A DNA stretch of 64,000 nucleotides, from contig NZ_JAMXAY010000024.1 of NCBI RefSeq assembly GCF_025460835.1, positions 347 to 64,346 on the forward strand, given 5' to 3'. A program made the translations under genes and the position numbers. Below are positions 1 through 64,000 of this stretch, piece after piece; positions within the stretch are counted from its first letter, which is position 1, and every line of letters begins with the position of its first letter. This DNA is from Parapedobacter soli. GTDB lineage: Bacteria > Bacteroidota > Bacteroidia > Sphingobacteriales > Sphingobacteriaceae. The notes beneath the pieces were generated by a model that was not told where the DNA came from, did not search any database, and worked only from the letters and a program-made list of their open reading frames with translations.

Positions 1-450
1 CTTCGCGCCTTGAGGGCCAGCCGGACCGCCCTTTCCACCATCGGCGGCATATAGGGCAAAAGGTACACTCATCAGTTGCATGGTGCCCAAGTCGGTGTAA
101 CCGCCGTTGTCGACAGCCACTTCCACCTTCACAAACTGGTTAGCATCCTGCCATGGAACTTCCGCAAAAGCTCCATGGGAGGCAGAGCCTCTGCCGATCT
201 GCAAGGTGAAAAGCCCCATGGTGTTCGTCTTCACCCGGTGCTCCTCCCGGTATTGCACAACACCGTTGGCCGAACCGCCGATAATGGATATTCGAACGCC
301 GACATCCTTGTCGGCCATCACCGTCCCATCCAAGTTGCGCGCAACCGCTTGGTAGTTAATGCCCGTCAGGCCCGACTGCCCGTAAACCCCCAAGGTTACA
401 AATAGCAGGATTACAGCCGCGTAGTAGGGAAAATACCGCTTCATATACAT
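1..450 (-). CDS. Secreted surface protein with collagen-like triplets (3' end outside window)
   Basis: The frame stays open from an ATG at 450 to the window edge, giving 150 residues of a longer protein. The N-terminus (MYMKRYF or, from 444, MKRYF) leads into a hydrophobic signal peptide ending near VYGQS. Next comes the motif NYQAVARN, common at the start of mature Bacteroidota surface proteins that carry tail-like or Ig-like modules, then a beta-rich segment with MGLFTLQIG and a VPFALYAAD motif. The visible end is GPAGPQGAK, three Gly-X-Y triplets, so a collagen-like region probably begins here. It is the last gene of a leftward cluster with a T9SS cargo and a PorV-type channel, which suggests export by type IX secretion; that is inference because the C-terminus is not in view. 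Confidence 0.75.
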   Translation of the reverse strand, partial: MYMKRYFPYYAAVILLFVTLGVYGQSGLTGINYQAVARNLDGTVMADKDVGVRISIIGGSANGVVQYREEHRVKTNTMGLFTLQIGRGSASHGAFAEVPWQDANQFVKVEVAVDNGGYTDLGTMQLMSVPFALYAADGGKGGPAGPQGAK

Positions 451-478
451 GTTGTTTCTTTCTGGTTAGTCATTCGGT

Positions 479-922
479 TTACTGCTCTTCTTTCACATCG
501 CCCTGTGTGGGCGGCGTTTGTGCCGGAGACGCCTCTGCCTTCATCGTTTCAGCGGTCTCATCTGCCGATGATTCCGACGGCAACGTCTCGGCACCCGAGC
601 CTCGTGAAACCAGTGTGGTTTTCATCGTTCTCAGGGTTTCACTTTTTGGCACTGCCGGGGTGTAGTTTTCAAAAATCAGCGCCCGCAACTCCTGTGGCGA
701 ATTCGGAGAAACTTCGTGCTTGCGATTAATTGACAGCGTTTGCACCCGATTTACGGCCCCTGCATTGAACTTGATTTCCGTGTTTTTCGTGCCGTCTGCC
801 GATAAGAGTTGCCTGATACGTGCTTCTGAAACATTGCTTTCACCGGTCTGTGCATGCACCTGCATTGCCGAAACCGCCGCCAATACTGCGGTCAACATGG
901 TGTAAATTAGTTGCTTTTTCAT
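479..922 (-). CDS. Small secreted protein of unknown function
   Basis: A 147-residue protein with a clear signal peptide (MKKQLIYTMLTAVLAAVSA, cleavage near VHAQ). The mature part is hydrophilic; the last third is rich in Ser, Glu, Ala, Pro and Thr and looks disordered. I recognise no family. It lies 17 bases after the PorV-like gene and 28 bases before the collagen-like gene, all leftward, so the four genes are probably one transcription unit. Location outside the cytoplasmic membrane is inferred from the signal peptide only. Confidence 0.7.
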   Translation of the reverse strand: MKKQLIYTMLTAVLAAVSAMQVHAQTGESNVSEARIRQLLSADGTKNTEIKFNAGAVNRVQTLSINRKHEVSPNSPQELRALIFENYTPAVPKSETLRTMKTTLVSRGSGAETLPSESSADETAETMKAEASPAQTPPTQGDVKEEQ

Positions 923-939
923 ATGTTTATTGCTGTTTT

Positions 940-2106
940 TTAGTCCATATCCAATATATTCCCCGGATGGAAACTCAAGGTGAATTTCAATTCATTGCGG
1001 GCCGTAAATCGCTGTGCCATCGGGGCGAGGTAGCCGATGTCTATTTGTAAAGATCGCACACGGAAACCCACGCCCGCGGCTAAATGCTGCCGATTGCCTT
1101 TTTCAGGGTCCTCGTAAAAATACCCCGTGCGCAGGAAAAACTGCCGGTAATAACAGAACTCCAGCCCACCGGATACGGCGAACTCCGACAGCTCCTCGCG
1201 AAAGCCCCCCGGCGCATCAAAAAAAGACGTGAATAATGCCGAAGACACGCTCCGGTCGGGGTCCCGGCCTTTTTCAATCTCGGTTGTCATATTACCCTGC
1301 TCGTTTATGCGGTATTGCGGCCGCGAGGGAACCAGCAGCTTGGTGACATCCAGCAAGAGCGTTAGCCGGTTATTTGGGTCGTTATTTAAACCGTAACCAA
1401 CGCCCATCCGCAGATTCATCGGCAGAAAGCTCTCCTTCGCATTGGTGTAGTTGAGTTTTGTACCCATATTGGTCAGGTTGACACCCCACGCAAAACGCTT
1501 GCTGAAATGCCTTGAATTGACGTAGCTCTTCTCTGAGTATACGCCTAGGTCGACCGCAAACGCCCTAGCTTGGTCCATGTCCAGCCCGTTGTAGGTGCCC
1601 GAGCCGAGGTTGCTGTGTATATAGCGCGCCGTGAGCGCCATAGCGAAATGCTCGCCCAGTAAGCGCGAATAGCTCGCGTCGATGGAAATCTCGCCCGCAT
1701 TATAGCGCTGCGACAGGTTTCCTGTATCATCCCTGAAATTGATCTCGCCCATATCGAGGTATTTCACCGAAACCCCGAGCACCTCGCGCCGACTGAGCCG
1801 GTGGAAAGCGGTGAGGTAACCCAAATGCTCGTCCTTCACCAGCTGCCGCATCCATGGTGTATAGGAGAAGCTTAATCCCTTCTCGCCGGCAAAATTCAAC
1901 TTGGCCGCATTGACGAATACCGAATTGGCGTCCGCTAGGAGCCCCGTGCCTGCCTCGGCCACCCCCGTGGTCCGGGCATCCGGGCTCAACAAAAGAAAAG
2001 AGGCTCCCGTGGTGATGGTGCCGCGCCCTGTCTGGGCCATTGAAAAAACAGGAAGCAACACAACGAGCATCAGCACACATGCTGATTTGAGGAGAAGGAT
2101 ACTCAT
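940..2106 (-). CDS. porV: PorV-family outer membrane protein of the type IX secretion system (paralogue)
   Basis: A 388-residue protein with a signal peptide ending near FSMAQT and the pattern of the PorV/LptO family: LLLSPDARTTGVAEAG after the signal, ANSVFVNAAKL, SFSYTPWMRQLV, then YIHSNLGSG, followed by amphipathic beta strands to the end (NELKFTLSFHPG). Known PorV proteins are FadL-like barrels that carry T9SS cargo from the translocon to the PorU sortase complex. Here porU is not adjacent. The gene lies 17 bases after a cargo bearing a type A sorting domain and before two other secreted proteins. It may therefore be an accessory PorV paralogue dedicated to this cluster rather than the core copy; that is inference, as the rest of the genome is not visible. 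Confidence 0.85.
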   Translation of the reverse strand: MSILLLKSACVLMLVVLLPVFSMAQTGRGTITTGASFLLLSPDARTTGVAEAGTGLLADANSVFVNAAKLNFAGEKGLSFSYTPWMRQLVKDEHLGYLTAFHRLSRREVLGVSVKYLDMGEINFRDDTGNLSQRYNAGEISIDASYSRLLGEHFAMALTARYIHSNLGSGTYNGLDMDQARAFAVDLGVYSEKSYVNSRHFSKRFAWGVNLTNMGTKLNYTNAKESFLPMNLRMGVGYGLNNDPNNRLTLLLDVTKLLVPSRPQYRINEQGNMTTEIEKGRDPDRSVSSALFTSFFDAPGGFREELSEFAVSGGLEFCYYRQFFLRTGYFYEDPEKGNRQHLAAGVGFRVRSLQIDIGYLAPMAQRFTARNELKFTLSFHPGNILDMD

Positions 2107-2123
2107 GGTCGTCTCGCTTGGGA

Positions 2124-2618
2124 TTATTGGATAACTAATTTTTCCGTATAGGTCCGGTAGCCGGTCCGGATTACCAAATAATACAATCCGGAAGCGTAGT
2201 CTCTGAGGGGTAACGTATAGGTAACACGCCCCGCCAGCATTTGGCTCGTTTCGGTCCGCACGACCTGGCCAACATTATTCACGAGCATAAATACCACCCG
2301 GCCATCCTGGAGTAGATCAAACTCCAGCTTCGTAAATTCAGCAGCTGGGTTGGGATAAACGATTAAATCCGAAACAAACGGAGCCTCCGGGGCTTTGGTC
2401 GGCCCTGCCACCTCAGGTTGCTGGAATCCCTGCGTGAGCAAAAGTCCGCCAACAGTAGCTGTGGCGACTACGGGCTCGCCGATGGAGTATTGGAAAATGG
2501 TATAGCCAACCGCAGCGCTGTGACCCGCATTGGCAACAACCTGCCTGACGAGTTCCTGCGGTAAAGCGACAGCGACCCAAAACAAAAAAATCGCACAGGT
2601 AAATACTAACGATTTCAT
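2124..2618 (-). CDS. Secreted protein with T9SS type A C-terminal sorting domain
   Basis: A 164-residue protein: signal peptide 1-20 (ending VALPQ), a short module with YSIGEPVVATATVGG and LLTQGFQQPE that is widespread in Bacteroidota surface proteins, and from about residue 84 a type A sorting domain. The domain shows YPNPAAEFTKLEF, an LVNNVGQVV strand, DYASGLYYLVI, and ends in KLVIQ. Such domains direct passage through the type IX secretion system and are cleaved at the surface. Very little protein precedes the domain, so it may be a minimal cargo or a structural subunit. It is the first gene of a leftward cluster that continues into a PorV-type channel. A weak promoter-like TAGTTTCG lies upstream. 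Confidence 0.8.
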   Translation of the reverse strand: MKSLVFTCAIFLFWVAVALPQELVRQVVANAGHSAAVGYTIFQYSIGEPVVATATVGGLLLTQGFQQPEVAGPTKAPEAPFVSDLIVYPNPAAEFTKLEFDLLQDGRVVFMLVNNVGQVVRTETSQMLAGRVTYTLPLRDYASGLYYLVIRTGYRTYTEKLVIQ

Positions 2619-2758
2619 AGCGTGGTAGACGTAATTAATGACTTTACGAAACTATGAAAAATATGAATTACAATGTTAGTGTTTTAACAACTAAAATAAA
2701 ATACCCGATTTGCTCGGCTCTTTCGACCCTCACGGGCAGTAAAATGGAATCTACTTTC

Positions 2759-2959
2759 CTAGTAAATAAAAATAAAATAGATAAGGGCCATGATAATGAT
2801 TGCCACGATAACCGCGGCCCAAATCGTATTGCTGGCGGGGCGATCATTAGGCTCATTGATCGCTTCCGGTGATGGTGCCGGGTTTTCCTTATGTACCGCA
2901 TAGTTCTCTTCTGCTTCCGGCCTGCCATCCTTGTCCGTTCGGTGATTGTGCGTTTCCAT
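2759..2959 (-). CDS. Small tail-anchored membrane protein, unknown function
   Basis: A 66-residue protein: a hydrophilic, His/Asp/Glu-rich N-terminal half (METHNHRTDKDGRPEAEEN) followed by one C-terminal hydrophobic helix (IWAAVIVAIIIMALIYFIF). I chose it over the longer overlapping frame of 142 codons on the same strand because that frame is Arg/His/Lys-rich throughout with no domain-like order, whereas this one has a clean soluble-plus-anchor layout. Function unknown. It stands alone between the T9SS cluster and dnaN. Confidence 0.55.
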   Translation of the reverse strand: METHNHRTDKDGRPEAEENYAVHKENPAPSPEAINEPNDRPASNTIWAAVIVAIIIMALIYFIFIY

Positions 2960-3110
2960 AACGTAACCCTTTGATTCCAGTAGTATAACAACCCGCCGAA
3001 ACGATTGTTTGCTGACACTTCTTTACGCGCCGTTTCTACCGTGCAAATCACAATCTCATTTGTCGAATGCCAAATCTTTTCCTTATCATTGCACATTATA
3101 ATATTCGGAC

Positions 3111-4235
3111 ATGAGATTCATTGTATCTACTTCCATTTTATTAAAACAACTACAAGCCATCAGCGGAGCCTCAAGCAGTAGTACCGTACTGCCGATCTTG
3201 GAAAATTTCTTGTTTGAAATCAAGGACAATATATTGACCATCTCGGCTACCGATTTGCAAACCAGCATGGTTACCTCCCTGACTATCGAGGCCAAGGAAG
3301 AAGGACGCGTGGCCATGCCTTCCAAAATATTGATCGAGACGCTTAAGACGCTCCCCGACCAGCCAGTAGCTTTTTCTGTCGATACGGCTACCCTGGCTAT
3401 CGAAATCAGTGCTGGTGACGGTAAATACAAGCTAAGCGGCGAGAATGCCGACGATTTTCCGAAGATCCCCGTTGTTGACAATGCATCTGCGGTAACCCTA
3501 ACCGCCTCGGTACTGGCTGAAGCCATTAACAAAACGATATTTGCAGTGAGCAATGACGAGCTACGTCCAGCCATGTCGGGTGTGTTGGTACAGTTGGCGG
3601 AACAATCCGCCACCTTCGTCGCAACCGATGCCCACAAGCTCGTACGCTACCGCCGCAAAGATATCGGCACCGACAGCCCTACATCGTTGATTTTACCTAA
3701 GAAGGCACTATCGTTGTTGAAATCATCTTTGCCCATAGATGACTCTGCCGTCTCTATGGAATATAACAGCACCAATGCCTTTTTCAAGTTTGGCAACATA
3801 CACCTGATTTGCCGGCTCATCGATGAACGCTACCCCGATTATGAGGCTGTTATTCCGCAGGTCAACCCCAATAAACTGACACTCGATCGGCACATATTCC
3901 TCAACTCCTTACGCCGCGTTGTTATTTTTGCCAACAAGACCACACATCAGGTACGGCTGAAGATTTCGGGTAGCGAACTCCATATATCGGCGGAAGACCT
4001 CGATTTCTCCAACGAAGCACATGAGCGGCTGAGCTGCCAGTTTGAAGGTGAAGACATGGAAATCGGCTTCAATGCGAAGTTTTTGGTGGAGATGCTAACA
4101 AACCTCGATAGCGAGGAAGTGATTATCGAAATGAGCACCCCGAACCGGGCTGGGTTATTGATACCCGCCATATCGGAAGAAGACGAGGATATCCTGATGC
4201 TGGTCATGCCCGTCATGTTGAATAATATGGGATAA
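3111..4235 (+). CDS. dnaN: DNA polymerase III beta sliding clamp
   Basis: The 374-residue product is the ring-shaped processivity clamp that tethers DNA polymerase III to DNA; it acts as a homodimer in the cytoplasm. Three repeated clamp domains are visible: N-terminal (MRFIVSTSILLKQLQAISGA to about residue 120), central (ELRPAMSGVLVQL, ATDAHKLVRYRR) and C-terminal (ALLNNMG-type end, here VMLNNMG). The length is normal for the family. dnaA is not next to it; the predicted origin is about 27 kb to the right. It starts a rightward run with dedA five bases after its stop. Confidence 0.97.
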   Translation: MRFIVSTSILLKQLQAISGASSSSTVLPILENFLFEIKDNILTISATDLQTSMVTSLTIEAKEEGRVAMPSKILIETLKTLPDQPVAFSVDTATLAIEISAGDGKYKLSGENADDFPKIPVVDNASAVTLTASVLAEAINKTIFAVSNDELRPAMSGVLVQLAEQSATFVATDAHKLVRYRRKDIGTDSPTSLILPKKALSLLKSSLPIDDSAVSMEYNSTNAFFKFGNIHLICRLIDERYPDYEAVIPQVNPNKLTLDRHIFLNSLRRVVIFANKTTHQVRLKISGSELHISAEDLDFSNEAHERLSCQFEGEDMEIGFNAKFLVEMLTNLDSEEVIIEMSTPNRAGLLIPAISEEDEDILMLVMPVMLNNMG

Positions 4236-4240
4236 CGGCG

Positions 4241-4894
4241 TTGGACCTCCTCTATTCTCTGATTGATTTCGTTTTACATATCGACCAGCACTTGGTCGAA
4301 ATTGTCAACGAGTACCGGACGTGGACCTACCTGATCCTGTTCCTTATCATTTTTATCGAGACCGGTATCGTGGTGATGCCTTTCCTGCCCGGCGACTCCC
4401 TGCTATTTGCTGCCGGGATGCTAGCGGCCCAGCCGAATGAGCTAAACGTATGGGTCGTAATCCTTCTTTTGCTCGTGGCAGCAATTGCAGGCGACTCCCT
4501 AAACTATTCCATAGGAAAGCGGTTCGGAATGCAGGTAACCAAGTTCAAGCTTTTTGGCAAACAGATCATTAAAGATGAGCAAATCGCAAAGACGCATTCA
4601 TTTTACGAAAAGTACGGTAGCAAGACCATCGTGATTGCCCGCTTCGTGCCCATTGTCCGGACACTGGCACCATTCGTTGGCGGGATCGGAAGGATGAAAT
4701 ATGGAACTTTTTTAACCTACAACGTGGTCGGCGCATTACTGTGGGTGGTGGGTATTACGCTAGCCGGCTATTTCCTAGGGAATATCCCCCTCATCAGGGA
4801 TAACTTTTCCAAGGTGGTATTGATAATCATTGTGGTATCCATTATGCCCATCATTTTTGAAGTGATAAAAGAAAAACTCAAAAAAGAGGCATAA
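4241..4894 (+). CDS. DedA-family inner membrane protein
   Basis: A 217-residue membrane protein of the DedA/VTT superfamily, whose members act as lipid (undecaprenyl phosphate or phospholipid) transporters or flippases. Visible features are an N-terminal amphipathic stretch, the hydrophobic pair around VVMPFLPGDSLLFAAGMLAA, the conserved GDSLNYSIGKRFG, and IVIARFVPIVRTLAPFVGGIGRM, which holds the family arginines. Translation probably begins at a TTG five bases after the dnaN stop, because no ATG lies near the conserved N-terminus, so it is likely coupled to dnaN. The specific substrate is not known. Confidence 0.9.
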   Translation: MDLLYSLIDFVLHIDQHLVEIVNEYRTWTYLILFLIIFIETGIVVMPFLPGDSLLFAAGMLAAQPNELNVWVVILLLLVAAIAGDSLNYSIGKRFGMQVTKFKLFGKQIIKDEQIAKTHSFYEKYGSKTIVIARFVPIVRTLAPFVGGIGRMKYGTFLTYNVVGALLWVVGITLAGYFLGNIPLIRDNFSKVVLIIIVVSIMPIIFEVIKEKLKKEA

Positions 4895-4963
4895 GACCAG
4901 CCGATACCCAAGAAGTCCAACACGCTTTTATTGCTACCAAAAACTATTTGGTAGGAAAATTAT

Positions 4964-4971
4964 TACTTTTG
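4964..4971 (+). promoter_or_regulatory. -7 promoter box TACTTTTG for yicC
   Basis: TACTTTTG matches the Bacteroidota -7 consensus TAnnTTTG. It ends only three bases before the ATG at 4975, so the transcript would start at or next to the start codon. No good -33 TTG lies at the usual 17-23 base spacing. Confidence 0.55.
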
Positions 4972-4974
4972 CAC

Positions 4975-5850
4975 ATGATTAAATCCATGACTGGTTATGG
5001 CATCGGCACCAGAGACAACCAGAAGGTAAAGTACACCGTCGAACTCAAATCACTCAACTCGAAGTTCCTGGAGCTGAACCTACGGCTTCCAAAGGCCTTT
5101 TCAGACAAAGAACTATCGTTACGGGGCGAATGCTCACGCCTGATCGAAAGGGGCAAGGTAAGCCTTACTGTAAGCGTAGAGTACATCGACCAAGCCGCGG
5201 GGGCCGCAACCATCAATGCATCCTTGCTTAAGAACTACTACGAGCAACTGGAAACCATCGCCAACGAACTTGGTACCGAAACAAACAATCTTTTTGAACT
5301 GGCGCTCAACATGCCGGAGGTAGTAAGTCATAACGAGGATGAGGCCGACGAAGAGGAGGCCGCCCTACTCATGGGCGCTTTCCAAGATGCCGTGGTTCAA
5401 CTCAACCAATTCCGGGTTGATGAGGGTTCCGTGCTTCAACTCGATCTCGCTAAGCGCACCAGAAGCATCCAGCAACTGCTTGCCGAAGTGGAGGCAACCG
5501 AGACTGACCGTATCCCACTCATCCGCGATCGGATAGGCCAGTACCTCGAAGAAGTGGTGGGAAAGGAACAGGTAGACAAAAACCGCTTCGAACAGGAACT
5601 GATTTTCTACATCGACAAATTAGATATCACGGAAGAGAAAGTGCGCCTCCGTAGCCACTGCAACTATTTCCTACAGGCACTCGAAGATGAAAATGCAAAC
5701 GGAAAGAAACTGGGTTTCATCTCGCAGGAAATGGGACGCGAAATCAATACGCTTGGCTCTAAGGCCAACCATGCCGGTATCCAACAGGTAGTGGTACGGA
5801 TGAAGGAGGAGCTCGAAAAAATCAAGGAACAACTGCTAAACGTACTGTAA
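4975..5850 (+). CDS. yicC: YicC/YloC-family endoribonuclease
   Basis: The 291-residue product starts MIKSMTGYG, the family hallmark. I chose the ATG at 4975 because the longer frame beginning at 4948 adds residues that run across the promoter box. The YicC N domain covers about residues 1-155 and the C-terminal DUF1732 helical domain the last 85 (EQELIFYIDKLDITEEKVRL, GRKLGFI-type GKKLGFISQEMGREINTLGSKA). YicC proteins are RNases involved in small RNA and mRNA turnover. The gene is six bases upstream of gmk, a pairing seen across many bacteria, and the two are almost certainly co-transcribed. Confidence 0.93.
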   Translation: MIKSMTGYGIGTRDNQKVKYTVELKSLNSKFLELNLRLPKAFSDKELSLRGECSRLIERGKVSLTVSVEYIDQAAGAATINASLLKNYYEQLETIANELGTETNNLFELALNMPEVVSHNEDEADEEEAALLMGAFQDAVVQLNQFRVDEGSVLQLDLAKRTRSIQQLLAEVEATETDRIPLIRDRIGQYLEEVVGKEQVDKNRFEQELIFYIDKLDITEEKVRLRSHCNYFLQALEDENANGKKLGFISQEMGREINTLGSKANHAGIQQVVVRMKEELEKIKEQLLNVL

Positions 5851-5855
5851 CCCGC

Positions 5856-6428
5856 ATGGAAGGTAAACTCATAATTTTTTCTGCCCCCTCCGGTGCTGGT
5901 AAAACCACCATCGTAAAATACCTGCTGGGTAAGCATCCCGATAAAATCTCTTTTTCCATTTCGGCAAGCACACGGCAAGCCCGCGAAGGTGAAGTGGATG
6001 GTAAGGACTATTACTTCATCTCCAAAGAGGATTTCCTACACCGGATTGCCAAAAAAGAATTCATCGAATTTGAGGAAGTCTACTCAGGCACTTTTTACGG
6101 CACATTGCGGTCAGAGGTACACCGGATATGGGCTATGGGTAAACAGGTTATCTTCGACATCGACGTAGAGGGCGGTCTTCATCTGAAGCGGAAGTTCAAC
6201 GAACGGGCGCTGGCCATATTCGTTCAGCCACCCTCGTTAGACGTGCTTGCACAGCGCCTGCGCGGCCGCGGAACCGACAGCGAGGAAAAACTGCATGAGC
6301 GCATTGTGAAGGCGGAGAAGGAGCTGGCTTATGCCGAACGGTTTGACGTCATCCTACAAAACGACGACCTAGAAAAAGCGTGCTTAGATGCCGAAAAGCT
6401 ATTGCTTGATTTTCTCAACGAATCATAA
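5856..6428 (+). CDS. gmk: Guanylate kinase
   Basis: The 190-residue enzyme phosphorylates GMP to GDP with ATP, an essential cytoplasmic step in GTP and dGTP supply. The P-loop is at the N-terminus (FSAPSGAGKTTI), followed by the GMP-binding segment (SASTRQAREGEVDGKDYYF and EFIEFEEVYSGTFYGT) and DIDVEGGLHLK; the lid holds RLRGRGTDSEEKLHER. Length is normal. It sits between yicC (five-base gap) and nadD (11-base gap) in one rightward operon. Confidence 0.97.
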   Translation: MEGKLIIFSAPSGAGKTTIVKYLLGKHPDKISFSISASTRQAREGEVDGKDYYFISKEDFLHRIAKKEFIEFEEVYSGTFYGTLRSEVHRIWAMGKQVIFDIDVEGGLHLKRKFNERALAIFVQPPSLDVLAQRLRGRGTDSEEKLHERIVKAEKELAYAERFDVILQNDDLEKACLDAEKLLLDFLNES

Positions 6429-6439
6429 ATAAGACGTGT

Positions 6440-7018
6440 ATGCGACACATCGGTTTGTTTTTCGGATCATTCAATCCCATCCACACCGGCCACCTCATCA
6501 TCGCCAACTACATGGCCAACTACACGGAGCTGGACGAAGTATGGCTGGTGGTAACACCGCATAACCCACTGAAAAAAAAAGACTCGCTGATCAATCAATA
6601 CGACCGGTTGGAAATGGTAAACCTCGCCATTGAACAGGCTCCCAACATCCGCAGCAGCACCATCGAGTTTTCCCTGCCACAACCTTCCTACACCATCGAT
6701 ACGCTCACTTACTTACGCGAAAAATACCCCAACGACACGTTTGTTCTCATTATGGGATCAGATAACCTAATCTCGCTCCCTAAGTGGAAAAATTATGAGC
6801 TCATCCTTCGGGACTACCATATCCTGGTGTATCCGCGGCCGGATTACCAAGGACCCACCGAGTTGTCGGAGCACCCCTCTATCACAGTCACGGACACGCC
6901 TTTAATGGAGTTTTCGTCCACCTTCATTCGCAATGCTGTGAAGCAAGGCAAAGACATACGCTACTTCGTGCCTGATAGTGTAAAGGCATTCATTGAAAGC
7001 AAGGGGTTGTATAGGTAA
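6440..7018 (+). CDS. nadD: Nicotinate-nucleotide adenylyltransferase
   Basis: The 192-residue enzyme adenylates nicotinic acid mononucleotide to deamido-NAD in NAD synthesis. The nucleotidyltransferase signature GSFNPIHTGHL is near the N-terminus and the family end motif (SSTFIRNAVKQGKDIRYFVPDSV) near the C-terminus. It completes the yicC-gmk-nadD unit. Its stop codon directly abuts the stop codon of the convergent kduD, with no base between. NAD synthesis genes nadA and nadB lie 23 kb away around the predicted origin. Confidence 0.95.
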   Translation: MRHIGLFFGSFNPIHTGHLIIANYMANYTELDEVWLVVTPHNPLKKKDSLINQYDRLEMVNLAIEQAPNIRSSTIEFSLPQPSYTIDTLTYLREKYPNDTFVLIMGSDNLISLPKWKNYELILRDYHILVYPRPDYQGPTELSEHPSITVTDTPLMEFSSTFIRNAVKQGKDIRYFVPDSVKAFIESKGLYR

Positions 7019-7780
7019 CTACCTCGCCATCCAGCCACCATCCACAGTCAACACCGTTCCGTGTACATAGTTAGCTGCCTCAGATGCCAGGAACACCGCA
7101 GGGCCTTTAAAGTCGTCGGGCTGGCCCCAGCGACCGGCAGGAATACGCTCCAAAATCGCGCGGCTCCGGTCCGGATCGTTCCGCAGTGCTTCCGTATTGT
7201 CCGTAGCGATATAACCCGGAGCTATCGCATTTACATTTACGCCTTTTGAGGCCCATTCGTTTGCAAAGGCTTTGGTAAGCTGCCCAATGGCTCCTTTGGA
7301 TGCGGCATAGCCCGGTACATTGATACCGCCTTGAAAGGTAAGCAATGATGCCGTGAATATGATTTTTCCGCTGCCACGGGCTATCATGTCTTTACCGATT
7401 TCGCGGGTAAGGATAAACTGTGCATTCTGGTTGATCTCAATAACCTGGTCCCAATACTCATCGGGGTGGTCGGCGGCGGGCTTACGCAAGATAGTGCCCG
7501 CATTGTTAAATAAAATATCTATCTGGGTATGGTCGGCCTTCACCTGCTCAATAAATGCGTAAAGGGATTTCCTGTTGTTGAAATCAGCTTGGTATGCATA
7601 AAAGCGGCGGCCAGTAGCTTCCACGGCGGTGGCTACGTCGCTTCCTTGTAACTCCAGCGAAGCCGATACCCCGACTACATCCGCTCCAGCTTCTGCCAGT
7701 GCCTCTGCAATCGCTTTACCGATACCTCTCTTGCAGCCGGTCACCAACGCCACCTTCCCTGTCAAATCGAATCTATTCAT
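7019..7780 (-). CDS. kduD: 2-dehydro-3-deoxy-D-gluconate 5-dehydrogenase (SDR family)
   Basis: A 253-residue short-chain dehydrogenase. KduD reduces 2,5-diketo-3-deoxygluconate to KDG in the breakdown of pectin and other uronates. Visible are the NAD(P)-binding TGCKRGIGKAIAE, NNAG, the catalytic Ser (FTASLL) and YAASK, and a C-terminal NYVHGTVLTVDGGWMAR typical of KduD. I chose the ATG at 7780 (MNRFDLTGKV); the open frame extends to 7813 but those residues precede the conserved start. It is the last gene of the kduI-DUF4861-kduD operon, which supports the specific assignment over a generic SDR. Confidence 0.9.
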   Translation of the reverse strand: MNRFDLTGKVALVTGCKRGIGKAIAEALAEAGADVVGVSASLELQGSDVATAVEATGRRFYAYQADFNNRKSLYAFIEQVKADHTQIDILFNNAGTILRKPAADHPDEYWDQVIEINQNAQFILTREIGKDMIARGSGKIIFTASLLTFQGGINVPGYAASKGAIGQLTKAFANEWASKGVNVNAIAPGYIATDNTEALRNDPDRSRAILERIPAGRWGQPDDFKGPAVFLASEAANYVHGTVLTVDGGWMAR

Positions 7781-7813
7781 TGTCATTCTTATGAATCTAG
7801 TTAGATGATACAA

Positions 7814-8950
7814 TCACTTTATTTCAACGCTCAGCGGCGAAGTTTCTTTTTCTTTTGCCGCGCGCAGGTATGCAAACCAACCGGCAGCATCGGTGATTTT
7901 ACCCGCCCGGTCCCACGCACCCCCATTGTAATACACAAGGGGCTCACCGGCTGTCGCCGTAACCACCATCAGGTACTGTTCGGGCGTCTCCACGAGCCGC
8001 TCAAACTGGCCGTCCGCAAGCACGACCCCGACCCCGGTTGTACCGTGCTTTTCGCTCTCGGGCTCCCAATAACCAAATATCCCGGAACCCTGTTCGTTCG
8101 ATATCTTACCTTCATCTTCCCGCCGGGCGACACCAATAGCAACCGGAATCGTCCCGCCACCGTCGACCTTATAAACCACTTCCACGCGGTTCACCTGTGA
8201 CCCCACATCCAAGGTATACCGTTTACTTACCGACACCGACTTTCCGCCAACCTGCCAAGGCTCGTAATCCAGCTGGAACGTAGTGCGCAGGGGGCCGTTA
8301 TCCAGCACTTCGTAACCTCGGTAGTGCTTAGAATAAATAACCTCGTCGCCCTCCAGAGGAGCAATGTCGCCCGCTCCCAGCGTCATACCCACTGAATAGT
8401 AGTCCATGCCCTCGCCATGGTCGGTATGGTAATCGCCATGGGCATACCATTTATCCACAACCAAATCGGTGGTCCGCTTTGACCACAGGTCGATACCTTG
8501 TGCGTCGTCGGGCCGCCCTTCGAGTGCTTTCCCATACATCCGGAAAGCAACCACATCATTCTCCCATGCAAAATCATCGTAACGCTCGGGCACATAGCGC
8601 GCAAATGTTTTCGCTGCCACTGCCTTCGGTGCCGATTTCTCCACTGCCAGCTTTATTTCACCCGAAGCGGGCACCGCAACATAAAGCAGCACATTTTGTG
8701 GGGTCCCGGCTCCACCGCTCTCCAGTTGGTGGGGAATTTCCTCGCCACTCGCCACGTCTAACACCCGGAATATGCTATCCTGCCCAAAAGCGTTTACAAA
8801 CTCCGCATAAGGAACAGCAACAACCTCATGCCGCTCAATTGCTAAGGGGTTGTTTACGACGATAGATTTTGATTGCTCTCTGCCTCCACAGGCCATCGAC
8901 AAGGCAGCCAGGGGCAACGCGCTGAAAAAATTTAACCAATTCATAGCCAT
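7814..8950 (-). CDS. DUF4861-family lipoprotein in uronate operon
   Basis: The 378-residue product begins MAMNWLNFFSALPLAALSMACGG, a lipoprotein signal with the lipid-acceptor Cys at about residue 20; the ATG at 8944 is an alternative start. The rest matches my recollection of the DUF4861 family: NNPLAIERHEVVAVPY, a central His/Asp-rich HGDYHTDHGEGMDYYSVG, and GYWEPESEKHGTTGVGVVL near the end. The family accompanies polysaccharide and uronate degradation genes in Bacteroidota and is thought to act on saccharides, but its reaction is not established. It sits between kduI and kduD (17- and 33-base gaps), so a periplasmic role upstream of the Kdu enzymes is likely. Confidence 0.8.
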   Translation of the reverse strand: MAMNWLNFFSALPLAALSMACGGREQSKSIVVNNPLAIERHEVVAVPYAEFVNAFGQDSIFRVLDVASGEEIPHQLESGGAGTPQNVLLYVAVPASGEIKLAVEKSAPKAVAAKTFARYVPERYDDFAWENDVVAFRMYGKALEGRPDDAQGIDLWSKRTTDLVVDKWYAHGDYHTDHGEGMDYYSVGMTLGAGDIAPLEGDEVIYSKHYRGYEVLDNGPLRTTFQLDYEPWQVGGKSVSVSKRYTLDVGSQVNRVEVVYKVDGGGTIPVAIGVARREDEGKISNEQGSGIFGYWEPESEKHGTTGVGVVLADGQFERLVETPEQYLMVVTATAGEPLVYYNGGAWDRAGKITDAAGWFAYLRAAKEKETSPLSVEIK

Positions 8951-8961
8951 TGCTTTATAGA

Positions 8962-9804
8962 CTATTTCAAATCCGTAATCGCGCACCCGTCCATGTCACC
9001 GTAATCCATGTTTTCGCCCGCCATGCCCCAGATGAATGTATAATTGCTGGTTCCCGCCCCCGCATGAACAGACCAAGGGGGCGAAATTACCGCTTGTTCG
9101 TTTTGCATCCAGATATGGCGTGTTTCCTGGGGCTGGCCCATGAAGTGGCTTACAGACTGCCCTTCGGGTACCTCCAAATAAAAATAAACCTCCATGCGGC
9201 GGTCGTGGGTATGGGCCGGCATCGTGTTCCAAACACTACCGGTTTTTAGTTCTGTCATACCCATCTGCAATTGGCAGGTCTCAACCACATCGGCCACCAA
9301 TAATTTGTTGATAACACGGTGGTTAGCGGTTTCCAAACTGCCGAGCTCTACCACTTGTGCCTCTGCCTTGGTTATCTTCTTGGTAGGGTAGGCATGGTGT
9401 GCTGGAGCCGAGTTCAGGTAAAACTTGGCCGGATTGGCTGGATCGTCACTCGCAAACACCACCTCCTCGTTGCCCTTGCCCACATACAATGCTTCCTTGA
9501 ATGCAAGCGTATAAACAGTTCCGTCAACAGTTACCGACCCGCTTCCCCCAACATTGATGATGCCCAGCTCGCGCCGTTCGAGAAAATACGGGGCTTTCAG
9601 TGCGTCAATGGTTTCCAATTTAATCGACTTGCTCACCGGTTTCGCTCCTCCCGCAATGTAACGGTCGTAATGGGTATATACTAATTGGATTTCATCGGCG
9701 GCAAAGACTTTTTCAATCAAGAAATTGCTCCGCAATTCGTCGGTATCCATTTGTTTTGTTTCAATAGGTCCCAGTGCATAACGGGATTCATAATGTACGC
9801 TCAT
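8962..9804 (-). CDS. kduI: 5-dehydro-4-deoxy-D-glucuronate isomerase
   Basis: The 280-residue cupin-like enzyme isomerises 5-keto-4-deoxyuronate (from unsaturated uronates released by pectate or other lyases) to 2,5-diketo-3-deoxygluconate. The metal-binding pattern [16 protein letters not shown] supplies two His and one Glu, and a fourth ligand is expected at SVHAGAG. Length and the start [10 protein letters not shown] fit KduI. It is first in the operon, followed by the DUF4861 lipoprotein and kduD, which acts on its product. A promoter with an overlapping LacI-type operator lies 58-97 bases upstream of the start. Confidence 0.95.
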
Positions 9805-9861
9805 AGCTGCCTTAATTTATAAATTTATATCTCTTGCTTTATACTGACATTACAGAAACGG

Positions 9862-9893
9862 CTAAGATAAGGACATTCCACAAAGAATGCAAA
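9862..9893 (-). promoter_or_regulatory. kduI promoter, TTTG-N20-TATCTTAG
   Basis: On the minus strand a -33 TTTG (9893-9890) is followed after 20 bases by TATCTTAG (9869-9862), one mismatch from the Bacteroidota -7 consensus TAnnTTTG. The spacing is ideal. The -33 box lies inside the operator at 9888-9901. Confidence 0.65.
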
Positions 9894-9901
9894 CGTTTAC
9901 A
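9888..9901. promoter_or_regulatory. LacI-family operator (near-perfect palindrome)
   Basis: TGCAAACGTTTACA is a 14-base palindrome centred on CG with one imperfect pair, the classic shape of LacI/GalR-family operators. It covers the -33 box of the kduI promoter, so a bound repressor would block initiation. The LacI-family gene at 21006-22034 is the only candidate regulator in the window; the link is inference, and other LacI paralogues elsewhere in the genome are equally possible. Confidence 0.65.
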
Positions 9902-9946
9902 CGACTAGCGGAAAAACTTAATCCCGACCGTCTTGGTTGCCCCCAT

Positions 9947-11491
9947 TCACAAATCAAACTTGATCCCCTGTGCCAAAGGAAGTGCATCTGAATAATTTAT
10001 CGTACTTGTTTGCCTCCTCATATAGGCCCTCCAAGCATCCGACCCCGATTCACGGCCCCCTCCGGTTTCCTTTTCGCCTCCAAAAGCTCCACCGATTTCC
10101 GCGCCCGACGTGCCGATATTCACATTGGCAATACCACAGTCTGAGCCTGCCACCGAAAGGAACCTTTCGGCTTCACGCAGATCAAGCGTCATGATGGCAG
10201 AAGAGAGCCCTTGGGGCACTTCGTTATGTATCCTGATCGCTTCATCTATCGTTGTGTATTTCATCATGTAAAGAATGGGGGCAAACGTTTCCGTTTGCAG
10301 GATCGCCATGTCTGGCGAAACTTCCGCAATGCACGGTCTGACATAGCATCCCGATTCATACCCATCTCCTTGCAGCACCCCTCCTGCCACAATAAAATGC
10401 CCTCCTTGGTCCTTGCATGCGGCTAACGCCGCCTCATAATTCGCCACCGCCTCACGATCAATCAACGGCCCTACGTGATTTTTCTCATCCAAGGGATTGC
10501 CCACGCGCAGCTGTTCGTATGCACGCATTAGCTTGGTTTTGAACGTGTCATATACTTCCTCGTGGATGATCAACCGCCGTGTGGTCGTACACCGCTGGCC
10601 TGCCGTACCCACCGCGCCGAATACAGCCGCCGGGAGTGCGATGTTGAGGTCGGCATGTTCAGTGACGATAATGGCGTTATTGCCTCCGAGCTCCAAGATA
10701 CTTTTTCCCAGCCGTGAAGCTACCGCTGCCGCAACCGATCGACCCATCCGGGTTGAACCAGTAGCAGAGACCAGTGCTATCCGGCGGTCTCCAGCCAGCC
10801 GCTCGCCAAGCGTACGGTCACCCTGTACCAAACAGGAAACCCCTTCGGGAGCACCATTCCGCGCTAGTACTGCCCCGATGAGTTGTTGGCATACCGCCGC
10901 AGTAACCGGGGTTTTTTCTGATGGTTTCCAGACACATACATTGCCACATACCCAGGCGATGGCTGCATTCCAGCTCCATACCGCCACAGGAAAGTTGAAT
11001 GCTGAAATAATACCAACCACCCCCACCGGATGCCACTGCTCGTACATCCGGTGGCCTGGGCGCTCCGACTGCATCGTTACCCCATACAGCTGCCGGCTCA
11101 ATCCGGTAGCGAAATCGCAGATATCGATCATTTCCTGTACTTCACCTAGCCCCTCCTGGAGGCTCTTGCCCATTTCATAAGAAACCAGCGTGCCCAGGTC
11201 GTGCTTATGCTTACGCAGCTCGTCACCAAACTGCCTCACGATCTCCCCACGGCGTGGTGACGGGATATCGCGCCATGCTGAAAAAGCGGTGGCGGCCCGA
11301 TCTACGACGCTATCGAATGCTTCTGGAGTGGTTTGCCCCACCGATGCGATTCGCCGCCCATCCACCGGCGAGTTGCTCTCGATGATACCGCCGTCCGCCA
11401 TACCTGATACCTTTCCCGTACTCCAAGCCGGATTAACAGTCGCTATTGATAAACGCTTAAATATCTCCGAAAGGTCGGTGTGGTTTTTCAT
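9947..11491 (-). CDS. amaB: Aldehyde dehydrogenase, ALDH7 / alpha-aminoadipic semialdehyde dehydrogenase type
   Basis: A 514-residue NAD-dependent aldehyde dehydrogenase. The NAD site (GSTRMGRSVA), general-base Glu (LELGGNNA) and nucleophilic Cys (GTAGQRCTTTRR) are present. The C-terminal run with GGAFGGEKETGGGRESGSD and the ending AQGIKFDL is typical of the ALDH7/antiquitin group, which oxidises L-2-aminoadipate 6-semialdehyde (or its cyclic form) in lysine breakdown. Substrate is assigned from subfamily motifs only. It is separated from kduI by about 140 bases and has its own promoter box at 11528-11535, so it is probably not part of the uronate operon. Confidence 0.85.
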   Translation of the reverse strand: MKNHTDLSEIFKRLSIATVNPAWSTGKVSGMADGGIIESNSPVDGRRIASVGQTTPEAFDSVVDRAATAFSAWRDIPSPRRGEIVRQFGDELRKHKHDLGTLVSYEMGKSLQEGLGEVQEMIDICDFATGLSRQLYGVTMQSERPGHRMYEQWHPVGVVGIISAFNFPVAVWSWNAAIAWVCGNVCVWKPSEKTPVTAAVCQQLIGAVLARNGAPEGVSCLVQGDRTLGERLAGDRRIALVSATGSTRMGRSVAAAVASRLGKSILELGGNNAIIVTEHADLNIALPAAVFGAVGTAGQRCTTTRRLIIHEEVYDTFKTKLMRAYEQLRVGNPLDEKNHVGPLIDREAVANYEAALAACKDQGGHFIVAGGVLQGDGYESGCYVRPCIAEVSPDMAILQTETFAPILYMMKYTTIDEAIRIHNEVPQGLSSAIMTLDLREAERFLSVAGSDCGIANVNIGTSGAEIGGAFGGEKETGGGRESGSDAWRAYMRRQTSTINYSDALPLAQGIKFDL

Positions 11492-11527
11492 GTTTACTTG
11501 GTTTTATCTGACGACGTCCGAATAACC

Positions 11528-11535
11528 CAAAGATA
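11528..11535 (-). promoter_or_regulatory. -7 promoter box TATCTTTG for the ALDH gene
   Basis: Read on the minus strand, TATCTTTG is an exact match to TAnnTTTG, 36 bases before the ATG at 11491. No convincing -33 box at the usual distance. It is back to back with the rightward box at 11557-11564. Confidence 0.55.
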
Positions 11536-11556
11536 CACTTTTCGAATTGGATTCCG

Positions 11557-11564
11557 TATCTTTG
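11557..11564 (+). promoter_or_regulatory. -7 promoter box TATCTTTG, rightward
   Basis: Exact TAnnTTTG match, pointing toward the TPR gene whose start is about 250 bases downstream. Together with 11528-11535 it forms a divergent promoter pair 21 bases apart. Confidence 0.55.
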
Positions 11565-11815
11565 CAGTGTTATTTGGATTCCACATAGTGGATAAAGAGC
11601 AAGAGAACACATCCAGGGCATCATGAGTGGCACTGGTTTATTGACAAGCGAAGCTGTTTTAATTGATTGATTATCTAAGGGTTTTGACAAGGACATATGT
11701 TTTGTTGAAAACTTATGTCAACAATATTGGGTGGTAAGCCCTATTTTGTTGTCATCAAAAGTGCAGCTTCGGTAAAGTGATGCGCCTAGTGTTAGTTCTT
11801 AGACAAGGAGTATAG
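11565..11815 (+). other. Long untranslated leader or possible small RNA upstream of the TPR gene
   Basis: About 250 bases without a convincing reading frame between a rightward -7 box and the TPR gene. A short hairpin TCCAC-ATA-GTGGA near 11583-11595 is nested between GGAT and ATCC arms, and a weak GGGT/GCCC hairpin lies near 11740. I cannot match it to a known RNA family by eye; a separate small RNA (6S-like by size) or a regulatory leader are both possible. A Shine-Dalgarno-like AAGGAG stands seven bases before the ATG at 11816. Confidence 0.25.
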
Positions 11816-13219
11816 ATGGAAGACGATTTCGAATATGGGCCCGCCGAAGATCCTAAGCTCTCGGTGGAACGTTACGAAGAAATGATCCGCAATAAGGATC
11901 AATATTTTTTTGACACGCAGGCGTTTGAGGGGATCATTGACTACTATATGGACAAGAATGATCCGATCAAAGCACTGCAGGTTGTTGATTACGCGGTGAG
12001 CCAACACCCGTTTGCCGTTGTGTTTTACCTCAAGCAAGCCCAGCTGTTTGCCGCGACCAACCAGTTTGCGCACGCGCTCAACGCCTTGGACAAAGCCGAG
12101 ACACTCGAACCGTCAGAAGGCGATATCTACCTGATCAAGGGCGGTATATTGGGCTCCGTGGAGCGTTATGACGAAGCGTTTCAAAACCTCAATAAGGCTT
12201 TGGACCTCGCTGAGAATCCCGAAGACGTCTATTTGCAGATTGCTTTGTTGTACCAAAATAAGGGCAACTACGAAAAAGCCATCGAATACCTCAAGCACAG
12301 CCTTGAGCAAAATATGGAAAACCAGGATGCCCTGTATGAGCTAGCTTTCTGTTACGATGTGCTGGACAGACAGGAAGAGAGCATCGCTTTCTACAAACAA
12401 TACATCGACAATGACCCGTACTCATATGCGGGGTGGTATAACCTCGGCAACGCGTATCATAAGCTAAACCGCTACGAAGAAGCCATCGATGCGTACGATT
12501 ATGCCATACTCATCAAAGACAATTTTGCCTCGGCTTATTTCAACAAGGGAAATGCGCTGGTAAATCTCGAGAAATACAGCGAAGCCATCGAAGTATACCG
12601 GCAAACGTTCGAGTACGAACCGCCTGGTGCGGAGACCTATTGCGCCATCGGCGAATGCTATGAGAAGCTGGAACAGATGGATGAAGCCCGGTCGTACTAC
12701 AAGAAAGCCGTCAAAATAGACGCTACGCTAGCCGATGCGTGGTTTGGGATTGGCGTCACGCTGGACTATGAGGAGCGGTATTTCGAATCGCTCCACTTCT
12801 ATAAGAAAGCGCTTGACCTTGAACAGGACAATCCGGATTACTGGTTTGCAATTGCGGATGCTCGGTACAAGCTGAAACAATTCGATGAAGCCGAAGCGGC
12901 TTATGAGAAAGTCGTGGAGCTCAACCCCATCGATCTGGAAGCTTGGCTGGATTATTCCTCGGTCCTCTACGAGCGCAACAAACTGGAACGTGCTATCGAG
13001 ACCATCGCCGAAGCTATCAAAAACAACCCGGACGGTGCGGAGCTATACTATCGTATGGTTGCTTACCTCATTGCTGCCGGCAGGTATAACGAAGCCTTGA
13101 ACTACCTCGAACTGGGGCTTGGGGCAGACCCCATCAAGCATGCTGTATTGTTCGAATATCTACCACAGCTTCGCGACAACAGAGCCATAACGGAAGTGAT
13201 TAGGAAGTACATGCCGTAG
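11816..13219 (+). CDS. Tetratricopeptide repeat protein
   Basis: A 467-residue protein consisting almost entirely of TPR units of about 34 residues from near residue 45 to the end, for example AGWYNLGNAYHKLNRYEEA, ASAYFNKGNALVNLEKYSEA and ADAWFGIGVTLDYEERYFES, about a dozen in all. No signal peptide, so it is probably a cytoplasmic scaffold; the N-terminal 40 residues are acidic. The partner is unknown. The start is set by an unusually good AAGGAG ribosome site, rare in this phylum. It has a possible long leader (11565-11815). Confidence 0.9.
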   Translation: MEDDFEYGPAEDPKLSVERYEEMIRNKDQYFFDTQAFEGIIDYYMDKNDPIKALQVVDYAVSQHPFAVVFYLKQAQLFAATNQFAHALNALDKAETLEPSEGDIYLIKGGILGSVERYDEAFQNLNKALDLAENPEDVYLQIALLYQNKGNYEKAIEYLKHSLEQNMENQDALYELAFCYDVLDRQEESIAFYKQYIDNDPYSYAGWYNLGNAYHKLNRYEEAIDAYDYAILIKDNFASAYFNKGNALVNLEKYSEAIEVYRQTFEYEPPGAETYCAIGECYEKLEQMDEARSYYKKAVKIDATLADAWFGIGVTLDYEERYFESLHFYKKALDLEQDNPDYWFAIADARYKLKQFDEAEAAYEKVVELNPIDLEAWLDYSSVLYERNKLERAIETIAEAIKNNPDGAELYYRMVAYLIAAGRYNEALNYLELGLGADPIKHAVLFEYLPQLRDNRAITEVIRKYMP

Positions 13220-13351
13220 CACAGTTTCCAAGGCATGGTCAGCCGATATAACAGTCACCCACAGGTGTGTATTTCAGAAAATTTTCAGATTTTTTCTGGT
13301 TATTTGCCCGTAATATTCCATTTTCGCCATTAACAACAATTAAAAAAACAG

Positions 13352-14107
13352 ATGAATTTTCAGCTGAATAATGTTCCTTCACGAACGCAAAAGCCTAGAA
13401 ATAACGGGTTAACCATGGTCATGGATAAAGGGCTCAGCGTACGCCAAGCGGAAGATCTCATGGCTGTAGGTGCTGCATATATCGATTTCGTGAAGCTGGG
13501 GTGGACCACCGCCTATATCATCCCGCAACTGGAGGAGAAGCTGGCCGTCTATCGTGAAGCGGGTGTCCACCCTTATTTTGGCGGCACCCTGTTCGAGGCG
13601 TTCGTCGTCCGGAACCAGTTCGACGACTTCCTCCGTGTACTGGAAAAATATGGGATGGAACACGCTGAGGTGTCGGATGGGTCAATCTCGTTGCCCCATG
13701 AAGAAAAGTGCGAATACATTGCTACTGTCGCCAAGCATGCCACGGTTATTTCAGAAGTCGGGTCGAAAGACAATACCAAGATCATGGCCCCATACAAATG
13801 GATTTCGCTGATGAAAGCCGAGCTGGAAGCCGGTACGTGGCGCCTTATCGCCGAATCGCGCGAGAGCGGTAACGTTGGCCTATACCGCGAATCGGGCGAA
13901 GTGAGGCAAGGCCTTGTTGACGAAATCCTTAACGAAATTCCCAATGAAAAAATCATCTGGGAGGCCCCCCTCAAAGCACAGCAGGTATATTTCATCAATC
14001 TCGTAGGACCCAATGTAAACTTGGGCAATATCAGTACAAACGAAATAATTGCCCTCGAAACCACCCGCATGGGGCTCCGGGGCGATACATTCCATAATTT
14101 TATCTGA
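13352..14107 (+). CDS. comA: Phosphosulfolactate synthase (ComA family)
   Basis: The 251-residue enzyme adds sulfite to phosphoenolpyruvate to give phosphosulfolactate. Motifs seen are GLTMVMDKGL, DFVKLGWTTAYI, PYFGGTLFEAFV, EVSDGSISL, SEVGSKD and a late NEIIALETTRMGLRGDT. In methanogens this is the first step to coenzyme M. Bacteroidota do not make coenzyme M, so here the product more plausibly feeds sulfolactate or cysteate, the latter a precursor of the sulfonolipids of some Sphingobacteriales; that is inference. The gene is two bases upstream of aroE, so they are co-transcribed, though no pathway link between them is obvious. Confidence 0.9.
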   Translation: MNFQLNNVPSRTQKPRNNGLTMVMDKGLSVRQAEDLMAVGAAYIDFVKLGWTTAYIIPQLEEKLAVYREAGVHPYFGGTLFEAFVVRNQFDDFLRVLEKYGMEHAEVSDGSISLPHEEKCEYIATVAKHATVISEVGSKDNTKIMAPYKWISLMKAELEAGTWRLIAESRESGNVGLYRESGEVRQGLVDEILNEIPNEKIIWEAPLKAQQVYFINLVGPNVNLGNISTNEIIALETTRMGLRGDTFHNFI

Positions 14108-14109
14108 CG

Positions 14110-14859
14110 ATGAAAAGATTTGGGCTGATCGGTTTCCCGCTTGGACACTCCTTTTCCAAGAAATACTACGACGCAAAGATCGAACGGGAGCAAATCACAG
14201 ACATCGATTACAAGTTATACCCGATTCCCGTAATAACCGATTTTGTCGGTTTAATCGAAAACGACCACGAGTTGATGGGCGTCAATGTGACCATCCCCTA
14301 CAAAATCGCAGTGATGGATTACTTAGACGGGCTATCGCCGGAAGCCGAAGCTGTCGCTGCCGTGAATTGTATCCGGATTGAGCGCAAAGGCAGTAAGTCC
14401 ATGCTCATTGGCTACAATACCGATGTCTACGGCTTCCGGGAATCACTGAAGCCCTTGCTTAAGCCCCACCATGATGCTGCACTCATACTCGGCAACGGCG
14501 GTGCCGCAAAAGCGGTCTCCTTCGCGCTAGGCCAACTCGGTATCGCCCACACTATTGTCTCAAGGTCGCCCCAGAAAGGGCAGCTCAACTATTCGCAACT
14601 AAACGCCGCGGTAATCGGTATCCACCCACTCATCATCAATACGACCCCATTGGGCACCTATCCGGATGTGACAAGCCACCCCGGTATCCCTTATGGTCTG
14701 TTGGGGGACCGCCATTTGCTTTACGACCTGGTATACAACCCACCGGAAACCGAATTCCTCAAACGGGGAAAAGCCGTGGGTGCGGATACCAAGAACGGAC
14801 TGGAAATGCTCGAACTGCAAGCTGAGCGCAACTGGGAGATATGGAACACCACTGGATGA
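14110..14859 (+). CDS. aroE: Shikimate dehydrogenase
   Basis: The 249-residue enzyme reduces 3-dehydroshikimate to shikimate with NADPH in aromatic amino acid synthesis. Substrate-binding GFPLGHSFSKKYY, catalytic Lys in NVTIPYK, GYNTDVYGF and nucleotide-binding LGNGGAAKA are present, with the closing motif GADTKNGLEMLELQA. Its stop codon overlaps the start of gldD (ATGA), so the two are translationally coupled. Confidence 0.95.
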   Translation: MKRFGLIGFPLGHSFSKKYYDAKIEREQITDIDYKLYPIPVITDFVGLIENDHELMGVNVTIPYKIAVMDYLDGLSPEAEAVAAVNCIRIERKGSKSMLIGYNTDVYGFRESLKPLLKPHHDAALILGNGGAAKAVSFALGQLGIAHTIVSRSPQKGQLNYSQLNAAVIGIHPLIINTTPLGTYPDVTSHPGIPYGLLGDRHLLYDLVYNPPETEFLKRGKAVGADTKNGLEMLELQAERNWEIWNTTG

Positions 14860-15437
14860 AAACCCTGGCCACCATAGCCCTGGGCCTTTTCGTTGCAGCC
14901 CTTTCTTGGAGCTGCCAACAGCGTTATTCTCCCAAACCGCGCGGATATTTCCGCATCGAGTTTCCCGAAAAGGGATATATGCCCCTTTCCACCGACTGCC
15001 CCTATGCCTTTAACATCCCCCAATACGCCGAAATGGAGCCCGACCGCTCTGCAGATGCACAGCCCTGTTGGGTGGATGTACACTTTTCGCAATTCAATGC
15101 CCGCATCCACCTCAGCTACATGCCCATATCCGGGCAGGCAAACTTCAATGAGCTGGTGGAAGATGCCCGAACGTTCGCGTTCAACCATACGGTCAAAGCA
15201 ACAGCTATCGATCAACAGCGGATCATCCGTCCGGAAGCCCGGGTTTACGGGCTGAAATACGAAATCAGCGGCAATACCGCCTCGAATATCCAGTTTTTCG
15301 TTACCGACAGCACGCGGCATTACCTGCGGGGAGCATTGTATTTCCACGAAAAGCCCCGACTGGACTCGATACAGCCGGTATTGGAGTTCCTCAAAGCCGA
15401 TATCGATACGCTGATCAGCTCCCTCCGGTGGAAATAG
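14856..15437 (+). CDS. gldD: Gliding motility lipoprotein GldD
   Basis: A 193-residue lipoprotein: MKTLATIALGLFVAALSWSC provides a signal peptide with the lipidated Cys at residue 20, followed by PRGYFRIEFPEKGYMP, the GldD signature. GldD is needed for gliding and surface protein export in Flavobacterium and is widely kept in Bacteroidota, including non-gliders. I chose the ATG at 14856, which overlaps the aroE stop by four bases; the frame opens 15 bases earlier but that would place extra residues before the signal peptide. Confidence 0.9.
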   Translation: MKTLATIALGLFVAALSWSCQQRYSPKPRGYFRIEFPEKGYMPLSTDCPYAFNIPQYAEMEPDRSADAQPCWVDVHFSQFNARIHLSYMPISGQANFNELVEDARTFAFNHTVKATAIDQQRIIRPEARVYGLKYEISGNTASNIQFFVTDSTRHYLRGALYFHEKPRLDSIQPVLEFLKADIDTLISSLRWK

Positions 15438-15450
15438 AACGCAAAAAACC

Positions 15451-15458
15451 TACCTTTG
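15451..15458 (+). promoter_or_regulatory. -7 promoter box TACCTTTG, four bases before a start codon
   Basis: Exact TAnnTTTG match ending four bases before the ATG at 15463, implying a leaderless or near-leaderless transcript for the MBL-fold gene. Confidence 0.55.
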
Positions 15459-15462
15459 CTGT

Positions 15463-16104
15463 ATGATCCGCATCAAATCATTCGTTTGTAACCCCTACCA
15501 GGAGAATACCTACGTATTATATGACGACACGGGGGCCGCGGCCATCGTCGACCCTGGCATGTATGGCCCGCAGGAGGAAAAGGCGTTTGTTGATTTCATA
15601 CATGCGGAGGGCCTGGCCCCCACGCTGCTGCTCAACACACACTGCCACATTGACCACGTGCTGGGCAACCGCTACGTATACGACACCTACGGCCTCCTAC
15701 CCCAATTCCACGCGGGTGAGTTGCCCTTGCTGGTGGAGGTACAGAATTATGCCCCGCAGATGGGCATACGTTATGATGTATCGCCCATCGCCGAAACATT
15801 CCTGCCGGCCACTGGCTCCGTCACCTTCGGTAAGCAGGAGCTAACGCTCATCTTCGCGCCCGGCCATTCGCCAGCACACCTGTGTTTCTATAGCAAAGCT
15901 GAAGGGTTCCTTATCGGGGGCGATGTGCTTTTCCGGAACAGCATCGGCCGCACCGACCTGCCGGGAGGCAACCACCAGCAGTTGCTGGATAGCATCGCAC
16001 AGCAGCTCTACGTGCTGCCGGAAGACACCGTCGTGTACCCGGGTCACGGACCCGAGACCACAATCGGCCACGAAAAGAAAACCAATCCGTTTATTAGGGG
16101 CTAG
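15463..16104 (+). CDS. MBL-fold metallo-hydrolase, glyoxalase II-like
   Basis: A 213-residue cytoplasmic metallo-beta-lactamase-fold hydrolase. The metal motif THCHIDHVLGN, the GHSPAH His, the bridging Asp in IGGDVLF, and the final His in YPGHGPETT are all present. The layout resembles glyoxalase II and YcbL-type hydrolases that act on thioesters, but it lacks the long C-terminal substrate domain of classical glyoxalase II, so the substrate is not assigned. The start is followed immediately by the ABC permease gene (three-base gap). Confidence 0.88.
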   Translation: MIRIKSFVCNPYQENTYVLYDDTGAAAIVDPGMYGPQEEKAFVDFIHAEGLAPTLLLNTHCHIDHVLGNRYVYDTYGLLPQFHAGELPLLVEVQNYAPQMGIRYDVSPIAETFLPATGSVTFGKQELTLIFAPGHSPAHLCFYSKAEGFLIGGDVLFRNSIGRTDLPGGNHQQLLDSIAQQLYVLPEDTVVYPGHGPETTIGHEKKTNPFIRG

Positions 16105-16107
16105 CCT

Positions 16108-17328
16108 ATGAACACCGCACTGTACTTCGCCAAGCGTTACCTGTTCTCCAAAAAAACCGTCAATGCCGTCAACATCATCTCAGGCATCAGTGTAGTGGGC
16201 GTATTGGTAAGCAGTGCTTCACTCATCATCATCCTGTCGTTTTACAACGGGTTGGAAAAGTTGATTTTCTCCATGTACAGTGCATTCACGCCGGAGCTCC
16301 GGATCGAGCCCGTCATGGGTAAGGGATTTGTGGCCGATTCGGCACTCATCCAGCGGTTGAAAACCCTTACCGATGTGAGCAGCTACCGCGAGGTGCTGCA
16401 GGAGCGCGTACTGTTACGCTATGGCGACGCACAATACATTGCTACCGTCAAGGGGATAACGACGGAGGGCACGGCGCCACAACACATGGATACGCTGCTG
16501 CAGGGCGGGCATTTCACGTTGCACCATGGCGACGAGGACTATGCTGTGATGGGCGCGCGGGTACAGGGCATGCTAGGGGTTGCACTGGGCGACGAGTCGC
16601 GCCACATCGAAGTGTTTTCTCCACGCAAGGGGGCACGGGTCGGCATCAATCCGGCCGATGAATTCAACATGCGGACCATCCGGCCCGGGGGGGTGCTTCA
16701 GTACAACCCTGAGTTCGACGACCTCCTCATCGTACCCATGGCCTTCGCGCGGGAGGTCGTGGGCGAGTATTCACAGATATCCGCCATGGAAATCAACGTC
16801 GTGCCCGGCCGCGATATCCCTGCCGTGCAGCGGGAGCTTTCTGCGGCGCTGGGCGATAATTACGTCGTAAAAAACCGCGAACAGCAGAACCCCACATTAT
16901 ACAAGATCGTCCGCACCGAAAAATGGGCCGTTTTCATCATCATCGCTTTTACGGGCATCATCGCGCTCTTCAACATCGTGGGCTCGTTGACGATGCTGGT
17001 TATCGATAAAAAGAAAGACATCTCGGTATTGATGGGTTTAGGTGCAAACGATTCGCTCATCCGGCGCATCTTTTTCTACGAGGGCCTGCTCATCTCGCTT
17101 ATCGGCTGCCTAGCCGGGTTGGTGCTGGGCTTTCTTTTCTGTGTGTCGCAGCAGGCTCTCGGCTGGATCCGGTTTGGCGAAGGGGAGAATCTGGTTACCG
17201 ATGTCTATCCCGTGGATATCAGGTTTAGCGACTTCCTGCTGGTTTTCCTTACGGTGTTTGCCATATCGGCATTGATCTCGGTGGTTTCATCACGCCTCAG
17301 CGTAAAGCAGACGGTGCGATTGTCGTGA
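16108..17328 (+). CDS. LolC/LolE-type ABC transporter permease
   Basis: A 406-residue inner membrane protein with one N-terminal helix (about 20-50), a large periplasmic domain (50-270) and three C-terminal helices (KWAVFIIIAFTGIIALFNIVG, GLLISLIGCLAGLVLGFLF and FLLVFLTVFAISALISVVS). This is the MacB/FtsX fold of LolC/E, which extract lipoproteins from the inner membrane for transfer to the outer membrane. No ATPase gene is adjacent. The lipoprotein release role is inferred from family membership. Confidence 0.88.
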   Translation: MNTALYFAKRYLFSKKTVNAVNIISGISVVGVLVSSASLIIILSFYNGLEKLIFSMYSAFTPELRIEPVMGKGFVADSALIQRLKTLTDVSSYREVLQERVLLRYGDAQYIATVKGITTEGTAPQHMDTLLQGGHFTLHHGDEDYAVMGARVQGMLGVALGDESRHIEVFSPRKGARVGINPADEFNMRTIRPGGVLQYNPEFDDLLIVPMAFAREVVGEYSQISAMEINVVPGRDIPAVQRELSAALGDNYVVKNREQQNPTLYKIVRTEKWAVFIIIAFTGIIALFNIVGSLTMLVIDKKKDISVLMGLGANDSLIRRIFFYEGLLISLIGCLAGLVLGFLFCVSQQALGWIRFGEGENLVTDVYPVDIRFSDFLLVFLTVFAISALISVVSSRLSVKQTVRLS

Positions 17329-17388
17329 AGCATAAAAGGTTTTAACTGCTATCAAAGAGGCTTATTCCTTCTTCGATACCTACCTGAG

Positions 17389-18033
17389 CTACCTATTCCG
17401 TTCCCTGCTCTTATTCCCTTCCGTAATCTGTCTAATGAGATTACCCCAGGCAAAGGGGCTCAGCAACGGGTTGGCCATCCGCTGGTTCACTGCTCTGTTG
17501 GTCAGGCCGATGTGGTTCTGCGTGGCGCTGAAACTTTGGATCTCCTCGGCGCTGCGGGGCGTAACTGCAGCCAAAGCCGCAAGCGACTCGGGTGAAAGGT
17601 TCTTTTTCGCTACGACAATGTCGTCATCGGCGATTTCGAGCGACATAAACGCCATATTGAATTCGTCGATACTAGCCCATGGATATGGAGTCACCATGGG
17701 CAACTCCTTAATCTCGGCCGTCATATTCACCATTGCCGTGTATTTATCTCCGGGCACCTTGGGGATGATAACACGTTCGGAAAGGTAGCCCACTGAAGTG
17801 AATAGGATGGTATCGCCCTCATGCGCCACAAATGAAAAATAGCCCTGGTGGTTAGCGTTAACCGTATAGTTTTGATAGGATAGGTTAATAACCGACACGT
17901 AGGGCACAACAATATTCGTATCGGCATTGTGGATAACCCCGCTGAACTGCACCAGCTTCTTCTGCTGGGCAAACGACACCCACACTGTACTCAGGGTAAA
18001 CAAAACAACCAGTATATTGCGGATTATTCCCAT
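17389..18033 (-). CDS. Secreted protein with carboxypeptidase-like regulatory domain
   Basis: A 214-residue protein with a signal peptide (ending VSFAQ) and a beta-sandwich of the CarboxypepD-regulatory type at about residues 28-110 (FSGVIHNADTNIVVPYVSV, GYFSFVAHEGDTILFTSVGY). The C-terminal half is charged, without recognised domain. Such proteins are common in the Bacteroidota periplasm or outer membrane; the function is unknown. It stands alone, leftward, after the converging permease gene. Confidence 0.8.
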   Translation of the reverse strand: MGIIRNILVVLFTLSTVWVSFAQQKKLVQFSGVIHNADTNIVVPYVSVINLSYQNYTVNANHQGYFSFVAHEGDTILFTSVGYLSERVIIPKVPGDKYTAMVNMTAEIKELPMVTPYPWASIDEFNMAFMSLEIADDDIVVAKKNLSPESLAALAAVTPRSAEEIQSFSATQNHIGLTNRAVNQRMANPLLSPFAWGNLIRQITEGNKSRERNR

Positions 18034-18101
18034 AACTACGCCACAAAGCTACGTATTCGTAAGCTCGCGCTCCGTTAAATAATGTTAAATCCCCAAAAAG
18101 G

Positions 18102-18386
18102 CTAACCGCCCATCCGAGGGATAGGCATCGTGGCGTTCGGATCGTCCATGTCGGTAATGTTGATGGCTTCCACAGCGGTAACCTCCGGAACAGCCTTCTT
18201 GATAGCCTGTTCCAAGCCCGCCTTGAATGTCATGATGCTCATAGCACATGAAGCACAGGATCCCAGGAGCTTTAGTTTCACCACATTCTGTTCCGTGATC
18301 TCATCGATGCTCACATTGCCCCCATCCGTTTCGAGATACGGCCGGAGGGAATCCAAAGCCTGTTCTACTCTTTCCCGTATTTCCAT
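18102..18386 (-). CDS. NifU-like iron-sulfur scaffold protein
   Basis: A 94-residue protein matching the NifU C-terminal domain, with the cluster-binding pair in GSCASCAMS and the surrounding LETDGGNVSIDEI and KLKLLG. Such proteins hold and pass on Fe-S clusters. The ATG at 18386 (MEIRERVEQ) is preferred over the frame opening at 18434, whose extra residues read through a promoter-like TATCTTTA. Short length is normal for stand-alone NfuA/NifU-C proteins lacking the N-terminal domain. Confidence 0.88.
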   Translation of the reverse strand: MEIRERVEQALDSLRPYLETDGGNVSIDEITEQNVVKLKLLGSCASCAMSIMTFKAGLEQAIKKAVPEVTAVEAINITDMDDPNATMPIPRMGG

Positions 18387-18519
18387 AACCTCTGTGATTA
18401 TTACAAGGTTGTAAAGATACGGATATTTTCCCAATAATGTATATCGGATCCATCTGTTAAACTCTGTTAAACTGTTTGGCAGTACACTGGTTTCACCTTA
18501 TTTTGGCCTAAAAATTTAA

Positions 18520-18550
18520 TTGACAGGTGTTTTAAATTCACGTATCTTTG
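18520..18550 (+). promoter_or_regulatory. bamD promoter, TTG-N20-TATCTTTG
   Basis: A -33 TTG at 18520-18522 and an exact -7 box TATCTTTG at 18543-18550, 20 bases apart, is a full match to the Bacteroidota promoter. The ATG of bamD is only four bases after the -7 box, so the mRNA is probably leaderless. Confidence 0.75.
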
Positions 18551-18554
18551 CAGG

Positions 18555-19448
18555 ATGTTTATAAACAGGCGAATAACGGTATGGATTGCCGTGGGGTTTT
18601 TGGTGATAACGGCAGCGGGGTGTAAGAGTAAATTCGAGAAACTACGTGCTAGCAACAACATCGCCCAGAAATACCAAGAGGCGCTGAAATATTACCATAA
18701 TAAAAAATACAGTAAAGCACTTATTCTTTTCGACGACTTAGCACAAAAGTACCGCGGCCAAGCCGAAGCGGAGGATTTGTATTATTACGCCGCGTATACG
18801 AATTATTACCTGCGCGATTATACGTCAGCACGTTTCCATTTCAAGCAATTCACAGATACATATCCAAATAGCGCCCGTGCCGAGGAATGCCGTTATATGG
18901 GGGCTTACTGTTATTACTTGGAATCGCCTAAGGTCGGGCTCGACCAGGAGTACACCTATCGGGCCATTGAAGCCCTCCAGCTGTTTATCAACCTCTACCC
19001 GGATGGCGAACGGGCACAGGAAGCCGCCGGCCTCATTGATGACTTACGCGACAAACTGGAAACCAAGGCTTTCAATAATGCAAAGCTTTACCTCGATATG
19101 GGCCTGCAAGACGACTACCGCGCAGCAGTGATTGCCTTCGATAATGTCCTGATCGAGTTTCCGGACACCAAATATGCTGAAGAGATGGAGTTTCTTAGCA
19201 TCAAAGCCCAATATCTGTACGCTGGGCAGAGCCACCCCTCGCGGCAGGAAGAACGTTACGGAAAAGCACTGGATCTATACGCCAACTTCGTTGCAGACTA
19301 TCCGGACAGCAGGTTCCGCAAAGAAGCCGACCAACTCAAAGAAGACGCTGAAAAAGGAGTGGCACAGGCCCAGAAATATACTGCGCAGATTGCCGCAGCA
19401 ATAGCCGCTCCGGAAGAACAAGCAGCGGCCGAATCCACTACGAACTGA
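18555..19448 (+). CDS. bamD: Outer membrane assembly lipoprotein BamD
   Basis: A 297-residue lipoprotein, part of the BAM complex that inserts beta-barrel proteins into the outer membrane. The signal ends at the lipobox ITAAGC (Cys near 23), followed by TPR-like helical repeats with family motifs YHNKKYSKALILFDDL, DYTSARFHFKQF and TYPNSARAEECRYM. The last 25 residues are Ala/Glu-rich and probably disordered. It leads an operon with rpoZ and coaBC, an order conserved across this phylum. Confidence 0.93.
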   Translation: MFINRRITVWIAVGFLVITAAGCKSKFEKLRASNNIAQKYQEALKYYHNKKYSKALILFDDLAQKYRGQAEAEDLYYYAAYTNYYLRDYTSARFHFKQFTDTYPNSARAEECRYMGAYCYYLESPKVGLDQEYTYRAIEALQLFINLYPDGERAQEAAGLIDDLRDKLETKAFNNAKLYLDMGLQDDYRAAVIAFDNVLIEFPDTKYAEEMEFLSIKAQYLYAGQSHPSRQEERYGKALDLYANFVADYPDSRFRKEADQLKEDAEKGVAQAQKYTAQIAAAIAAPEEQAAAESTTN

Positions 19449-19468
19449 ATGAATTAATTTCAAAAGAT

Positions 19469-19804
19469 ATGAGCACTCAAATTAGTACCCCCATCCCAAA
19501 CACAACAGTAACTCGTGACCTGAGGGAACTCGACAAAAAGACAGACAACATCTACGAGTCTATCGTCATCATCGGCAAACGCGCCAACCAGATCGCTGTC
19601 GATGTGAAGGAAGAACTGAACGGTAAGCTGGCCGAGTTCGCAACAACCAACGACAATTTGGAAGAGGTGTTTGAAAACAGGGAACAAATCGAGATTTCCA
19701 AACACTACGAACGCATGCCCAAGCCAACCTTGGTTGCTATCGATGAGTTCCTGAACGATAAGATATACTTCAGAAACCCCGCGAACGAAGACGAGAACGA
19801 GTAA
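19469..19804 (+). CDS. rpoZ: RNA polymerase omega subunit (RpoZ/Rpb6 type)
   Basis: A 111-residue protein with the omega/Rpb6 core: TDNIYESIVIIGKRANQIAVDVKEEL, here longer than proteobacterial omega at both ends as in other Bacteroidota. It helps assemble the beta-prime subunit. The position between bamD and coaBC is the expected one. The gap to coaBC is three bases. Confidence 0.88.
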   Translation: MSTQISTPIPNTTVTRDLRELDKKTDNIYESIVIIGKRANQIAVDVKEELNGKLAEFATTNDNLEEVFENREQIEISKHYERMPKPTLVAIDEFLNDKIYFRNPANEDENE

Positions 19805-19807
19805 GCT

Positions 19808-21016
19808 GTGGCTATCCGGGGAAAGCAAGTCCTGCTTGGTGTATGCGGTAGTATCGCCGCATACAAATCTGCCCACCTGACGCGCCTATTGGTCAAAGCA
19901 GGAGCCGAAGTACAGGTGGTGATGACCCCCGATGCGACAAATTTTATCGCGCCACTCACGTTGGCTACCCTTTCTGGCAAGCCGGTCTTGGTCGATTATT
20001 TCGACCCGGCCTCCGGGGAATGGAATAACCATGTCCATCTCGCTTTGGCTGCAGACGCGGTAGTGGTGGCGCCAGCAAGCGCCAATACCCTCGCCAAGTT
20101 TGCCCAGGGCCTATGCGACAACTTGCTTTGCGCTATATATCTGTCGGCCAAATCACCCGTTTTCGTTGCCCCTGCGATGGACCTTGATATGTGGCAGCAT
20201 GGCGCCACCCAGGCCAATATGGCCCGTCTCAAGTCTTTCGGCAACCATATCATCCCTCCGAATGACGGCCCCCTGGCCAGTGGATTGTCCGGAACCGGGC
20301 GCCTTGCTGAGCCCGAGCAGATCGTCGGTGCCCTAGTGGTACATTTCTCCGATCCAAAGCCCCTGGCTGGCAAGAGAGCGCTGGTCACCGCTGGGCCGAC
20401 CCACGAAGCGATCGACCCGGTGCGGTACATCAGCAATCACTCAAGTGGCAAAATGGGTTATGCCATCGCCACTGAGCTGGCTTCGTTGGGTGCCGATGTC
20501 GTCCTGGTGAGTGGGCCCACCAATTTGCCGGTACCTGACGGTACAAAAATAGTTCCTGTTACCACCGCTGCCGAAATGCTCAATGCGTGTTTGACTGAAT
20601 TCGACAAGGCAGACATCACCGTAATGAGTGCGGCCGTCGCTGATTTCACGTCCAAATCCGTAGCTGACCGGAAAATCAAAAAAGGTAACGAGGAGCATCA
20701 ATTTGCCATCGAGCTGGTAAAAACCACCGATATATTAGCCGTATTGGGGGAACGGAAGAGCAAACGACAGATACTCATAGGCTTTGCATTGGAAACGGAC
20801 GACGGTCTCGCCAGTGCTAAAGAAAAACTCCGTCGGAAGAATCTCGATTTCATCGTGTTAAACTCCATGCAGGACGAAGGCGCAGGTTTCGCCGGCGACA
20901 GCAACAAAATCACCATTATCGACCGGAATCATGTTGCCGAGGAGTTCGACCTGAAACCTAAGTCTGAGGTAGCTGCCGACATCTGTACACGTATCATTTC
21001 ACTGATTAGTCGCTAA
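19808..21016 (+). CDS. coaBC: Bifunctional phosphopantothenoylcysteine decarboxylase / phosphopantothenate-cysteine ligase
   Basis: A 402-residue fusion enzyme for two steps of coenzyme A synthesis. The N-terminal flavoprotein decarboxylase (GVCGSIAAYKSAHLTRLL, then PASANTLAKFAQGLCDNLL and APAMDLDMW) covers about 1-185; the C-terminal ligase (VTAGPTHEAIDPVRYISNHSSG, GFALETDDG) covers the rest. The start is GTG at 19808, four bases after the rpoZ stop. The 3' end overlaps the convergent LacI gene by 11 bases. Confidence 0.95.
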   Translation: MAIRGKQVLLGVCGSIAAYKSAHLTRLLVKAGAEVQVVMTPDATNFIAPLTLATLSGKPVLVDYFDPASGEWNNHVHLALAADAVVVAPASANTLAKFAQGLCDNLLCAIYLSAKSPVFVAPAMDLDMWQHGATQANMARLKSFGNHIIPPNDGPLASGLSGTGRLAEPEQIVGALVVHFSDPKPLAGKRALVTAGPTHEAIDPVRYISNHSSGKMGYAIATELASLGADVVLVSGPTNLPVPDGTKIVPVTTAAEMLNACLTEFDKADITVMSAAVADFTSKSVADRKIKKGNEEHQFAIELVKTTDILAVLGERKSKRQILIGFALETDDGLASAKEKLRRKNLDFIVLNSMQDEGAGFAGDSNKITIIDRNHVAEEFDLKPKSEVAADICTRIISLISR

Positions 21017-22034
21017 ACCGACTCGACTCCCGAACATCCAACCGTACTGGGAGCATAATAGTCTCATAATCGTCCGGCTCCTTCCCTCCAAGTAAGCGAA
21101 CAAGCATTTCCGCAGCTTTACTGCCGATTTCGAAAGCAGGTTGGTAAACCGTGGAAAGCGGCGGTGTGAGCATATCCGCAAACTCCGTATTGCTGAAACC
21201 AATAAGGGCAATGTCCGCCGGGATCTGGAGGCCCAATTCATGAATAGCGCTAAGGCTTAAGGTAGATAACTGGTCTGTAGTGGTAAACAGGGCCTCTGGC
21301 TTATCGTGAAAACTGAAAAGGGCCTTAATGTTTTCGTTTACACTCTTTTTCAACATCTCCCGATCCGACGGAGTACATATCCGTACATATTCTTCCCGAA
21401 CGCCTATACCGTTAGCCACCAGTGCATCGCGGTAACCGCTGCCCCGTTGGTCTGCGAAATAAACACCCGGGCCGATGTTGAGCATGGCTATACGGCGAAA
21501 GCCACTATCAATTAGGTGTTGGGTAGCCAGAAATGCACCGTCGCGGTTGTCTATACCCACCTGGAAAATATCGGGCCGGTCATTGATTCGATCGAAAAGT
21601 ACCACGGGCATCCCGCCAGCCAATTCGTCGATATGTCCCATATCCACCGTCTCCGCAGAAGGCGAAATCAAGATGCCATCCACGCCACGGGCCTCAAGCT
21701 GTTTAAGGCAGGCCCGCTCTTGGAGCAACGACTCCTTACTCTGCATAATAATGATATCGTATCCCGCGGCTGTACAGATACCATCTATGCCGTCAAGCAT
21801 CCGTGATACGAAACTGTTGTCAATAGAACAAACAACTACACCGATGGAGCCGCTCTTGCCATCCTTGAGGCTTTGGGCCATCCGGTTTGGTAAATAGTGG
21901 TTCGCCCGCGCGAAATCGGCTACGCGCTTTTTAGTGGCGTCGCTGATTTCATAGCTGTCGCGCAATGCCTTGGATACCGTAGATACGGAGAGGCCCAACG
22001 CCTTGGCAATATCACGTAATGTTATATTGGGCAT
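21006..22034 (-). CDS. LacI-family transcriptional regulator
   Basis: A 342-residue repressor with the N-terminal helix-turn-helix (ITLRDIAKALGLSVSTVSKALRD) and hinge, then a periplasmic-binding-protein-like ligand domain (IGVVVCSIDN, GVDGILISPSAE, VVLFDRIND, DIALIGFSNTE). The second helix SVSTVSKAL is the typical operator-reading helix. The inducer is unknown. No catabolic gene is adjacent; the LacI-type operator in front of kduI, 11 kb away, is a possible target. The gene ends inside the last codons of coaBC, and has its own -7 box at 22052-22059. Confidence 0.92.
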   Translation of the reverse strand: MPNITLRDIAKALGLSVSTVSKALRDSYEISDATKKRVADFARANHYLPNRMAQSLKDGKSGSIGVVVCSIDNSFVSRMLDGIDGICTAAGYDIIIMQSKESLLQERACLKQLEARGVDGILISPSAETVDMGHIDELAGGMPVVLFDRINDRPDIFQVGIDNRDGAFLATQHLIDSGFRRIAMLNIGPGVYFADQRGSGYRDALVANGIGVREEYVRICTPSDREMLKKSVNENIKALFSFHDKPEALFTTTDQLSTLSLSAIHELGLQIPADIALIGFSNTEFADMLTPPLSTVYQPAFEIGSKAAEMLVRLLGGKEPDDYETIMLPVRLDVRESSRFSD

Positions 22035-22051
22035 AATACAACTAATAAACC

Positions 22052-22059
22052 CAAAGATA
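22052..22059 (-). promoter_or_regulatory. -7 promoter box TATCTTTG for the LacI gene
   Basis: Exact TAnnTTTG on the minus strand, 17 bases before the ATG at 22034. It is divergent from the box at 22098-22105. I see no LacI-type palindrome here, only a half-site-like AAACGTT near 22093, so autoregulation is not supported. Confidence 0.55.
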
Positions 22060-22097
22060 AGTATTCCTTATATAATAGTACCATAAGCCGAAAACGT

Positions 22098-22105
22098 TAT
22101 CTTTG
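22098..22105 (+). promoter_or_regulatory. -7 promoter box TATCTTTG for the dgkA-recO unit
   Basis: Exact match to TAnnTTTG, 21 bases before the ATG at 22127. It covers a TTG at 22103 that opens the reading frame, showing that TTG is not the true start. Confidence 0.6.
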
Positions 22106-22126
22106 CTGAGGTCAAGCATCTGGGTT

Positions 22127-22360
22127 ATGAACAAATATTTGCGCCGGGGAATCATTAGTACCATCGTGGGTTTGGGATTGTGTATGCTGGGTCTGTACCT
22201 TATGGCCGATGATCTTTCCTTCTACAAGTGGATATTGGTAATAGGTGTGATTTTTTTCGGGTTTGGTTTTTTGACCATGCTTTACAGCCTCATCCGGAAA
22301 ATTGAACGCCGCAGCCTACTGGATGAGCGCAAAAAACACCCGAAGGATAGCGATGAATAA
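22127..22360 (+). CDS. Small two-helix membrane protein
   Basis: A 77-residue protein with two hydrophobic helices (about 10-28, IISTIVGLGLCMLGLYLMA; and 34-55, KWILVIGVIFFGFGFLTML) and a basic/acidic tail (RKIERRSLLDERKKHPKD). No family recognised. The ATG at 22127 is used because the frame's earlier TTG lies in the promoter box. Its last eight bases overlap the start of dgkA, so the two are translationally coupled. Confidence 0.72.
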   Translation: MNKYLRRGIISTIVGLGLCMLGLYLMADDLSFYKWILVIGVIFFGFGFLTMLYSLIRKIERRSLLDERKKHPKDSDE

Positions 22361-22718
22361 ACAAAAACAGAATCCATTCCTCTGCGCATTCCAAGGAATT
22401 TCCGCCGCTTACCGTAGCGAACGGAATTTACGGATCCACACAGCTGTTGCGCTGGCCGCTGTTACACTGGGTTTTGGGTTAGACCTTGCTGGTTGGGAAT
22501 GGTGCTGGATAATGTTATGTATCGCGCTGGTTGTAGTGGTCGAGCTGATTAATACAGCGATAGAGACTGGGATAGACCTCGTGTCGCCCAACGAACACCC
22601 GCTAGCGAAAAAAGCAAAAGATGTTGCCGCCGGTGCCGTATTGGTCGCTGTGCTATTCGCAGTGATTGTCGGCGGAATTATTTTCTTCCCGAGACTTTGG
22701 ATTTTACTTGTCAGATAG
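22353..22718 (+). CDS. dgkA: Diacylglycerol kinase family protein (DgkA type)
   Basis: A 121-residue three-helix membrane kinase of the DgkA/undecaprenol kinase family. The catalytic signature VVELINTAIETGIDLVS and the following HPLAKKAKDVAAGAVLV are intact; the N-terminal part FQGISAAYRSERNLRIHTAVA is also typical. In Gram-positives the family phosphorylates undecaprenol; in Bacteroidota the lipid substrate is not certain. The ATG at 22353 overlaps the upstream stop codon (ATGAATAA), and recO follows one base after its stop. Confidence 0.9.
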   Translation: MNKQKQNPFLCAFQGISAAYRSERNLRIHTAVALAAVTLGFGLDLAGWEWCWIMLCIALVVVVELINTAIETGIDLVSPNEHPLAKKAKDVAAGAVLVAVLFAVIVGGIIFFPRLWILLVR

Positions 22719-22719
22719 G

Positions 22720-23442
22720 ATGTTGCATAAAACCCGTGGTATAGTATTGAAGTCTACCAACTATTCCGAAAGTAGTGTGGTGGTCCAGGTATTTACCGAG
22801 AAGTTCGGCCTACAATCCTATATGGTCAACGGAGCACGAAAACCAAAAGCCAAAATAGGCACCACGCTACTACAGCCTTTGCACCTACTCGAGATGGTGG
22901 TATATCACCGTGTGAACGCATCGCTGCAACGGATTTTGGAGGCACGACAGAAACCTGTTTTTCAAAGTATACCCTATGATATCTCCAAAAGTGCTGTGGC
23001 ACTTTTCCTGAACGAGGTACTGTATAAGTGCCTCCGGCAGCAATCGGCAGACGAGCCCCTATTCGATTTCATATTCAACGCAGTATCATGGTTGGACAGC
23101 ACGGCTAAGATGTCGCCCAACTTCCACCTCCTTTTCCTGCTCAAACTATCGCGTTACTTAGGGTTCCGCCCGGCTCTGCCCAAACCAGGCCAAACATATT
23201 TCGATCTGAAAGATGGCATTTTCTGCAGCCACCTGCCTGGACACCCGTTAGTCTTAAGCCAGCCTTACACCTCGCAGTTTGCAGATTTATTGGCCGTTTC
23301 GTTTGACCGACTCGATACACTACAGCTCCCTGTAGAGAACCGCCGTTTTCTGCTTGGCAATATCCTGGAGTTTTATCAGTTCCATGTGGACAACATGGGG
23401 GAAATTAAATCACACGAGGTATTGGAGGCCGTTCTCGGTTAA
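22720..23442 (+). CDS. recO: DNA repair protein RecO
   Basis: A 240-residue recombination mediator that helps load RecA in the RecFOR pathway. It starts MLHKTRGIVLKSTNYSESS with an OB-fold (to about residue 80: VVQVFTEKFGLQSYMVNGARKPK), followed by a helical C-terminal domain (HLLFLLKLSRYLGFRP). The four-Cys zinc finger of some RecO proteins is not evident. The start is the ATG at 22720, one base after the dgkA stop. Confidence 0.92.
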   Translation: MLHKTRGIVLKSTNYSESSVVVQVFTEKFGLQSYMVNGARKPKAKIGTTLLQPLHLLEMVVYHRVNASLQRILEARQKPVFQSIPYDISKSAVALFLNEVLYKCLRQQSADEPLFDFIFNAVSWLDSTAKMSPNFHLLFLLKLSRYLGFRPALPKPGQTYFDLKDGIFCSHLPGHPLVLSQPYTSQFADLLAVSFDRLDTLQLPVENRRFLLGNILEFYQFHVDNMGEIKSHEVLEAVLG

Positions 23443-23514
23443 ACTACGTTCAAACAAAAAGCCGTATCGTTTGTTTCAATACTGCATAATTTTTAACTGT
23501 CAATCGACTTACTA

Positions 23515-23745
23515 ATGTGGCAAGAACAAAACAACAAACTCTATCGCTCATTTACATTTCGTGATTTTTCGGAAGCTTTCGCTTTTATGGTACAGGTAGC
23601 ATTACTTGCCGAAAAGCAAAACCACCATCCCACATGGACCAATACATGGAATAAAGTGGAAATATGGTTATTTACACACGATGCTGGTGACATCGTAACC
23701 GATAAGGACCGGAATTTAGCGACGGCCATCGATAATTTGAGGTAA
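23515..23745 (+). CDS. phhB: Pterin-4a-carbinolamine dehydratase family protein
   Basis: A 76-residue protein with the family motif EKQNHHPTWTNTWNKV, in which the two adjacent His and the later TxDxxxA region (TDKDRNLATAID) form the active site. The enzyme dehydrates 4a-hydroxytetrahydropterin to recycle the cofactor of aromatic amino acid hydroxylases. At 76 residues it is slightly shorter than the usual 95-100. Its stop overlaps the next start codon (TAATG). Confidence 0.85.
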   Translation: MWQEQNNKLYRSFTFRDFSEAFAFMVQVALLAEKQNHHPTWTNTWNKVEIWLFTHDAGDIVTDKDRNLATAIDNLR

Positions 23746-24830
23746 TGCAAGGAGGAACTAACCCCATACAACGCTTTAATCAGGTTCTGCTCTTTATCGT
23801 CCTCTTTTTTGGTATCCTTTACTTCGCAAAACCTTTTCTTATCCCATTAGCTATCGGAGCTATGCTGGCTATGTTGCTGGTTCCACTATGCCATCGGCTT
23901 GAGCAATGGCGCGTTCCCCGGCCATTAGCAGCGGTATGTTGTGCACTTTTCGCCTTGGTGATACTTTTGGGCATCGGCTACCTATTGATTAACCAAATCG
24001 CCGTACTGGGCAAAGATATGCCTTTGATCGGGAGGAAGCTGAACGATACCCTAAATTCGGCACATGACTTCATATCCGAGCATTTCCAATTGCCCATAGA
24101 CACCCAAAAAGCGTATCTGCAAAACCAGATCGACGGTATCTCAAATCTTGCGGGTAAGTTTGTTGGGGATATTTTCCGTTCCATTTTATCTTTTCTGGTC
24201 CGCCTGCTAATCATAACGGCCTATACCATTCTGCTGCTTATTTATCGCCGTCGGTTCAAAAGCTTTATATTGGCCCTCGTAGTACATTATGGCGGCCGGA
24301 CAAACCTGGCTGAAGCCCGCGATGTCGTTGATAAAACAACCAATGTAGCCAGCTCCTATTTAGCTGGTGTATGCATTGTCGCCTCCATCTTTTCGATTGT
24401 CAATACCATCGGCCTAACCATCATCGGTATTGAAAACGCTCTTTTTTTCGGAGTGATGGTAGCCGTCATCAATATCATCCCCTACATCGGCTCTGTGGCC
24501 GGCAGTGCAATCGTAGTACTCTATACGTTGATTACACACGACTCCTTGGTTACCCCTGCGATCGTCGCCATATTTTTCATCGTGCTGCAGCAGATAGACA
24601 GTTACGTCATCACACCCAAAATAACGGGAAGCAAAATACAGTTGAATGCGCTGTTTACCATTATGGCTCTATTGCTTGGCAGTTTGGTTTGGGGCGTTGC
24701 CGGGATGATTCTGTTCGTACCGTTTCTGGGGGCAGCAAAAGTAGTGTTTGACCATGTCGAATCGTTGAAGCCCTATGGTAATCTGATAGGCAACCGGGAA
24801 ACACCGACAAAAAAAAGCCGCCCCACTTGA
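23745..24830 (+). CDS. AI-2E family membrane permease (PerM/TqsA type)
   Basis: A 361-residue inner membrane protein with two N-terminal helices, a third near 65-90, a polar segment (about 95-140), and five more helices toward the end. The family signature is in IPYIGSVAGSAIV and QIDSYVITPKITGSKIQLNAL. Family members have been proposed to export autoinducer-2, ions or unknown solutes; no substrate can be assigned here. It starts on the base that ends the pterin dehydratase stop codon. Its last codons overlap the terminator of the convergent csp gene. Confidence 0.88.
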   Translation: MQGGTNPIQRFNQVLLFIVLFFGILYFAKPFLIPLAIGAMLAMLLVPLCHRLEQWRVPRPLAAVCCALFALVILLGIGYLLINQIAVLGKDMPLIGRKLNDTLNSAHDFISEHFQLPIDTQKAYLQNQIDGISNLAGKFVGDIFRSILSFLVRLLIITAYTILLLIYRRRFKSFILALVVHYGGRTNLAEARDVVDKTTNVASSYLAGVCIVASIFSIVNTIGLTIIGIENALFFGVMVAVINIIPYIGSVAGSAIVVLYTLITHDSLVTPAIVAIFFIVLQQIDSYVITPKITGSKIQLNALFTIMALLLGSLVWGVAGMILFVPFLGAAKVVFDHVESLKPYGNLIGNRETPTKKSRPT

Positions 24831-24841
24831 AGCGGGACGGC
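24809..24841 (-). terminator. Rho-independent terminator of the cold-shock gene
   Basis: Read leftward, an eight-pair stem (GCCGTCCC with GGGGCGGC, one G-T pair) with a nine-base loop is followed by eight T. It follows the csp stop by 31 bases and lies inside the 3' end of the convergent permease gene, so it serves the minus strand only. Confidence 0.88.
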
Positions 24842-24872
24842 AAAATACAATAAATATAGTGATAGGTAACCC

Positions 24873-25064
24873 TTAGATTACCTTAACATTTACCGCATTT
24901 AGTCCTTTTCTACCTTGTTCAACTTCATAAGAGACGTTGTCGTTCTCACGAATTTTGTCGATAAGGCCAGACGAATGAACGAAGATGTCGCTCTCACCTG
25001 AGTTAGGAACGATAAAACCAAAACCCTTGGTTTCATTGAAGAATTTTACTACTCCTTCTGCCAT
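24873..25064 (-). CDS. Cold-shock domain protein (CspA family)
   Basis: A 63-residue single cold-shock domain: RNA-binding motif RNP1 is KGFGFI and RNP2 is DIFVHSS. Such proteins bind single-stranded RNA and DNA and relax mRNA structure. The stop is 31 bases before a strong terminator and the -7 box is 30 bases upstream of the start, so it is a single-gene transcript. Confidence 0.95.
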   Translation of the reverse strand: MAEGVVKFFNETKGFGFIVPNSGESDIFVHSSGLIDKIRENDNVSYEVEQGRKGLNAVNVKVI

Positions 25065-25094
25065 TGTATTGAAAAATTAAAAAATATTAAAAAT

Positions 25095-25102
25095 CAAAGG
25101 TA
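25095..25102 (-). promoter_or_regulatory. -7 promoter box TACCTTTG for the cold-shock gene
   Basis: Exact TAnnTTTG on the minus strand with a TTTG 23 bases upstream, at the long end of the normal spacing. The short AT-rich leader (about 25-30 bases) differs from the long cold-responsive leader of E. coli cspA. Confidence 0.6.
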
Positions 25103-25168
25103 TACATATTTATTTGTAAATAAACCAAAAATATTACCTTTTGATAACCCTTCTTTGTTTCGTCCATT

Positions 25169-25198
25169 TGTAAATGGATTTTTTTCATTACTTTAGCA
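25169..25198 (+). promoter_or_regulatory. acnA promoter, TTTG-N18-TACTTTAG
   Basis: A -33 TTTG at 25169-25172 and TACTTTAG at 25191-25198 (one mismatch from TAnnTTTG) with 18 bases between. The leader to the ATG at 25283 would be about 78 bases. Confidence 0.55.
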
Positions 25199-25282
25199 CA
25201 TAACCCATTTTTCATTGTTATCAGAAAAAGATAGTATACTCATTGCTTTCCTCGTACGACAATAAAACACTAACTAAACGAT

Positions 25283-28003
25283 ATGGATTATCAAATTGCA
25301 TCGCTGAAAAAACTGGCTGAGAAAAACAGTGGGGTAACCAAGCTCCCTTTTTCCATCCGAATCTTACTCGAAAACGTGCTACGGAACCACGATAACTTCG
25401 CGGTTACCGACGAGCATTTGGATACCCTTATGAATTGGGATCCCTCAGGCACAGATAAAGAGGTGCCATTTAAACCTGCCCGTGTACTGATGCAGGATTT
25501 CACAGGAGTTCCAGCCATTGTGGATATCGCCTCCATACGGGCAGAGGTGATTCGGAAAGGTGGCGACGGAAGCAAAATAAATCCGGCCATTCCGGTCGAT
25601 TTAGTCATTGACCACTCCGTCCAAGTAGACTTTTTCGGCACAAACTATTCCTACCAAAGTAATGTGGCACTTGAATATGAACGCAACGCTGAGCGTTACG
25701 AATTGTTGAAATGGGGACAACAGGCCCTAGACAACTTCACTGTGGTGCCACCGGGGATGGGTATCTGCCATCAGGTCAATCTCGAGTACCTCGCCAAGGG
25801 GGTCACCATCCGCGATGGGTGGGCTTTCCCCGACACCCTGGTAGGAACAGACTCACACACGCCCATGGTCAACGGCATCGGTGTAATAGCTTGGGGCGTA
25901 GGTGGCATCGAAGCCGAGGCTGCCATGCTAGGCCAGCCCATCTATTTCACTTGTCCGCAGGTAGTGGGGCTTAAATTAACCGGAAAAATACCTCCGGGCT
26001 GTACCGCCACCGATATGGTGCTCACCATTACCAAGTTGCTCCGAGATTACGGTGTGGTAGGAAAGTTCGTTGAGGTTTTCGGGGAAGCACTGGACCACCT
26101 CAGTGTAACCGACCGCGCGACGATTTCAAACATGTCGCCCGAATTCGGCTGTACAGTCACTTACTTCCCGATAGACAACCAGACATTGGAATACATGAGG
26201 CGTACTAATCGGTCAGAAGAACAGATCGACTTAGTGGAAAATTACTGCAAGGAAAACCTGCTATGGCGTACGGGCAACGAGGAAATACAATATTCCCACG
26301 TACTCGAACTCGATTTAAACACACTTGAGCCGACCGTTTCGGGTCCAAAACGGCCACAGGATAAGATTTTAGTAAAAAATCTGAATACCCAATTCTCACA
26401 TTTGCTGGAACTGGAATACCAACGTAATTACTTGCCCGTAGGTGCCAGACAGGAGCAGGCATGGTTATCTGAAGGTGGGTCGGGCAGTGCCTTCACCTAT
26501 GAAAATAGGGAAAAACCCAAAGAAATCGAGGTGGAACCCGATAAGCTAAGGTCTGTCCGGATAAAAATAAAAAACAAAGAATACGTACTTAGTGACGGCA
26601 GCATCGTCATCGCTGCCATAACAAGCTGTACCAACACTTCCAATCCGGCCGTGATGGTGGGTGCAGGCTTGGTTGCCCGGAAAGCCGTAGCACGTGGCCT
26701 CCGCACCAAAACATGGGTGAAAACCAGTTTGGCTCCCGGGTCGAAGGTGGTAACGGAATACCTCCAGCGCGCAAATCTTCTGGAAGACCTGGAAGCACTG
26801 CGGTTCCACACCGTAGGTTACGGCTGTACATCGTGCATTGGCAACAGTGGCCCGTTGCCGCCGCATATCGCTGAGGCGGTAGACAAAGGTGACCTCGTCG
26901 TTGCATCCGTGTTATCGGGAAACCGGAATTTCGAAGCCCGTGTTCATCCCCAAGTAAAGATGAACTTCCTCATGTCGCCCATGCTGGTCGTCGCTTATGC
27001 GCTCGTTGGCAGGGTTGATATCGATCTGATCAATGACCCATTGGATTACGACCCCAATGGCAACCCGGTTTACCTTCGTGACATTTGGCCTACACAGCAG
27101 GAGATTGTGGATACGATAAACAGTTGCATGCGCGTAGAAGACTTTAAAGCCGTTTACGATGTCATCTTCGATGGCGGCGATGACTGGAAACAGCTTGTTG
27201 CGCCAGTGGGCAAAGACTTTATTTGGAAAGATGAATCTACCTATATACAGGAGGTACCTTTCTTCAAGAATATCAGCGATGAACCGCAACCGACGCAAGA
27301 CATCATAAATGGCCGGGTATTGTTAGCATTGGGCGATTCTGTTACAACGGATCATATATCGCCCGCTGGCTCCTTCAGGCCCGACTCCGCAGCAGGCCAA
27401 TACCTCGTTTCCAAAGGTGTTGATCCTAAAGATTTCAACTCTTACGGTTCGCGACGCGGCAATCATGAGGTGATGATGAGGGGTACCTTTGCGAATGTTC
27501 GGATACGGAATAAAATCACGACCAAAGAAGGCGGTTATACCACATATTTCCCTACGGGTGAAACATTATCCGTATACGATGCAGCTATGAAATACATCGA
27601 ATCGGGAACACCATTGGTCGTGTTAGCTGGAAAAGAATACGGCAGCGGATCATCTAGAGACTGGGCTGCCAAAGGTGCTAACCTGCTTGGTGTAAAGGCT
27701 GTCATTGCTGAGAGTTTCGAACGTATCCACCGGAGCAATTTAGTAGGAATGGGAGTATTACCGCTGGAATACCCGGTAGGAGAAAACGCCGAATCGCTAG
27801 GCCTTGATGGCACAGAAACCTATTCCATTACCGGGGTTTCTACAGATTTGAAGCCACACAAAATAATGGAAGTGACCGCCACGAAAAACAACGGTGAAGT
27901 AGTCACTTTCCAAGCCCATGCGCGCTTCGATTCAGCTATCGAAGTGGAATACTATCGCCACGGCGGGATACTGCAATACGTGCTCCGTGGGTTTCTAAAA
28001 TAA
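25283..28003 (+). CDS. acnA: Aconitate hydratase (AcnA/IRP1 type)
   Basis: The 906-residue TCA-cycle enzyme interconverts citrate and isocitrate through a [4Fe-4S] cluster. The three cluster cysteines are in TSCTNTSNPAV (about residue 450) and YGCTSCIGNSGPLP (about 515 and 518). Other signatures are VGTDSHTPMVNGIGV, AGKEYGSGSSRDWAAKG and ESFERIHRSNLVGMGVLP. Length and domain order match monofunctional AcnA rather than AcnB. Aconitases of this type can act as RNA-binding regulators when the cluster is lost, but nothing here shows that. It converges with thiL. Confidence 0.97.
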   Translation: MDYQIASLKKLAEKNSGVTKLPFSIRILLENVLRNHDNFAVTDEHLDTLMNWDPSGTDKEVPFKPARVLMQDFTGVPAIVDIASIRAEVIRKGGDGSKINPAIPVDLVIDHSVQVDFFGTNYSYQSNVALEYERNAERYELLKWGQQALDNFTVVPPGMGICHQVNLEYLAKGVTIRDGWAFPDTLVGTDSHTPMVNGIGVIAWGVGGIEAEAAMLGQPIYFTCPQVVGLKLTGKIPPGCTATDMVLTITKLLRDYGVVGKFVEVFGEALDHLSVTDRATISNMSPEFGCTVTYFPIDNQTLEYMRRTNRSEEQIDLVENYCKENLLWRTGNEEIQYSHVLELDLNTLEPTVSGPKRPQDKILVKNLNTQFSHLLELEYQRNYLPVGARQEQAWLSEGGSGSAFTYENREKPKEIEVEPDKLRSVRIKIKNKEYVLSDGSIVIAAITSCTNTSNPAVMVGAGLVARKAVARGLRTKTWVKTSLAPGSKVVTEYLQRANLLEDLEALRFHTVGYGCTSCIGNSGPLPPHIAEAVDKGDLVVASVLSGNRNFEARVHPQVKMNFLMSPMLVVAYALVGRVDIDLINDPLDYDPNGNPVYLRDIWPTQQEIVDTINSCMRVEDFKAVYDVIFDGGDDWKQLVAPVGKDFIWKDESTYIQEVPFFKNISDEPQPTQDIINGRVLLALGDSVTTDHISPAGSFRPDSAAGQYLVSKGVDPKDFNSYGSRRGNHEVMMRGTFANVRIRNKITTKEGGYTTYFPTGETLSVYDAAMKYIESGTPLVVLAGKEYGSGSSRDWAAKGANLLGVKAVIAESFERIHRSNLVGMGVLPLEYPVGENAESLGLDGTETYSITGVSTDLKPHKIMEVTATKNNGEVVTFQAHARFDSAIEVEYYRHGGILQYVLRGFLK

Positions 28004-28012
28004 CAGGCCGAC

Positions 28013-29053
28013 TCAATGGTAGAATGCATTCCATCCCTGTGCGGTGATGGGATGCACTTTGCCCGATTTGGAAATCAGTTCGCTGCCCGAAGCCTGGTCG
28101 GTAATATGGCCAATGATACTTATATCAGGTTGGCCTGATATTTTGTCGTAATCCTCCTGCCGAACGGTAAAGAGCAGTTCGTAGTCCTCACCGCCATTCA
28201 ATGCACATACGGTAGGGTCTAATGAAAATTCGCGTGCAGTATCATACGTCATCGGATCAATCGGTATCTTTTCTTCATACAGCCGGCACCCCTTGGCCGA
28301 TGCACGGCAGATGTGGAGAATTTCGGAGGCCAGCCCATCAGACACATCAATCATTGCCGTAGGCTTAACTTTTAAGGAAGCTAGCAATTCGACGATGTCT
28401 TTACGGGCTTCGGGTTTGAGTTGACGCTCCACGATATAATCCTTTCCTTCCAGATCGGGCTGGATAGCCGGATTCTCTAAGAAAATCCGTTTCTCCCGTT
28501 CCAACAGCTGCAATCCTACATAGGCCCCGCCCAAATCGCCGGACACACAAATCAAATCGCCATCCTGCGCACCATCGCGGTAAACAATATCTTCTGCTTT
28601 GGCGTGGCCTATACTGGTAACGCTGATAACCAGTCCTTGGGCCGATGCCGAGGTATCGCCACCAACCAAATCTACCTGATAGTTTTTACATGCCAACAAT
28701 GCACCAGCATAAATTTCCTCAACGGCTTCCAACGGAAATTTACTGGAAAGGCCTATGGAAAAGGTAATCTGGGAAGCACACCCATTCATTGCATAGATAT
28801 CGCTTAGGTTCACCTGCACGGCCTTATATCCCAAATGCTTAAGTGGCACATAGCGCAAATCAAAATGTATACCTTCCAACAGCAGGTCGGTAGATACCAA
28901 GGTCCTGGCGCCGGAAAAATCCATGACCGCCGCATCGTCGCCGATACCTTTCGTAGTCGTTTTCCCAACCAGTTCAATAGCATCGGTAAGATGCGCTATC
29001 AATCCAAACTCCCCTAATTGGTCGATACTGGTGTGTTCTTTATTATCAAACAT
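28013..29053 (-). CDS. thiL: Thiamine-monophosphate kinase
   Basis: A 346-residue kinase that makes thiamine pyrophosphate, the active cofactor. Motifs include GIGDDAAVMDF near the N-terminus, VSTDLLLEGIHFDL, the VGGDTSAS glycine loop, and MIDVSDGLASEI in the C-terminal half. The ATG at 29053 is used; the frame opens 12 bases earlier inside the nadA stop region. It follows nadA by one base, so they form an operon leading away from the predicted origin. Confidence 0.95.
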   Translation of the reverse strand: MFDNKEHTSIDQLGEFGLIAHLTDAIELVGKTTTKGIGDDAAVMDFSGARTLVSTDLLLEGIHFDLRYVPLKHLGYKAVQVNLSDIYAMNGCASQITFSIGLSSKFPLEAVEEIYAGALLACKNYQVDLVGGDTSASAQGLVISVTSIGHAKAEDIVYRDGAQDGDLICVSGDLGGAYVGLQLLEREKRIFLENPAIQPDLEGKDYIVERQLKPEARKDIVELLASLKVKPTAMIDVSDGLASEILHICRASAKGCRLYEEKIPIDPMTYDTAREFSLDPTVCALNGGEDYELLFTVRQEDYDKISGQPDISIIGHITDQASGSELISKSGKVHPITAQGWNAFYH

Positions 29054-29054
29054 C

Positions 29055-30050
29055 TTAGAGCCCAAATTTTGCAGAGATTTCCAACATCCGTTCTATAGGT
29101 TTCCTCGCTCGGGAGATTACATCCTCGGATAGTGTGATTTCCGGCAGTTCAAACTTCATGCAGTTGTATAATTTTTCCAATGTATTGAGCTTCATGTATG
29201 GACAGTCATTACAAGCACAGGCGTTATTCGGAGGTGCCGGTATAAATAGCTTGTTTGGGCTGGCCTTCTGCATCTGATGGATGATGCCGCTCTCTGTAGC
29301 AACAATAAAAACGTCAGCTTGTTGCTCTTTGGTATATTTCAGCAGGCCCGAAGTGGATCCGATATAATCTGCCGCATCCAAAATATGTTCCTCACACTCA
29401 GGGTGTGCTATAAATTTAGCTTCCGGATAATCCGATCGCAGCTGGTCGATGCGCTCCTGTGAGAATATTTCATGAACCATACATGCACCATTCCAAAGTA
29501 CCAAGTCACGGCCCGTTTTCTTCCGCACATAATCACCTAGATTTCTATCAGGCCCAAATATTATCTTCTGGTCGAGCGGCAAACTATCAACAATCTGGAC
29601 GGCGTTGCTAGAGGTACATACGATATCGGTGAGTGCTTTCAGCTCTGCCGTGCAGTTTACATACGTAATCGCTATGTGGTCCGGGTATTGCTCTTTGAAC
29701 TTGGCAAACAAATGAGGCGGACAGCTATCAGACAACGAACAACCGGCCTTTAGGTCGGGTAGAAGTACTTTCTTCTCCGGCGACAAAATTTTAGCCGTCT
29801 CCGCCATGAAATGCACACCGGCAAAGACGATTACGTCAGCTTCAGTCTTGGCAGCCTGCTGCGACAGACCCAAGCTATCACCGATATAATCAGCTATATC
29901 CTGTATTTCAGGCTCCTGGTAATAATGGGCGAGAAGAATAGCGTTCTTCTCCTTCTTAAGCCGGGTGATCTCTTCCACCAAATCCAATGAAGGATCGATA
30001 GGTTCATCTATATACCCCTTGTAGTCTAGTTCAGTTAGATATCCGTTCAT
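29055..30050 (-). CDS. nadA: Quinolinate synthase A
   Basis: A 331-residue enzyme that condenses iminoaspartate with dihydroxyacetone phosphate to quinolinate, the NAD precursor, using a [4Fe-4S] cluster. Cluster cysteines are in [19 protein letters not shown] and [14 protein letters not shown]. The ATG at 30050 (MNGYLTEL) fits because a -7 box lies eight bases further upstream, in the middle of the longer open frame. The partner nadB is divergent across the predicted origin, so the two NadAB subunits' genes flank it. Confidence 0.96.
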
Positions 30051-30057
30051 GATAATA

Positions 30058-30065
30058 CAAAGGTA
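30058..30065 (-). promoter_or_regulatory. -7 promoter box TACCTTTG for nadA
   Basis: Exact TAnnTTTG ending seven bases before the ATG at 30050; a leaderless or nearly leaderless nadA-thiL transcript is implied. No -33 box at the usual distance. Confidence 0.6.
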
Positions 30066-30369
30066 GGTAAACAAATCGATTTGATTTTTGATTTCCAACA
30101 CCCTCAATAAGTAATAAGAGATTTATATAAAAGATTTATTATTGTTTGTTAGTATGTTAGTTTTGTGAAGAAGAAGCCTACTTTTTATTTTGATTTTATA
30201 ATATTCATTATTTTTTAACATATTACTAACATTAAATAAAGGTGTTTTCATTGGTTACCAGTGCTTTTCATTTTAGGTGGAATTTGTAACTCACATGATT
30301 TTGTATAGTATTTATTCGATAGGATTTGTTAATATTGTATGGTATTTCTAGGTATTTCTAATGAAGGGT

Positions 30370-30378
30370 TGTGCATAA
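30370..30378 (-). promoter_or_regulatory. Putative DnaA box TTATGCACA
   Basis: Read on the minus strand, one mismatch from the DnaA consensus TTATCCACA. It lies in the predicted origin and faces the box at 30438-30446. Confidence 0.45.
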
Positions 30379-30437
30379 AAAATGAGAATTTGGCAATTCA
30401 TGAATTTATCATTTTTATTCAACCACTATTCGACAGG

Positions 30438-30446
30438 TTATTCACA
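30438..30446 (+). promoter_or_regulatory. Putative DnaA box TTATTCACA
   Basis: One mismatch from TTATCCACA, on the plus strand, 59 bases from the opposite box. About 50 bases before the nadB start. Confidence 0.5.
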
Positions 30447-30494
30447 GTATCACACGTAAAACCAAACAGTCAGTTTTAACCGTTTTGTTAATTT

Positions 30495-32081
30495 ATGCAG
30501 CAGGTAGATTTTTTAGTTATCGGATCGGGGATAGCTGGGTTGAGTTTTGCCCTGAAGGCCGCTTCACACGGCAAGGTGATGATCATTACCAAGTCGAATG
30601 AGGACGAATCCAATACGAAATATGCACAGGGCGGGGTAGCTGTGGTTGTGAATAAGTCTGACTCGTTTGAGAAGCATATAACTGATACTCTGATAGCTGG
30701 TGATGGATTGTGCGACAAAAAGGTTGTGGAAAACGTTGTTAGGGAAGGACCGGACCGGATACAGGAGATTATCAACTATGGTACCCATTTCGATAAGCGA
30801 ACAGATGGGGTATATGACTTGGCGCGAGAAGGGGGGCATTCCGAACACCGGGTTTTACATTACAAAGATATTACCGGGTTTGAGATAGAGCGGGTTTTGC
30901 TAAAGCGTGTCCATGAAAATCCGAATATAGAATTGCTTACCCACTATTTTGCGGTGGATTTGATTACCCAGCATCATTTGGGAGTGTTTGTTGATCGAAA
31001 CACGCCGGATATTACGTGCTATGGAGTTTATGCACTGAATACGGTGAACCATAACATAGAACGTATTTTAAGTAAAGTGACGGTTATGGCGTCTGGTGGG
31101 GCTGGACACGTTTATGCCACTACTACGAATCCGGTAATAGCTACAGGCGATGGTATTGCGATGGTATATAGGGCCAAAGGAAAAGTTCGTAACATGGAGT
31201 TTATGCAGTTCCATCCTACGGCACTCTATAATCCGGGTGAATATCCGGCTTTTCTGATTTCTGAGGCGGTGAGGGGCTTCGGAGGTATTCTCCGTAGGAA
31301 GAATGGCGAAGCGTTTATGGAGGAATACGACGAACGGGCGGGACTTGCACCCAGGGATATCGTAGCGCGGGCGATTGATACGGAAATGAAAAAGTCAGGG
31401 GACGAATTCGTTATGCTGGATATCACCCATCGGAAGAAAGCTGAAATATTGGCCCATTTCCCGAATATTTACGCTAAGTGTTTGTCAATAGGTATTGATT
31501 TGGCTCGAGATTACGTGCCGGTTACGCCGGCCGCGCACTACCTGTGCGGTGGTATTTTGGTAGACGAGCACGGCCGATCCTCTATTCGAAATCTTTACGC
31601 TTGTGGAGAATGCGCATCAACAGGTCTTCACGGTGCTAATAGACTGGCGTCCAATTCATTGTTGGAGGCTACCGTGTTTGCTCACCGGATTTATGCGGAT
31701 GCGGTATCCGTCGTGAGGAGCAATGTGGTGCCCACGTCAATGCCTGATTGGGACGAATCCAATACAGCGTTATCTAATGAGGATATACTGGTGACGCATA
31801 ATTTAAGGGAAACTCAGAAAGTGATGAGCGACTATGTCGGTATAGTCCGATCGGATTTCCGGCTGGAAAGGGCGATGCGACGTTTGGGTCTTTTATACGA
31901 TGAAACGGAGAGCTTCTATAAAAATACCCGGTTATCGGTTAAACTGTGTGAACTCAGGAATGTAATCCAAGTGGCGTATCTGGTGATAAAGTCGGCCATG
32001 AGCCGGAAAGAGAGCCGAGGACTGCATTATACTACAGATTATCCAGACCGTGCTAACGAGTTGGTAGATACCGTTTTTTAA
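30495..32081 (+). CDS. nadB: L-aspartate oxidase
   Basis: A 528-residue flavoenzyme that oxidises aspartate to iminoaspartate for NadA. FAD-binding VIGSGIAGLSFALKAA at the N-terminus, KYAQGGVAVV, and the substrate site region MQFHPTALY and THRKKAE, and a closing CGECASTGLHGANRLASNSLLE are typical of the succinate dehydrogenase/fumarate reductase flavoprotein family. The C-terminal helical domain is complete. It starts at the right edge of the predicted origin and is the first gene on the G-rich leading strand. Confidence 0.96.
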   Translation: MQQVDFLVIGSGIAGLSFALKAASHGKVMIITKSNEDESNTKYAQGGVAVVVNKSDSFEKHITDTLIAGDGLCDKKVVENVVREGPDRIQEIINYGTHFDKRTDGVYDLAREGGHSEHRVLHYKDITGFEIERVLLKRVHENPNIELLTHYFAVDLITQHHLGVFVDRNTPDITCYGVYALNTVNHNIERILSKVTVMASGGAGHVYATTTNPVIATGDGIAMVYRAKGKVRNMEFMQFHPTALYNPGEYPAFLISEAVRGFGGILRRKNGEAFMEEYDERAGLAPRDIVARAIDTEMKKSGDEFVMLDITHRKKAEILAHFPNIYAKCLSIGIDLARDYVPVTPAAHYLCGGILVDEHGRSSIRNLYACGECASTGLHGANRLASNSLLEATVFAHRIYADAVSVVRSNVVPTSMPDWDESNTALSNEDILVTHNLRETQKVMSDYVGIVRSDFRLERAMRRLGLLYDETESFYKNTRLSVKLCELRNVIQVAYLVIKSAMSRKESRGLHYTTDYPDRANELVDTVF

Positions 32082-32094
32082 CAGTTATTTTCAT

Positions 32095-32604
32095 ATGTCA
32101 TTGATCCTTCCAGTAAAAGGAGTTTGTCCCGAGATTCAACAGGATTGTTTCATTGCTGAAAATGCAACGATAGTGGGAGATGTGCGGTTGGGGAAGCATT
32201 GCTCAGTTTGGTTCAATGCAGTTATACGGGGAGACGTAAATAGCATTCGCATAGGAACTTATACCAATATCCAGGACGGTGCTGTTATACATTGTACTTA
32301 CCTAACAGCGCCGACCATAATAGGTAGTTTCGTAAATATTGGGCACAACGCGTTGGTACATGGTTGCGAATTGAAAGATAGGGTATTGGTGGGTATGGGC
32401 GCTATTGTGATGGATCATGCCGTTGTAGAAGATTACGTAATCATTGCCGCAGGTGCCGTGGTCCTTGAAAAGACAGTATGTGAGAGCGGCTATTTATATG
32501 CCGGCGTCCCCGCAAGGAAAATAAAGCCGCTTACAGCCGAGCAACGGAAGATGTTGGATGAATTACCTGATAGATATGTGATGTATGCTAGCTGGTTTTC
32601 GTAA
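32095..32604 (+). CDS. Gamma-class carbonic anhydrase family protein
   Basis: A 169-residue left-handed beta-helix protein made of hexapeptide repeats (for example ATIVGDVRLG, SIRIGTYTNIQDGAVIH, PTIIGSFVNIGHNALVHG). The three His expected to bind metal are present (VIHC, IGHNALVHG). Related proteins have carbonic anhydrase activity or act as ferripyochelin-binding-type acyltransferase-like proteins (YrdA/PaaY). Activity is not proven by sequence. It is 13 bases after nadB and probably co-transcribed. Confidence 0.88.
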   Translation: MSLILPVKGVCPEIQQDCFIAENATIVGDVRLGKHCSVWFNAVIRGDVNSIRIGTYTNIQDGAVIHCTYLTAPTIIGSFVNIGHNALVHGCELKDRVLVGMGAIVMDHAVVEDYVIIAAGAVVLEKTVCESGYLYAGVPARKIKPLTAEQRKMLDELPDRYVMYASWFS

Positions 32605-32607
32605 CAT

Positions 32608-34272
32608 CTATTCGGGTATAGTGATGGTCTCTTCCTGCTCCCAATTGGCACGGATGATGAATGTTTTGCCAAAATACCATACCCGTTCCGGTTGTCGTTT
32701 TTCATATACATCCCCAGTGTCCCATTTACCATTTCTATTATCGTCGTAGACTACCCTGATTGTATACTTCCCACCTGGGAACTGGCTGAACGGAATGTCG
32801 GTCGAAGAAGTTATGGGGATACTTTGGTAAATAAAATCTTTTTTCTCGTCGATTAATTGGACCAGGTATTGTTGAGTTGAATCAGGAACGTTGATTTTAA
32901 GGAGGATATCTCCGAAATTTTCGGTTTCATCCATTGTAAAGTTTTTGCTAAATGATTTGTTTTTATCGGAAAAGAAGCCGTTGAATGCGCCTTCTTCTAT
33001 GGTTAGCTGGTAGTCGCGCTTTGGTCGCCAGTTATAACGGAGAATATAACGCCGTTGGTTGCTCGTATCTTTGGCTAGCTGGAAGTTGGTGACGGGAACA
33101 GAATCGACCAGCAGGACAATTTTGCTCCGGTCTATAGATTGGACCGGTGAACCAGATGTTAGCTCGATATGTTGAATACGGTTGACTTTATTTCTGGATA
33201 GGTTGTCGGTAATGACGAAGTCGCGGTCATACTTGTCGTTGCGTCCCCGGCGCATCAAAAAGGTATCCAGGACCACACCGTTGTCACTGATAGTCACTTT
33301 CAACGAATCGAAGGTCAGGTCGTTGACCCACATCGTAGCGGAATCTCGGTTGGGTGTATATTCTACTTGCTTGTCAGTATCAAGTTGAGGTGGATGAATG
33401 ACTGTGAGAGAGGCATTCTCTAGGGGTTTGTTAAAAACAAAAGTTATTTTACCGTTCGGTTCTATTTTACGGTCTAGTAGCCGGAAATCCTTTGGTATCC
33501 CTTTTGAAATCTCCAGTAGTATCCCTGCTGTGTCTTTACTGAGTGTGATCGAATCATCTAGGAAACCGATGAGTTCCGTTGGCGCGTTGTATATGCGGTC
33601 GTTGTTTTCTTCTCTCAGCGCATATATACGGTAAACATCTTCACGGAGATTCTGAAGCCTGAAGTTGCCAGCTGTGTCTGTAAGCGTAAATATGTTCGCT
33701 TTCCGCTTGCCAAAGATAGAATCTTGCCTGCTGGGAATCAGCATGACGGTGATTTCTTTTTCGGCTTCTTTTGTAAGTGCATTAATAACTTTCCCCGAAA
33801 CTGACAGGGAGTCGATAATATCGCCAGTGGAAAACACGTAGCTATAATTCAATAGTGGATTTCCTTCATTGAAGTCACCGATGGCTTTGCCGAAGTTAAT
33901 TGTGTAAGTTGTATTTTCTTCGAGGGAGTCGGGGAGGGTAATCTCGATATTTTTCCGCCGGACCCGTGGATTGATAGGTTGGTCGAGGTCGGGAGATACG
34001 CTGATTTCCTTGAACGGGTTTGAGAGTTTGATGAACTCATCGAATTCAATCACAATTTTTTCTGCGTCGAAATTCCGGGTAAGGTTCGGTGGTGTCTCTT
34101 CCAATACGGTCGGCGGAATAGAGTCTTTGGGACCGCCTTTGGGTTGTTGGATGCTTGCGCATTGCCAAGTTAGTAAAAACAGGGCACTAAAAAACATTAA
34201 AATGAGCCATTTTGAATTTGAGGCTAATTTGAGGCGATTTAAGCGGCTTTTTATTTTTAACGTGTCTTGCAT
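32608..34272 (-). CDS. Lipoprotein with bacterial Ig-like (SbsA-type) domain
   Basis: A 554-residue protein. A hydrophobic stretch ends at FLLTWQC, a lipoprotein-type signal with Cys near residue 38, followed by a proline-rich QQPKGGPKDSIPPTVLEETPP. An Ig-like domain of the SbsA type spans about residues 55-150 (IVIEFDEFIKL, TYTINFGKAIGDFNEGN). A CarboxypepD-like fold follows (ITVMLIPSRQD, TAGNFRLQNLR). The end is beta-rich with DDNRNGKWDTGD, a possible calcium-binding loop. The family is common in Bacteroidota; its role is unknown. The true start could be the internal ATG nearer the signal (residue 26). Confidence 0.82.
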   Translation of the reverse strand: MQDTLKIKSRLNRLKLASNSKWLILMFFSALFLLTWQCASIQQPKGGPKDSIPPTVLEETPPNLTRNFDAEKIVIEFDEFIKLSNPFKEISVSPDLDQPINPRVRRKNIEITLPDSLEENTTYTINFGKAIGDFNEGNPLLNYSYVFSTGDIIDSLSVSGKVINALTKEAEKEITVMLIPSRQDSIFGKRKANIFTLTDTAGNFRLQNLREDVYRIYALREENNDRIYNAPTELIGFLDDSITLSKDTAGILLEISKGIPKDFRLLDRKIEPNGKITFVFNKPLENASLTVIHPPQLDTDKQVEYTPNRDSATMWVNDLTFDSLKVTISDNGVVLDTFLMRRGRNDKYDRDFVITDNLSRNKVNRIQHIELTSGSPVQSIDRSKIVLLVDSVPVTNFQLAKDTSNQRRYILRYNWRPKRDYQLTIEEGAFNGFFSDKNKSFSKNFTMDETENFGDILLKINVPDSTQQYLVQLIDEKKDFIYQSIPITSSTDIPFSQFPGGKYTIRVVYDDNRNGKWDTGDVYEKRQPERVWYFGKTFIIRANWEQEETITIPE

Positions 34273-34352
34273 CGGAAAAATTGAGAAAGTGCTCTGTGGC
34301 TGATTTAATGCACCCGGATAAAATGTTATTTAAACAGCTGAAAATCAATAAA

Positions 34353-36212
34353 TTAATTCAAATGTACCATTAAAACTGAAATATCCGAAGGTGAAACGCC
34401 GGAAATCCGGGAAGCTTGACCTAAAGTCCGAGGTTTTACGCGGATGAGCTTTTCGCGGGCCTCCTTAGACAACGAGACAAGCGTGTTGTAGTCGAAGTCC
34501 GGATTTATTTCCTGGTTTTCCATCCGTTTCATTTTCTCGATGATCTCCATTTCCTTATCAAAATAGCTCTCGTATTTGACTTGTATTTCCGCCTGTTCTA
34601 TGATTTCATCAGTTAGGTTTGCCGTGAGTCCAACAAGTTCCGAATCGGCCCGACTGAGGTGGCTCATGTGGACATGCGGACGGGTAAGGATATTAAACAA
34701 CCGTGTTTTTTGAGTTATGGGGCTTGACCCGAGTTCGTCCAGTATCGGATTCATTTTATCGGCACTTACAGAATGCTTACGAAGGTAATCAACCAACTGT
34801 GTTGCTGCAGCTACCTTGCTTTTTACTTTTTCCAGTCGGTCATCGCCAACCAGTCCAAGCTTATGGGCTAAGGGTGTAAGCCGCACGTCAGCATTATCTT
34901 GGCGGAGCAGCAAGCGGTGTTCGGCTCTTGACGTAAACATGCGGTAAGGTTCTTCAGTGCCTTTGGTAACAAGGTCGTCAATAAGAACGCCAATATACGA
35001 TTCCGATCGCTTTAAGATAAGCTCATGGCCGTCGTTTATCCGTTGGTGAGCATTTATGCCTGCGACCAGTCCCTGGCTTGCGGCTTCCTCGTATCCAGTG
35101 GTGCCGTTTATTTGTCCAGCGAAAAACAGGTGTTTTACCAAATGGGTTTCCAGGGTAAGGTCCAGCTGTAAAGGCGGGAAATAATCGTATTCGATAGCGT
35201 AGCCCGGGCGGTACATTTTGGCTTTCTCAAACCCCGGAATGAGTTGGAGCGCTTGTTGCTGGACGTCTTCGGGAAGCGATGTCGAAAAGCCATTGACATA
35301 TATTTCAACGGTTCTCCAGCCTTCCGGCTCAACAAATATCTGATGGCGGTCGCGTTCGGAAAAGCGATTGATTTTATCTTCTATAGAAGGGCAATACCGT
35401 GGACCGAGCCCTTGGATACGTCCGGAGAACATTGGTGATTTATCAAAGCCCTCTTTCAGTTTTTCGTGTACTTGTTGATTGGTATAGGTAATCCAGCAAC
35501 AACGCTGCTCGATTGGCAGGCTTACCTCTGTAAATGAAAAACTGCCGCGTTTTTCGTCGCCCCATTGTTCCTCCATGACGGAGTAGTTAAGACTTCTTCC
35601 GTCTACTCGGGGCGGTGTACCCGTTTTCATCCGGCCCGATTCGAAGCCGAGGCTTACCAACTGTTCGGTCAGACCAGTTGCCGCTTTCTCCCCTGTCCTT
35701 CCCCCACCGAATCGTTTTTCACCGACATGGATGATGCCGTTTAAGAACGTGCCGTTGGTGAGGATTACCGCATCGGCCGAGATACTGATTCCTAAAGAAG
35801 TGACGACTCCGCAGGCTCTGCCGTTGGTTACTTGAATAGCTTTTACGGTATCTTGCCAGATGTCGATATTGGGCAATGCTTCCAGTTGCAGGCGCCATTC
35901 TTCGGCAAACCGCATCCGGTCGTTTTGCGTGCGGGGGCTCCACATAGCGGGTCCCTTCGACTGGTTAAGCATCCGGAACTGGATGGTGGTTTTATCGGCA
36001 ATGATACCCGAATAGCCGCCCATGGCATCGATTTCACGGACAATCTGGCCTTTGGCTACGCCGCCCATGGCCGGATTACAGCTCATCTGGCCAATGGTAG
36101 CCATGTTCATGGTAATCAGAATGACGGAAGAGCCCATGTTGGCCGCAGCCGCGGCTGCTTCGCAACCCGCATGCCCCCCTCCTACTACGATAATATTGTA
36201 TTTATTGAACAT
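34353..36212 (-). CDS. mnmG: tRNA uridine-5-carboxymethylaminomethyl modification enzyme MnmG (GidA)
   Basis: A 619-residue FAD enzyme that, with MnmE, modifies U34 of several tRNAs. FAD-binding [19 protein letters not shown] at the N-terminus, [31 protein letters not shown] with TGTPP, and [16 protein letters not shown] are diagnostic. The C-terminal helical domain ([16 protein letters not shown]) is complete. mnmG lies near the origin in many bacteria, which agrees with the predicted oriC 4 kb away. A parS-like site sits 12-27 bases upstream of its start codon. Confidence 0.97.
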
Positions 36213-36223
36213 TTTCTTTGTTT

Positions 36224-36239
36224 TGTTCCACGTGGAACG
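36224..36239. promoter_or_regulatory. parS-type ParB binding site 1
   Basis: TGTTCCACGTGGAACG matches the bacterial parS consensus TGTTnCACGTGnAACA at all but the last base. It lies in the leader of mnmG, exactly 30 bases from site 2. Confidence 0.8.
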
Positions 36240-36253
36240 TTTCGAAAAAATGA

Positions 36254-36269
36254 TGTTCCACGTGGAACA
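36254..36269. promoter_or_regulatory. parS-type ParB binding site 2 (perfect palindrome)
   Basis: TGTTCCACGTGGAACA is a perfect 16-base palindrome identical to the common parS sequence. It ends two bases before the stop codon of the ABC-F gene. The centromere-like sites of chromosome segregation are usually near oriC. Confidence 0.88.
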
Positions 36270-36271
36270 TG

Positions 36272-38128
36272 CTATACATACTCGCTTAATTCCAGCCAGC
36301 GCTCCGTTTTCTCGTCCAGCTGTTGAGTTAACTCGGTGATTGCTGCAGCAATATCAGCAATGGACTGGTAGTCTGTTTCTTTATTAAGAAGAGCTGTTTT
36401 TTCTTTGATTTGCTGTTCAATGGCTGGGATTTCGTCGTCGAGTGATTCATATTCCCTTTGTTCATTGAACGTCAATTTTGTTTTGGCTGGGTTTATCTGT
36501 TTTTCCGGTTCTTTTGTCCGGATAGACTTCGGGGCCACCTGTTCCCGTTCCCTTTGCTCCTCTTTAAATGCAGCATAGTTCCCATTATATATCGTTACGT
36601 CCCCAGCTCCGTTAAAAATAAACAATTGATCGGTAAGCCGATCCAAAAGATAACGGTCATGCGACACCAGTAAAAGAATACCGGGATAGTTCGACAGGAA
36701 GTCTTCCAGCACATTCAGTGTGTCGATATCCAGGTCATTTGCCGGTTCGTCCAAAATGAGGATATTCGGATTTTGCATCAGCGCACGCATCAGTAGCAGC
36801 CGTTTCCGTTCCCCGCCACTGAGCTTACTCACTAACCCGAATTGTTTTTCGGGAGGAAAAAGAAATAACGTCAGTAGCTGGGTTGCGGTCAATGTATCCC
36901 CGTTGGCCATGGTGATGTATTCCGCCACGTTTTTCACAACATCGATTACCCTATCCCCGGCATGGACCGATAGGCCGGTTTGACGGTAGTATCCGAAAAC
37001 GACGGTGTCGCCTACGGATACCGTTCCGGTATCGGGTGTGACAGTCCCGGTAACCAAATCAAGGAAGGTACTCTTCCCGGTGCCATTGCGGCCAGCTAAG
37101 CCGATTCGGTCGCCCTTTTTGAATGTGTAGGAAAAAGAGTGGATAATGGGGTTACCATTATATGATTTAGCGACCCTGTCCAACTCTACGATCTTGCCGC
37201 CGAGCCGATTTATTTTTACGCTGAGCTGTACAGAACCTTGTACACCTGACTCCTGGGTTTTATCTTTCAGATCGTGGAAAGCATCGATACGGGCTTTCGA
37301 TTTCGTGCCGCGCGCCTGCGGTTGCCGCCGCATCCACTCCAACTCACGCCGAAGCAGGTTTCGGTTCCGTACCAAAGCCGTTTCTTCAGTAGCCATACGC
37401 TCTGCCCGTTTTTCCAGGAAGTAGCTGTAATTCCCCGCATACCGCCGGAGTACTCCCCCATCCAGTTCACATATCGACGTGCATATATTGTCGAGGAAAT
37501 AGCGGTCGTGGGTAACCAGCAAGACTGTTTTCTGCCCGGAGACCAGCCATTTTTCGAGCCATTCGATTGTTTCGATATCAAGGTGGTTTGTCGGCTCGTC
37601 AAGGATATAGACGTCGGGCTCGTCGATGATCAGCTTGGCTAAAGCCAGCCGCTTCCGCTGACCACCGGAAAGTGTATTGATTTGTTGGGAGAGATCGGTC
37701 AACTGAAAGCGAGAAAGAATACCTTTTATCGTATGTTCGTATTCCCATGCATCCGCCGCAGTGAGCTGGTCACTCAGTGCGGCCAACTCGCCGGCGTCAG
37801 CATTCGGATTTGACACGAGTTCGTCATACCTCCGGATAAGCTGTTGCCGTTGGTGGTCTGCACTATATACGAAGTCGGAGATGGTCGTAAGTGTTCCAAA
37901 ACCGGGATCCTGGGGAAGAAAACCCAAACGAATCCCTTTTTCGCGGACCACCAGCCCTTCAGACGGATCTATTGTGGCCGAAAGGATGCCGAGCAACGTG
38001 GATTTTCCCGTGCCGTTTGAGCCGACAAGTGCCGTTCGGTCACCCCGCTGCAGGGCGAAATGGAGCCCCTTGAAAAGCCACTTATCGTGGTAAGAATGAC
38101 CAAGCTGCTCTGTTGATAAAATGCTCAT
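36272..38128 (-). CDS. ABC-F family ATPase (Uup-like)
   Basis: A 618-residue soluble protein with two ABC ATPase domains and no membrane part. Walker A motifs are [11 protein letters not shown] and [11 protein letters not shown], signatures [14 protein letters not shown] and [15 protein letters not shown], with Walker [10 protein letters not shown] and LDEPANDLD. The linker (about 235-300) is Arg-rich, and the C-terminus has a coiled coil (about 550-618), pointing to Uup rather than an antibiotic-resistance ABC-F. Members act on the ribosome or on branched DNA. Only the parS pair separates it from mnmG. A long upstream gap could hold a leader. Confidence 0.9.
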
Positions 38129-38237
38129 TTATGTTGTTATTCTTCGTCCAATATATCGTGGACCCCTCGCCCGATTTAGTATCGTTATAATCCGATACCT
38201 ACCGGACCAACCTCGTTACCAGCATAATTTGGAATGC

Positions 38238-38450
38238 TTATAAAGCGCTAATAACCAAACAGTTGTGTTTAAACTTTGAACCAATTGCCATTTTGAACCG
38301 CATACGGATCGCAATTATCACGGCAACCCCGCCCTGCGGCTTGCTAAACAATAGACTGTCTCCAAACAGCACCGTGGTGCCCGGCTGCTTCTGCCTGACA
38401 AACAAGCAGACTAATCTAGTGGCTCCGAATACGATAGCTGTTTTTAGCAT
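38238..38450 (-). CDS. Candidate small protein, unknown
   Basis: A 70-codon frame with a -7 box TATTTTTG (38467-38474, minus strand) 16 bases upstream, the arrangement seen at many true starts in this window. The product is basic with two moderately hydrophobic stretches (TAIVFGATRLVCLFV, GGVAVIIAIRM). No family recognised. It could instead be part of a long leader of the ABC-F gene starting 109 bases further on. An overlapping plus-strand frame of 88 codons looks no better. Confidence 0.22.
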   Translation of the reverse strand: MLKTAIVFGATRLVCLFVRQKQPGTTVLFGDSLLFSKPQGGVAVIIAIRMRFKMAIGSKFKHNCLVISAL

Positions 38451-38532
38451 TGCTATAAATCCGGTGCAAAAATACGGAAATATATTTGGTTATAACAGGT
38501 GCTTCCCGCGGATATGCTGTGGCCCATAACCG

Positions 38533-38673
38533 ATGAGTTTTGCCTCAGAACAGCTATGCTTTGTCTCAGAACAGCTGAGTTTTGCCTCAGAACAGCTGAG
38601 TTTTTGTAAAAATAGCTTAAAAATGCCGTTTGTGAGCCCCTATGGCACTTTTTGTTTTTACCGAAAGGTGTAA
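38533..38673 (+). CDS. Candidate 46-codon ORF made of heptad repeats
   Basis: An ATG at 38533 opens a frame of 46 codons: three copies of a heptad of the form (S/C)F(A/V)SEQL followed by SFCKNSLKMPFVSPYGTF and a short basic end. The DNA under the heptads is a 21-base tandem repeat, so frame is kept across copies. No promoter box or ribosome site is evident, and the protein matches no family I know. It may be a real small protein or a chance frame through a repeat. Confidence 0.25.
   Translation: MSFASEQLCFVSEQLSFASEQLSFCKNSLKMPFVSPYGTFCFYRKV
38534..38596. repeat. Tandem repeat, 3 x 21 bp
   Basis: Three consecutive units (38534-38554, 38555-38575, 38576-38596) of TGAGTTTTGCCTCAGAACAGC, the middle with four substitutions. 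Successive units create a small hairpin CTCAG-AACAG-CTGAG; the last (38586-38600) is followed by five T and resembles a weak rightward terminator. Confidence 0.9.
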
Positions 38674-38771
38674 AATTTGGCCATTAAGAAATAGGGTGGT
38701 ATCTGGTAAATTGGCCAGATTATCCACCTCTATATTGTCTATGAATAGTAAGAAAGGCAGCTTTGCATCTC

Positions 38772-38850
38772 GGATTGACTAGGCCCGGCACGTTGGCGAC
38801 CCTAACTCTCGCCATGACCGAGCCCGGTGCAAGATAAATTAAAGTTTGGG
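38772..38850 (+). ncRNA. Candidate structured RNA (unverified)
   Basis: A GC-rich segment in otherwise plain intergenic DNA. The inner stem TGGCGA/TCGCCA encloses a nine-base loop, and an outer arm GGCcCGG/CCGaGCC adds six pairs with one mismatch (38782-38826 overall). A promoter-like TTG at 38735-38737 and CAGCTTTG at 38758-38765 (20-base spacing, one mismatch) would start transcription close to 38772. No known family recognised; no T-run terminator seen. Confidence 0.25.
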
Positions 38851-38941
38851 GTGCGCATCGACCGATTCATGCTTGTCTGTTCTTGCACGATGTTAAGAAG
38901 ACGAGGTCCGGCAAAAGCATTTACCTGGGTTATCTCGGAGG

Positions 38942-39328
38942 TTAATTCAACCGATATGGGGCAATCAGGTTGAATTTGGGTATATCCACTTCGAAAATAG
39001 TGCCATCAAGCTCCCTTAACATGAGGTAAGTACCACCCATCGTACCCATATCACTCTTCAGGTTGCAGCCCGATACGTATTCGTGCCTTTCCCCGGGCTC
39101 AATGACTGGTTGCAGACCCACTACCCCTTCGCCTTCCACCTCACGGTGGGTTCCATTGGAATCGAAAATGTACCAATGGCGGCGCAGGAGCTGTACACTG
39201 TAATCACTCAAATTTTCAATAGTAATCCTATACGCAAACATGAAATGTTCGTTTTCGGGGTTGGAATACTGTGGCTGGTACACCGTTTCAACCGAAACCT
39301 TTACGCCGTCAGTGATTTGTGTGGCCAT
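38942..39328 (-). CDS. apaG: ApaG domain protein
   Basis: A 128-residue single-domain protein of the ApaG family (fibronectin-III-like fold). Recognised by FAYRITIENLSDYSVQLLRRHW, GVVGLQPVIEPGERHEYVSGCNL and MGTMGGTYLM. ApaG was linked to cobalt and magnesium homeostasis in Salmonella; the molecular role is unclear. It is a single leftward gene, divergent from the RsmI-like gene. Confidence 0.93.
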   Translation of the reverse strand: MATQITDGVKVSVETVYQPQYSNPENEHFMFAYRITIENLSDYSVQLLRRHWYIFDSNGTHREVEGEGVVGLQPVIEPGERHEYVSGCNLKSDMGTMGGTYLMLRELDGTIFEVDIPKFNLIAPYRLN

Positions 39329-39429
39329 GCGTTCAGCATAATTTCTGCCAAATTAATAAATGTGTTTGAATAAACGAAAACCAGCGCCATATTATCGCCG
39401 CCGGCACGGATTATTCTCCGCCTTTTTAT

Positions 39430-39437
39430 TACGTTTG
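39430..39437 (+). promoter_or_regulatory. -7 promoter box TACGTTTG, three bases before a start codon
   Basis: Exact TAnnTTTG ending three bases before the ATG at 39441. It excludes the in-frame ATG at 39360 as the start and implies a leaderless mRNA. Confidence 0.55.
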
Positions 39438-39440
39438 TAC

Positions 39441-40148
39441 ATGCTTTACGGAACGCTGTACCTTATTCCGGTACCTTTGGCAGACGATGCGGCCATGGCC
39501 TCGTTTACACCTTATCTTAGTGAAACGGTCAACGCAATTGACGAATATATTGTGGAAAATGAAAAAACGGCCCGCAGGTTCCTGAAACAAGCAGGGTTAC
39601 GTACCCCGCAAGACAGACTGGTGTTGCATAACTACGGGAAACATGCCCGGGATAAGGCCGAGTTGGCTGGTTTTTTCACGGGTTTGCTCTCGGGCAAAGA
39701 TGTGGGATTGATGAGTGAGGCTGGCTGTCCGGGTGTGGCCGACCCCGGGGCTGATATCGTGGCGGAGGCCCACCGCAGGGGTGTCAGGGTAGTGCCGCTT
39801 GTGGGGCCAAGCTCGATTATACTTGCGCTGATGGCATCGGGATTCAATGGCCAGAGCTTTGCATTCCACGGGTACCTCCCGATTAACAAAAGTGACCGAA
39901 GCCGGAAAATAAGCTTGTTGGAACAAACGGCGTCGCGCGAAAAGCAAACACAGGTGTTCATCGAGACCCCGTTCCGCAACATGCAGCTTTTGGCCGAGTT
40001 GCTGCGCGTGTGCAAACCGCAGACACGCCTTTGCATCGCAAGTAACCTGACCGCTTCCGACGAGCAGGTCATAAGCCAGCCGATACATCAATGGCGGAAA
40101 GACAGTTACGATTTCCATAAAAAGCCAGCGATTTTCTTACTTTTTTAG
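39441..40148 (+). CDS. RsmI-like SAM-dependent methyltransferase (tetrapyrrole methylase fold)
   Basis: A 235-residue protein with LYLIPVPLADDA at the N-terminus, GLMSEAGCPGVADPGADIV, PLVGPSSIILALMASG and FIETPFRN. This is the fold of RsmI, which 2'-O-methylates C1402 of 16S rRNA. It differs from standard RsmI in the N-terminal glycine motif and belongs to the shorter Bacteroidota subgroup, so the exact target is inferred. The frame opens 81 bases earlier, but the ATG at 39441 matches the family start and follows a promoter box. The next gene begins two bases later. Confidence 0.85.
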   Translation: MLYGTLYLIPVPLADDAAMASFTPYLSETVNAIDEYIVENEKTARRFLKQAGLRTPQDRLVLHNYGKHARDKAELAGFFTGLLSGKDVGLMSEAGCPGVADPGADIVAEAHRRGVRVVPLVGPSSIILALMASGFNGQSFAFHGYLPINKSDRSRKISLLEQTASREKQTQVFIETPFRNMQLLAELLRVCKPQTRLCIASNLTASDEQVISQPIHQWRKDSYDFHKKPAIFLLF

Positions 40149-40150
40149 TA

Positions 40151-41758
40151 GTGAACACAACCAAACACACCGACGTCCTAATTGTGGGGGCAGGCCCATC
40201 GGGGCTGATGATGGCTGCCCAGCTGCTGCGGCATGGCGTACAGCCGACGATCATCGACGCCAAGCCGGGTCCGGACCACCACGTGAAAGCCATGCTTGTG
40301 TATGCCCGATCGCTGGAACTGTTCAGGCAAATGGGATTGAGTGACCCGCTGCTTGCTACGGGGCAGTCTTACTATGGGGTGCAGCTACTTGGGCAACGTG
40401 GCGGCGTAGGGATGCTTGACTTCTCGAAAATAGAGTCGGAAAACACCCCTTTTCCGTTTATCCAACGGGTGGGTAATGATGGCTTGGAGCGGCTCCTTTT
40501 AGGCCGGCTTACTGAAAAAATATGCCCCGTGCATTGGGAAACCACCCTTGAATCACTCCGCCAGGACGACAACGGGGTGAGGGCCAAGTTGATAGGTAAC
40601 GGAGCTCACGAAGATTGGCGGTGCCGGTGGATAGTTGGTGCCGACGGCTCGAAAAGCAAAGTAAGGGAGCTGTTGAATATACCGCTTGAGGGCGACCGCC
40701 GCACGGGGAGGTTTTTTGTGGCCGACGTTGAGGTTAGGCACGCGGATCATCGGAAAATCAGCCTTTTCTCCCTTCCTGCCGGACCACAGGCAATCATTCC
40801 GCTAGGTATACCAAACGGATACCGGATTGTCGGCCTGTTGCCGAAAAAAATGGAGCAAATTCCCGATACCGCTATTGGTTATGCAGATATCAAACCCCTG
40901 GTTGAGGATGCCTTTGGCTCTGAGATACCCGAAGACAGGTGCCTTTGGATCAGTGTATTCGACCATCGGGGGCAGCCGGCAGAACAAATAAGGAAGCAAT
41001 GCGGCTTCCTGATAGGTGATGCGGCTCACGGGGTATCGCCTATTATGGGCCAAGCAGTGAATGAGGGACTGCACGATGCCGCGAACCTGGCGTGGAAGTT
41101 GGCGGGTGTGATAACAGGTAGGATGGATGTGGGTGTACTGCACACCTACCAGCAGGAGCGTGCCTCTGCTGTACGTGCGCGCGACAGCATGCTAGGGGCT
41201 TGGGAAAGGAGGCTTTGGCCCCGTAGGCTGAAGGATATCTTGTGGACCAGGTGGGCACAGCGCGTTGGCGATCGGCCCCAGCAGACGGCGGCGGTGTTCG
41301 ACCGCTTGGCGCGGCTCGATGTCCATTACCGGACGTCGCCGCTGGCCATACACCACGCGTTGGCGAATGGTATACGCGCGGGCGACCGCCTACCGAGCTG
41401 TCCGGTGTTTGATGAGAAAGCGAAAACAAACACGGACCTGCATCGCTGGTGTGAAAAGCCCGGGTTTGTTTTATTGGTGTTAGGAACGGTAGCCCATCAT
41501 CAGCTGAATATTATCAGCCAGTGGATGCGACAGAAATACCCTCGCGAGATGCACCTTTACTACCTCCCCTACTCAGACCGTAACCAGCGGGTATTTGAGG
41601 CGTTCGAAGTAAAACCGGCAGGCACCAAAATTGTCCTTATCCGTCCGGATATGTATATTGGCTACATCAATGATATGCTCAATGTATCGCTTATCGATAC
41701 GTACATGGAAGAAATACTTGGGTGGAAGTTTTTTGGCCATTTAGCGGAAAAGCATTAA
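40151..41758 (+). CDS. FAD-dependent aromatic-ring monooxygenase-like protein
   Basis: A 535-residue flavoprotein of the PheA/TfdB (class A hydroxylase) type. FAD-binding VLIVGAGPSGLMMAAQLLRHG, the DG motif in WIVGADGSKSKVR, and GFLIGDAAHGVSPIMGQAVNEGLHDA are present. The C-terminal thioredoxin-like domain of the family is indicated by KPGFVLLVLGT and IRPDMYIGYI. The substrate is unknown; an aromatic compound or polyketide is likely. GTG start, two bases after the methyltransferase stop. An alpha/beta hydrolase follows, so the two may act in one degradation route (inference). Confidence 0.85.
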   Translation: MNTTKHTDVLIVGAGPSGLMMAAQLLRHGVQPTIIDAKPGPDHHVKAMLVYARSLELFRQMGLSDPLLATGQSYYGVQLLGQRGGVGMLDFSKIESENTPFPFIQRVGNDGLERLLLGRLTEKICPVHWETTLESLRQDDNGVRAKLIGNGAHEDWRCRWIVGADGSKSKVRELLNIPLEGDRRTGRFFVADVEVRHADHRKISLFSLPAGPQAIIPLGIPNGYRIVGLLPKKMEQIPDTAIGYADIKPLVEDAFGSEIPEDRCLWISVFDHRGQPAEQIRKQCGFLIGDAAHGVSPIMGQAVNEGLHDAANLAWKLAGVITGRMDVGVLHTYQQERASAVRARDSMLGAWERRLWPRRLKDILWTRWAQRVGDRPQQTAAVFDRLARLDVHYRTSPLAIHHALANGIRAGDRLPSCPVFDEKAKTNTDLHRWCEKPGFVLLVLGTVAHHQLNIISQWMRQKYPREMHLYYLPYSDRNQRVFEAFEVKPAGTKIVLIRPDMYIGYINDMLNVSLIDTYMEEILGWKFFGHLAEKH

Positions 41759-41784
41759 TTTGTGCATAGCAAAAGAATAACGAT

Positions 41785-42531
41785 ATGAATAAACTAACAG
41801 GGGTGCTTTTCGTGGTGGTGTTGTTTTGGGCCGGGGCGGTGTTTAGCCAGCCGCACACGTATGTGCTTGTCCATGGTGCTTGGGGCGGTGGCTGGTCGTT
41901 CAAAAAAACAGATTCGCTGCTCCGAGCGGATGGCTGCGAGGTATATCGGCTGACCCTCTCGGGGCTTGGCGAACGCACACATCTGGCATCGGCAGACATT
42001 GGTTTGGATACCCATATCAAAGATGTGGTGAATACCATCCTTTTCGAGAATCTGCACGATGTGATATTGGTTGGGCATAGCTACGGCGGCATGGTGATCA
42101 CGGGGGTAGCCGATAGCCTGCCCGACCGGATTAAGCAGGTGGTCTACCTTGATGCCTTTGTTCCCGAAGACGGCCAGAGTGTGGCCACGGCACATGGCGG
42201 GGCGCAGGCCGGCCGGGAGATGCCCACGAAAGACGGCTTGATACACCCGTTTTGGAGTACGGAAGAACAGGGTTTCCCCAAAGATGTGCCGCAACCGGCA
42301 AAAACATTTTCGCAACCGCTGGTGCTGAAAAACGAAAAGCGGCTGGCTTTGCCGACTACTTACATACTTACCTATGAGGGTGAAGACCCCGGGAAGGATG
42401 CGTTTGCCTTTTTTGCCAACAGGGCGCGGGGTTACGGATGGAAGATTGTACACATGCAGGCGGACCATAACCCACAGATGAGCATGCCGGATAAACTGGC
42501 GCAGCTATTGGAAGAGGTAGCAGGCCAATAA
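41785..42531 (+). CDS. Secreted alpha/beta hydrolase
   Basis: A 248-residue protein with a signal peptide ending near VFSQP. The catalytic Ser is in VGHSYGGMVI (about residue 100), the oxyanion segment in LVHGAWGGGW and the likely catalytic His in MQADHNPQMS near the end. It resembles salicylate/methyl esterase-like hydrolases (GERTHLASADIGLDTHIKD), a group that often accompanies aromatic degradation genes. The substrate is not known. It lies 26 bases after the FAD monooxygenase. Confidence 0.85.
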   Translation: MNKLTGVLFVVVLFWAGAVFSQPHTYVLVHGAWGGGWSFKKTDSLLRADGCEVYRLTLSGLGERTHLASADIGLDTHIKDVVNTILFENLHDVILVGHSYGGMVITGVADSLPDRIKQVVYLDAFVPEDGQSVATAHGGAQAGREMPTKDGLIHPFWSTEEQGFPKDVPQPAKTFSQPLVLKNEKRLALPTTYILTYEGEDPGKDAFAFFANRARGYGWKIVHMQADHNPQMSMPDKLAQLLEEVAGQ

Positions 42532-42585
42532 GGTATACCGAGTAACCGTTGGGTTTTGTAAAGAAATCGCAGTAATTTAGCACCG

Positions 42586-43062
42586 ATGAACATCGACTAC
42601 GAAAACCTTTCGCCCGAAATGATCCAGCTGATTGTAGCAGTATTTTTAATCAGACAGGTTGTGTGGGCGTTTTATGCCAACTCGATACGAAAGACATTGG
42701 TGTGTGTTTCTCCCGAAAACCGATTGATGGCACCCAACCAGTCGTGGTTGCTGGTAATCCCTTTTTTTAACATTTATTGGAATTTTTCGGTAGCCTCCCG
42801 GTTGGCAGACTCGCTCACCAACGAATTCTATGATCGAAAAATCGCGGAAGAGGAGAATCCCGGACGGATCGCCGGAATATGGTATGCCTGGCTTTTTTTA
42901 TTATCCAACATCCCACTACCCGCGTTTATACTGGTGACAGTAGGCATACTGAGTATAGTTTATTTCGTTGCCTACTGGGTGAAAGTGAATAATTTCAGAA
43001 ACCTATTGGTGGAACATGAAAAACTCAGAGATAAACAGCAACCCGGGGATCAGGCTTCGTGA
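42586..43062 (+). CDS. Multi-pass membrane protein of unknown function
   Basis: A 158-residue protein with about four hydrophobic segments (LIVAVFLIRQVVWAFYA, WLLVIPFFNIYWNFSV, WYAWLFLLSNIPLP, FILVTVGILSIVYFVAYW). It contains the pattern APNQSWLLVIPFFNIYWNF and ASRLADSLTNEF that I associate with an uncharacterised Bacteroidota family. A promoter TTG-N21-TAATTTAG (42549-42580) stands just before the start. Its last 47 bases overlap the start of nif3 in another frame, an unusually long overlap. Confidence 0.75.
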   Translation: MNIDYENLSPEMIQLIVAVFLIRQVVWAFYANSIRKTLVCVSPENRLMAPNQSWLLVIPFFNIYWNFSVASRLADSLTNEFYDRKIAEEENPGRIAGIWYAWLFLLSNIPLPAFILVTVGILSIVYFVAYWVKVNNFRNLLVEHEKLRDKQQPGDQAS

Positions 43063-44146
43063 GCTGACGGACTACCTGGAATCATTGGCCCCTTTGGATT
43101 ATCAAGAGCCTTACGATAATGCAGGCCTATTGGTGGGTAGCCCCGATGACGACGTGAGCCACGCGCTCCTTTCCCTGGATTGTACGGAGGCTGTGGTGGA
43201 TGAGGCCATCGAGTTGGGGTGTGACGTGATCATCTCACACCATCCAATTGTTTTCAGCGGACTGAAGCGGTTTAATGGGCGCACGTATGTGGAGCGTGTT
43301 GTGATGAAAGCCATTAAACATGATATCGCAATTTATGCGATTCACACCAATTTGGATAATGTGTTGGGCGGAGTGAACAGCCGGATTGCCGAACGGTTGG
43401 GATTACAAGACTCGCGGATACTTAGTCCGAAAGGTGACCTGCTCCGCAAGCTTGCGGTATTTGTGCCGTCAGGGTATGTAGAGGCGGTGCGGTCAGCCCT
43501 TTTCAGGGGTGGCGCAGGCCATGTCGGCCCTTACGATTCGTGTAGCTTCAACGCACCCGGATACGGGACATTCCGGGCCGGTGAAGGGACCAATCCGTTT
43601 GTGGGTAACCCTGGGGAACACCATCGTGAAGAGGAGGTCCGGATAGAGGTGATTTTTCCGGCTGTAAGGGAGGGCACGGTGTTGCGGGAGCTTTTCAAGG
43701 CACACCCCTATGAAGCGGTAGCATACGACATCTACCGGCTGCAGAATAGCCACCAAGAGGTGGGGAGCGGTTTAGTAGGCCGGTTGGAGCAGCCGATGGA
43801 TGAAACTGATTTCCTAGAATGGCTTAAAACACGGATGGGTGCCAAAGTAATCCGGCACACAGCATTGCGCCGTGAGCCGGTGAGCCGGGTCGCCGTATGC
43901 GGAGGTGCCGGCGGCTTCCTCCTCAGCCAGGCTATCCGGGCGGGAGCGGACGTATTTGTGACAGCAGATTACAAGTACCACGAGTTTTTCGATGCCGAGG
44001 GTAAAATCGTGATTGCCGATATCGGACATTTTGAAAGCGAACAGTTTACGCCTCAATTATTGTTGGAAATTATTCGGAAAAAATTTCCTACCTTTGCAGT
44101 CCGTTTGACGGGAATAGACACGAATCCAATAAAATATTATAGTTAA
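43016..44146 (+). CDS. Nif3-like dinuclear metal centre protein
   Basis: A 376-residue protein of the Nif3/YbgI family, usually a hexameric ring with two metals per subunit. N-terminal motif YQEPYDNAGLLVG, IISHHPIVFSGLKRF, YAIHTNLDNVLGGVN, and the C-terminal VAVCGGAGG, TADYKYHEFFDA and IGHFESEQ match well. The longer middle insert (about 140-240) is the PII-like domain found in Bacteroidota and Gram-positive homologues. Biochemical role debated (GTP cyclohydrolase-like fold). The start overlaps the upstream gene. Confidence 0.9.
   Translation: MKNSEINSNPGIRLRELTDYLESLAPLDYQEPYDNAGLLVGSPDDDVSHALLSLDCTEAVVDEAIELGCDVIISHHPIVFSGLKRFNGRTYVERVVMKAIKHDIAIYAIHTNLDNVLGGVNSRIAERLGLQDSRILSPKGDLLRKLAVFVPSGYVEAVRSALFRGGAGHVGPYDSCSFNAPGYGTFRAGEGTNPFVGNPGEHHREEEVRIEVIFPAVREGTVLRELFKAHPYEAVAYDIYRLQNSHQEVGSGLVGRLEQPMDETDFLEWLKTRMGAKVIRHTALRREPVSRVAVCGGAGGFLLSQAIRAGADVFVTADYKYHEFFDAEGKIVIADIGHFESEQFTPQLLLEIIRKKFPTFAVRLTGIDTNPIKYYS
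44089..44096 (+). promoter_or_regulatory. -7 promoter box TACCTTTG inside nif3, for the zinc-ribbon gene
   Basis: Exact TAnnTTTG with a TTG at 44063-44065 (23-base spacing), within the last codons of nif3 and about 50 bases before the ATG at 44147. It gives the downstream gene an independent promoter. Confidence 0.55.
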
Positions 44147-44899
44147 ATGGAACAAACTATAGAACAGAAGCTTAGAGCACTTTGGTTGTTGCAGACCATC
44201 CACACCAAGGTCGACAAAATTCGGCAGGTGCGAGGTGAGTTGCCAATGGAGGTAAGTGATCTCGAAGACGATATAGCCGGATTGGAAACCCGGATAGAAA
44301 AAATCCGTGGAGAACTTGACGAGCTGGAAGATGCTATTGTGAACCGCCGCAATATGATTCAGGATGCACAAGCGGCCATTAAGAAATACGAAGGCCAACT
44401 GAATGAGGTGAAGAATAACCGCGAGTACGACGCGATTACCAAGGAGATAGAAATCCAGGGGTTGGACATCCAGGTTAGTGAGAAAAAAATCCGTGAGTTT
44501 GAGTTTGAAATCAGTAATAAGACGGAAGTTTACGAAAGTACACAGGAAACACTGGAGTCGGCGAAGAAGGACCTCGAAGTGAAGAAAGGTGAGCTGGATA
44601 CGATCACGGGCGAGACCCAAAAGGAGGAGGATGAGCTGGTAAAACAGGCCGATAAAGCTGAAAAGGCTATTGAGGAGCGGTTGCTCCGGGTATATCGCCG
44701 GTTGCGGCCTTCCTTTAAGAATGGATTGGCGGTTGTTTCAATCGATCGTGACAGCTGCTCGGGTTGCCACAATAAGATACCGCCACAGAAGCAATTGGAA
44801 ATTCGGCAGCGCAAGAAAATTATCGTGTGCGAACATTGTGGCCGAGTGCTTGTAGACGAGGCCCTGGCAGAAGAAACAGCAGCTCCCTCGGTTGCTTAG
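44147..44899 (+). CDS. Coiled-coil protein with C4 zinc ribbon (HP0958/CdsZ-like family)
   Basis: A 250-residue protein: long coiled coil over about residues 20-190 (heptads such as LEDDIAGLETRIEKIRGEL), then a zinc ribbon with two CxxC pairs, CSGCHNKIPP and VCEHCGRVLVD. The layout equals the C4-type zinc ribbon family that includes Helicobacter HP0958/FlgZ and Chlamydia CdsZ, which bind RNA or interact with sigma factors and secretion parts. The role in this phylum is not established. It follows nif3 directly and ends before a terminator. Confidence 0.85.
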   Translation: MEQTIEQKLRALWLLQTIHTKVDKIRQVRGELPMEVSDLEDDIAGLETRIEKIRGELDELEDAIVNRRNMIQDAQAAIKKYEGQLNEVKNNREYDAITKEIEIQGLDIQVSEKKIREFEFEISNKTEVYESTQETLESAKKDLEVKKGELDTITGETQKEEDELVKQADKAEKAIEERLLRVYRRLRPSFKNGLAVVSIDRDSCSGCHNKIPPQKQLEIRQRKKIIVCEHCGRVLVDEALAEETAAPSVA

Positions 44900-44926
44900 C
44901 AAAGAAGCTAATTAACAAAACAGTAT

Positions 44927-44956
44927 CGCCCGACAAATCTATGCCGGGCGTTTTTT
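44927..44956 (+). terminator. Rho-independent terminator after the zinc-ribbon gene
   Basis: Six-pair stem CGCCCG/CGGGCG with a 12-base loop, followed by six T, 27 bases after the stop codon. Confidence 0.85.
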
Positions 44957-45101
44957 GTCGAATATTTTTAGTATTTTTCAACCATAAACCATTATCTTTA
45001 GCGGCAGCGTGTCGGCCAACAATCCGCCTTCGCGAATAAACTTGCATGTCAGTACGAGTTTATCTAAGTTTGCTTAACACGTGATTATTTGATAACGGTA
45101 A

Positions 45102-47960
45102 ATGACTAAACATACAACGCCCGACCTGGGCGAACAAAGTGAAATACAAGTCTTTGGTGCGAGGGTGCACAACCTCAGGAATATTGATGTGAGCTTCCCA
45201 CGGAACGAGCTAGTGGTGGTTACGGGGTTGAGCGGAAGCGGAAAGTCGTCGCTCGCCTTCGACACGATTTATGCGGAGGGCCAGCGGCGCTATATGGAAA
45301 CCTTCAGTGCGTATAGCCGCCAGTTTCTGGGTGGCATGGAGCGCCCCGATGTGGACAAGATTTCGGGATTGAGCCCGGTCATATCTATTGAGCAGAAAAC
45401 CACGAGCAAAAACCCGCGGTCTACGGTGGGAACCATCACCGAGGTATATGACTTTATGCGCCTGCTTTTCGCACGGGCAGGAGAAGCGTTTTCCTATGTG
45501 ACGGGCAAACGGATGGAGCGGATGTCGGAAGACCAGGTGGTTGAACGCATTATCGCGCAGTTCGACGGCCAGCCAATCAATGTACTCGCACCCATCGTGA
45601 AAGGGCGCAAGGGCCATTACCGCGAACTCTTCGAGCAGATCCGCAAACAGGGTTATGTGAAAGTACGGGTAGATGGGGAGGTGCTGGACCTGGTGCCAAA
45701 GATGCAGGTGGACCGGTATAAAATACATGATATCGAGGTGGTGGTAGACCGGCTTATGGTTTCGGAAAAGGACCGTAAGAGGCTCTATACATCGGTGATG
45801 CAGGCGATGAAAGTCGCTAAAGGTATAATCAAAATCAGTGATAAATCCAATAACGACTATTTTTACAGTCGGTACCTCATGGATGCCGAATCGGGTATTT
45901 CATACGATGAACCGCAACCCAATACATTTTCTTTCAATTCGCCGTATGGTGCTTGCGAACGTTGTGCCGGGTTGGGCTATATCTACGAAATAGACCGTGC
46001 CGCGGTTGTACCCGACCCGAAGCTGAGTATCATGAAAGGGGGGCTGGCCCCACTTGGCGAATACCGCGAAACCTGGAATTTCCAGGTCTTGAAAGCCGTA
46101 GCAAAGAAATATGATTTCTCGCTGTCTACCCCCATTGAAAAGCTGACGGAAGAACAGCTTGATATCCTTATGGAGGGTGCGGAAGAAGACATTGTCGTAC
46201 CGGTCTCTTACAGCAGTTGGAATAAGAAAGATTACCGGATTACGTTTGAGGGCCTTTTTAAAATGATTGAGGAACAAAGTGACCGACAGGGGCATAATGG
46301 GCTTCAATTGGAGGACTTCCGCGCACAGCGGGTATGCCCTACCTGCCACGGGGCCCGCCTGAAAAGAGAATCCCTGCACTTCAAAGTCGGCGGCAAGAAT
46401 ATCCATGAGCTGGCGTCGATGGATATCAGTTCGCTAGCGGCGTGGTTCACCGACGTAGAACAGCGGCTGGACGAAAGGCAGCAGGTGATTGCCAAAGAGA
46501 TATTGAAGGAAATCCGGTCGCGGTTGGGTTTCCTTCTGGATGTTGGACTCAACTATCTTACCCTAGACCGTACAGCTAAGACGCTGTCTGGCGGTGAGGC
46601 ACAGCGCATCCGGCTGGCCACGCAGATCGGCTCACAGCTCGTAAATGTGCTGTATATCCTCGATGAACCGAGTATCGGGTTGCATCAACGGGATAATGAA
46701 CGGTTGATTAACGCATTGAAGAACCTTCGGGATATAGGTAATTCGGTATTGGTGGTAGAGCATGATAAAGACATGATCCGCAATGCCGACTATGTGATTG
46801 ATATGGGCCCGGCGGCGGGGGCACATGGCGGCCTCGTGGTGGCCCAAGGGAAACCTGATGATATCCGTAAGGCCGACACGCTCACAGCGGCATACCTGAA
46901 CGGAACCAAGGAAATACCCGTGCCGGCGAAACGGCGAGAAGGGAACGGTCACGTCTTATGTCTGTCGGGGGCCTCGGGCAACAACCTGCGGAATGTGACG
47001 GCCACTTTTCCACTGGGCAAACTGATCCTTGTTACCGGTGTTTCTGGCAGCGGAAAATCGAGCCTCGTCACGGAAACCCTTTATCCAATCTTGAACCACC
47101 ATTTTTTCAGAGCCAAGAAGACCCCACTTCCTTATCGTAAAATAGAGGGGTTGGAACACGTCGACAAGGTCATCGAAATCAACCAAAGTCCCATTGGGCG
47201 GACACCCCGCTCCAACCCATCGACATATACAGGTGTGTTTTCGGATATCCGCTCGCTTTTTGTCCAGCTGCCGGAGTCCAAAATCCGCGGATATAAGCCG
47301 GGAAGGTTTTCCTTTAACGTGAAAGGCGGGCGATGCGAGACCTGCCAAGGAGCAGGGATGAAGGTCATTGAAATGAACTTCCTCCCCGACGTGCAGGTGC
47401 CTTGTGAAACTTGCAACGGCAAACGCTATAACCGGGAGACGCTGGAAGTTCGCTATAGAGGCAAGTCGATAAGCGATGTGCTTGATATGCGGATTGATGA
47501 GGCAGTTACTTTTTTCGAGAACATACCTGCTATCTACAGAAAAATCAAAACACTGCGTGATGTTGGTTTGGGGTACCTCACACTGGGGCAATCGTCTGTT
47601 ACACTATCGGGAGGCGAGGCACAACGTGTGAAACTGGCCACAGAGCTCTCCAAGAGAGATACGGGAAAAACGTTCTATATCCTAGATGAGCCAACCACGG
47701 GGTTGCATTTCGAGGACGTGCGTGTGCTGCTTGATGTGCTTAACCGATTGGTGGATCGCGGAAACACCGTGTTGGTGATTGAACACAACCTCGACGTGAT
47801 AAAAGTGGCCGATTGGGTGGTCGACCTGGGCCCGGAGGGTGGTGCGGGTGGTGGAAAAATCCTGTTTAGCGGCACGCCGGAAGACCTGATCAAGTGTGAA
47901 AAAAGCCAAACGGCGCGTTTTCTCGAAGCAGAAATGCAGGGTGTAGGCACCTTTTTGTAA
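45102..47960 (+). CDS. uvrA: Excinuclease ABC subunit A
   Basis: A 952-residue DNA damage sensor of nucleotide excision repair. Two ABC ATPase modules are visible (Walker [16 protein letters not shown] and [15 protein letters not shown]; signatures [12 protein letters not shown] and [12 protein letters not shown]). Zinc fingers include [18 protein letters not shown] and [18 protein letters not shown]. The length matches class I UvrA; many Bacteroidota carry more than one copy. A promoter-like TATCTTTA (44993-45000) lies upstream. The stop codon overlaps the mutL promoter box. Confidence 0.96.
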
Positions 47961-47965
47961 CTTTG
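47958..47965 (+). promoter_or_regulatory. -7 promoter box TAACTTTG overlapping the uvrA stop codon
   Basis: Exact TAnnTTTG; its first three bases are the TAA stop of uvrA. It ends six bases before the mutL ATG at 47972, again suggesting a leaderless mRNA. Confidence 0.5.
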
Positions 47966-47971
47966 CGGCTT

Positions 47972-49795
47972 ATGTCAGATATTATCCAATTGTTGCCGGA
48001 TGCGGTGGCCAACCAGATTGCTGCGGGCGAAGTGGTGCAGCGGCCGGCCTCGGCAGTGAAGGAGCTGATAGAAAATGCGATTGATGCGGGAGCCGACAAG
48101 ATTAAACTGATTGTAAAGGACGGGGGTAAATCGCTTATCCAGTTGATAGACAACGGCTGCGGGATGAGCATAACTGACGCTAGGCTGTGCTTTGAGCGCC
48201 ACGCCACCTCGAAAATCCGCAAGGCTGATGACTTGTTTGCTATCCGCACGATGGGGTTCCGGGGTGAGGCGCTGGCATCCATAGCTGCCATTGCCCACGT
48301 GGAGCTTAAGACACGCCGCGTAGAAGATGAGCTGGGAACACGGATTGAGATTGCTGGCTCCGACGTCGTGGGACAAGAGCCGGAGGCAATGCCAGCGGGG
48401 ACGAACATCAGCATAAAGAACCTGTTTTATAATATTCCGGCCAGGCGCAACTTCTTGAAAAGCAATGCGGTGGAAATGAGGCATATCGTTGAGGAATTCC
48501 AGCGCACGGCACTAGCATATCCAACTATCTACTTTACGCTCCATAGCGATGGCCAAGAGCTTTTTCACCTTCCGCCTGAAAGCCTGAAACACCGCATTGT
48601 GCATGTGTTCGGCGGTAGCTACAACCAGCGTCTGGTGCCGGTGGAGGAAGAGACAACAATCATCAACCTCAAAGGGTTCATCGGTAAACCCGAGTATGCG
48701 AAGAAAACCCGGGGAGAGCAGTATTTTTTTGTGAACAGCCGATTTGTAAAGGACCCTTACCTGAACCATGCAGTGGTAAAGGCGTATGAGGGTATCCTGC
48801 CAGCCGACAGTTTTCCGTTGTATGTGCTGTTTATAGAGATCGATCCCGCGAAAATAGATATCAACGTGCACCCCACAAAGACGGAGATCAAGTATGAGGA
48901 CGAACGGGCGATATACGCTATCCTCCAATCTGCCGTTAAACGGTCGCTGGGGCGCTATAATATCACGCCGACACTTGATTTCAACCAGGAGACGGGCTTC
49001 AGTCAAATGATCAGCCCTAAGTCGCTGGAAGAGATCACGCCGCCCTCGATTACCTTCAATCCGGACTATAACCCTTTCGACAGCGGTAAACCGAGTGAGG
49101 GACGAAGGCCGTCCCCTATCCCCGACCAGTGGGAAACGCTTTACCAGATTACGGAAAAGGTGGCGGACACCCAGCTGCCGCTGCACGGTGTGGAACACGG
49201 CCACGTGATAGAGCCGGCGTCCTACACACGGAAGCAACCGTTTCAATTGCACAACCGCTATATTATGTCGCAGATCCACTCAGGCTTTATTCTGATCGAT
49301 CAGCAAGCGGCACACGAGCGCATCTTGTTTGAGCAATTCCGACAGCAACGGGAAAACCACCAAGGGGCCAGCCAACAGAGCCTTTTCCCGCAAACGGTAA
49401 CGTTTACCGGTTCAGACTTCCAACTGATCACAGACCTTCTGCCCGATATCCGTGCACTGGGGTTCCAGATACGGGAGTTTGGGAAGAACACATTTGTGAT
49501 TGAGGGTATCCCAGCAGACTTGACCTCCGGACTTGACGAGCGCGAGGTGCTGGACCGGCTCCTTGAAGACTATAAGCATAACCAGGCGCAATTGAAACTT
49601 CCGAAGCGGGAGCAGCTGGCAAAGAGCCTGGCGCGGCATGCAGCCATTAAAGCCGGCGTGCAGTTGACGGCAGAGGATATGGCTGATCTCATCGATCGGT
49701 TGTTTGCATGCGAAATGCCCAATGTGTCATTGAATGGCAAACCCATAATTCTTACTTTTACCCTGCAAGAGCTGATGGAACGGTTTGAGCGCTAA
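47972..49795 (+). CDS. mutL: DNA mismatch repair protein MutL
   Basis: A 607-residue mismatch repair ATPase. GHKL ATPase motifs are ENAIDAGAD, DNGCGM and MGFRGEALASIAA. A variable linker spans about 345-420, and the C-terminal dimerisation domain holds DQQAAHERILFE, which fits the endonuclease motif DQHA(X)2E(X)4E with Q for H, so this MutL is probably a nicking enzyme, as expected where MutH is absent. The ATG at 47972 (MSDIIQLLPDAV) is chosen; the frame's earlier TTG lies inside the promoter box. Confidence 0.95.
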   Translation: MSDIIQLLPDAVANQIAAGEVVQRPASAVKELIENAIDAGADKIKLIVKDGGKSLIQLIDNGCGMSITDARLCFERHATSKIRKADDLFAIRTMGFRGEALASIAAIAHVELKTRRVEDELGTRIEIAGSDVVGQEPEAMPAGTNISIKNLFYNIPARRNFLKSNAVEMRHIVEEFQRTALAYPTIYFTLHSDGQELFHLPPESLKHRIVHVFGGSYNQRLVPVEEETTIINLKGFIGKPEYAKKTRGEQYFFVNSRFVKDPYLNHAVVKAYEGILPADSFPLYVLFIEIDPAKIDINVHPTKTEIKYEDERAIYAILQSAVKRSLGRYNITPTLDFNQETGFSQMISPKSLEEITPPSITFNPDYNPFDSGKPSEGRRPSPIPDQWETLYQITEKVADTQLPLHGVEHGHVIEPASYTRKQPFQLHNRYIMSQIHSGFILIDQQAAHERILFEQFRQQRENHQGASQQSLFPQTVTFTGSDFQLITDLLPDIRALGFQIREFGKNTFVIEGIPADLTSGLDEREVLDRLLEDYKHNQAQLKLPKREQLAKSLARHAAIKAGVQLTAEDMADLIDRLFACEMPNVSLNGKPIILTFTLQELMERFER

Positions 49796-49812
49796 TCACA
49801 GAATGAAAGTTT

Positions 49813-50547
49813 ATGTTTAACAACACCACATCCCCTTTTTCCGGTATGCCGCCGGTAGTCAAGAATCTGATTATTATCAACATCATCTGTTTCATCGGTG
49901 GAGCGCTGATTTTTCCGCGGGCAAATGATTTGTTCGGCGTTTATTATCCTGATTCGCCGGGCTTCCATATCTGGCAGGTGATCACCTATATGTTTATGCA
50001 TGGGGGCTTTGCACATATTTTTTTCAATATGTTTGCCCTTTTTATGTTTGGGCCGATATTGGAACAGGTATTCGGTTCAAAACGCTTTCTGAATTTTTAC
50101 CTGATTACGGGGTTGGGTGCACTGGTGTTGCAGTTTGCAGTCCAAGCACTGGAGGTGTATATGATCGTGGATTCATTTTCGGCCAGGGCATTTCTATCCG
50201 AAATAGACATAGCCAATAGGAGCGCCCGGATATTAAGTAGTATACCAGCCGAAGGCCGCCAGACGTTGCTGTCGATATATACCACGCCGATGGTGGGTGC
50301 ATCGGGAGCCATTTATGGTCTGCTGATTGCGTTCGGCTACCTGTTCCCAAATACGCCGTTGATGCTGATTTTTTTGCCAGTTCCGATTAAAGCGAAATAT
50401 TTCATACCGGTAATGATTCTTATTGAATTGGTTCTCGGGGTATCGCGCACAGGCTCTTCTGTCGCCCACTTTGCCCATCTAGGGGGTGCATTGTTTGGTT
50501 TTTTATTGATTAAACTGTGGGGGATACGGCGGCCTGATTATTGGTAG
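49813..50547 (+). CDS. Rhomboid intramembrane serine protease
   Basis: A 244-residue membrane protease with six or more helices. The catalytic Ser is in GASGAIYGLL (about 163), the His in SVAHFAHLGGALFG near the end, with HGGFAHIFFNMFALFMFG upstream supplying the conserved H and N of the loop and second helix. Substrates unknown. A second rhomboid gene follows 81 bases later, and the order mutL-rhomboid-rhomboid is likely one unit. Confidence 0.9.
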   Translation: MFNNTTSPFSGMPPVVKNLIIINIICFIGGALIFPRANDLFGVYYPDSPGFHIWQVITYMFMHGGFAHIFFNMFALFMFGPILEQVFGSKRFLNFYLITGLGALVLQFAVQALEVYMIVDSFSARAFLSEIDIANRSARILSSIPAEGRQTLLSIYTTPMVGASGAIYGLLIAFGYLFPNTPLMLIFLPVPIKAKYFIPVMILIELVLGVSRTGSSVAHFAHLGGALFGFLLIKLWGIRRPDYW

Positions 50548-50628
50548 GTACGCTTGTAGTGAAAGCTATTAAAAAAAAATTTTCATATATTAGCCCATAT
50601 TATCAAGTGAGTATACAGGGAACACGCG

Positions 50629-51507
50629 ATGAAAAAATCATGGATTGGCGGTTTATGGCATAAGGCTTTCCGTTCAGGGAATCCATTGTTCCTGTTTATA
50701 GGGATAAACGTCGCGGTTTTCGTGGTACTCGGCCTACTCTCATTGGTTTCGGCACTTGGTTTTACGGATGTTTCGTTAACGGGCTATGTGATGCCGTGGC
50801 TTCAGTTGCCCGCATCGATTTCAGCTTGGCTGTACAAGCCTTGGACCTTGGCTACCTATATGTTTACCCAACAGGGGCTGTTTCACATCCTGTTCAATAT
50901 GCTTTGGCTGTTTTGGCTGGGTATCATTTTCCTTGATTTTCTTAAGAAAAGGCAATTTGTTTTTGTGTATTTGGCGGGGGGTATCGTCGGCGGATTGCTG
51001 TACCTGCTCGCATACAGTATGATTCCCGTATTTAGGGCAGAATCTTACGTGACTGTTATGATCGGGTCTTCGGCCAGTGTGAGCGCCGTTGTATTCGCTA
51101 CCGCTACTCTTCTGCCCGATTATACCATCCGTATGCTTTTTTTCGGCAATGTTAGGCTGAAGTACCTGGCACTGGCATTTATTGTAATCGATGTGCTAGC
51201 GATTGCGGGCTTCAACGCAGGGGGAAGCATAGCGCATATCGGCGGGGCACTGTTCGGCTTTGTCTATATCAAGCGGTTACAGGGGGGGCAGGACTGGAGC
51301 CGTGTTTTAGGGAGGAATGAGCGGAACCGGCGTAAGCTTAAGGTGGTACGGAATGAGCGGCCCGTAAACGAAGAACCGTTGGTTCCCAACCAAGAGGTAA
51401 TCGATCGGATTTTGGACAAGATATCCCAATCGGGCTATGATAGCCTTACAAAGGTGGAAAAGGAAGCGTTATTTAAAGCCAGTAAACAGGGCCAAAACGA
51501 ATATTAG
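50629..51507 (+). CDS. Rhomboid family protein with extended C-terminus
   Basis: A 292-residue rhomboid-fold protein. GLFHILFNMLWLFWLGI matches the helix 2 motif, the expected catalytic segment reads MIGSSASVSAV (GxSx instead of GxSG), and IAHIGGALFGFVYI carries the His. Ser and His are both in place, so it may be active, but the GSSAS variant is less common. A hydrophilic C-terminal extension (about 220-292) ends in a small predicted helical segment (VIDRILDKISQSGYDSLTKVEK), as in related Bacteroidota rhomboids. Next gene starts three bases later. Confidence 0.85.
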   Translation: MKKSWIGGLWHKAFRSGNPLFLFIGINVAVFVVLGLLSLVSALGFTDVSLTGYVMPWLQLPASISAWLYKPWTLATYMFTQQGLFHILFNMLWLFWLGIIFLDFLKKRQFVFVYLAGGIVGGLLYLLAYSMIPVFRAESYVTVMIGSSASVSAVVFATATLLPDYTIRMLFFGNVRLKYLALAFIVIDVLAIAGFNAGGSIAHIGGALFGFVYIKRLQGGQDWSRVLGRNERNRRKLKVVRNERPVNEEPLVPNQEVIDRILDKISQSGYDSLTKVEKEALFKASKQGQNEY

Positions 51508-51510
51508 CTG

Positions 51511-52650
51511 ATGGCAAATAAGCGCAGGCGTATGAAACGGCTGGGTTTTTTCAGTAAATCCATGTTGTTGGCTAACCTTTTCGCGGCTCTGGGATTACTG
51601 TTGAGTTACTTAGCACCACTTATTAACCCACAGGTATGCTGGCCTATCGCATTTTTCGGTATCGCTTACCTCCCCTTGTTGCTCATCAATTTCTTGTTTG
51701 TTGTTTATTGGTTGGTACGGAGCGCCCGTTTTGCAGCAATATCCCTGTTGGTTATCCTAATAGGGTGGAACACGTTTCGTAACCATTACGGTTTCGGCAC
51801 CAAAATTCCGGAAACGGTGGTAGCATCGCCAGACACGGGATACATCCGGCTATTGACTTATAACGTACATTTTTTTAGGGCTTTCGAGCAGGAGGATACC
51901 AAGCTAACCATCCGAAAACAAGTCATGCAGGTGATGGGAGAGGTATCGCCGGATGTGATTTGTATCCAGGAGTATTATACCCGACAAAAAGGAAAATATC
52001 AGATGGCCGGTGAATTTGAGCGGGACATGGGGATGCCTTTCCACTATATTTCGCCTACGGCCGAAAACGATTATGAGGCGTATGGGCTGGCTATATTTTC
52101 GAAGTACCCAATTATTGATTCGGGTGTGTTGCCCGAGCACGAGTATGGGGTGAACCGCATCATCTATGTAGATATTGATAAAGGGGGGCAGGTCTTCCGG
52201 GTTTATAATGTCCATCTGCGCTCGTTTGGTTTCCAGAAGGAAGATTACGACTTTATTAACAACCCTTCAAGGACGCTGGAAAAGGATGCGGCGTCCACGA
52301 AGCGCATCGGGGGGCGGCTGAAGCATGCGTTCAGAGCCCGCAGTGCGCAGGCCGCAGCGCTCCGTGAACATAGCCGGGCTTGTGGCCAACCGTATGTAAT
52401 CGCCGGCGATTTCAATGATACCCCGCTTTCGTATGCGGTGAATGAGGTATCAACCGGGTTGCGGAATGCATTTCGGGAGCAAGGACGCGGCTGGGGTATT
52501 ACGTATAACGGAGATTTTCCCAATTTCCAGATCGACTATATTTTATCGAGCAAAGCCTTTCAAGTGCACCACTACCAAATTATCAAGACCAAGCTTTCTG
52601 ACCACTACCCCGTGTGGGCCGACCTTCAGCTCTCGGTCGGTGAGGGTTAG
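51511..52650 (+). CDS. Membrane-anchored endonuclease/exonuclease/phosphatase family protein
   Basis: A 379-residue protein with two or three N-terminal hydrophobic helices (about 15-95) and a C-terminal EEP domain. Catalytic motifs are LTYNVHFF, ICIQEYY, AGDFNDTPLS and LSDHYPVWADLQL, giving the metal Glu, Asp, Asn and His. EEP proteins hydrolyse phosphodiesters in nucleic acids, lipids or sugars, so the substrate is open. The 3' end overlaps the convergent symporter gene by four bases. Confidence 0.88.
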   Translation: MANKRRRMKRLGFFSKSMLLANLFAALGLLLSYLAPLINPQVCWPIAFFGIAYLPLLLINFLFVVYWLVRSARFAAISLLVILIGWNTFRNHYGFGTKIPETVVASPDTGYIRLLTYNVHFFRAFEQEDTKLTIRKQVMQVMGEVSPDVICIQEYYTRQKGKYQMAGEFERDMGMPFHYISPTAENDYEAYGLAIFSKYPIIDSGVLPEHEYGVNRIIYVDIDKGGQVFRVYNVHLRSFGFQKEDYDFINNPSRTLEKDAASTKRIGGRLKHAFRARSAQAAALREHSRACGQPYVIAGDFNDTPLSYAVNEVSTGLRNAFREQGRGWGITYNGDFPNFQIDYILSSKAFQVHHYQIIKTKLSDHYPVWADLQLSVGEG

Positions 52651-54347
52651 CCCGGCTGCACGGCCCGGTTACTACGTCGTCCTTGGAATAGCAGGGCGAA
52701 TAATACTACACCGAGGCAACCAACTAAATTGAGCCAAAGAAAAGCCATGACATCAAACCACCATAGCGAGACAACCATGATTTCCGTGACAATGGCAGCC
52801 GCTAGTACGGCCCGGCCCCCAGCACGTTTGATGTAGAAAGCCACAATGAATATACCGAGAATGGTGCCATAGAACAGTGAGCCTAATATATTCACAGCTT
52901 CCAACAAATTACCCAACTTGCTTGCATAAAGGGCGATGGCTACGCAGAACACCCCCCACACTAGCGTAAACGCCCGGGATGCTGAGAGGTATCCCCGCTC
53001 GGTGCCTGTCTTGCTTACGAATCGTTTGTAGATATCGATAACCGTGGTGGAGGCCAACGAATTAATTGCACTTGCCGTTGCACCCATGGAAGCCATGAAT
53101 ACGATGGCAACAAGCAGGCCGATGAGCCCCCGCGGAAAATTCTCTGTGACGAAAGTCAGGAAGATATAATTATTGTCGTTGGTATCGGCAAGGGCGTCGT
53201 TTTTTTGCATCAGCGCCACCAGGTCGCCGCGGATTTCCTTGGCACGTGCATCAGCATCCTTTAGTTGTATCCGCACATCGGATATTACGGCTTCATCCTC
53301 GCGGTCCAGCGCCGCTGTAAGCCGATGGATCTGCTCCTGTTTCTTGTTGAAGACTTGCTGGTGTTCGGCTTTCAGTTCCTCCACTTGTGCTGCGTAGCTG
53401 CTCTGTTCGATTTTGTGGAGCTCATACTTATTGAAGAAGATAGGCGGATTGTTGTATTGGTAGAAAGCAAATACAAGTATGCCGATGAGTAGAATGGAAA
53501 ACTGCATAGGTACCTTCAACAAGCCGTTCATCAACAGGCCTATCCGGCTGTCGCGGATGGATGAACCGGTGAGGTAGCGGCCAACCTGGCTCTGATCGGT
53601 ACCAAAATATGATAGCTGCAGGAAAAACCCACCAATGAGTCCGCTCCAAAGGGTATATTGGTTGTTCCAGTCAAATGAGAGGTCGATAGCGTTGGCCTTA
53701 CCTGATTTGCCCGCAATATGCAACGCTTTTACCAAGCCGATGTCTTGGGGTAGCATGTAAACTACGAGAACCCCTGCAGTGACCAATCCACCGAAAATAA
53801 TGGCCATCTGTAGCAGTTGGGTATATGATACGGCTTTCGTGCCGCCATAAACCGTATAAAGGACAACAAGTGTACCGATGAATAGCGTGGTATATACAAC
53901 GTTGATCTGCAATATACTGGATAGGATGATGGAAGGCGCATAGATGGTAATACCCGTTGACAGGCCCCGCTGGATGAGGAAAAGGAATGCGGTGAATGCG
54001 CGTGTACGGACATCAAAGCGTTTCTCCAAGAACTCATAGGCGGTAAATACCCGTAATCGATGGAAAATGGGCACGAAAGAGATGCTCAGCACAATCATGG
54101 CTATCGGTAGGCCGAAATAGAACTGGACGAAGCTCATGCCGGAGGAGTATGCAAGCCCCGGGGCAGAAAGGAATGTGATGGCACTGGCCTGGGTGGCCAT
54201 TACCGACAGGCCTACATGGTACCACGGCAGTGATTTATTGCCCAACAAATACCCGTCGATATTACGGATGCCCTTGCTTTTATAGATACCGTAGGAGACG
54301 ATGAGAAGCAGGGTGCAGAACAGGACAATCCAATCCGTTGTACTCAT
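52647..54347 (-). CDS. Sodium:solute symporter family protein with coiled-coil insertion
   Basis: A 566-residue SSS-family transporter with about 13 membrane helices. Family features include GNKSLPWYHVGLSVMATQ, TVYGGTKAVSYTQLLQ and GSLFYGTILGIF. Between two helices near residues 325-420 lies a soluble, highly charged coiled coil (EELKAEHQQVFNKKQEQIH and following), longer than in typical SSS proteins. Substrate unknown. I start it at 54347 (MSTTDWIVLF), where its ATG overlaps the stop of a 39-residue membrane protein gene. It ends the PIG-L operon, which suggests uptake of a product of that enzyme. Confidence 0.88.
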   Translation of the reverse strand: MSTTDWIVLFCTLLLIVSYGIYKSKGIRNIDGYLLGNKSLPWYHVGLSVMATQASAITFLSAPGLAYSSGMSFVQFYFGLPIAMIVLSISFVPIFHRLRVFTAYEFLEKRFDVRTRAFTAFLFLIQRGLSTGITIYAPSIILSSILQINVVYTTLFIGTLVVLYTVYGGTKAVSYTQLLQMAIIFGGLVTAGVLVVYMLPQDIGLVKALHIAGKSGKANAIDLSFDWNNQYTLWSGLIGGFFLQLSYFGTDQSQVGRYLTGSSIRDSRIGLLMNGLLKVPMQFSILLIGILVFAFYQYNNPPIFFNKYELHKIEQSSYAAQVEELKAEHQQVFNKKQEQIHRLTAALDREDEAVISDVRIQLKDADARAKEIRGDLVALMQKNDALADTNDNNYIFLTFVTENFPRGLIGLLVAIVFMASMGATASAINSLASTTVIDIYKRFVSKTGTERGYLSASRAFTLVWGVFCVAIALYASKLGNLLEAVNILGSLFYGTILGIFIVAFYIKRAGGRAVLAAAIVTEIMVVSLWWFDVMAFLWLNLVGCLGVVLFALLFQGRRSNRAVQPG

Positions 54348-54463
54348 CCAAAGTATTGGGTAAATAAGTAAAACAGAAGAATTAACACCAATAACCAGCC
54401 GACTACGATCCAATAGAAACGCTTCCAGCTGCGGACGAAAGGGGGTAACCGGTTATCGGTCAT
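54344..54463 (-). CDS. 39-residue single-helix membrane protein
   Basis: A 40-codon frame reading MTDNRLPPFVRSWKRFYW and then one strongly hydrophobic helix (IVVGWLLVLILLFYLF). The stop codon overlaps the symporter start as ATGA and its first 11 bases overlap the end of the upstream 66-residue gene, so translational coupling is likely. Small single-helix partners of SSS transporters are known in other bacteria; that this one is a symporter accessory subunit is inference. Confidence 0.65.
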   Translation of the reverse strand: MTDNRLPPFVRSWKRFYWIVVGWLLVLILLFYLFTQYFG

Positions 54464-54653
54464 GCTCACGGCCATTGAGCAGCGCGCCGACGAAAAAGCC
54501 GGCAAACAGCAGCCCTAACACGGCACCGATGATGGCGCCGAGGAAGCCCTCTTGGGCTAGCACGCCGGTCAAACCGCCAAATACGGCACCAAGCAAATAA
54601 AAATATCCGCCGATGTTTTTTCCAGTAGGTTGTTCTTCGATGTGTTTTTCCAT
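54453..54653 (-). CDS. Small glycine-rich membrane protein
   Basis: A 66-residue protein with two adjoining hydrophobic helices of the glycine-zipper style (GYFYLLGAVFGGLTGVLA and FLGAIIGAVLGLLFAGFFVGALL) and polar ends. No family recognised. It lies 12 bases after the PIG-L gene and overlaps the 39-residue gene, inside one leftward operon. Confidence 0.65.
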   Translation of the reverse strand: MEKHIEEQPTGKNIGGYFYLLGAVFGGLTGVLAQEGFLGAIIGAVLGLLFAGFFVGALLNGREHDR

Positions 54654-54665
54654 ATCAATGTCCGT

Positions 54666-57107
54666 TTAATCAGTGGGTTTTGCTAGCAAATTTACGAATA
54701 ATCTGTATGCTCCGGGCACACCGGCAGGCAATTGCCTGAAAAAAGCGAGCGATGTATAAACAAAGTTACCTTTGCCATAGGTGGTGGCGATCAGCGAGCC
54801 ATCACCAGGTGTCTCGCCCGGGTCGGCCATCAGCAGTGGTCTATCGTATTTTTCGGCGGCATTCCCTACGAAGTAGAGGCCGCGTTCCTGCACCCAGCCT
54901 TCGAAATCAGCCTGGGTGATGGTGTTCGGGTAATTCAATATTCGACTGTCGGGGCGGTGTATCTCGATGGGGGCAGTCTCATCGGTAACGCGGAACCGGC
55001 TCAGCTCGAATGGATAGGGGCCGATGGTTGACGTCTGTAAGCCGTTACTCACGTTATACTGTACGACGAGCGTTCCGCCCGCACTGACGTAGTCCAGCAG
55101 GTGGGGTTGCATGTGTTGTATCCGTTTATTCACGTTGTAGAGGCGTACACCGGTGACGATAGCGTCATACTGCGAAAGGGTGCCCGATAATACATCCTGT
55201 TCGTTCAAGACGGTAACTCGCAGGCCAATCTCCCGCAGAGCATCGGGGATCAGGTCGCCAGCCCCAGGCAGATAACCGATGTGTTTGGCCGATACATTCG
55301 TTTCTACCTTGCTGAGGCGGGCCTTGGCTGCGGGAAACCAGGTGATTTTGGGGATATGGTCGTAGCTGATCGATCGGAGGCCCCGGGCCGCTTCTACCCC
55401 ATCGGAATACTCCAGTACGATGGCCAGTGAGTCGGTCAGCGAGGGGCTTTCTGCCGGATAGATGGTAATGGATGCGGCAATTTCCGTGGCCTTGGCAGAA
55501 AACCGCAAGGGTATACGACTGGGCTCTGCCCGCCAGCCTTGAGGCAGCTTTAACTGTGCGGTGGCGGAAATCTCATCCGGTGTATGGGATGTAAAGCGCA
55601 ATTCGATATGCTTGGGAGCCATGCCGGTGAAAACAAGTGCCCGTTGGCCAATATTGGCTGTTATACGGGGCGCGGTAGCGAGGGGCTCGTATACTTCGCC
55701 CCGTACAGGGTGCGTATACTTATAAACAATAGGGCGCTCGAAAGCCAATTCTTTCCCGTTGATGGTCAATGTAATTGAGGTTGTCGGAGCGTCACTATTA
55801 CCCGGCCTTCCTACATCCCCCCTATTAGCCACCGCAAAGCGGCCAAGAGCTGGCGGCTGCTGTAACCAATAAGGTTGTGTGATGGCGGCCGCCATAAATG
55901 GTGTGGACTGCTCATACGGTTCGTTGAATGGCAGGAGGTGACTGCCAACAGCCACTTCTACATTGGGACGCCTTACAATATAGGTGGTGTTTATTGTGGT
56001 CTGCTCGCCGACAGCAAGCAACGGCACTGGGGCGTAACTCTCAAACCAGATACCCCCGCAGGCGAGGATCAGGTCCTTTATTTCGGCAGCTTTGAAATCT
56101 TTCCAATAGTCGTCTTTAATTTTGGAAACCAATTCTAATAAATGCAATAAGCTACTGATTGATCTTTCGGGGTGTGCCATGTCAAATTGCTGGTCGATTT
56201 CGGTGATTAAACGGGCAATGTCCTCGCCCCCCGCAATACGTGACCAAGAAGTTTCGATACCTTCGAAGAGCGCCTTTTCGGGGGCATCTCCCGCTAAGAC
56301 TTCAAAACGCTCCACGATGTTTCCCCGCTGGCGAGCAGCCCCAAAGCCTTGGCTCTTGTGATTGGTGCGGCTTTCGGCAGCAATTTCTCCATACGACTCG
56401 CCGATGAGCGGGTTATAGTCGCCAATATTGATGAGCAGGTGGCTTGATGACGGCTGGGATCCCTGGAAGAAGCTGGAAGTATTCCAGAGTAAGCGCTTTG
56501 GCTGCCAGGGGGATACTGCGGTGAGTTGTTCCGGAAAACGAGAGGGGTCTGCTGCAGCTTCAAATGCTTCGATGGCTAGCTGAGCCGATGCCTGGTGATG
56601 CCCGTGGCCGGCACGCTGATCGGGTGGGAAGCGGGTGATGATAACATCCGGCTTGAACTTGCGGATTACCCACACAGCATCAGCGAGGATATTTTCGCGT
56701 CCCCAGATGTGGAATGTTTCTTCGGCTGTTTTCGAGAAGCCGAAGTCGATCGCAGACGAAAAGAATTGCTCTCCGCCGTCTACTAGCCGCGCGGCGAGCA
56801 GCTCGTTGGTGCGGATGAGTCCAAGTTCTTCTGCTTGTTCCGTACCGATGAGGTTTTGCCCCCCATCGCCCCGTGTCAATGATAGGTAGCCCGTGCGGAA
56901 GTGTTTTTCTTTGGCTAGCCAAGCAATGAGGCGGGTGTTTTCATCGTCGGGGTGTGCAGCGAAGTAGAGTGCCGACCCTAATGTGTTAAGCTTCTTTATT
57001 GCCTGCTTAATCTGACCCGGGTGCTGAGGTAGCTGCGTTTGGGCGGGTGCAAAGAAAGCAATGAAAAGATGCAGGAATATCAAAGATACGACTCGTTTTG
57101 TCTTCAT
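54666..57107 (-). CDS. Large PIG-L family deacetylase, secreted
   Basis: An 813-residue protein with a signal peptide ending near APAQT. The PIG-L/LmbE domain covers about 40-290: ALYFAAHPDDENTRLIAWLA gives the metal-binding HPDDE, and AGHGHHQAS the later His. The middle (about 370-600) is beta-rich, and the end resembles a class I glutamine amidotransferase-like fold (YDAIVTGVRLYNVN, AGGTLVVQYNV). PIG-L enzymes remove N-acetyl groups from sugars. At over 800 residues with a signal peptide it is not BshB-type bacillithiol deacetylase; a role in glycan use is likely. First gene of the symporter operon. Confidence 0.88.
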   Translation of the reverse strand: MKTKRVVSLIFLHLFIAFFAPAQTQLPQHPGQIKQAIKKLNTLGSALYFAAHPDDENTRLIAWLAKEKHFRTGYLSLTRGDGGQNLIGTEQAEELGLIRTNELLAARLVDGGEQFFSSAIDFGFSKTAEETFHIWGRENILADAVWVIRKFKPDVIITRFPPDQRAGHGHHQASAQLAIEAFEAAADPSRFPEQLTAVSPWQPKRLLWNTSSFFQGSQPSSSHLLINIGDYNPLIGESYGEIAAESRTNHKSQGFGAARQRGNIVERFEVLAGDAPEKALFEGIETSWSRIAGGEDIARLITEIDQQFDMAHPERSISSLLHLLELVSKIKDDYWKDFKAAEIKDLILACGGIWFESYAPVPLLAVGEQTTINTTYIVRRPNVEVAVGSHLLPFNEPYEQSTPFMAAAITQPYWLQQPPALGRFAVANRGDVGRPGNSDAPTTSITLTINGKELAFERPIVYKYTHPVRGEVYEPLATAPRITANIGQRALVFTGMAPKHIELRFTSHTPDEISATAQLKLPQGWRAEPSRIPLRFSAKATEIAASITIYPAESPSLTDSLAIVLEYSDGVEAARGLRSISYDHIPKITWFPAAKARLSKVETNVSAKHIGYLPGAGDLIPDALREIGLRVTVLNEQDVLSGTLSQYDAIVTGVRLYNVNKRIQHMQPHLLDYVSAGGTLVVQYNVSNGLQTSTIGPYPFELSRFRVTDETAPIEIHRPDSRILNYPNTITQADFEGWVQERGLYFVGNAAEKYDRPLLMADPGETPGDGSLIATTYGKGNFVYTSLAFFRQLPAGVPGAYRLFVNLLAKPTD

Positions 57108-57140
57108 GGCTTAAATATAGCGGGTTGTCGGTACAAATAC

Positions 57141-57172
57141 AAAAGCCGCCACAATCGATTGTGGCGGCTTTT
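57141..57172. terminator. Bidirectional Rho-independent terminator
   Basis: A perfect 32-base palindrome, AAAAGCCGCCACAATC and its complement, with A-run and T-run at the two ends. It ends the leftward DUF6952 operon (stop at 57344) and lies just upstream of the PIG-L gene. Confidence 0.92.
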
Positions 57173-57343
57173 GCAATTAACAATTAAAAAATCATTCGAT
57201 CCTAAAGCACGTTGCGTAGCTTTAAGAAGTTAACCTTTAACACGGGTAAATATACGATAAAGAAAATAGCAGCGGCCGCGATGGCGGCGGCAAGTTTTCC
57301 ACAAAAACAGCATTTTCCACACGCCCTTTCGGGCGCGTCGCCA

Positions 57344-57604
57344 TCAACCCTTGTCGATGGAGCCCAGCACCCGTTTCATGAATGTATTGAGCGCTTCTTT
57401 TCGATCGGCCCCTGATTTTACCAGCTTATCTACCTCGATAGCACCATACATATTTGAAATAAGCTCGCCGATTACATCCAGTTCTTCATCTTTCAGTGAC
57501 GGGACTTCGGTCAGGGCTTCCAATGTTTCAATGGCCTCGAGGACATAATCTTGGTCGTTTTGCTCGATAAACTCAACCAAGTGTTTAATTATGGGTAACT
57601 TCAT
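57344..57604 (-). CDS. DUF6952 family protein of the peroxiredoxin operon
   Basis: An 86-residue small acidic, all-helical protein (MKLPIIKHLVEFIEQNDQDYVLEAIETLEALTE trend) that I associate with the uncharacterised DUF6952 family found after thioredoxin genes in Bacteroidota. Its first 20 bases overlap the end of the thioredoxin gene, so it is translated with it. Function unknown; redox stress is inferred from context. A perfect terminator follows 172 bases downstream. Confidence 0.75.
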   Translation of the reverse strand: MKLPIIKHLVEFIEQNDQDYVLEAIETLEALTEVPSLKDEELDVIGELISNMYGAIEVDKLVKSGADRKEALNTFMKRVLGSIDKG

Positions 57605-57899
57605 TGAGCAAATCGATTAAAGGGTCGAATTTATTGGTTTGGACCTGGTTGACAAGCTGCCCACCTTTAAAGGCTGCAAAAGTAGGAAGGTTACTTACAT
57701 TTGCAAGCTGCCTGGATTGCGGGAAGCGTTCGGCATCGGCGATGACGAATGGGATCTGCCCGTTTTCTGAAGCCAGTTTTTTGAATTTGGGTTTCATGAT
57801 TTTGCAATTGCCACACCAAGTAGCAGAATATTGCACCAGAACCACATCATTGTCTTTTACGATATCGGCTAGGTTGTCGTTTTCTAATTCTTGTAACAT
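57585..57899 (-). CDS. Thioredoxin family protein
   Basis: A 104-residue thioredoxin-fold protein with active site ATWCGNCKIMKP and cis-proline NLPTFAAF. It reduces disulfides, most likely recycling the peroxiredoxin encoded just upstream. The start is the ATG at 57899 (MLQELENDNL); the 69-base extension of the open frame before it contains no conserved sequence. The CGNC redox pair is a variant of the usual CGPC. Confidence 0.9.
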   Translation of the reverse strand: MLQELENDNLADIVKDNDVVLVQYSATWCGNCKIMKPKFKKLASENGQIPFVIADAERFPQSRQLANVSNLPTFAAFKGGQLVNQVQTNKFDPLIDLLNEVTHN

Positions 57900-58017
57900 C
57901 TTTCTAACTAATTTTAAACTAATAAATGGTCTAGGTCGATACTTTGGAAAGGCCCGTGAGCACTTCATTGAGGTCGTCCACGGGACCTTTGGAAATCAAA
58001 TACCAGCAGGCCGATCG

Positions 58018-58662
58018 TCAGTTCATTGCCGGCTGGCTGGAGAGGTAAGCTGCTACACCATCGCGCGAGGCGTTCATGGCGTCTTTACCTTCTTCCCAGT
58101 TTGCGGGGCATACTTCCCCGAATTTCTGAACATGCGTATACGCATCGATTAGGCGGATGTATTCTTTCACATTGCGGCCCAACGGCATGTCGTTCACACT
58201 CTCGTGGAACACTTTCCCTTCTTCGTCAATGAGGTATGTGGCGCGGAAAGCAACGTTTGATCCCTCAAAGATGGAACCGAACTCTTCGCTTTTCTTTTCT
58301 TCGCCTTCCAATATGCCCAGTATGCGTGAGAGATTACGGTTGGTATCAGCAAGGATGGGATAGGTTACCCCTTCGATGCCCCCATCGTCTTTCGCTGTGT
58401 TTAACCAGGCAAAGTGCACTTCATTGGTGTCGCAAGAAGCACCGATGACCATCGTGTTGCGTTTTTCGAATTCAGGAAGAGCCTCCTGGAATGCATGCAG
58501 CTCGGTAGGGCAAACGAAAGTGAAGTCTTTTGGGTACCAAAATAACAACACCTTCTTTTCCTTCTTTGTGGCTTCCTCGAAAATATTGATAAGCAAGTTA
58601 TCGCCGAGGTAATCAATCGCGTCGACGGTAATGTTTGGGAACTTTTTTCCTGTAAAACTCAT
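58018..58662 (-). CDS. Typical 2-Cys peroxiredoxin (AhpC/Prx1 type)
   Basis: A 214-residue peroxidase that reduces hydrogen peroxide and alkyl hydroperoxides. The peroxidatic Cys is in DFTFVCPTEL and the resolving Cys in GEVCPANWEEG. A thioredoxin gene follows 118 bases later and a DUF6952 gene after that, so thioredoxin, not AhpF, is the likely reductant. A -7 box lies 28 bases upstream of the start; no OxyR-type site could be recognised. Confidence 0.95.
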   Translation of the reverse strand: MSFTGKKFPNITVDAIDYLGDNLLINIFEEATKKEKKVLLFWYPKDFTFVCPTELHAFQEALPEFEKRNTMVIGASCDTNEVHFAWLNTAKDDGGIEGVTYPILADTNRNLSRILGILEGEEKKSEEFGSIFEGSNVAFRATYLIDEEGKVFHESVNDMPLGRNVKEYIRLIDAYTHVQKFGEVCPANWEEGKDAMNASRDGVAAYLSSQPAMN

Positions 58663-58689
58663 AGTTATCTATCCTTAAATTTGTTGCCG

Positions 58690-58697
58690 CAAAGGTA
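58690..58697 (-). promoter_or_regulatory. -7 promoter box TACCTTTG for the peroxiredoxin operon
   Basis: Exact TAnnTTTG on the minus strand, 27 bases before the ATG at 58662. No -33 TTG at the usual spacing, which could mean an activator is needed. Confidence 0.6.
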
Positions 58698-58807
58698 CGG
58701 TTTATTGCAGGGAAGAAGTATCGTTTTTATCAATGTACGATATAAATCATCTATCAGTGCAAACTTTTGATTTTCGGATTACATTTCTATTAATCTATGC
58801 AAAATCG

Positions 58808-58815
58808 TATGTTTG
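58808..58815 (+). promoter_or_regulatory. -7 promoter box TATGTTTG for the tRNA gene
   Basis: TAnnTTTG match ending 12 bases before the mature tRNA 5' end. Confidence 0.55.
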
Positions 58816-58827
58816 CAGGCTGATGTT

Positions 58828-58902
58828 GGCCTCGTAGTTCAACGGATAGAATAGAAGTTTCCTAAACTTTTGATACAGGTTCGATTCCTGTCGAGGCTAC
58901 CA
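58828..58902 (+). tRNA. tRNA-Arg (anticodon CCU)
   Basis: A complete cloverleaf: acceptor GGCCTCG pairs with CGAGGCT (G-U at the end), D stem GTTC/GAAT, anticodon stem GAAGT/ACTTT with loop TTCCTAA, T stem ACAGG/CCTGT with loop TTCGATT, and encoded CCA. The anticodon CCT at 58861-58863 reads AGG arginine codons. It is followed at once by a strong terminator. Confidence 0.95.
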
Positions 58903-58903
58903 T

Positions 58904-58944
58904 ACCGGAAAGGTAAAGACTTTTTTATCCTTTCCGGTTTTTTT
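58904..58944 (+). terminator. Rho-independent terminator of tRNA-Arg
   Basis: A ten-pair perfect stem ACCGGAAAGG/CCTTTCCGGT followed by seven T, directly after the CCA. Confidence 0.92.
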
Positions 58945-59071
58945 ATTTGAAGCGGTAGAACTAACGGCTTCAGCCGCCAAGAGTGACTTCTGTGGAAAGT
59001 TCCAAAAATTGCCAACAAATTGTATCTTGTAAGCGTTTATACTCGTTAGGCATGAAACGGATCGGGCTGTT

Positions 59072-61609
59072 ATGAGAATACGATGCACTGCTTTGAAAGG
59101 AACGCTGCTGATGATGGGGATATTTGTGGTTTCATCGCTTTGGGCACAGCCAACCATTCGAGGGAAGGTGACCGACGCTACCACTGATATGGGTATTTCG
59201 GGGGCCACTGTTTCACTGCCCCACACCGGTAGGGGCACATCGACCGACAGTTTGGGGAATTATGTTCTGCCCTTGGCGGGGAATGCTACCGAGATCCGGG
59301 TTTCAGCCTTGGGCTACAAAACCATTACTAGGATGCTAGACTCATCACGAACCTTGGATGTAGCTCTTGAAGAAGACTTCAGGGCGCTTGATGAAGTGGT
59401 CGTTAGCGGCAAAGCGAGGTACCGAAACCGGGATAATCCAGCGGTTGAGCTTATCCAAAAAGTCATAGCGCATAAAGGAGTGAACCGATTGACCCGGTTT
59501 GACTACGTATCGTTCGATTCATATGAAAAAGTGATGATGGCGGTAGGCAATGTGCCGCGGTTTGTGGCCAACAGCGCGTTGACACGGAACTACCGCTTTG
59601 TATTTGAGAATGTTGATACGACACTGGTGCCGGGACGCCCATTGCTACCTATATACCTGGAAGAAAACAAGTCAAAACAATTCCTACGCCTGCACCCGAA
59701 GGCAACCAAAACCATTATTACAGCTCATAAGAAAACAGAACTGGATGACCGGTATGTGAATAATAACAATATTCAGGCCTATTTCGACTTTATCTATACC
59801 GACGTGGATATCTACGAAAACAACGTGTTAATTTTAAATAAGCCGTTTTTAAGCCCTGTTGCCGACGCTGCACCATTATTCTACAAGTTTTTCATTACAG
59901 ATACAATCTCCATAGCAGAGGGTCAATTTGTTGAACTGACATTCGTGCCAAGAAATGAAACGGATCGGCTTTTTTCGGGAAGGCTACACATTATGTTGGA
60001 TGGTAACTACGGCATACGGCGTGCTGATCTCCGGATAGAGCGGCATGCAAATCTTAATTGGGTGAACAACCTGACGCTATCGATCCGTTTCCACCAAGAC
60101 GATAGCGGCGTGTACCTCCCCGCTTATTCGGATATGAGAATCAACTTTGGACTGGGGGAGAATGATGGGAGCGCTTTCGGCCGGCGGACGATGGTTTACT
60201 CGGGGTACGATACAGGAGCCATTATCCCGGCAGACGTTTTCAGCGGCTTGCAAACAACAAGAGCTGCTGACGCCGATAGGCGTTCAGAGAGGTACTGGGA
60301 TGAGGAGCGGCCGATAGCACTGACTGCCGTGGAGGCAAAAACATACGCTAATCTGGATAGTCTGCAAGACAACCGATCATTCAACCGGACGCTCAAGTTT
60401 GGGTACCTGATCGCACAGAGTTATATATATGCTGGACCGGTGGAGTTTGGCCCCATAGAGCATGCGTACAGTTTTAACGACTTGGAGGGAAACCGCATAC
60501 GGATTGGTGGACGGACAACGCGCGAGCTCTCCGAAAAGTTTTATGCAGAAGCTTATACCGCCTACGGCACCAGTGATAGACAGTTTAAATACTACGGGAG
60601 TGCCGCACATACGCTTAATCGGCGGACGATAGGTGAGTACCCCGCCCATTACATGCAGCTCACTTTTCAGCATGATGCGCGGGAGCCAGGCCAGTTGCTG
60701 GGGTTCCGGAACGGCGACAGCTTCATCCGCTCCTTCCGCAGCGATAAGCAGGATAAATGGAGTTACTTTGACGTGATGAAACTTAGTCACGTTATTGAGT
60801 TTGGAAACCGCCTCATGCTGCAAACGTCGTTTGTAACGCAACGGCAGGACCCCGCTGCAAGCTTGTTTTTCATACCCGCGGGAAACCGCTCCGATACGGT
60901 GCATACACTCCGCACATCGGAAATAGCTTTCGACCTCCGGTGGGCCCCACATGAGGAATTTTTCCAACGTAACCTGGAACGGAAGCCAATCATCAACGGG
61001 TACCCTATTTTCAACCTACGTTACAATATGGGGCTGAAAGGGCTTCTCGGTGGCGAATATAGTTACCATGCACTAAGACTGGACGTGTCAAAACGCATGT
61101 TTTTATCGCAGCTGGGGCTCGCTGATGTTAACTTAGCTACAGGTTATATATTTGGCACCGTACCATTCCCCTTGCTCGACATCCCCTACGCAAGCAGGAC
61201 CTACGCATTGGCAGAGGATGCTTATTCGCTGATGAATGACTTGGAGTTTGTGAACGACCAGTACATCAAGCTGCACATAGAACATCGGCTCCATGGGTTT
61301 ATTTTGAATAAGATTCCACTTTTAAAGCGCCTAAAAGTCCGTGAAGTCGTGGGTTTCAAGCTTCTTTATGGCAATATGAGGCCAGAGAACCGACCGGAGA
61401 ATAACCCGTCGGCTTTTATGCTCCCTACAGCTGGAGACGGCAGTCAAACAACGTTTGTGATGGGACGGAAGCCATATATGGAGGCCAGTGCCGGACTGGA
61501 GAATATTTTGAATGTATTGCGGGTGGAATATGTGCGCCGATTGTCGTACCTTGACCATCCGGATGTGGATAAGGGGGGATTCCGTTTTAGTGTTAAAGTT
61601 GATTTCTAA
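59072..61609 (+). CDS. DUF5686 outer-membrane protein with carboxypeptidase-like regulatory domain
   Basis: An 845-residue protein: signal peptide ending LWAQP, a CarboxypepD-regulatory-like domain at about 28-115 (IRGKVTDATTDMGISGATV, GYKTITRML, LDEVVVSGK), then the long DUF5686 region to the end, whose last 300 residues read as amphipathic beta strands ending FRFSVKVDF, like an outer-membrane barrel. The KVTDATT...LDEVVV arrangement is like the N-terminus of TonB-dependent receptors, but no plug domain is present. Function unknown. Enoyl-CoA hydratase begins three bases later. Confidence 0.88.
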   Translation: MRIRCTALKGTLLMMGIFVVSSLWAQPTIRGKVTDATTDMGISGATVSLPHTGRGTSTDSLGNYVLPLAGNATEIRVSALGYKTITRMLDSSRTLDVALEEDFRALDEVVVSGKARYRNRDNPAVELIQKVIAHKGVNRLTRFDYVSFDSYEKVMMAVGNVPRFVANSALTRNYRFVFENVDTTLVPGRPLLPIYLEENKSKQFLRLHPKATKTIITAHKKTELDDRYVNNNNIQAYFDFIYTDVDIYENNVLILNKPFLSPVADAAPLFYKFFITDTISIAEGQFVELTFVPRNETDRLFSGRLHIMLDGNYGIRRADLRIERHANLNWVNNLTLSIRFHQDDSGVYLPAYSDMRINFGLGENDGSAFGRRTMVYSGYDTGAIIPADVFSGLQTTRAADADRRSERYWDEERPIALTAVEAKTYANLDSLQDNRSFNRTLKFGYLIAQSYIYAGPVEFGPIEHAYSFNDLEGNRIRIGGRTTRELSEKFYAEAYTAYGTSDRQFKYYGSAAHTLNRRTIGEYPAHYMQLTFQHDAREPGQLLGFRNGDSFIRSFRSDKQDKWSYFDVMKLSHVIEFGNRLMLQTSFVTQRQDPAASLFFIPAGNRSDTVHTLRTSEIAFDLRWAPHEEFFQRNLERKPIINGYPIFNLRYNMGLKGLLGGEYSYHALRLDVSKRMFLSQLGLADVNLATGYIFGTVPFPLLDIPYASRTYALAEDAYSLMNDLEFVNDQYIKLHIEHRLHGFILNKIPLLKRLKVREVVGFKLLYGNMRPENRPENNPSAFMLPTAGDGSQTTFVMGRKPYMEASAGLENILNVLRVEYVRRLSYLDHPDVDKGGFRFSVKVDF

Positions 61610-61612
61610 AGA

Positions 61613-62386
61613 ATGACTTACCAGAACTTACACATTGAAGACAATGGTCAAATACGGCGTATTACCATTGATCGCGAAGCCAAACTGAACGCTCTCAATA
61701 AAACTACGCTGGCTGAGCTCAGTGACGCCGTGGCATCGGCCTTGGCTTCAGAAATGGTAAGGGGTATCGTATTGACCGGTGTCGGTGAAAAGGCATTCGT
61801 AGCGGGGGCTGACATTGCAGAGTTTGCCTCCTTCAATGCAGATCAAGGCCGGGCACTTGCGCGTGAAGGGCAAGCCAAGGTGTTTGATGTGCTACACCAT
61901 GCCACCAAGCCGATCGTTGCGGCAATTAACGGCTTTGCCCTTGGCGGAGGGCTGGAACTTGCCTTGGCTTGCCATATTCGGGTTGCAGCCAGCCATGCTA
62001 AGCTCGGCCTGCCGGAGGTTTCGCTTGGTCTCATCCCCGGCTATGGTGGAACCCAGCGCCTCACACAGCTGATAGGCCGTGGCCGGGCACTCGAAATGAT
62101 TCTTACGGGAGACATGGTGACGGCAGCTGAGGCCCTTGAATATGGCATTGTTAACCACGTGGTGGATCTACCGGAGCTGCTTACTAAAGCGGAAAGCATC
62201 CTAAACCGTATCATAGTGCGCTCACCCAATGCAGTGGCAGCTGCTATAACGACAGTCAACGCGGCTCTCGGGCATACAAGCAAAGGCTATGAAATCGAAA
62301 TAGACGAGTTCGGCCGGTGTTTTGGCACGCCGGACTTTAAAGAAGGTGTAGCAGCCTTTCTGGAAAAGCGGAAGCCAAACTTCTGA
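61613..62386 (+). CDS. Enoyl-CoA hydratase/isomerase family protein
   Basis: A 257-residue crotonase-fold enzyme. Oxyanion hole glycines are in VAGADIAEF and INGFALGGGLELALACH; the catalytic Glu residues are those in GGGLELALACH and LPEVSLGLIPGYGGTQRL. Both are kept, so hydratase activity on short-chain 2-enoyl-CoA is likely (fatty acid or amino acid breakdown). Length is normal. It is three bases after the DUF5686 gene, an unrelated neighbour, so transcription together is possible but the functional link is unclear. Confidence 0.9.
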   Translation: MTYQNLHIEDNGQIRRITIDREAKLNALNKTTLAELSDAVASALASEMVRGIVLTGVGEKAFVAGADIAEFASFNADQGRALAREGQAKVFDVLHHATKPIVAAINGFALGGGLELALACHIRVAASHAKLGLPEVSLGLIPGYGGTQRLTQLIGRGRALEMILTGDMVTAAEALEYGIVNHVVDLPELLTKAESILNRIIVRSPNAVAAAITTVNAALGHTSKGYEIEIDEFGRCFGTPDFKEGVAAFLEKRKPNF

Positions 62387-62435
62387 TCGTTGAAAATACC
62401 TTAAAACAGGGATTTCCTTTTCAACGGCATCACCC

Positions 62436-62443
62436 TATCTTTG
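62436..62443 (+). promoter_or_regulatory. -7 promoter box TATCTTTG
   Basis: Exact TAnnTTTG, 17 bases before the ATG of the lipoprotein gene at 62461. Confidence 0.55.
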
Positions 62444-62460
62444 CAGCATACAAGACGCTT

Positions 62461-63165
62461 ATGAAGATGTTAACGCGCGATAGCCAACCACTTATAAAAC
62501 GCTTGCTTCCGCTTTTGTTGCTTCCCTTGTGTGTGTTTTTCAGTTCATGCTTTCAACTTATCGAGGAAATAACTGTGAACACTGATGGCTCTGGCAACCT
62601 CGCCCTTACAGCTAATCTAAGCCAAAGCCGCAGCAAGCTTGCATCCGTAATGCTGTTGGATAGTGTAAACGGGCATAAGGTGCCCTCGAAAGCCGAAATC
62701 CGAAAAGAAATGGAAGAAGTTGCACGCACGTTACGTTCAGTCAAAGGGATAAAAAACGTTACTCATACAGCCGATTTCGATAACTACATTTTCACCGTCC
62801 GGTTCTCCTTTGCCGATGTGGGTAATCTCAATGATATCACTGCACTCATTTTCGATAAGCTGGACGTCCCGATGATAGATAATTCATCGTACAGCTACCT
62901 GCCCGGGGGTAAAGCATTTATCCGGAATTATATGCCCGATCCACGGGCAAAATCAGAGTATCAACAGCTCAAGGAGGTTGACAAAGCAGTTTTCGAAAAT
63001 GCAACCTATACCAGTATCTATCGGTTTGACCGTACGGTAGCGGCGCAGAGCAACAGCAGGGCAAAAATTGCTGCTTCGAAGAAAGCGGTTATGTTACAAT
63101 GCGGTGTGCGCGATCTCATTGAGGGTAAAGCAAATATTTCTAATCACATTCAACTTGCACAATAG
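62461..63165 (+). CDS. Lipoprotein of unknown function
   Basis: A 234-residue protein with a lipoprotein signal (LLLLPLCVFFSSC, Cys near residue 30) preceded by a basic N-terminus. The mature part begins FQLIEEITVNTDGSG, a pattern seen in uncharacterised Bacteroidota lipoproteins, followed by alternating strands and helices without known motifs. It is the first of a two-gene unit: the next gene starts six bases after its stop. Confidence 0.78.
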   Translation: MKMLTRDSQPLIKRLLPLLLLPLCVFFSSCFQLIEEITVNTDGSGNLALTANLSQSRSKLASVMLLDSVNGHKVPSKAEIRKEMEEVARTLRSVKGIKNVTHTADFDNYIFTVRFSFADVGNLNDITALIFDKLDVPMIDNSSYSYLPGGKAFIRNYMPDPRAKSEYQQLKEVDKAVFENATYTSIYRFDRTVAAQSNSRAKIAASKKAVMLQCGVRDLIEGKANISNHIQLAQ

Positions 63166-63171
63166 CAGACT

Positions 63172-64000
63172 ATGAATAGGTTCTTCCAAACAATTACAGC
63201 ACTCTTTCTCGTATTATCGGTTTCGGCGCAAGACCTTGCCCATAAGATTCCGAATGATGCGTTTGCTGTGGTAAATATCCGGACTGATCATTTTTTTAAG
63301 CTCATGTCCGTCGATGATTTCGATCGATCAAACATTGGAAAGATAATCATTGAAAAATCACGGCAGGCGGACCTCCAGGAGGTGAATAGCATCGCAGACT
63401 TCGGTATTGCGCTGGATCGCCCGGGCTATTTCTATGCAACGCTTTCTGATAGCATCGTATACCTTAGCTTCCTGTTGCCCATTGCAGACGTGGAAAAGGT
63501 AGAGGCTCATTTTGCCAAGGGCGAGACCGTCAGCAGCCACGGAAAATTCAGGAGCTTTACCAAAGCGGCTACGGGTGACAGCGTTATTTTTGCGTGGGAC
63601 GAGACCATGCTCTCCATTACAACGCCGAGCCTAGTAGATGGTTATTTCCTGCAGGATGACGTAGCCGAACGATACGGAATCCGTAACTACAGCTATGCGG
63701 ACTATTACAATCAGCCGGTTGATGAAGAAGCCACCGATTGGGGTAGCGTTGAATGGTGGGCAGACAGTGTGTATGCCGATACAGCAGCGTGGGATGAAGT
63801 AGCGGCAGTTGCCGACTCGGTTTATGCTGAGGCCGATAGTGTTGCCTACGAATACGATGATTATAATGACGCAACATTGCTGGGTGAAAACCAGGATGAA
63901 GAAAACCTGTACGATACGTATTATGCAGCAGACCAAGAAATAAAGCGGAAACTCGCTAACGAATGGGGAGAGGCATTTGTGGAGTCACAGTTTAATAGCG
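63172..64000 (+). CDS. Secreted protein of unknown function (3' end outside window)
   Basis: An ATG at 63172 opens a frame that runs to the window end, 276 residues so far. A signal peptide is followed by IPNDAFAVVNIRTDHFFKL. The segment about residues 180-245 is strongly acidic and Tyr/Trp-rich, with repeats of DSVYAD, DSVYAEADSV and DEVAAVA. The N-terminus recalls the DUF4836 family (lipoprotein-like proteins of Bacteroidota), but I am not sure of this. It follows the lipoprotein gene by six bases. Confidence 0.75.
   Translation, partial: MNRFFQTITALFLVLSVSAQDLAHKIPNDAFAVVNIRTDHFFKLMSVDDFDRSNIGKIIIEKSRQADLQEVNSIADFGIALDRPGYFYATLSDSIVYLSFLLPIADVEKVEAHFAKGETVSSHGKFRSFTKAATGDSVIFAWDETMLSITTPSLVDGYFLQDDVAERYGIRNYSYADYYNQPVDEEATDWGSVEWWADSVYADTAAWDEVAAVADSVYAEADSVAYEYDDYNDATLLGENQDEENLYDTYYAADQEIKRKLANEWGEAFVESQFNS

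Follow-up and report, generated by a model that had tools for sequence, protein, structure and literature searches.

A predicted chromosomal replication origin in the nadA–nadB intergenic region of Parapedobacter soli

The question of where replication of the Parapedobacter soli chromosome begins was addressed at the intergenic region between nadA and nadB, which the initial annotation, made from the sequence alone, had taken for oriC. The draft assembly of this species comprises 5.17 Mb in 177 contigs, and the window, i.e. the whole stretch of 64,000 nucleotides that was analysed, corresponds to positions 347–64346 of contig C95. We consider it highly probable, judging from sequence, that this gap is the chromosomal replication origin. 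The proposal is supported by the computed evidence, namely the location by GC skew in relatives, a parS neighbourhood, conserved box-like columns, and instability of the DNA. The gap between the two divergent genes, given before as 429 b (30066–30494), was found to be nearly equal to this at 444 b, and dnaN, previously placed 27 kb away, lies at a distance of 26 kb. The region was annotated as follows:

3111–4235, plus strand: dnaN (TIGR00663), 26 kb from the gap
29055–30050, minus strand: nadA, quinolinate synthase, left neighbour of the gap (PF02445, 2.8e-125; TIGR00550), with its ATG at 30050
30051–30494: predicted oriC, nadA–nadB intergenic region of 444 b, with the lowest GC content and stability of the window, the skew minimum, and a homologous gap in 64 loci
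30105: cumulative G-C minimum of the window, from the computed skew
30124–30223: 100-b segment of lowest stability in the window by nearest-neighbour energies, candidate unwinding region
30495–32081, plus strand: nadB, L-aspartate oxidase, right neighbour of the gap (TIGR00551, NF006567)

The nearest named NadB proteins found were those of Parapedobacter koreensis (88% identity) and P. tibetensis (86% identity). No Rfam family matched 29900–30700 at E values of up to 1, and a riboswitch or other RNA in the gap was rejected on this basis.

The gap was confirmed as the most AT-rich stretch of the window: the 429-mer of lowest GC content starts at 30068 (GC 0.256; next lowest 0.312 at 24841), and the whole 444 b have a GC content of 0.26. 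The least stable windows of 50, 100 and 200 b, calculated from nearest-neighbour energies over the 64 kb, were all located in the gap, with a runner-up at about 25036–25237 close behind (100-b energy −107.6 vs. −104.7 in the gap). AT-rich, easily melted DNA, as it belongs to a bacterial oriC, is thus present in the gap. The second most AT-rich stretch of the window, 24831–25282, lies upstream of an aconitase gene and is almost as unstable as the presumed origin. The gap did not prove better conserved than this second intergenic stretch in the one usable comparison, with P. koreensis (identity 0.63 for the nadA–nadB gap, 0.75 for 24831–25282); the second relative was non-syntenic there.

The switch from C-rich to G-rich DNA described before at the gap was recovered as the cumulative minimum at 30105. 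A region of this kind may also be explained as a divergent promoter region of nadA and nadB only, kept for NAD regulation, with a skew turn that follows gene direction. The two genes are indeed divergent, a motif TANNTTTG, which we take to be a form of the Bacteroidota −7 motif, is located before nadA at 30065, and regulator sites could account for conserved blocks in the gap. Because divergent genes alone favour a local minimum in the gap between them, a sign change on the scale of the chromosome was regarded as the stronger evidence. The 177 contigs of the P. soli genome allow no ordering, and skew was therefore tested on relatives. Four of 24 single-contig relatives (G135, G044, G049 and G145) were fitted with a two-step model at 20 samples per chromosome, at least 6 samples being required per arm. 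In G044 and G049, nadA–nadB was located within the best origin interval of the two-step model (R2 0.70 and 0.78, respectively). The best interval of G135 contains nadA–nadB near its edge, with an R2 of 0.56 and competitors at 0.52 and 0.51. The weakly skewed chromosome of G145 disagreed, its best interval (2.72–2.92 Mb, R2 0.37) excluding nadA–nadB at 3.12 Mb and the interval that contains nadA–nadB scoring only 0.23. Contiguous tiling of 300 kb in G044 and 260 kb in G049 placed the minimum of G044 at 1471249, within the gap (1471221–1471702), and that of G049 at 4502082, inside nadA and 15 b past the nadA edge of the gap (4501550–4502067). Within the genus, a turn from C-rich to G-rich was seen near nadA–nadB on contig C5 of G007, noisy at half-coverage sampling. 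The minimum of genome-wide skew suggested earlier as a check was accordingly indicated at nadA–nadB in three of the four sampled chromosomes, which supports a GC-skew minimum at this place only indirectly, via relatives, and the turn in these three is chromosome-scale, which argues against a mere effect of gene direction.

Further evidence came from the right-hand side of the gap, where a short palindrome, which we take to be a form of parS, occurs twice:

34353–36212, minus strand: mnmG (gidA; TIGR00136), directly beside the parS-like pair and about 4 kb from the gap
36225–36238: parS-like palindrome GTTCCACGTGGAAC, exact, 6 kb from the gap
36255–36268: second parS-like palindrome, an exact copy of GTTCCACGTGGAAC

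With one mismatch allowed, the 5.17 Mb assembly contained no match to GTTCCACGTGGAAC other than these two exact copies, whereas the reversed pattern used as a control gave 3 matches at one mismatch and 0 exact. At two mismatches from GTTTCACGTGAAAC, 9 sites were counted in the genome vs. 12 for the control, and in the window the parS-like pattern at two mismatches gave 3 vs. 2.19 expected. The weight of the parS-like sites rests on their exactness and position, since looser patterns do not exceed the controls. A parS-like site, exact or with one mismatch, was present within 10 kb of nadB, at 5.7–9.0 kb from its start, in 24/24 single-contig relatives, which likewise speaks against a promoter function only; those of G014, G089, G124, G130 and G145 were among the matches listed for the GTTTCACGTGAAAC pattern, and several relatives carry extra one-mismatch sites elsewhere. 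In 23 of the 24 the site is on the nadB side; G115 is the exception, its pair (C1:9009–9063) being found on the side of nadA, a local rearrangement. All nine genus genomes (9/9) have the parS-like pair about 6 kb from nadB. A gene of the ParB family was found in 7/7 genomes searched, the P. soli copy being encoded on C57. Sites for parS usually lie near a bacterial oriC, and the predicted sites at 6 kb would agree with this.

At class level, the exact palindrome occurred in 20/60 genomes, P. soli included, and the reversed control in 0/60. In each of the other 19 (19/19; L314–L333), a copy is located within about 300 b of mnmG, with more copies elsewhere in the genome of G176. A NadB match (E 1e-80) was obtained in 13 of these 19 and was on the contig of the palindrome in 0/13, a count that refers to assembled contigs of drafts only. 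We infer from these sequences a deep linkage of mnmG and parS, with mnmG–parS being the older neighbourhood and the nadA–nadB position a family trait. In E. coli and Y. pestis KIM+, oriC is described between gidA (mnmG) and mioC in the part of PMC10225481 consulted. The gap resembles this origin type in the proximity of mnmG (about 4 kb here) and in AT-rich DNA with putative DnaA sites, and differs from it in being flanked by nadA and nadB, with mnmG not adjacent.

DnaA boxes were searched for with the exact pattern TTATNCACA. Two copies are present in the gap in inverted orientation, at 30370 (minus) and 30438 (plus), and a third at 30647 (minus) inside nadB. The window holds 7 copies vs. 2.32 expected, a number reached by 1/100 shuffles, and genome-wide the pattern is barely enriched (158 matches vs. 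130 for a reversed-pattern control). At the genome density, Poisson probabilities were 9e-5 for two boxes in 444 b and 1e-7 for three in 286 b, each per place and uncorrected for the large number of places that a genome offers. Given the genome-wide frequency, two exact boxes in one gap are suggestive and no proof of an origin; a chance origin of three exact boxes within 286 b is unlikely. The box at 30647 was not counted as an origin element: a box is found at the same place in 38/64 loci, but on conserved residues, and perhaps it is retained through the residues that it encodes. Within one mismatch of TTATCCACA, the gap alone holds two boxes (30370 and 30438), one below the rule of at least three such boxes that the consulted part of PMC4403523 gives for oriC. 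The repeated AGATTTAT, put forward before as a further origin feature, was rejected, as its copies at 30119, 30132 and also 23283 (3 vs. 2.24 expected) are at chance level.

Conservation was examined in a survey of 121 loci, 56 of which, nearly all outside the family, were without a nadA match. Of the 65 loci having both genes, 64 show the divergent arrangement, the exception (L100) being a Clostridia MAG; three of the 64 carry no label more precise than Sphingobacteriales, Bacteroidetes or Chitinophagaceae. Exact TTATNCACA was present in 25/64 of the homologous gaps, two or more copies in 13/64, and the exact box is therefore not what selection keeps throughout. A first alignment comprised the gaps of 55 of the 64 loci, leaving out six gaps >700 b and three duplicates. 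A second comprised 72 of 82 loci with both genes, leaving out six gaps >730 b, the remainder being duplicates or without flank; L295 and L297 have no readable nadA. In six Sphingobacterium loci (L040, L041, L045, L050, L053 and L057), the gap measures 1.8–3.4 kb vs. the usual ~0.4–0.7 kb, and therefore something was inserted at the presumed origin there. Scoring for similarity to TTATNCACA was confined to columns present in ≥60% of the 72 gaps, and the box-like positions are given below with the number of aligned gaps in which the box is exact or ends in ACA:

30133–30154, minus strand: conserved stretch TACTAACAAACAATAATAAATC after the left box doublet, from alignments and sequence, its likeness to a DnaA-trio being limited to the first CTA triplet (putative trio)
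30155–30163, minus strand: degenerate DnaA-box position AAACTAACA, exact in 3/72, ACA end in 71/72
30164–30172, minus strand: DnaA-box-like TTCTTCACA with one mismatch to TTATNCACA, exact in 0/72, up to one mismatch in 27/72, ACA in 53/72
30212–30220, plus strand: DnaA-box-like TTTTTAACA, top-scoring box column in the gap, exact in 14/72, ACA in 72/72
30223–30231, plus strand: DnaA-box-like TTACTAACA, 11 b after the 30212 box, exact in 10/72, ACA in 55/72
30302–30310, minus strand: weak box-like position TACTATACA, exact in 0/72, ACA in 67/72
30327–30335, minus strand: weak box-like position ATATTAACA, identical in 9/9 genus members, ACA in only 35/71 overall
30370–30378, minus strand: exact DnaA box TTATGCACA, exact in 2/72, ACA in 8/9 genus members and 25/72 overall, not family-wide
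30427–30435, plus strand: weak box-like position TATTCGACA, preceding 30438 at a spacing of 11 b, exact in 0/71, ACA in 52/71
30438–30446, plus strand: exact DnaA box TTATTCACA, exact in 9/71, ACA in 70/71, a family-wide site
30647–30655, minus strand: exact DnaA box inside nadB

The columns nearest to TTATNCACA were 30212 (plus), 30164 (minus), 30155 (minus), 30438 (plus) and 30223 (plus), followed by the weaker 30327, 30302 and 30427. In the score of the best column, the real motif exceeded 150/150 permuted motifs, and in the score averaged over the five best columns it exceeded 149/150. The two inverted boxes noted earlier are thus both exact and inverted in P. soli, and 30438 is kept family-wide; 30370, though its ACA is shared by 8/9 in the genus, was discarded as one half of a conserved inverted pair. 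Conservation of boxes in relatives, anticipated in the same place, did not hold for exact boxes and did hold for a degenerate array. In the eight loci of genus g12, a box with up to one mismatch was found at the five best columns in 7, 7, 8, 7 and 8 of 8. The corresponding counts for loci outside g12 were 7/64 (30155), 20/64 (30164), 22/64 (30212), 18/64 (30223) and 13/63 (30438). What is conserved therefore appears to be an array of mostly degenerate box-like positions rather than exact boxes. As box-like columns that outscore permuted motifs also argue against it, a gap that serves as a promoter region and nothing else is very unlikely; promoter and oriC functions are compatible within one gap.

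The preferred reading as oriC was further compared with the basal origin unwinding system, which consists, in the part of PMC6669920 consulted, of DnaA boxes and DnaA-trios, i.e. tandem 3′-GAT-5′ triplets by a box. The gap would be similar in that a doublet of box-like positions precedes a conserved stretch with CTA at its start, unstable DNA lying alongside. It differs from the system, as far as that part of the source describes it, in that the first triplet alone fits well and the doublet boxes are weak. The minus strand after 30155 reads TA CTA ACA AAC AAT AAT, with only the first triplet fitting a DnaA-trio.

The dnaA gene, rightly described before as absent near the gap, was found on a separate contig, C127. 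Location of dnaA adjacent to oriC is usual and not obligatory in bacteria, and this trait is lacking here. An origin at dnaA, as in many bacteria, with incidental features at nadA–nadB, would fit the 10/24 single-contig relatives, all of genus g12, in which dnaA lies 6–14 kb from nadB, but not the other 14, in which the distance is 379–1471 kb (1471 kb from the gap in G044, 701 kb in G049). In the same-genus G007, a single contig carries both genes, at a distance of about 356 kb from each other. The best skew intervals of G044, G049 and G135 are at nadA–nadB and not at dnaA, and 15.7 kb around the P. soli dnaA contain no exact DnaA box, so that an origin at dnaA is hardly credible. The DnaA proteins themselves were compared over the stretch GGRDHSTVIYACQTV, presumably the box-reading part of DnaA, and found to be identical in 24/24, 9 of these from genus g12. 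A DnaA that changes along with the boxes was rejected for this stretch, and since it is identical in all 24 proteins, the drift of the boxes is not explained by a change in it.

Three exact DnaA boxes were also found within 106 b on contig C13 (57066–57171, L246), upstream of nrdI and a ribonucleotide reductase gene. The E. coli DnaA acts as a transcription regulator at a ribonucleotide reductase gene, and the position of the C13 cluster suggests DnaA control of nucleotide supply. An origin at this or another box cluster has next to no probability, even though the places examined were the first 100 of 158 listed and more clusters could exist among the remainder, as the C13 boxes precede the above genes and have no parS-like site there. 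Two more exact boxes lie 16 b apart on C57 (19632–19656, L247), between a tRNA nucleotidyltransferase-like gene and a PRiA4_ORF3-like gene.

For an origin in the nadA–nadB gap, the following course may be envisaged. DnaA, made from its distant locus, would bind the array of mostly weak box positions, composed of the minus-strand doublet 30155 and 30164 and of the plus-strand pairs 30212/30223 and 30427/30438 with a spacing of 11 b within each. The unstable AT-rich DNA by the left doublet (about 30106–30223) would then melt and admit the helicase, and two forks would depart, one each way. ParB would act on the parS-like pair 6 kb rightward and segregate the duplicated origins. For the Sphingobacteriaceae as a whole, we give an even chance to a broader interpretation, in which the origin stayed locked to nadA–nadB and parS–mnmG while dnaA roamed, and in which the boxes outside g12 are mostly degenerate (TAACA or CAACA endings for CCACA) and read by a DnaA with a family-identical GGRDHSTVIYACQTV, so that one initiator would manage strong as well as weak boxes in shared columns. 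Because g12 keeps near-canonical boxes at these columns and the same DnaA recognition stretch, the family offers a natural test of origin function with weak boxes.

An oriC far from dnaA is common in Bacteroidetes according to the consulted part of a paper on Prevotella intermedia, which cites DoriC (PMC4755523). The oriC of the first chromosome of P. intermedia OMA14 (PMC4755523) is, in that part, like the gap in its skew transition, predicted DnaA boxes and distant dnaA, whereas its flanking genes are unnamed there and the P. soli gap has few exact boxes and a conserved, mostly degenerate array. In the literature searched, nadA–nadB was not found named as an origin; DoriC was outside this search and may already list it. 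Location of oriC away from dnaA being known in Bacteroidetes, the nadA–nadB gap is a well-supported new example, and a likely origin is supplied for an entire bacterial family. In 12/24 single-contig relatives, no more than 10 kb separate the start of the sequence record from dnaA, and in 6/12 of these the likely origin is 382–1471 kb off, a mismatch that bears on replication-rate estimates from sequencing depth and on gene-dosage arguments. The single-contig records of G118 and G115 (L312 and L313) end inside nadB, beside the presumed origin.
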